21,133 bases of DNA from a virus, in IMG/VR virus record IMGVR_UViG_3300029448_000530, positions 1 through 21,133 of that record; one strand, written 5' to 3'. Positions within the stretch are counted from its first letter, which is position 1, and the number at the start of each line of letters is the position of its first letter. Under the pieces are notes generated by a model, which was not told the DNA's origin, made no database searches, and was given only the letters and a program-made list of their open reading frames with translations. The position numbers were made by a program, and so were the translations under genes. Shown one piece after another: positions 1 through 21,133 of this stretch.

Positions 1-482
1 ATTCAACAAGCAACGGTAATAACGCTACAGCAACAATAGGTGCAGGAGGTACAGAGTTGTTCTGGGCTGACAGCTACCAAGAATATGAAAAAATAGATTT
101 AGACCAAGGATTTGTTCCTGCTCAACTAACTGTTACAGATTGCACAGATACGTCATTAAATGGTCTATACGACTTAGACAGTACTCGTAATAACGAAAAG
201 TTAAGATGGCTAAAAAATAACAATACCACACAAAAAGTTTATTTTAACAGCGGTAGTAATAGATGGACTATTCAGGATTCAGGTGGGTCTGTTACAAAAA
301 TTGGAGACACTCTACTGCCCGCTGAAGGTTCTTATGGAAATGGGGCTGTTGTATCCTATAGTAAACACGGACTTTCTACTTCCAAAGCAGGAACTAATAT
401 AACTAAACTCGTTCAGTATGACGCTGACGACACAACATTAACTTCAACAGAACAGGCAGACAATGAGCGATATTTTGGATGA
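1..482 (+). CDS. C-terminal part of a probable tail fibre or adhesin-like structural protein (5' end outside window)
   Basis: The reading frame is open from position 3 to the TGA at 480-482, with no stop back to the window edge, so this is the 3' end of a longer gene. A TTG at 57 is available but is not needed as a start. The visible part is rich in Thr, Ser, Asn and Gly and has short beta-type segments. The stretch LNGLYDLDS followed by KVYFNSGSNRWTIQDSGG resembles a small repeated beta domain (NGtY, then rW-I) that I recall from phage fibres and large surface proteins. That resemblance is from memory and weak. The gene lies upstream of the portal gene rather than after gp16, where T7 keeps its fibre gene. 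It overlaps the next start by 20 bases. A receptor-binding or decoration role is an inference. Confidence 0.6.
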   Translation, partial: STSNGNNATATIGAGGTELFWADSYQEYEKIDLDQGFVPAQLTVTDCTDTSLNGLYDLDSTRNNEKLRWLKNNNTTQKVYFNSGSNRWTIQDSGGSVTKIGDTLLPAEGSYGNGAVVSYSKHGLSTSKAGTNITKLVQYDADDTTLTSTEQADNERYFG

Positions 483-867
483 CATAGTAACTGAACCACA
501 CAAGTACGATGAGTTTCTTCACAGTAATGGCGTACCCTACGCTTACTTAGAAGTACCAGTAGCTTTCCTAGACGAAACAATCCCAGAGGGTGCTAACTGG
601 TCAGCTAAAGGCACAGAAGAAGAACCAGAGCAGAAGAATGTAGGCGAGTACACCTTAAATAAACAGGTATCCCTAGACGGCACAAAAGTTATTATTGCTT
701 TAGCGGCTATGGAAGCTGAGACGTACCGTACACCTGCCTTAACCTACGATGACCTACAAGATTGGGAAACTTGGTTGGATACTAAGAGCTACTCAATTAA
801 CGACTGGTTAACTATAGCTGAACGCAGAACTCTTATGGCTTCGGAGGCTTACGCAGAAGAAGAATGA
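463..867 (+). CDS. Hypothetical acidic protein, 134 residues
   Basis: I do not recognise this protein. It is acidic, with Glu/Asp-rich ends (EEEPEQ near residue 53 and EAYAEEE at the C terminus), and has no membrane segment or signal peptide. Its second half (about residues 95-130) reads as an amphipathic helical region. The ATG at 463 lies inside the end of the preceding fibre-like gene (20-base overlap), and its TGA overlaps the ATG of the next tiny gene as ATGA, so it is probably translated by coupling. Position after a fibre-like gene makes a chaperone or fibre-associated role possible, but nothing in the sequence proves it. Third codon positions are A/T-rich, as in neighbouring real genes. 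Confidence 0.6.
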   Translation: MSDILDDIVTEPHKYDEFLHSNGVPYAYLEVPVAFLDETIPEGANWSAKGTEEEPEQKNVGEYTLNKQVSLDGTKVIIALAAMEAETYRTPALTYDDLQDWETWLDTKSYSINDWLTIAERRTLMASEAYAEEE

Positions 868-926
868 CAACCTTAACTTTGCTTGCCGTCTGTATCTTCT
901 GCATAGTTTGTACGAAGGTGGTTTAA
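864..926 (+). CDS. 20-residue hydrophobic peptide
   Basis: ATG at 864-866 overlaps the TGA of the upstream gene (ATGA), and the TAA at 924-926 directly abuts the GTG start of the next gene. The ORF therefore fills the gap exactly. The product, MTTLTLLAVCIFCIVCTKVV, is one hydrophobic segment with three Cys and a single Lys near the end. This is about the length of one membrane-spanning helix. It has no clean lipobox, because the residue before each Cys is not Gly, Ala or Ser. It could be a membrane peptide or only a leader that carries ribosomes to the next gene; its 3' end contains AAGGTGG, a good ribosome-binding site for the GTG at 927. Function unknown. Confidence 0.45.
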   Translation: MTTLTLLAVCIFCIVCTKVV

Positions 927-1439
927 GTGAAAGACAATGGTGAAAACGTTGTAATAAAAGGTGTCTTATACCGCGACGGTAATGATGGGGACATCTACTC
1001 TTCTAAAAGTTCCACTAAGTCTACATTTGAAGCTATTGGTTCTGAGACGGTTTCCCAAACTTCCCAAACCGTAGTCCAAGCGGCTGTTTCACAAGCTCAA
1101 AGTATAGGGGCTTCAGGTTTAGTCGCAATGGGAAGTGGAGCTTATTTTCAAATAGACGCTGTAGTGGATAATACAAAAGAAGCTATAGCTATAGCCGAAC
1201 CATTAGTACACGAATTTGTTGAAACAGGTACTATTACTCCACCTGAAGGCAGTAAGTATGAAGGTGTGTCTATACCAACCACTACATCTTTCTTGGGAGT
1301 TAAGGTTGGAGAAGAACGCAAGAAACAGCAAGCATACGAAGCATTAACACCAGAACAGAAAGCCGCACAAGATGTCATTAAACAATCCACTCAAACACCA
1401 GACGCACAAGCCGAAGAAAGAGACGCCAGCTCAATATGA
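927..1439 (+). CDS. Hypothetical protein, 170 residues, GTG start
   Basis: I do not recognise this protein. The start is GTG at 927, with AAGGTGG about five bases upstream, directly after the previous TAA. Residues 1-60 are polar and Ser/Thr-rich. Residues about 45-85 are Gln/Ala/Ser-rich, and residues about 75-100 are the most hydrophobic part but too mixed to be a clear membrane helix. The C-terminal 45 residues are charged and Gln-rich (QQAYEALTPEQKAAQDVIKQ) and probably helical or disordered. The end overlaps a possible ATG at 1436 (ATGA) and, over 68 bases, the next longer ORF starting at 1372. It could be a minor virion or early-late junction protein; no function can be assigned. Confidence 0.55.
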   Translation: MKDNGENVVIKGVLYRDGNDGDIYSSKSSTKSTFEAIGSETVSQTSQTVVQAAVSQAQSIGASGLVAMGSGAYFQIDAVVDNTKEAIAIAEPLVHEFVETGTITPPEGSKYEGVSIPTTTSFLGVKVGEERKKQQAYEALTPEQKAAQDVIKQSTQTPDAQAEERDASSI

Positions 1440-1674
1440 TTTACTTAAAGATAATTTTGGAAGCAATAACGGAAAACCTAATTGTGATTGGGATTGGTAC
1501 ACTTGGAATACTGAGTTTAATTACGATGTTCCTTCCCGCGGATTCAAAAATAAAGAAGATTTTTACTTTCATAACAAAGAAATAGATTGCACAGTTCCTG
1601 AACCTGCCGCGATTGGTATGGTTATTACAGGATGCTTAGTTGCACTCTTAGCTAAACATAGGATAACTAGATGA
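1372..1674 (+). CDS. Small protein with a PEP-CTERM-like C-terminal tail
   Basis: This 100-residue protein has a basic N terminus, an aromatic-rich middle (DWDWYTWNTEFNYDVPSRGF) and a C terminus made of VPEP, a hydrophobic stretch of about 17 residues (AAIGMVITGCLVALLA) and a basic tail (KHRITR). That three-part pattern is the layout of PEP-CTERM sorting signals, or at least of a C-terminal tail anchor. No N-terminal signal peptide is visible. The only in-frame ATG before the tail is 1372, giving a 68-base overlap with the upstream gene. The TGA overlaps the portal ATG as ATGA, which supports translation of this frame. A second, hydrophobic ORF (1436-1585) lies within it in another frame. Function unknown. 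Confidence 0.5.
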   Translation: MSLNNPLKHQTHKPKKETPAQYDLLKDNFGSNNGKPNCDWDWYTWNTEFNYDVPSRGFKNKEDFYFHNKEIDCTVPEPAAIGMVITGCLVALLAKHRITR

Positions 1675-3236
1675 TTAATGATACCGCAGAGCAACTCTAC
1701 ACTAAATGTGAGGGCGACCGTTGGAGTTATCTCGACCGCGCAAGAACTTGTTCTAAGCTAACATTGCCTTATGTAGTGCCAGAGGATGGATTCGGAACAC
1801 ACAGTCGATTAGAAACACCCTTTCAAGGCATTGGTGCGCGCGGAGTAAATAACCTCGCATCCAAATTACTGTTAGCACTCCTCCCACCTAATGCCCCCTT
1901 TTTCCGTCTTAATATAGACGAATATATGCTCATGCAAGAAGGAGCAGAAGAAGAAATCATCACGGAGATTGAGACAACCTTACAGCGTATAGAAGAAAGT
2001 GTAATGGACGAGGTTTCGGCTCAATCGTACCGAGTTGGTATTCACGAAGCTATTAAACACCTAATTATTTCTGGAAACGCTCTGTTATATATGCCAGATG
2101 AAGGTGGGCTTCGTGTCTTTCATATAGACCGTTATGTAATTAAACGCGACCCAATGGGCAACTTGTTATACTTAGCTACTAAAGAAACAGTGGCTTACAA
2201 CGCTTTACCACAAGAAATGCAAGAAGCTCTAGGCACGTACGAAAAAGACGTTGGCGATAACTGTGATTTATACACCGCAGTTAAGCGTGTAGATAATAAA
2301 TGGCATGTATACCAAGACATAAAAGGTATTACTATGCCAACCGAAGGTGTGTATGACCTAGAAAAATGTCCCTACATCCCTCTTCGCTTTTCTAAAATTG
2401 ATGGTGAAGACTATGGACGAGGTTATGTTGAAGAGTATCTAGGAGACTTACAGAGTTTAGAAACCCTGACTCAAGCAATCGTTGAAGGTTCTTCAGCCGC
2501 CGCTAAGGTATTGTTTCTTGTGAATCCTAATGGAACCACACGGGCTAGAGCTTTAGCTGAAAGTCCTAACGGAGCTATTACTCAAGGTAATGCGGCAGAT
2601 GTATCTGTCTTACAACTTAATAAGTTTAACGATTTTCGCGTAGCGCAGGAAACAATTAATACAATACGTGACCGGTTAGGACACGCCTTCTTACTATCAT
2701 CTGGCGTCGTGCGTAATGCTGAACGTGTAACGGCTGAAGAAATTAGAATGTTATCTTTAGAGCTCGAATCCGCTCTCGGTGGGTTGTACTCTTTACTTAG
2801 TAACGAGATGCAATTACCTATGATTAACCGACTAATGGATGTGATGAAGGGCAACAAGCGTATTCCTAAACTTCCTAAAGACATTGTAAACCCTGTTATT
2901 ATTACAGGTGTAGAAGCTCTTGGACGTGGGCATGATTTACAAAAGTTAGATATGTTCTTAGCTGGAGCCACTCAAGTTGTTGGTGCTGAAGCTGTTGCAC
3001 AACATCTTAATGTAGGTGAATACTTTAGCCGTCGAGCAACTGCTCTCGGTATTAAAACAACAGGACTAGTTAAGTCCACAGAAGAGTTGCAAGCTGAACA
3101 ACAGCAACAACAACAAGCGATGCAACAACAACAAATGGTGCAATCTATGGGAGCTCCCGTCATTAAAGCGGCAAGTGAACAGATGAAAAGCATTCGAGAA
3201 ACTCCACAACAAGAAACTAGCGAGGTAGAACAGTAA
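1671..3236 (+). CDS. Portal (head-tail connector) protein, T7 gp8-like
   Basis: This protein forms the dodecameric portal at the capsid vertex through which DNA is packaged and ejected. Its 521 residues are close to the 535 of T7 gp8. The N-terminal signature GIGARGVNNLASKLLLALLPP (about residues 52-72, split here by family comparison) closely matches the T7-type connector family. Other typical segments are ISGNALLYMP (about 132-141) and GEDYGRGYVEEYLGDLQSLE (about 245-264). The C terminus carries two glutamine runs (3099-3134) and is probably flexible. It starts at the ATG overlapping the previous TGA and ends in TAATG with the scaffold gene, so portal and scaffold are translationally coupled, as expected for a capsid-assembly operon. 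The start is well supported. Confidence 0.95.
   Translation: MINDTAEQLYTKCEGDRWSYLDRARTCSKLTLPYVVPEDGFGTHSRLETPFQGIGARGVNNLASKLLLALLPPNAPFFRLNIDEYMLMQEGAEEEIITEIETTLQRIEESVMDEVSAQSYRVGIHEAIKHLIISGNALLYMPDEGGLRVFHIDRYVIKRDPMGNLLYLATKETVAYNALPQEMQEALGTYEKDVGDNCDLYTAVKRVDNKWHVYQDIKGITMPTEGVYDLEKCPYIPLRFSKIDGEDYGRGYVEEYLGDLQSLETLTQAIVEGSSAAAKVLFLVNPNGTTRARALAESPNGAITQGNAADVSVLQLNKFNDFRVAQETINTIRDRLGHAFLLSSGVVRNAERVTAEEIRMLSLELESALGGLYSLLSNEMQLPMINRLMDVMKGNKRIPKLPKDIVNPVIITGVEALGRGHDLQKLDMFLAGATQVVGAEAVAQHLNVGEYFSRRATALGIKTTGLVKSTEELQAEQQQQQQAMQQQQMVQSMGAPVIKAASEQMKSIRETPQQETSEVEQ
3099..3134 (+). repeat. CAA/CAG run encoding two polyglutamine tracts in the portal C terminus
   Basis: Six consecutive Gln codons, then Ala-Met, then four more Gln codons. 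All are CAA except one CAG. The tract lies in the variable C-terminal tail of the portal and is probably a length-variable linker rather than a structured element. Confidence 0.8.
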
Positions 3237-4003
3237 TGGGTGAATCAAATTCATATTCGGTACAGGCAACGGAAACGCCTGAACCAACACTTCAAGATGC
3301 GTCTGATGCTCTTGATGTACAAGAACAAGAAACAATAGATGCGCAAGAAAACCAAAAGCCAATGACTTACGAAGAGGAACGTCCAGAGTGGCTTCCTGAA
3401 AAGTTCGATAGTCCTGAAGCTATGGCGGAAGCGTACGCAAACCTAGAAGGTAAACTTGGGCAACCCGCCGAAGAAAACGAAGTGCCTGAGCATGAACAAA
3501 AGACAGGCGACGTTGAATACGACAATACCGTTGAAGGAGCATCTAATGAGTTTGCTGAAAAAGGCGAGCTATCGGAAGCTACTTATGACGCGCTTAAAAA
3601 GCAAGGTCTTAACAAAGCAATGGTTGACACATACATTGCAGGACAACAAGCAATTGTAGCTCAACAGCAAATGGAAATAACTAATGAGATTGGCGGTATG
3701 CAAGAATACCAAAAGCTATCTAACTGGGCGTCAGAGACACTCTCCGATGAAGACTTACAAGCGTACAATGAAACCGTTGAAGCTGGTTCCGTGTCTCAAG
3801 CTAAGTTCGCTATTAAATCTTTGTATAGCCAATATCAAGCCGCCGGCGCACCACGAATAGCGCAAGGCTCTGTTAATGGCGCAGGGATTCCTCCTTTTAG
3901 CTCGCGTCAGCAAGTAGTAGCCGCTATGCGTGACAGCCGTTACGAGACTGACCCTGCTTACCGTGACGAAGTAACGAAACGTTTAGCTAGGAGTAATGTG
4001 TAA
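3236..4003 (+). CDS. Capsid assembly scaffolding protein, T7 gp9-like
   Basis: This is the internal scaffold that guides capsid shell assembly around the portal and leaves before or during DNA packaging. The 255-residue protein is strongly acidic and Gln/Glu-rich, as usual for this family (T7 gp9 is 307 residues, so this one is somewhat shorter). The conserved block RPEWLPEKFDSPEAMAEAYA (about residues 49-68) is characteristic of podoviral scaffolds. The C-terminal part is helical and ends in a basic segment (RLARSNV), consistent with the shell-binding end. It lies between portal and capsid genes as in T7, although here a lysis-type insertion separates it from the capsid gene. It overlaps the portal gene (TAATG) and the downstream membrane-protein gene (TAATG). 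Confidence 0.9.
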   Translation: MGESNSYSVQATETPEPTLQDASDALDVQEQETIDAQENQKPMTYEEERPEWLPEKFDSPEAMAEAYANLEGKLGQPAEENEVPEHEQKTGDVEYDNTVEGASNEFAEKGELSEATYDALKKQGLNKAMVDTYIAGQQAIVAQQQMEITNEIGGMQEYQKLSNWASETLSDEDLQAYNETVEAGSVSQAKFAIKSLYSQYQAAGAPRIAQGSVNGAGIPPFSSRQQVVAAMRDSRYETDPAYRDEVTKRLARSNV

Positions 4004-4428
4004 TGCCTATCGAACTCGTATCCCTTATCACAGGTAATGTGTCTGGCTTTATATTTAAGCTTATTGCATCTCAAACCGAAGCGGCTCAGCGTATGGCTGA
4101 AGCTAACCTAAAGACGCAGGAAGCGGCAGATGCTTCTGCTGACAAAGCGGCTAAACGTGGTGGAGACAGTGGTTCGTGGGTACGACGTTTTATTGTTATA
4201 ATGGTACTTACAGGGGTAATCATCTTCCCCTTCTACCTTGCTGTTACCGGAGGCGCGGTTACTATAGAAGAAAACGCCCCTAAAGGATTATTAAGTTGGT
4301 TAGGTATGTCAGGTAAAGAAATGATTACTGTTTCTTCTTCATATTTAATACTTCCAGAAATCCGTAGCTCTTTGTTAGCAATCGTAGGTTTCTACTTTGG
4401 TAGCTCTGTCGTTAATAATAGAAAGTAA
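4003..4428 (+). CDS. Probable holin, GTA-type 3TM family
   Basis: This 141-residue membrane protein has an amphipathic N-terminal segment (about residues 2-22) and a charged Ala/Lys/Glu helix (about 27-55). Two clear membrane helices follow, at about 61-83 (RFIVIMVLTGVIIFPFYLAV) and 112-136 (ending GFYFGSSVV). This layout, with the closing FYFG motif, matches the 3TM holin family known from gene-transfer agents and marine phages. Holins open the inner membrane at lysis. The next gene encodes a signal-bearing transglycosylase-like protein, so the two form a plausible lysis cassette inside the head gene cluster. The ATG overlaps the scaffold TAA. Its own TAA overlaps the proposed ATT start of the next gene. 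Assignment is by layout and neighbourhood. Confidence 0.6.
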   Translation: MPIELVSLITGNVSGFIFKLIASQTEAAQRMAEANLKTQEAADASADKAAKRGGDSGSWVRRFIVIMVLTGVIIFPFYLAVTGGAVTIEENAPKGLLSWLGMSGKEMITVSSSYLILPEIRSSLLAIVGFYFGSSVVNNRK

Positions 4429-4916
4429 TTATTAGTGCTAAATTTTTCATTTTAATAACGGTTGCGTTTATTGCGCTGTTTTCACAATCAACGGAGATAA
4501 CTTTAAATGAGTTTGTCGAATCTATACCGCTTTGGGAAGTCCCTCAAGGAGCGGATAAGTACATTACGGGTGACGGGGGTAAAAGTGTCGGGTATTGGCA
4601 AATCAGTCAGCCTATGGTCGCGGACTACAACCGTATTACTAAAAGTAAAATTAATCTTAAAGATTGCTTTGATAAAGGCGTGGCTAAGATGGTTGCTACA
4701 GAAGTGCTCACGCATTATATCAAACATATCCGAAAAAGTGGTTACCCTGTTCAAATAGACCACCTTCTATTTATTTGGAATGGTGGGGGTGGAGCTTGGC
4801 GTAGAGTACACTTTCCAAAAGATGACATTAAACAACAACGATTAGAAAGATATAAACAACGAGCTTATAGGAAACTAGGTATATATGAAAAGAAAAGGAA
4901 TCTCTCTCAAAAGTAA
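4428..4916 (+). CDS. Lytic transglycosylase / lysozyme-like protein with signal sequence and no canonical start codon
   Basis: The frame is open from 4422 to the TAA at 4914-4916. Read from ATT 4428 (162 residues), it has Lys5 followed by a hydrophobic segment FFILITVAFIALFS (6-19), a signal peptide or signal-anchor. A lysozyme-superfamily core follows: VES with candidate catalytic Glu31, GDGGKSVGYWQIS (48-60, the GxxQI block of family-23-type transglycosylases) and WNGGGGAW (117-124). The first ATG in frame is 4614, which would delete both the Glu and the QI block, so it cannot be the functional start. Candidate starts are ATT 4428 or 4431; CTG 4476 would lose the signal. A -1 shift from the end of the holin gene would also enter this frame. 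Predicted role: peptidoglycan cleavage at lysis, with the adjacent holin. Confidence 0.7.
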   Translation: MISAKFFILITVAFIALFSQSTEITLNEFVESIPLWEVPQGADKYITGDGGKSVGYWQISQPMVADYNRITKSKINLKDCFDKGVAKMVATEVLTHYIKHIRKSGYPVQIDHLLFIWNGGGGAWRRVHFPKDDIKQQRLERYKQRAYRKLGIYEKKRNLSQK

Positions 4917-5145
4917 ACATAAGTCTAAAAAAGGTGGACTTACGGCGGCAGGTAGAAAGCACTACAACAGTAAAACAGGTTCCAACCTAAAAGCCCCCGT
5001 TACTGAAAGTAACCCTAAAGGCAAGAGAGCTTCTCGTAAAAAATCATTCTGTGCACGTATGTCAGGCGTCAAAGGTGCAATGAAAGACTCTAAAGGACGC
5101 CCAACAAGAAAGGCACTGGCGTTACGTCGGTGGAAATGCAGATGA
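4885..5145 (+). CDS. Small very basic protein, DUF6321-type
   Basis: This 86-residue protein is extremely rich in Lys, Arg, Gly and Ser. The blocks KKGGLTAAGRKHYNSKTGSN, RKKSFCARMSGVKGAMKDSK and the closing RPTRKALALRRWKC are ones I recognise from small conserved proteins widespread in marine tailed phages. From memory this is DUF6321, with no known function. Its charge suggests nucleic-acid binding, possibly with packaged DNA or mRNA, but this is inference. The ATG at 4885 lies inside the transglycosylase-like gene (32-base overlap), with AAAAGG-type purines in that region. The TGA overlaps the ATG of the next 40-residue basic gene (ATGA). Confidence 0.8.
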   Translation: MKRKGISLKSKHKSKKGGLTAAGRKHYNSKTGSNLKAPVTESNPKGKRASRKKSFCARMSGVKGAMKDSKGRPTRKALALRRWKCR

Positions 5146-5264
5146 GTTTGTATAAAAATATTAATCGTAGGCGGAAGCTGGGTATATCGCGTTCTAAGAA
5201 AAAATCGACGATTTCCTCAAAAGCATACGCAAACATGAAAAAAGGATTTCCTAAAAAGAAATAA
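5142..5264 (+). CDS. 40-residue highly basic protein
   Basis: ATG 5142 overlaps the TGA of the upstream basic gene (ATGA); TAA at 5262-5264. The product begins MSLYKNINRRRKLGISRSKK and ends SKAYANMKKGFPKKK. About four in ten residues are Lys or Arg. Small proteins with this kind of AYANMKKGFPKKK tail occur in other marine phages as far as I recall, with no known function. It is directly coupled to the DUF6321-type gene and the two are probably made together, just before the capsid gene. Nucleic-acid or capsid-interior binding is plausible but unproven. There is no membrane segment or signal peptide. Confidence 0.65.
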   Translation: MSLYKNINRRRKLGISRSKKKSTISSKAYANMKKGFPKKK

Positions 5265-5388
5265 TTTAACCGTCCCAAATAACCCCTAGTAGCTAAAAAG
5301 TCCGATGCGTCGGGTAACTTTTATGTCAACCGTGTGAAAAAGGACACCTAACCCAAAACAAAAACAACCTATAATAAGGAGAATAAAC
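5265..5388 (+). promoter_or_regulatory. Noncoding leader of the major capsid gene
   Basis: These 124 bases carry no supported ORF and are the longest noncoding stretch in the window. They contain a hairpin (5296-5322), an A/C-rich single-strand-like segment (about 5335-5370) and a strong AAGGAG ribosome-binding site (5376-5381) seven bases before the ATG. A long leader with a strong site fits the very high output needed for capsid protein. A phage RNA polymerase promoter would be expected here, but I cannot identify its consensus from this window. Confidence 0.5.
5296..5322 (+). promoter_or_regulatory. Hairpin in capsid leader (possible mRNA processing or stability element)
   Basis: The core stem TCCGA/TCGGG closes a TGCG loop (four Watson-Crick pairs plus a wobble). 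The flanking AAAAG (5296-5300) can pair with CTTTT (5318-5322) across a three-base bulge. It lacks the uninterrupted T-run of a strong intrinsic terminator, so a weak terminator, RNase III-type processing site or 5' mRNA stabiliser are all possible. Confidence 0.35.
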
Positions 5389-6456
5389 ATGGCATACGGA
5401 GACGTAAATGCTTCACGCTTGGGGCAAGCTAATGCTTCAGGTGATACTAATGCGTTGTTCTTGAAGGTGTTCGCAAATGAAATCTTAACTACGTTTGAAG
5501 AAGCGACAGTTATGAAAGGTTTGCACACCATCCGGACAATTCAATCAGGTAAATCAGCACAATTCCCAGTAACGGGTATTGCGACTGCTAAATACCATAC
5601 AGTCGGAGAAGACATCCTAGAATCAACTTCGGGATATGCTTCTAAAATTAAACACGGTGAGAAAGTTATCAACATTGATGACGTTCTATTAGCATCAACC
5701 TTCATTCCTAACATTGACGAAATGAAGAACCATTACGACGTTCGTAGCATCTACGCTAAAGAACTTGGTAAGGCTCTTGCAACACGTTTTGACATTGCTA
5801 CTATGAAGACATTGTTTGCGGCGGCAGGTGCATCTAGTGAAATCGGTTTAGCTGGTGGAACTACACTTGACGTTTCAGATGGTAATTGTGCAGGTCTTTC
5901 TACTGCATCAAACATCATCTCAACAATTACTACGATTGCTCAGAAGTTCGACGAAAATGACGTTCCTTCTGACGACCGTTTCATATTGTTGACACCTGAA
6001 AGCTACTACAAGTTAGTTAGTGCTAATACAGATGCAATATCGTTTGACTTAGGAAGCCAAAACGGAGCGGGTTATTCTCGATTAGAGAACCCACTGTTGT
6101 CTACAGGTCAAGTAAGCGTTGCTGAAGCTAGAGTTGCTAAAGTAGCTGGAATTAGTGTATTCAAGACTAACCACCTAAAAGACGTCATTGACGCGGGTAA
6201 CCTGTCAACTACTGCTACTGATGACGGCGCATCTAACAACGATGTTAATGTTACTGCTGGTGTTGGTTACAACGCTAACTTCACAGGACTACAAGCACTT
6301 GCGGGAACTAAGCAAGCGATTGGTACTGTTAAGTTAATGGACTTGTCTACTGAGTCTGAGTACATAATGACTAAACAAGGTACAGCTCTCGTTGCGAAGT
6401 ATGCAATGGGTCATGGCGTTCTACGTCCTGAATGTGCAATTAAAGTCGTAGCGTAA
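5389..6456 (+). CDS. Major capsid protein, T7 gp10-like
   Basis: This is the main shell protein of the icosahedral head. Its 355 residues compare with 345 for T7 gp10A. The N terminus (ALFLKVFANEILTTFEEATV), then HTIRTIQSGKSAQFPVTGIA, the central NIDEMKNHYDVRSIYAKELG and the segment PSDDRFILLTPESYYKL are all typical of the T7-type HK97-fold capsid family. The C terminus ends at MGHGVLRPECAIKVVA. No slippery sequence is evident near the stop, so I see no sign of a gp10B-like frameshift product. The gene has its own long leader with a strong AAGGAG site and is followed by a strong terminator, so it sits at the end of a transcript for maximal expression, as in T7. Confidence 0.95.
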   Translation: MAYGDVNASRLGQANASGDTNALFLKVFANEILTTFEEATVMKGLHTIRTIQSGKSAQFPVTGIATAKYHTVGEDILESTSGYASKIKHGEKVINIDDVLLASTFIPNIDEMKNHYDVRSIYAKELGKALATRFDIATMKTLFAAAGASSEIGLAGGTTLDVSDGNCAGLSTASNIISTITTIAQKFDENDVPSDDRFILLTPESYYKLVSANTDAISFDLGSQNGAGYSRLENPLLSTGQVSVAEARVAKVAGISVFKTNHLKDVIDAGNLSTTATDDGASNNDVNVTAGVGYNANFTGLQALAGTKQAIGTVKLMDLSTESEYIMTKQGTALVAKYAMGHGVLRPECAIKVVA

Positions 6457-6472
6457 CTCTACTACTAAATAT

Positions 6473-6515
6473 CCCATTGGAGGCTTCGGTCTCCTTTGGG
6501 GTTTATCATTTTTTT
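6473..6515 (+). terminator. Intrinsic terminator after the capsid gene
   Basis: The stem is CCCA..GGAGGC closing a UUCG loop with GUCUCC..UGGG: six pairs next to the loop (6479-6484 with 6489-6494, one of them G-U), a 2x2 U/U internal loop, then four more pairs (6473-6476 with 6497-6500). A T-rich tract with seven or more consecutive T follows (6502-6515). C(UUCG)G loops are a hallmark of stable terminators. Its place matches the T7 late terminator directly after gene 10, where partial read-through lets capsid transcripts exceed downstream tail transcripts. Confidence 0.85.
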
Positions 6516-6535
6516 AAATATATAAAAGGAGCGAT

Positions 6536-9500
6536 ATGTCGCTAGATGTAATTGGAACCCGCACAACTTTACAAGACTCTGTAAATGTGTGCTTGAGTGT
6601 AATCGGGGAAACCCCTGTAAATTCGATAACAGGCTCAAGTCTACCTACACAAGTAGCACTGGCAAAACAAACGCTTCAAGAAGTAAACCGTGATGTTCAA
6701 TCCAAAGGGTGGTGGTTTAACACAAGTAGCTCAGATATAAATATCTATCCGATTGACGCAAACGCGGACGGACAAACTTTAACAAACAACTGGTCTACCG
6801 CAATTCCTGAAGAAGCCCGCCGATATATTACTATTCGCGCCGCGCGTGTACTTCAAAGCCGTTTTGTTAGTAGCGAAGAACTCCATAAATTTTCTTACAA
6901 CGAAGAACTCGTATCTCTTGCAACATTACAAACTGCTAATGTGCGTAGTGGTGGTGGTAATACCAATCAAAGCACTTATACCTTTTCTGCTTTTCCTGCT
7001 GACCTAAAAAACTTAGGTATTGAAGAAGTAATGTTTCTCCAAGGTTCTGCCGAGGAAAAACTTTTAACACTTCGCTTAGGAACAGAGCTTAAACAACAAG
7101 CTAAACTAGCGGCAGAAAAGTTACAAATAGAAAAACAAGTTTTAACAGAGGTTGCACAAGAACTTAAGGTTGACGCAGAGACAGCTTTATTAACCGCACA
7201 AGAATTAAAGGTAGATGCGGAGACCGCCCTTACTAATGACCAAGAAGCTCTAGTTACTCAACAGGCTCTTACAGAAGCTCAAGAAACTACTAGGAAAACA
7301 AGGGAAGCAGAGTTATTAGATACCCAAGAAACTTTGGTAACTCAACAGCAACTAACTGAGGTTCAAGAAACAACTAAACGTACTAGAGAACACGAACTTA
7401 TTGACGCACAAGAAACCTTATTACAGAAACAAATTTTAACCGAAACCGAGCAAGTTGCTAAAGTACAAGAAGAAGTAGATTTACTACAATCACAACAGCT
7501 TAAAGTAGATGCTGAAGAATTATTAATAGATGCACAAAAATCAAAAACTGATGCAGAAGCTGCGTTAATAGCAGACCAAGAAGCTTTAGTAACTCAGCAA
7601 AAACTTACCGAAGTACAAGAAACTACTAAACGCCAAAGAGAAGCTGAGCTACTTGATTCACAAGAATTAAAAGTACAAGAAGAAATTGATTTACTTCAAA
7701 AACAAGATACTAAAATGGATGAAGAGATTGATTTATTACAATCTCAAGATTTAGACGTTCAAGCTGATACTACTTTAAAAGGTAAACAGGGTAGTTTAAT
7801 AGATGCTCAAAAGCTTAAAACTGATGAAGAAACTGATTTATTAGAATCTCAACAATTAAAAACTGACGCTGAAAAACTATTAATAGACGCTCAAGAGTTA
7901 AAGACTGATGCAGAAACTGCCTTATTAACAGCTCAGGAATTAAAAGTAGATAAAGAAACTTTGGATGTACAAGCCGACACTACATTAAAAGGCAAACAGG
8001 GTGCGTTAATAGATTCTCAGGAACTTAAAACTGATGCAGAAAAATTACTTGTTGATGCTCAAGAATTAAAAACAGATGCTGAAACTGCTTTATTAACAGC
8101 AGAGGAATTAAAAACTGATGCCGAAAAACTTCAAGTAGATGCTCAAACAGCTTTGTTAACAGCTCAAGAGTTAAAAGTTGATAAAGAAGTTGTACGAATG
8201 GATGAAGAGATTGATTTATTACAATCTCAAGATTTAGATGTCCAAGCTGACACTACGCTTAAAGGTAAGCAAGGAGCTTTAGTAGACGCTCAAGAACTCA
8301 AAACTGACGCTGAGACTACGCTTACAACTAAGCAAGGTGCTTTAGTAGATGCGCAAGAATTAAAGACTGATGCAGAGAAGTTACAAGTAGACGCTCAGAC
8401 TGCTTTATTAACAGCACAAGAACTTAAAGTAGACAAAGAAACTTTAACTGAAGTCGCTCAAGAACTTAAAATTGATGCGGAAGCTGCTCTTATAACATCG
8501 CAAACAACTACTGACGCAACACAGCGTACTTTAATTGCCGCGCAAGAATTAAAAACAGATGCGGAGACTACACTAACTACTAAACAAGGTGCTTTGGTAG
8601 ACGCTCAAGAACTTAAAACTGATGCTGAAACTAGTCTTACATCTAAACAAGGTTTACTAGTTGATGCCCAAGAATTAAAAACCGATTCGGAAAAATTATT
8701 AGTAGATGCTCAAACTTCACTTACAGCCGACCAAGAACTTAAGACAGTTGCCGAGAAACAATTACTAGAGTCTCAAAAAACCCAAGTAGATACCCAGACT
8801 GCCTTAGAACTAACCGAAGAGAAAGCATACTCCGACGCTATTACTGGTATATCTAGTGGCACAACTTATCGTGACTTCGCGGCAGAGTTAAGAATGATGG
8901 GAGTACAAGAACCTACTTTCTACCAGCTACCTGCTTACAAGAAGAAAGAAGCACTTAAAGACGCTACAAAACTACGTACGTCAACAGCCACAGAAACAGG
9001 CTCAGATGCCATTGAGATAGCGACCGTTAACAACATTAGACGTATGATTGGGGAAGCTCCAATAACCGCTTTAAACGGTGATTCTATGGCTTCTGAAGCC
9101 GTTAGATTACTTCGTAAGACATCTACTGAAATGCAAGGGCGTGGCTGGTGGTTTAATACTGAGTATGATGTTGAGTTTACGGCTGATGGAACTGGACGAA
9201 TAGCTACTTTTGGTATGTTAACTGTTGAGTTAAATGACTACAATACTCGCATAAAAAATGTCAGCGGAACTAAATATCTGTATGATTACAAAACAAAATC
9301 ATACACGACATTTTCAGGAACTACTAAAGGTAAAGTTATCTACGAGCGTTCCTTAGACGACATCCCACAAAAGTTCCAAGAATACCTTGAAGTACGTGTG
9401 GCAATCCTACTAACTGAGATGTACCCCAGAGATGGCGTAGACATCCAGCGTCTTCCTCGTATCGAAAGAGAACTAGAGGCTTACTTTAAGGACAGAGAAA

Positions 9501-9583
9501 ATGATGAAGGAAACTACAGCATCTTCGACAACTATCATACAGCGAGCCGCATTGGAATTAATAGGAACTACGACATAGTATAA
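6536..9583 (+). CDS. Tail tubular protein A (gp11-like) with duplicated domain and giant coiled-coil insertion
   Basis: T7 gp11 (196 residues) forms the adaptor ring between portal and tail nozzle; this protein has 1015. Residues about 826-1015 are a complete gp11-like domain (VNNIRRMIGEAP, GRGWWFNT, DIPQKFQEYLEVR). Residues about 14-130 are a second, shorter copy (VNVCLSVIGETP, SKGWWFNT, AIPEEARRYITIR) lacking much of the middle beta region. Between them, residues 207-766 are 80 heptads with no break in register, of the type AQELKTD AETALLT; three more heptads precede them. A roughly 35-residue module occurs on both sides of the rod: ADLKNLGIEEVMF (154-166) and AELRMMGVQEPTF (783-795). The start has AAAGGAG upstream. 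The gp11 assignment of the C-terminal domain is strong. The rod's role (long appendage or fibre anchor) is inference. Confidence 0.85.
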   Translation: MSLDVIGTRTTLQDSVNVCLSVIGETPVNSITGSSLPTQVALAKQTLQEVNRDVQSKGWWFNTSSSDINIYPIDANADGQTLTNNWSTAIPEEARRYITIRAARVLQSRFVSSEELHKFSYNEELVSLATLQTANVRSGGGNTNQSTYTFSAFPADLKNLGIEEVMFLQGSAEEKLLTLRLGTELKQQAKLAAEKLQIEKQVLTEVAQELKVDAETALLTAQELKVDAETALTNDQEALVTQQALTEAQETTRKTREAELLDTQETLVTQQQLTEVQETTKRTREHELIDAQETLLQKQILTETEQVAKVQEEVDLLQSQQLKVDAEELLIDAQKSKTDAEAALIADQEALVTQQKLTEVQETTKRQREAELLDSQELKVQEEIDLLQKQDTKMDEEIDLLQSQDLDVQADTTLKGKQGSLIDAQKLKTDEETDLLESQQLKTDAEKLLIDAQELKTDAETALLTAQELKVDKETLDVQADTTLKGKQGALIDSQELKTDAEKLLVDAQELKTDAETALLTAEELKTDAEKLQVDAQTALLTAQELKVDKEVVRMDEEIDLLQSQDLDVQADTTLKGKQGALVDAQELKTDAETTLTTKQGALVDAQELKTDAEKLQVDAQTALLTAQELKVDKETLTEVAQELKIDAEAALITSQTTTDATQRTLIAAQELKTDAETTLTTKQGALVDAQELKTDAETSLTSKQGLLVDAQELKTDSEKLLVDAQTSLTADQELKTVAEKQLLESQKTQVDTQTALELTEEKAYSDAITGISSGTTYRDFAAELRMMGVQEPTFYQLPAYKKKEALKDATKLRTSTATETGSDAIEIATVNNIRRMIGEAPITALNGDSMASEAVRLLRKTSTEMQGRGWWFNTEYDVEFTADGTGRIATFGMLTVELNDYNTRIKNVSGTKYLYDYKTKSYTTFSGTTKGKVIYERSLDDIPQKFQEYLEVRVAILLTEMYPRDGVDIQRLPRIERELEAYFKDRENDEGNYSIFDNYHTASRIGINRNYDIV
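7154..8833 (+). repeat. Heptad repeat array, 80 units of 21 bases, inside the tail tubular A gene
   Basis: I split the translation by hand into 40 blocks of 14 residues (80 heptads) with no insertion or deletion. The usual unit begins with Ala, Asp, Ser or Lys followed by Gln or Glu, with Leu at position 4 or 5, as in AQELKTD, AETALLT and KQGALVD. At DNA level many units differ at synonymous sites, but some longer blocks are identical: 42 bases at 7714-7755 recur at 8197-8238. The last heptad is degenerate. As an uninterrupted alpha-helical coiled coil this would span roughly 80 nm. Confidence 0.9.
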
Positions 9584-12500
9584 TGCCATTAATCAATCAA
9601 GCACTACCTAATCTTATTGGAGGCGTTTCTCAACAGCCTGATGTTACACGCTTTGAAGGTCAATGTGAGGCGCAAGAAAACGCGCTGAGTAGCATTGTTG
9701 ACGGTTTAAGTAAACGTCCTCAGACGAAGCACGTTGCGGAGCTGGTAAGTTCTGCTATATCTAATAATAGTTTTACGCATTTTATAAATAGAACAGCGGA
9801 TGAAAAATATGTAGTTATTCACGATGGTAGTTCTCTAAAAGTTTTTAACTTAGATGGAACAAACGCGACTATTGACTCTGCGGCTTCAAAGACTTGTGGA
9901 GAAGGAGAGTATTTATACACAACTAACCCTAAGCAAGATTTAAAAGCTCTTACAATCGGCGACAAAACATTCATCCTTAATAAGAATACAAATGTACTTC
10001 CTGATTATACATCAAGTTCTGCACTACTTTCAAAAGAAGCGGGATTATTTATTAAACAAGGCGATTACGGAAAAAACTATGGTGTATCTTTTTCTGGTAA
10101 TTTTAACACGTCTAACACAAGCGCAGGAATAGCTCGGTGTAACATTGTATTTGAAAGAAAATATCGGAGCCGAACATCTCCTTATGGACACGCTGCTTTT
10201 CAACGATTTTGTATTGGTGTTAAATCGATAAATTTTAATACGTCAGGAACCACCGGACACGGAAGCGCAACAGGCGGTTTTGATTATCTTGCCAATGAAC
10301 CCATAACCATTAACTTACCGGATACTGTTCTTTCGCAAATTATAAATGCCAACGGTACTAATATTCAATATGGGGGTTTATTGTTTGGAACAGATTTGGA
10401 CCCTAGTTCTTCCGTAAGTTCATCTAACGCAAACTTAGATACGTATTCTTTGGGTTCTTTTAGTATTTCAAGCGTAAGTTCGACCGGAGCTATACAAGGA
10501 ATAACAGTTAACAATGGTGGAAAGTATGGGCTTATGAACCATGATTATGACCACGAAAGTTGGGCTTCGGGAGATTTTGTTGTAAAAAACGTAGCAATAA
10601 GTGCGCCTACAGGTGCGGCTCATTACGGAACCGCTACTGTATTAGAAGCGGAAATACAATCAGCACTTAGTGGCGTAAACAACGTTGATACTGAAGTAAT
10701 TATTAATACCCTTATCACTGACAGTAGTGCCACCACCACCTCTTTAAGTGATGTAGGAAATGGTAAAGTGTTTCAAAGCGTTGACCGAACTAACAATGAT
10801 AATTTTGTCGCGCCCGCAGACCATACTACTGCTAATCCCAGAACTGAATTTGAATATAAAAAATCTAACAATCTTTTAATTTTTAGTAGAGCGAGTAATT
10901 TAGGTGATTTTGATATTAGTGCTAATGATGGAATAGGCGGACTAGGTATTGGAGCGTTTTACAAACAAACCAGTGCGATTACAAATTTACCATTATATAA
11001 TAAAAATGGGTTTAGAATTAAAATCGTTGGGGATGCCGATAGCACAGCAGACGAGTATTATGTAAAGTTTGAGACAAAAAATAACGCCCCTTACGGAGAA
11101 GGTAGTTATGTCGAAGATATTGGATACAATGTTTTACAAACAATAGACTCTAACACTTTACCGTTTGCATTAACTTTAAATGCTGAAAATGAGTTTACTT
11201 CTGGTGCGCTGGCTATGGCATCCCGAAAAGTCGGCGATGATACTTCTAATCCAATGCCGTCTTTTGTTAATCGTGCAATAAACGATATATTTATATACAA
11301 AGACAGGTTAGGGTTCTTAACTGAAGACCATATTGTTATGTCTGAAGCTGGCTTAGGAGTGGTAGAAAACGGCGAACTTAAATTTAATTTCTTTAAAACA
11401 ACAGTTACAACATTGTTAGACTCAGCGGCGATTGATGTGACCGTATCGTCAAATAGAGTAACTAATTTAAAAGCCGCCATAGGTTTTCAAGAAAATTTAA
11501 TATTATTTTCGGATAATATGCAGTTTGGTTTAAAAAGTGGAGAGTTACTTACTCCAAATTCGGTGTCAGTAAACCCAATAACTAATTTTGAATTTGACCA
11601 AACTGTTGAACCTTTAGGTTTAGGTTCTTATCTTTACTTTCCATTTCAACGCGGGTCTTTTTCAGGTATTCGAGAGTTTACAGTTAACAGCACTACGGAT
11701 AACTATGACGCTGAAGAAATTACGGAACACATTCCTACATACATACCTTCCGATTTGGAAACAATGGTAGGAAGCACGTCCGAAGATATTATTATAGGGT
11801 TCGCTCCGTCTACACCAAAAACGTTATACATTTACAAATATTTTTGGGGCGGACAAAAAAAACTCCTCAGTGCGTGGTCTAAGTTTCTTCTACCTTTCGA
11901 AGTCCGAGGGTTTGATGTCTTTGAAGGCACTATGTATGTTGTAGGAACGAAAGAAAGCAAAACCCACCTTCTCTCTATGCCCCTTCAAAGTGGACTTAAA
12001 GACACAGGAATGAACTACAATACGTACCTTGATATGCGCAAGGAACAAACTTTAAGCAATGCCACGGCTGTCCCGTTAGGCTTCACAGCGTCCGCTGGTG
12101 ACCGTGTGCAAGTCTGGGATGACGAAGGGCAATCACTTCACGACCAGACACTTACCTCTACAGCGACCTCAGTAACGCTTGGCACTGCACATACAGGCAA
12201 AGTGTTTAGTGGGCTTGCCTACACAATGAAGTATGTGTTCTCCGAGCAGGTGTTTAAACAACAAGCAGGAAACTCTAAAGCTCCTTCTGGATTTACCCGC
12301 GCTCAGATACGTAACGGTGCTTTGTTCTTTAACGACACCCGTGGATTTAAAGTTAAAGTTAAACCTGACAACCGAGATGAAACTACACATACTTTTACAC
12401 CCACACTTATCGGAACAAGCTCTGCTGGAAACATTGAATTAAATAGTGGAAATTTCCGTTTTCCCGTCTTTACAGACGCCCAAGGAACCACCATAACAGT

Positions 12501-12585
12501 AGAGAACGATAGCGCACTCCCTGCTAACTTTAGTAGTGCGGAGTTTGAGACGTTTGTCCACGAGAGGTCGAAGCGGTTTGGATGA
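9583..12585 (+). CDS. Tail tubular protein B / nozzle (gp12-like)
   Basis: This protein forms the hexameric nozzle at the tail tip below the gp11 ring. Its N terminus, LINQALPNLIGGVSQQPDVT then a block ending GLSKRPQTKHV, matches the T7 gp12 pattern (NLKGGISQQPD, GLQKRPP). Later family segments include PSFVNRAINDIFIYKDRLGF and the GQKKLLSAWSKF region. It has 1000 residues against 794 in T7. The extra length appears to lie mainly in residues about 180-430, which are Ser/Thr/Asn/Gly-rich and beta-like. Base composition shifts inside the gene: hand-counted 60-base lines near 10861 and 11461 are about 25% G+C, and the line at 12061 is about 63%. The ATG overlaps the previous TAA (TAATG). Confidence 0.92.
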   Translation: MPLINQALPNLIGGVSQQPDVTRFEGQCEAQENALSSIVDGLSKRPQTKHVAELVSSAISNNSFTHFINRTADEKYVVIHDGSSLKVFNLDGTNATIDSAASKTCGEGEYLYTTNPKQDLKALTIGDKTFILNKNTNVLPDYTSSSALLSKEAGLFIKQGDYGKNYGVSFSGNFNTSNTSAGIARCNIVFERKYRSRTSPYGHAAFQRFCIGVKSINFNTSGTTGHGSATGGFDYLANEPITINLPDTVLSQIINANGTNIQYGGLLFGTDLDPSSSVSSSNANLDTYSLGSFSISSVSSTGAIQGITVNNGGKYGLMNHDYDHESWASGDFVVKNVAISAPTGAAHYGTATVLEAEIQSALSGVNNVDTEVIINTLITDSSATTTSLSDVGNGKVFQSVDRTNNDNFVAPADHTTANPRTEFEYKKSNNLLIFSRASNLGDFDISANDGIGGLGIGAFYKQTSAITNLPLYNKNGFRIKIVGDADSTADEYYVKFETKNNAPYGEGSYVEDIGYNVLQTIDSNTLPFALTLNAENEFTSGALAMASRKVGDDTSNPMPSFVNRAINDIFIYKDRLGFLTEDHIVMSEAGLGVVENGELKFNFFKTTVTTLLDSAAIDVTVSSNRVTNLKAAIGFQENLILFSDNMQFGLKSGELLTPNSVSVNPITNFEFDQTVEPLGLGSYLYFPFQRGSFSGIREFTVNSTTDNYDAEEITEHIPTYIPSDLETMVGSTSEDIIIGFAPSTPKTLYIYKYFWGGQKKLLSAWSKFLLPFEVRGFDVFEGTMYVVGTKESKTHLLSMPLQSGLKDTGMNYNTYLDMRKEQTLSNATAVPLGFTASAGDRVQVWDDEGQSLHDQTLTSTATSVTLGTAHTGKVFSGLAYTMKYVFSEQVFKQQAGNSKAPSGFTRAQIRNGALFFNDTRGFKVKVKPDNRDETTHTFTPTLIGTSSAGNIELNSGNFRFPVFTDAQGTTITVENDSALPANFSSAEFETFVHERSKRFG

Positions 12586-13057
12586 TTTGGTTAAAGAGTA
12601 CAAGAGTGGGTACAAAGTAGTTGTAGCCCACCCACGGCACATCCCTTACTTAGCTGAACATATACGTAAAGAAGACCTTCTTGAAATCTCTTGTTTTAAT
12701 CACAAACCCACTGAGGTTTTCCAAACAGCCTTAGAACAAGATGAGTCTACCTTTACTGTACTTACACCGGACGGAGTGCCCTTTGCAATGTTTGGTGCAG
12801 GTAAGATTGAAGAGGAAACGTATATATGGATGCTTGGTACAGATGATGTACGGAAACACGCAATGGCTTTTATGAAATACTCACGAGAGTGGGTATGGGG
12901 GTTTGTAGGTATATATGAAAAGGTATGTAACTACGTGCACTCAGAAAACAAATTAGCCCTAAAATGGCTCGACTGGTGTGGAGCTGATTTTACAACCCAA
13001 ATAGAAATTAACGGAGAACTTTTCTTTAAATTTGAAATCGAGATGAAAAATGTGTGA
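12578..13057 (+). CDS. gp13-like virion assembly / internal virion protein A (GNAT-like fold)
   Basis: From TTG 12578 the protein has about 159 residues. The C-terminal part, with NYVHSENKLALKWLDWCGADF followed here by a FKFEI-type strand, is typical of the phage Gp13-like/DUF2833 family. That family resembles N-acetyltransferases but is treated as a virion assembly or internal protein. There is no ATG at the N terminus. TTG 12578 (with GAGAGG about ten bases upstream) or TTG 12587 suits the first conserved residues. GTG 12536 would add a 14-residue Arg-rich extension entirely inside gp12 and looks less likely. The gene lies between gp12 and gp14 as in T7 and overlaps the next start by eight bases. 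Confidence 0.75.
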   Translation: MDDLVKEYKSGYKVVVAHPRHIPYLAEHIRKEDLLEISCFNHKPTEVFQTALEQDESTFTVLTPDGVPFAMFGAGKIEEETYIWMLGTDDVRKHAMAFMKYSREWVWGFVGIYEKVCNYVHSENKLALKWLDWCGADFTTQIEINGELFFKFEIEMKNV

Positions 13058-13619
13058 CCCAGTAAGTATAGGAATAGCCGCCGCCCAAACAGGGATGAGC
13101 ATAGGAGCTCAGAAAAAACAAGCTAAGGCGCAAAAACAGGCTCAAAAAGCGGGAATTGAAAGAGAAAATATACGCTTTAGGCAAGAGATGTCAGCCAAAC
13201 GTATTAAGGAAGCACAAGACAATAAAATAGCCGTCAGTGAAATTACCGAAACAATAGAAAAAACCAGACAAGCTAAAGCAACCGCGCGTGTGTCCGCAGG
13301 TGAAGCCGGTGTTAGCGGACAGTCGGTACAACAACTACTAAACAGTTTTGAAAGACAGGAAGCTCAAGCTTTGTTTGCTATTAGTGAACAACAAGCTATG
13401 GGACGCGTGAATACTTTATTACAAGACGAACAATCTATATTTAGCTCAGAGAACCGTATATCTCAAATTAATCAACCTATAGAACAACCCGACTATTTAG
13501 GAGCCGCTGTTAATTTAGCCGGACAAGGTATGGGTATTTACAAAGATGTTAAAGCGCAAGACCTTATGAAATCTCAACTGAAATTAAACGAGTTAAAAAT
13601 AACGGAGATGGGAGGGTAA
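13050..13619 (+). CDS. Internal virion protein B (gp14-like)
   Basis: This 189-residue protein compares with 196 for T7 gp14, an ejected protein that forms the outer-membrane part of the DNA channel. It begins MCDPVSIGIAAAQTGMSIGA, a Cys at position 2 and a small-residue amphipathic helix like the MCW start of T7 gp14. A long Gln/Lys/Glu/Ala helical region follows (about 22-130), then a hydrophobic Gly/Ala segment near residues 148-162 (YLGAAVNLAGQGMGIY). The order gp13-gp14-gp15-gp16 agrees. Its stop is directly followed by the ATG of the gp15-like gene, whose ribosome-binding site (GGGAGGG) lies in the last codons of this gene. Confidence 0.85.
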   Translation: MCDPVSIGIAAAQTGMSIGAQKKQAKAQKQAQKAGIERENIRFRQEMSAKRIKEAQDNKIAVSEITETIEKTRQAKATARVSAGEAGVSGQSVQQLLNSFERQEAQALFAISEQQAMGRVNTLLQDEQSIFSSENRISQINQPIEQPDYLGAAVNLAGQGMGIYKDVKAQDLMKSQLKLNELKITEMGG

Positions 13620-16010
13620 ATGGCTAAAAAACAAACATTAAAAAGTTTACTTGGAGTCTCTGATGACCGCGTAGAGGTAGAATTAAACTTACCTAAGCCA
13701 CGCCTTCAAAACACTATACAACGTGCGGGCGCGTACAGCACCGCTTTTGTTGCGCCTCCAAAAACAAACAACTTACAACGAATTGCAGATGCTTTAGGAA
13801 AAATTAATCCTATTATCAGTGATTATCGGGATGCAAAAAACTTAGGAAAAGAAGCCGAGATTACTGAAGGCGAAGCGGGTGTTCTTGAATTTAAAAACTT
13901 TCTTGCTGGAGCAGACCAAGAAACTAAAGACAAAGCCCTGAAAGACCTAATGTCTCAGCAAGATAAGACACGAGCCGACATCGATAAATATTTTCGGAAC
14001 GAATACGGACTAAACCCGTTGGCTTCTATAAGAGCTCAAAAACTTTTAGGTGCATCTAAAGAAGCTGAGTTTTTAGCGTACCGCAATAAAAAGGTACAAG
14101 AGTACCAAACTAATAATATTAAAACTACAGGTAAACTTCCTACAAAAGAAGATGTACAATCGTTTGTTTACGGTTTATCGGATGCTTTTCTTGAAGAAGA
14201 AGGAATACAACTAACAAAAGGCTCTCTGGCACACCAAGGGTTTATGACTTCTATCATGGAGCAAACAGGGCAAGATATTGCTACGCTTGAAACCACCTTT
14301 GCAGACTACCATAAAACAAATGTAGCTATACCCCTTGTATCTTCGAGTATAATTCAAGGGATGGAAAAGTATAGCGACAACCCTAAGAAAGCCTTAGAAT
14401 TTGTTACACAAGCTTGGAAAGACACAGGAATGTTTGATACAGAAGACCAAGCTCAAGTTCTTAAAAGTGCGTTTGCGTTAATTCCTGCGGAAAACTTAGA
14501 CGAAGCAGATGAATTTTTAGAGCTGTTAGCTGACAATATAAAAATTGGTAATCAGTCATTTAGAGACGCTAGTGCTGTCTTTAATGCCATTGAAGATGAC
14601 ATCGAAGACCGTTTTGAAGCCTTTCAAAAAGACGAAGATATAAAACTACGTAAAGAAACTGATACCACAATTGCTGAGTATCGCACAAATGTTAGAACGT
14701 TGATTTCTTCCGGAAAAGGCACCGAAGCAGTAAAATTCCTCGCCGAAGAAGAAGAAAACCTTAGGGAAGAAATTGGAGAACGCAAACCAACTGAGTATGA
14801 AAATGAAATATTAAATTCCTTGTTTGAACAACGCTTAAGCATTTCGCAACTAGAAGACCAAATACATTTAGACATAGAAAAACGTTCTGGTTTAGGTATC
14901 AATCGTACTAATGGGTTAATGGGTCGAGGAGCTACCCAAGGTAAAAGCAATTTTGATAAACAACACCCAGAGCTTGCAACAATAATAGCAGGATTGGACA
15001 TAAACCAACCTTCGTTTTCATACAACTTTAATTCAGGCGAAATGGAGTTAGAACTTGAAGGGTTTCACACAATGCAACCTGCTGTTCAAGCTTGGTTAAC
15101 AGCAAAAGACAACGCTTTAAACACAGTGTTACAAGAAGGAATTATTGACCCACAACTACAAGGAAAAAGATTTGGTGAGTTAATGGTCGAACATGATAAA
15201 GCGTTTGTAGCTGATTTAGAACAAGCGTCTTATAATTATTACTACGGACTAGCGACCCAAACACGTTTAGAACAAAATCAACAAGCCGCTACATCTAATA
15301 AAGAACTTATGGAGGCTACTGCTGAAACACTCTTTGATGACAAAGGTCAAATAACAGGGAAAGCATTGGGAGAAATAAGAAAGGTTTACAATGAAGCCAA
15401 CATTGGATTTTTTAACCAAACACAAGAACTAGACCAAAACGAAGCACAAACATTTTACACATACGGAATGGCTATTAATGGTTTACCAGACGGGGATGAA
15501 AAAAATACAAAACAAGCTCAATGGAATAAAACACATGCCCAAATTATTCAAAACTCGCGGGCTAAAAGACAATCATTAATAGACCAAGCAAACAAAATCG
15601 CTTTACCTCCTATTCAACAAGATTTTGGCTTTAGAGGTGGTTCTGGACGTGCTGTAGTCGGCGAACGAGACGCGATACGAATACAAGAAAATTCAGTTGC
15701 GCGTCAAAACAACTTTATGTCATCAAAGTCACAAGAATTTGCGGACGCTCTTCGATTTGAAACATTTACGCAGGACGAAACATTAAACTTATTACGAACA
15801 GGAAACGCAAGCGGAAACATAACCAAAGAACTGTATCACTCAAGTGGGTTTAGACTTCCGCCTAACTTCTTTTCTCCGCAAAACTTTGTTCAAATTTCCG
15901 GATTAGACGCTAACAGTAAAACAACTCAAGAAATTGCTCGTTTAATGAATATGAAAGTTGAAGATTTAATCGCGAACCAAAAAGACATAGCTGAAATGAG
16001 AGACCAATAA
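13620..16010 (+). CDS. Internal virion protein C (gp15-like)
   Basis: This 796-residue protein compares with 747 for T7 gp15, which with gp16 forms the periplasmic and inner-membrane part of the ejection channel. The assignment rests mainly on position and size. The sequence is largely helical, charged and Gln-rich, with no membrane helix. N-terminal residues about 30-85 (NTIQRAGAYSTAF, LQRIADALGKINPIISDYRD) resemble the start of gp15-type core proteins. It starts immediately after the gp14 stop with a strong GGGAGGG site and ends one base before the gp16-like ATG. Sequence divergence from T7 is high, so an equivalent ejection protein of another lineage cannot be excluded. Confidence 0.75.
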   Translation: MAKKQTLKSLLGVSDDRVEVELNLPKPRLQNTIQRAGAYSTAFVAPPKTNNLQRIADALGKINPIISDYRDAKNLGKEAEITEGEAGVLEFKNFLAGADQETKDKALKDLMSQQDKTRADIDKYFRNEYGLNPLASIRAQKLLGASKEAEFLAYRNKKVQEYQTNNIKTTGKLPTKEDVQSFVYGLSDAFLEEEGIQLTKGSLAHQGFMTSIMEQTGQDIATLETTFADYHKTNVAIPLVSSSIIQGMEKYSDNPKKALEFVTQAWKDTGMFDTEDQAQVLKSAFALIPAENLDEADEFLELLADNIKIGNQSFRDASAVFNAIEDDIEDRFEAFQKDEDIKLRKETDTTIAEYRTNVRTLISSGKGTEAVKFLAEEEENLREEIGERKPTEYENEILNSLFEQRLSISQLEDQIHLDIEKRSGLGINRTNGLMGRGATQGKSNFDKQHPELATIIAGLDINQPSFSYNFNSGEMELELEGFHTMQPAVQAWLTAKDNALNTVLQEGIIDPQLQGKRFGELMVEHDKAFVADLEQASYNYYYGLATQTRLEQNQQAATSNKELMEATAETLFDDKGQITGKALGEIRKVYNEANIGFFNQTQELDQNEAQTFYTYGMAINGLPDGDEKNTKQAQWNKTHAQIIQNSRAKRQSLIDQANKIALPPIQQDFGFRGGSGRAVVGERDAIRIQENSVARQNNFMSSKSQEFADALRFETFTQDETLNLLRTGNASGNITKELYHSSGFRLPPNFFSPQNFVQISGLDANSKTTQEIARLMNMKVEDLIANQKDIAEMRDQ

Positions 16011-16011
16011 T

Positions 16012-19000
16012 ATGGGAATATTTGACGAAACCGCTGAAAACCTTGCAAAAGGAGCAGTAAAATCTGCCGCCCCTGTTGACAAGAAGGAAAAACCAAATGC
16101 ACTTAAAGATATTGCTTTAGCGGTTCCTAGAGGTATTGAAGGATTTGCGCAGAGTATATACAACTTAGGTGATGCTGTAGTTGGTGACGCCCTTCCCGAC
16201 TATAACGAAAGATTTTTAGGACGCTCAGAAACGATGGTAGGTGGATTCGTCGAGGGAGCAACGCAGTTTATGACGGGCTTTGTACCTATCATGGGGGCAA
16301 TGGGCAAAGCTGGAAAAATTGCGACTCTTTCTAATAAAACTAAAGGAGCCGCTGGGTTACTTGCTAAAGGTCAGAACCATTTAAAGCCAGAGATGTTAGG
16401 AGCTATTTCAAAGCTAAAACCTAAACAAAGACTCGCTTTACAAACTATAGGTGCGTCAGCCGCCACGGATTTCTTAGCCTTTGATGCTCAAGAAGAAAGG
16501 CTTGCAGATTTAATACAACAATTTCCTGCCCTACAAAACCCCGTAGCTGAGTTTTTACAAGCAGACGACACAGACGGACAAATTGAAGGACGCCTTAAGA
16601 ACGTATTAGAAGGTTTGTTTATTGAAGCAGGTATTGGAGCTATTGCAGTGCCCTTTCTCAAAGGTATTAAGCTAATTAAGAACCGTAATAAAAAGATGGC
16701 TAACGGCATGGACAAAACCGAAGCTACTGAAAGTTCTCTTAAAGAAACTGATTTAACCGAAGACGAAGTTACATATAATTACATTACTCGCGAAGAAGCT
16801 CGTATGGACCGAGCAGAAGAAGACGCACTAATAGACGAAATGGGTGGAGACTACGAAAGCCCCTTTTCACGTGAAGGGCGCAAACCAGAAAATACAGATT
16901 TTCGTGAAGAGGCTAATGTCTCTGCTGATACTCCTGTAGATGAGAATGGTGTTGTACTCCCTCCTGAAGAACGTGAGTTGCCTGAGATGCCTATAGATTC
17001 AACTAAACCTATGCGTCTTAATCCAGATGACGACCCTAACCCTTTCGTAGACCCAAGCGACAAGCCGTCAGCTTTAGAACAAAACGCCGAATTTAATCAA
17101 GCACGCGCACAACGTGAAGCGGACGAAACAAAAACACCTACAACAGAAGAAGTAGACGGAGAGATACGCAGAGAAAATGACCTGTACAACGAAGTTAGAA
17201 AAGTTGTTACTAAAGTTCTAGATGACGCTGATACAATTAACGGCGGCTCCCAAGCTATTAAAAGTGCTTATCGCGGCTTCCGTACTACCAGTGAAAGAGC
17301 TGTTTTTGCTAAAGCGTTAGCGGAAGAACGGTTAGCTCGTCAAAAGAAAGCGGGTACAATACCTGAGACAAACGCTGAAGAGTTAACAACCGTTTCTACA
17401 GAACGTATGGACATCATGGGACAAGGTGAACCTAACAAGGTTGCGGCTCACTTAGCACGTCTTAAAAAAGGTGAAAACTCTACGGCAAAACTAGCGGAGT
17501 TTAGAGAAGAACAAAATGTTCTTTTTGAAGTTCAAGAGTTTGCCGCTGAAAATGTTACAGATGCCGCCCGCGCTTTCAGGCTTGCGAAAGAAAATGACGC
17601 TAAGTTTGATTCAGGTGGTGTGGAAAAAGCCCGAACTGAATTATTTATTGCACTAGAACAACTTACTGAAGCACAACAACTCTGGGCTGAATATGGTAGA
17701 GAGTTCTCTCTCGGTCTACTTGCTCGTAAGTTTCTTTATAAAAAAGGACATAAACGGCTAGGCGGTCGAGATGCTATTAAAGACAAACGACAAGGATTTG
17801 ACTTTGATAACCCAGAGATGGCTACAAAAGAAGCTATGGAAGAGTATCGTGACCGTATGCGCGGTTCAATGAACGAAGATAAAATGATTAACATTCTTAT
17901 TGCCGCTAGAGACGGTACCGATTTAAAACAACAGGTAGAAGCTATGGCTAAACTAAACGCCAAGCAAAGAGTAAGCCGCGGATTTGATATGGCTAAAGAA
18001 TATTGGATTAACTCATTATTAAGTGGTCCATCTACACAACTTGTTAACGTAATGGGTAACTCTCTTACTATGGCGATACGAAATGCCGAAGTAGTTGTAG
18101 GAGCCGCCATGCGTGGTGATATGAGTATTGTTAGAGCTAATTTAGATTTTTCATATTACATGGAATCTATTCAAGAAGCGTGGGCATTAACTAAGAAAAC
18201 GATGATAAAGAACGAGGCGCAGACTATTCCTGACCGCCGCGCTTTTCTCGAAACTAACTTTGACCGACGCGCAATAACAGCTAAAAACGCAGGTTTAGAT
18301 GACGACTCTACTCTTGGTAGAGCAGTAAATTGGATGGGTAATTTTGTTGGACTCCCTTCACGTTTCTTATTGTCAGGGGATGAGTTCTTTAAAGCTTTAA
18401 ACTACCGCCACTATGTTCGTACGGATTTAGCTGTAAAAGGTTATGATAAAGGGTTAAGAGGCAAGGAGTTAGCCGATTATGTAGAAACAAGGCACCAAGC
18501 GTCTATAACAAAACAAGGTGCTATGTACAACGAAGATTCTTTGTATCGTGAAGCCCAGCGCGCGGCAGACGAAACTGTTTCTAAAAAATATGGAACTAAA
18601 GGTCTTCAACATACAGAACGTCGCGCATTTGTTGATAAATACATGGAAGACAATCGCACTAAAATGGAAGGGTTTAATGAAACCCAACGTGAAGACCTAC
18701 TAGAGAGAGCAAAAACAGCAACCCTAGTAAACACACACACCCAAGACGCTAAGTTTGGGAGCCTTAAAGAAATAACAAAGATTGTTAATGACAACCCGTT
18801 ACTAACATTTGTTGTTCCTTTTATCCGTACCCCCGCAAACATTCTGAAGTTTGGTTTAGGTCGTACAGGAATAAAATTAGCCGATGTAAAAGGCTATAAG
18901 CAAATGGGTGAATTAAGAGCCTCGGAATTAAAAGCTAAAGAACTTAATCAAGTGTTTGAAATGGGAGACCGTAGAAAAATTGCAGAAATGAATGGACAGC

Positions 19001-19998
19001 TTTCTACTGCCGCTACAATGACCAGCTTGGCTTTGTGGTACGCCTACACTAACAAAGATTTTATTTCTGGATATGGTCCCCGAGACCCCGAAGAACGGGA
19101 ACTTTGGAAAAATGCCGGTAACCAAGAATACTCAATTAAGGTAGGAAACACCAACTACAGTTACCAACGACTAGACCCGTTTGCCACAATGCTCGGTGTT
19201 TATGCAGACTTAATCGAAGGTTCCAATAGTGGAGAACTTGACGGAGACAAAGCTTCTAATGTATTTGCTTTACTTGCGCTTACCTTCCAAAACAATATTA
19301 CTAACAAATCTTATGTGCAAGGTATCGACAACTTATTTCAAGTTATGCGCGACCCAATGAAAAATGGTAAACGTTTTGTTGGCAACATAGCCGCTGGTTT
19401 TGTGCCTAATGTACTTAACCAAGGAATGAATTACCAAGAAGGACGACTGTTACGTGAAACACGAGGGACTCTGGACTATTTATTAAAACGAACGCCAGTA
19501 TTAAATCAACGCTTAATGCCTAAACGTAATTTGTTTGGGGAAGCCATGACAATGCCTAGTAGCGGATTAGACGGTGTTCTTAACCCTATCTATCGTAAGG
19601 AAATATCTACCGATTTAGTTGACCACGAGTTTGCTAACTTAGGTCACGGGTTTAGTAAACCAACTGACAAACTATTTGGTGAGATTAATATGCACGATTT
19701 TACAAACGAAGATGGGCAAACAGCCTACGACCGTATGTTAGAACTCAGCGGAACCACTAAAATTAATGGACAAACTCAAAAGGAAGCCTTGAGAAAGCTT
19801 ATTCAACAACCAACGTATCAAGCAATGCCAATGGGTGATGATGACGACACAGGGACTAAAAGCCCTCGTGTTAAAGCTATACAACGTATTCAAAAAGCCT
19901 ACAGACGTAAAGCTAAATCACAAACGCTACAAGAATTTGACGAGTTAAGGAATGCGTATTCCACTCATCTTGTTAATAAAAAACAATACTTAAACTAA
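16012..19998 (+). CDS. Internal virion / ejection protein D (gp16-like), without visible transglycosylase domain
   Basis: Its 1328 residues are nearly the length of T7 gp16 (1318). The N terminus is Gly/Ala-rich with hydrophobic segments at about residues 80-110 (MVGGFVEGATQFMTGFVPIM) and 200-225 (LEGLFIEAGIGAIAVPFL). Residues 240-480 are acidic and charged, possibly disordered. The C-terminal 650 residues have a pattern I recognise from large phage ejection or polyvalent proteins: VVPFIRTPANILKFGLGRTG, DFISGYGPRDPEERELWKNA and NYSYQRLDPFATMLG. T7 gp16 carries a lysozyme-type domain at its N terminus; I find no Glu plus GxxQI arrangement here. The gene is last of the ejection cluster. Assignment is by size, order and C-terminal pattern. 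Confidence 0.8.
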   Translation: MGIFDETAENLAKGAVKSAAPVDKKEKPNALKDIALAVPRGIEGFAQSIYNLGDAVVGDALPDYNERFLGRSETMVGGFVEGATQFMTGFVPIMGAMGKAGKIATLSNKTKGAAGLLAKGQNHLKPEMLGAISKLKPKQRLALQTIGASAATDFLAFDAQEERLADLIQQFPALQNPVAEFLQADDTDGQIEGRLKNVLEGLFIEAGIGAIAVPFLKGIKLIKNRNKKMANGMDKTEATESSLKETDLTEDEVTYNYITREEARMDRAEEDALIDEMGGDYESPFSREGRKPENTDFREEANVSADTPVDENGVVLPPEERELPEMPIDSTKPMRLNPDDDPNPFVDPSDKPSALEQNAEFNQARAQREADETKTPTTEEVDGEIRRENDLYNEVRKVVTKVLDDADTINGGSQAIKSAYRGFRTTSERAVFAKALAEERLARQKKAGTIPETNAEELTTVSTERMDIMGQGEPNKVAAHLARLKKGENSTAKLAEFREEQNVLFEVQEFAAENVTDAARAFRLAKENDAKFDSGGVEKARTELFIALEQLTEAQQLWAEYGREFSLGLLARKFLYKKGHKRLGGRDAIKDKRQGFDFDNPEMATKEAMEEYRDRMRGSMNEDKMINILIAARDGTDLKQQVEAMAKLNAKQRVSRGFDMAKEYWINSLLSGPSTQLVNVMGNSLTMAIRNAEVVVGAAMRGDMSIVRANLDFSYYMESIQEAWALTKKTMIKNEAQTIPDRRAFLETNFDRRAITAKNAGLDDDSTLGRAVNWMGNFVGLPSRFLLSGDEFFKALNYRHYVRTDLAVKGYDKGLRGKELADYVETRHQASITKQGAMYNEDSLYREAQRAADETVSKKYGTKGLQHTERRAFVDKYMEDNRTKMEGFNETQREDLLERAKTATLVNTHTQDAKFGSLKEITKIVNDNPLLTFVVPFIRTPANILKFGLGRTGIKLADVKGYKQMGELRASELKAKELNQVFEMGDRRKIAEMNGQLSTAATMTSLALWYAYTNKDFISGYGPRDPEERELWKNAGNQEYSIKVGNTNYSYQRLDPFATMLGVYADLIEGSNSGELDGDKASNVFALLALTFQNNITNKSYVQGIDNLFQVMRDPMKNGKRFVGNIAAGFVPNVLNQGMNYQEGRLLRETRGTLDYLLKRTPVLNQRLMPKRNLFGEAMTMPSSGLDGVLNPIYRKEISTDLVDHEFANLGHGFSKPTDKLFGEINMHDFTNEDGQTAYDRMLELSGTTKINGQTQKEALRKLIQQPTYQAMPMGDDDDTGTKSPRVKAIQRIQKAYRRKAKSQTLQEFDELRNAYSTHLVNKKQYLN

Positions 19999-19999
19999 G

Positions 20000-20158
20000 A
20001 TGGACTCCCAACACATACCCCCAATAGTAGGCACAATCGGAATGCTCGGTTCATTCACGATTGGAGAAATCAATGAACTCGTCGGTATAGCCGTCGGTGT
20101 AACAACTTTAGTGTACCTAGTGGTACGCATAGCTAAGGAGATAAATAATAAGAAATGA
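20000..20158 (+). CDS. Holin-position small membrane protein (gp17.5-like)
   Basis: ATG at 20000, one base after the gp16-like stop; TGA at 20156-20158 overlapping the terminase ATG (ATGA). The 52-residue product begins MDSQHIPPIVGTIGMLGSF. It has one clear membrane helix at about residues 27-46 (ELVGIAVGVTTLVYLVVRI), preceded by a weakly hydrophobic Gly-rich segment, and ends with a basic tail (AKEINNKK). T7 gene 17.5, the class II holin of 67 residues, occupies the same place directly before the small terminase gene. Size, charge and position support a holin or holin-like role. With only one clear helix it might instead modulate the 3TM holin at 4003-4428. Confidence 0.65.
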   Translation: MDSQHIPPIVGTIGMLGSFTIGEINELVGIAVGVTTLVYLVVRIAKEINNKK

Positions 20159-20412
20159 GTAAAGAAACGGATAAGAAACTTCACAGTTTGCAGAGTATGC
20201 TTATTGATGAGTTTATTGGACGCATCCAGAGCGGAGAGGCTACTCCAAGTGACCTTAACGCGGCGAGACAATTACTCAAAGATAATGGTATTCACGCGGC
20301 TATGAAGCCTGACAACCCCCTAGCCAATCTGGTAGCAGGACTACCTTTCGACGATGAAAGTGACCGTGTTATTAAACGTGCGGAAGGAGTGATTAATGCG
20401 AAACTATCGTAA
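20155..20412 (+). CDS. Terminase small subunit (DNA maturase A, gp18-like)
   Basis: This 85-residue protein compares with 89 for T7 gp18. It would recognise concatemeric phage DNA and work with the large subunit in packaging. The N-terminal helical block LHSLQSMLIDEFIGRIQSGE followed by ATPSDLNAARQLLKDNGI (about residues 10-47) is the pattern of small terminases in T7-like marine phages. The C-terminal half (LANLVAGLPFDDESDRVI) is typical of the maturase A family. It starts inside the holin-position gene (ATGA) and overlaps the mini HNH gene by 17 bases. Context with gp19 confirms the packaging module. Confidence 0.85.
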   Translation: MSKETDKKLHSLQSMLIDEFIGRIQSGEATPSDLNAARQLLKDNGIHAAMKPDNPLANLVAGLPFDDESDRVIKRAEGVINAKLS

Positions 20413-20617
20413 GGAATACGATAATTACCACAGCAAAGCGAAACAAATAAAACGCCGAGCAGGACGTAATAAAGGACGTCGTTTGGCTGTTAAAAAGTAC
20501 GGCAAAGCCGCGCTGGCTGGTAAAGACGTTGACCACAAAGACCGCAACCCAATGAATAACGGGCGCAGAAATCTCCGCATCCAATCGAAAGCTAAGAATC
20601 GCTCCAGAAATGGCTAA
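20396..20617 (+). CDS. Mini HNH-type protein
   Basis: This 73-residue, very basic protein has a Lys/Arg-rich N-terminal half (KQIKRRAGRNKGRRLAVKKY). The C-terminal half carries DVDHKDRNPMNNGRRNLRIQ then SKAKNRSRNG. This fits the core of an HNH_3-type nuclease motif (DH, N-NN, NLR, N) with Asn in place of the last His. There are no zinc-binding Cys pairs. HNH proteins beside terminases are known to assist DNA cleavage at packaging in other phages (the HK97 gp74 type). Here the gene lies between the two terminase genes, which fits such a role, though it could also be a reduced homing-type remnant. It overlaps TerS by 17 bases, so it is well integrated in the operon. Confidence 0.75.
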   Translation: MRNYRKEYDNYHSKAKQIKRRAGRNKGRRLAVKKYGKAALAGKDVDHKDRNPMNNGRRNLRIQSKAKNRSRNG

Positions 20618-20645
20618 TTATAGAGGAAAATAAAAGGAAAATAAA

Positions 20646-20978
20646 ATGAAAACAGACAGAGATAAGTTAACGATAAAAAATAAAGCTAAAAAAGAAGATA
20701 AAAATGTAAAACGAGGAAGACGCGGGATGTCTTCGCAAGAGAAGGCATACTATACGGATTTTGCAAAAGCTGCAAGTACACCTGCCTTTAAAGCATTACA
20801 AAAGATGGTAGACAGTAAACGTAAGGCAGCTAAAAAAGTCGCTGAATCAAAGGGGTTAAAAGGTAAGAAAGCAACTGAATTTGTAAACACACAGATACAG
20901 CTCCTTTTTAAACAAAAAGACTTTAAAGCTTTAAATGCTAAGTCAGACATAAAATATACGGGACAGATAATAGACTAA
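20646..20978 (+). CDS. Hypothetical basic protein between terminase genes, 110 residues
   Basis: I do not recognise this protein. It is Lys-rich (roughly a quarter of residues). The N terminus is a charged, probably disordered segment (KNKAKKEDKNVKRGRRG), followed by helical stretches (TPAFKALQKMVDSKRKAAKK and ATEFVNTQIQLLFKQKDFKA). It has no membrane segment or known motif. The start has AAGGA seven bases upstream and a short 28-base A-rich leader (20618-20645), so it may be translated independently. It lies where T7 has 18.5 and 18.7 (spanin and accessory), but its lack of hydrophobic segments argues against a spanin. DNA binding in packaging is a guess from charge and place. Confidence 0.65.
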   Translation: MKTDRDKLTIKNKAKKEDKNVKRGRRGMSSQEKAYYTDFAKAASTPAFKALQKMVDSKRKAAKKVAESKGLKGKKATEFVNTQIQLLFKQKDFKALNAKSDIKYTGQIID

Positions 20979-20985
20979 GTAATTT

Positions 20986-21133
20986 ATGGCTGTACCGGAA
21001 CAGTTAAAGGACTTCAGGAACTTCTTGTTTCTCGTCTGGAAGGAACTAAACCTTCCTGAACCCACTCTTATTCAGTATGAAATCGCTGAGTATATGCAGA
21101 GTGGGGACAAACGTGCCATCATCGAAGGGTTTC
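20986..21133 (+). CDS. Terminase large subunit, N-terminal fragment (gp19-like; continues beyond window)
   Basis: ATG at 20986, open to the window end (49 codons). The visible part, with VPEQLKDFRNFLFLVWKELN, LPEPTLIQYEIAEYMQSGDK and RAIIEGF, closely follows the start of T7 gp19 (a FLFVLWKALNLPVPT-type opening, then NGDNKKFILQAF). The ATPase Walker A and nuclease domains would lie outside the window. This is the motor and nuclease that fills the capsid through the portal. Only seven bases separate it from the previous stop and no strong ribosome-binding site is visible, so coupling to the upstream gene is likely. Confidence 0.93.
   Translation, partial: MAVPEQLKDFRNFLFLVWKELNLPEPTLIQYEIAEYMQSGDKRAIIEGF

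Follow-up and report, generated by a model that had tools for sequence, protein, structure and literature searches.

One gene of a T7-like phage, in which an N4-type heptad rod lies between two T7-type adaptor domains, probably provides the rings at the two ends of the tail as well as the entire tube. The tail length would be given by the number of heptads, which ranges from 3 to 83 in the family (about 4 to 87 nm) and could change by single-heptad steps between close relatives, and neither a tape measure nor a polymerised tube protein would be involved. The gene was analysed in a window of 21,133 bases, which is the whole stretch from position 1 to 21,133 of the IMG/VR record IMGVR_UViG_3300029448_000530.

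The plus strand of the window holds a T7-like structural module that extends from the portal to a small-terminase-like gene (Table 1). The nozzle is 1000 residues long compared to 921 in the phage AP013544, and its residues from about 176 to 475 are poorly conserved. The gp13-like reading frame also matched, below the cut-off, a histidine phosphatase profile in the C-terminal part of that profile. No gp17 fibre gene was found at 19998-20155 of the window, between the gp16-like and the small-terminase-like genes, which is the place of gp17 in T7; gp17-type fibre genes (PF03906) were present in 6 of 19 related contigs. A siphovirus tape measure was weighed as an identity of the rod protein and ranked lower, since there is no room for a separate tube gene between the capsid gene, the rod gene and the nozzle gene, and the large reading frames of the window that were tested matched T7-type parts or nothing.

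Table 1. Features of the structural module and of the rod protein in the window
Feature	Position	Strand	Evidence
T7-type portal	1671-3236	+	Pfam Head-tail_con, E 1.6e-86
Scaffold	3236-4003	+	
T7-type major capsid protein, directly upstream of the rod gene	5389-6456	+	Pfam Gp10A-like, E 5e-56
Putative dual-adaptor tail-tube protein, complete ORF, 1015 aa	6536-9583	+	Same-architecture homologs; downstream nozzle
N-terminal gp11-type copy, residues ~1-140	6536-6955	+	Pfam Tube; AF2; Foldseek
Pre-rod cap, residues 141-175, conserved F.AFPADL..LGIEEVMFLQ..EEK	6956-7060	+	Family conservation
Heptad rod, 586 aa, residues 176-761; proposed helical-barrel tail tube	7061-8818	+	Heptads; Schitoviridae tube similarity
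Post-rod cap, residues 762-818, conserved EK.(F/Y)...Y.D.A.E.R.MG.QE..F	8819-8989	+	Family conservation
C-terminal gp11-type copy, residues 819-1015, fibre dock and C-terminal arm	8990-9583	+	Pfam Tube; PDB; AF2
Fibre-dock beta strands within the C-terminal copy, residues 875-936, five strands	9158-9343	+	AF2, high pLDDT
T7 gp12-type nozzle, overlaps the rod-gene stop codon	9583-12585	+	Pfam Phage_nozzle, E 2e-192
gp13-like ORF	12536-13057	+	Match below curated cut-off
gp14	13050-13619	+	
796-aa ORF occupying the gp15 position	13620-16010	+	
gp16-like internal virion protein	16012-19998	+	
Small-terminase-like	20155-20412	+	

The two terminal domains of the rod protein were each scored alone with the Pfam Tube model (PF17212, T7 gp11), which has a curated cut-off of 22.3 bits. 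The N-terminal copy, for which an earlier note on this DNA had suggested a separate homology search, reached 85.8 bits (E 4.2e-24), and the C-terminal copy reached 68.3 bits (E 1e-18). This confirms the gp11-like domain that the note had placed at each end of the reading frame. The motifs it had named, IGE-P and GWWFNT, are found in both domains, as IGETP and GWWFNT near residues 24-63 and as IGEAP and GWWFNT near residues 838-875.

In the AF2 model the N-terminal copy is a four-helix bundle (helices 12-23, 38-57, 92-110 and 121-138) that has no beta strands and hence no fibre dock, and it also lacks a C-terminal arm. The C-terminal copy shows a four-helix bundle (825-837, 850-867, 945-962 and 972-992) together with the five strands. 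T7-type adaptors were the top-ranked Foldseek matches for the models of both copies, and the full-length model matched T7 gp11 with an E of 2.7e-10 (listed for the C-terminal copy). The closest PDB sequence to the C-terminal copy was T7 gp11 (E 2e-11); for the N-terminal copy it was the adaptor of cyanophage P-SCSP1u, of which about 60 residues were skipped in the alignment. The arm of the C-terminal copy, IFDNY.TASRIGINR, is 52% identical over that stretch to the single gp11 of AP013544, and the N-terminal copy holds the more canonical alpha1-alpha2 loop. As modelled, the N-terminal copy is not a whole gp11 but a bundle without the fibre dock, and the C-terminal copy is a complete adaptor fold. 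The proposed duplication of gp11 thus holds in that both copies are of the gp11 type, but the N-terminal one is without the beta fibre dock and the arm. The dock region of the C-terminal copy contains large insertions in the related loci L006, L010, L011, L053, L057 and L068, which in L068 are Thr/Ser-rich, and is strongly shortened in L002, L005, L038 and L047; fibre docking may differ among the relatives.

The rod consists of 83 heptads and 5 residues in a single frame with no phase change. It had been described as 560 residues of unbroken heptads, of which the uninterrupted frame was confirmed and the length had to be corrected to 586. At 1.48 Å per residue this would correspond to a tube of about 87 nm in the window, close to the 80 nm estimated before, and to about 4 to 87 nm in the family. 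The rod is free of Pro, Cys, Trp, Phe and Tyr. One heptad position is occupied by Q, N, E or D in 98.8% of the window heptads, compared to a maximum of 53% in 2000 shuffles, and is flanked on both sides of the helix by hydrophobic stripes (heptad positions 0/3 and 1/5). These flanks look like two seams rather than one, which would suit a helix packed between two neighbours next to a polar lumen; the resolution of the helical wheel is coarse and does not extend to the number of helices per assembly. The full-length AF2 model has low confidence in the rod, and breaks there were left uninterpreted. Matches of the rod to DUF3540 and Alanine_zipper were below their cut-offs and were taken as compositional.

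The relatives of the rod were searched for with the rod alone. When the L002 rod was compared by tblastn to 50,697 phage records, six matches were obtained, all to N4-like tail-tube genes, and the match in Presley is annotated as 'N4-like gp54'. A segment of the L012 rod matched the tube gene of a Vibrio schitovirus at the DNA level (77% identity, E 1e-12), and the protein stretch LVTNQ.ATELK.ALD..A.TT.KGKQGSLID.Q is common to both. The Vibrio tube is homologous to the solved tubes of N4, DEV, Moo19 and B2. For the rod of the window, the DEV gp75 tail tube was the only PDB match below E 0.1 (E 0.0027), and no match to the tube family PHROG 2050 was observed.

As a control, residues were shuffled within the heptad columns. 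The L012 and L002 rods scored against the Vibrio tubes with z of about 4 to 7 above these shuffles, the window's own rod with only about 1.6-3.5, and the similarity to the more distant PT15-A5 tube was mostly no better than the shuffles. The rods and the Schitoviridae tubes have a Q/E heptad spine in common. In three Vibrio phage isolates, the tubes are near-identical except for indels of exactly 7 and 28 residues; the length statistics of Schitoviridae tubes are limited to these three isolates because a scan of the BUCT194 tube against viral contigs found no relatives. At the sequence level, some members of the family establish a firm relationship between rod and tube. For the rod of the window, membership in this family and the shared heptad signature point to the same relationship.

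The search of IMG/VR gave about 80 related loci, with some 35 distinct ones complete. The nozzle gene lies downstream of the rod gene in all 41 testable loci, and the capsid gene lies at most 500 bp upstream in 37 of 64 loci and farther upstream in nearly all others. Since 32 of the 80 loci (L013, L020, L028 and others) end inside the gene, the data suggest that the family is under-counted, with rod repeats breaking the assemblies. In L033:5968-7612 and L067:5977-7658, which come from one sample, the N-terminal copy is out of frame with the rod and the C-terminal copy; this frameshift may be a sequencing error, decay or programmed frameshifting. When bacterial genome contigs were scanned, no member of the rod family was found; the matches were to other gp11 proteins, including one with tandem domains. 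The locus L101:5992-7605, on the Coralloluteibacterium stylophorae contig NZ_JAGQFT020000006.1, encodes a 537-residue prophage protein that lacks a rod and contains three gp11-like domains in tandem, with three GWYFNT motifs; a nozzle-like gene comes next. The match of this protein to single-copy tail tubular protein A is divided into three pieces, and only four relatives of it were found in viral contigs.

The rod length between two fixed anchors ranged from 26 to 586 residues, with 31 distinct lengths. The same remainder modulo 7 was obtained for 38 of the 39 distinct homologs and for 30 of the 31 distinct lengths, and among the periods from 2 to 15 only 7 and 14 showed this behaviour. A uniform binomial gave 8e-24; it treats the sequences as independent although they are related, so that the count of distinct lengths is the safer one. 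Three segments outside the rod, measured in the same way, had spread remainders and no modulo-7 rule. Where the N-terminal copies were at least 95% identical, each of the 71 pairwise rod-length differences was a multiple of 7, reaching up to 35 heptads among the listed pairs, and some identical N-terminal copies carry rods that are 3 to 13 heptads apart. Both odd and even numbers of heptads were found. A collapse of near-identical repeats in the assembly could alter some of the lengths, though presumably by whole repeat units. Indels in whole heptads would be expected in every long coiled coil, which counts against the tube reading. The nearest annotated phage, AP013544 (Ayaqvirus), has a portal that is 65-67% identical and an ordinary single gp11 of 198 residues. 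Because of this, the dual-adaptor architecture looks derived on an ordinary T7-like background.

We propose that twelve copies of the protein assemble into the tail. Their N-terminal helix bundles of the gp11 type would sit on the portal clip as a ring of twelve, and the heptad rods would run parallel and side by side away from the head as a helical barrel that carries the DNA and into whose lumen the Q/E position would point. At the far end, a second ring, made of the C-terminal gp11-type domains and their fibre docks, would hold the hexameric nozzle together with the fibres. How long the tail is would depend on how many heptads the gene encodes, and an in-frame gain or loss of whole heptads would change it. 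We infer the twelve-fold, DNA-carrying barrel from the sequence relationship to the Schitoviridae tubes. DEV gp75 is a dodecameric helical tube of about 330 Å in length, 36 Å inside and 63 Å outside, and its N-terminal part contacts the head-tail adaptor (PMC10925440); N4 gp54 and the Moo19 and B2 tubes belong to the same family. By analogy to T7, the symmetry would remain unchanged with 12, 12, 12 and then 6. A T7-like genome would in this way have a tail of siphovirus length.

A tail tube of either polarity is quite likely, and the orientation with the N-terminal ring at the portal and the C-terminal ring at the nozzle appears likely from the sequence features of the two copies. It agrees with the N4-type tube, whose N-terminus is at the head. 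The T7 fibre sits between two docks, one of the adaptor and one of the nozzle (PMC6702177), and no dock is present in the adaptors of P22 and Sf6, which do not have long fibres (PMC9509320). The model would explain why the dock is kept only in the C-terminal copy, as the ring of this copy would carry the nozzle and the fibres. The C-terminal arm of T7 gp11 embraces the portal (PMC6702177); in the family, the conserved arm of the C-terminal copy would hold the end of the tube in place of the portal.

The same tube could be built the other way round, with the arm of the C-terminal copy gripping the portal and the N-terminal ring meeting the nozzle at the distal end. Two features count against the polarity that we propose and could indicate this reversal, namely the arm, which the C-terminal copy has conserved with single-copy gp11, and the loop of the N-terminal copy, which resembles the canonical alpha1-alpha2 loop that contacts the nozzle in T7. 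The reversal would, however, separate the fibre dock from the nozzle by one tube length, although the fibres of T7 depend on both docks and relatives do carry gp17-type genes, and it would be at odds with the N4-type tube; we regard it as improbable. The portal contact residues (T7 D275 and 307-313) were tried as a test of polarity and were uninformative, as the pattern was the same in rod-bearing and single-gp11 phages. The use of the rod as a radiating tail appendage, fibre spacer or host-sensing arm, as suggested in the earlier note, is not supported. The C-terminal copy, which alone has both the dock and the arm, would then be the ordinary ring, and the rod with its gp11-like tip would project outward as a whisker, spacer or sensor. 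Fibres often contain long helical rods, but the rod-only searches of the 50,697 phage records and the PDB returned no fibre, whisker or appendage protein, only Schitoviridae tail tubes. In addition, conservation of the tip equals that of the ring domain (with pairwise identities averaging 0.64 for the N-terminal copy and 0.66 for the C-terminal copy across the family), unlike a receptor-binding tip, and a position that is polar in 99% of the heptads between two hydrophobic stripes would be odd for a two- or three-stranded rod. An appendage is thus unlikely.

The earlier note had also asked whether the two copies sit in one ring or in two. Two rings bridged by the rod fit best, whereas one shared ring, in which the twelve gp11 domains would come from six chains and each rod would fold back as an intrachain antiparallel hairpin, is very unlikely, because the frame of 586 residues is unbroken and without a turn and because odd as well as even heptad counts occur, which full pairing would not favour. 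In its favour, 12 is divisible by 2, and the three tandem copies without a rod in the L101 prophage protein would fit four chains. The least probable explanation, with hardly any chance of being correct, is an artefact of assembly or of repeats, or a rod that persists as a relic and has no structural function. The contigs are metagenomic, and repeats may have disturbed the assembly of the loci that end within the gene. Dozens of independent contigs nevertheless show the same architecture with non-identical heptads, a conserved Q/E column and lengths that strictly follow the modulo-7 rule, and isolated Vibrio phages have the same heptad-sized indels.

Each of the modules is known from other systems. 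T7 gp11 and its TTPA relatives (PF17212, PHROG 446; including P-SCSP1u gp22 and KP32 TTPA) resemble the family in that both domains of the window protein pass the Pfam model, that the gene is placed between the capsid and nozzle genes and that the C-terminal copy has the bundle and the five-stranded dock. T7 gp11 is a single domain of 196 residues, whereas the family has two copies per chain and a rod of 26-586 residues. The Schitoviridae tubes (N4 gp54, DEV gp75, Moo19 gp71, B2 gp34; PHROG 2050) share the similarity to the rod, the Q/E spine, the heptad-sized indels and a gene position shortly after the capsid gene. They are encoded by a separate gene and have their own N-terminal adaptor-contact element and C-terminal segment, whereas the rod of the window protein is flanked in the same chain by two gp11 domains, one of which takes the place of the adaptor-contact element. 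The H tube of phiX174 is also a helical heptad tube that translocates DNA, with a lumen lined mainly by N/Q/R (PMC7354561), and the tail channel of T7 is mainly negative (PMC6702177). The H tube is, however, a decamer formed by an injected pilot protein of a ssDNA phage, and as no sequence relationship to it was found, it serves as an analogy only. The tail of the Kuravirus SU10 has a T7-type portal, adaptor and nozzle and also lengthens beyond the usual podovirus tail, which it does by a rearrangement of the nozzle and the fibres on infection (PMC9509320), whereas in the window family the tube would be built into the adaptor.

For the fusion, the proposed dual ring and the length that the gene would set in heptad steps, no description was found in a literature search that covered few subscription journals. 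Short-tailed phages such as T7 and long-tailed phages are regarded as distinct designs, and long tails normally consist of many copies of a tube protein that are measured by a tape measure. If our reading is right, a widespread and so far undescribed group of T7-like phages would need only one polypeptide species to build tails that differ greatly in length, which would be read directly from the gene, and T7-type and N4-type tails would be linked through the exchange of modules. The family would then offer a natural series of helical DNA tubes with known lengths, and the evolution and the benefit of tail length would become testable by sequence alone.
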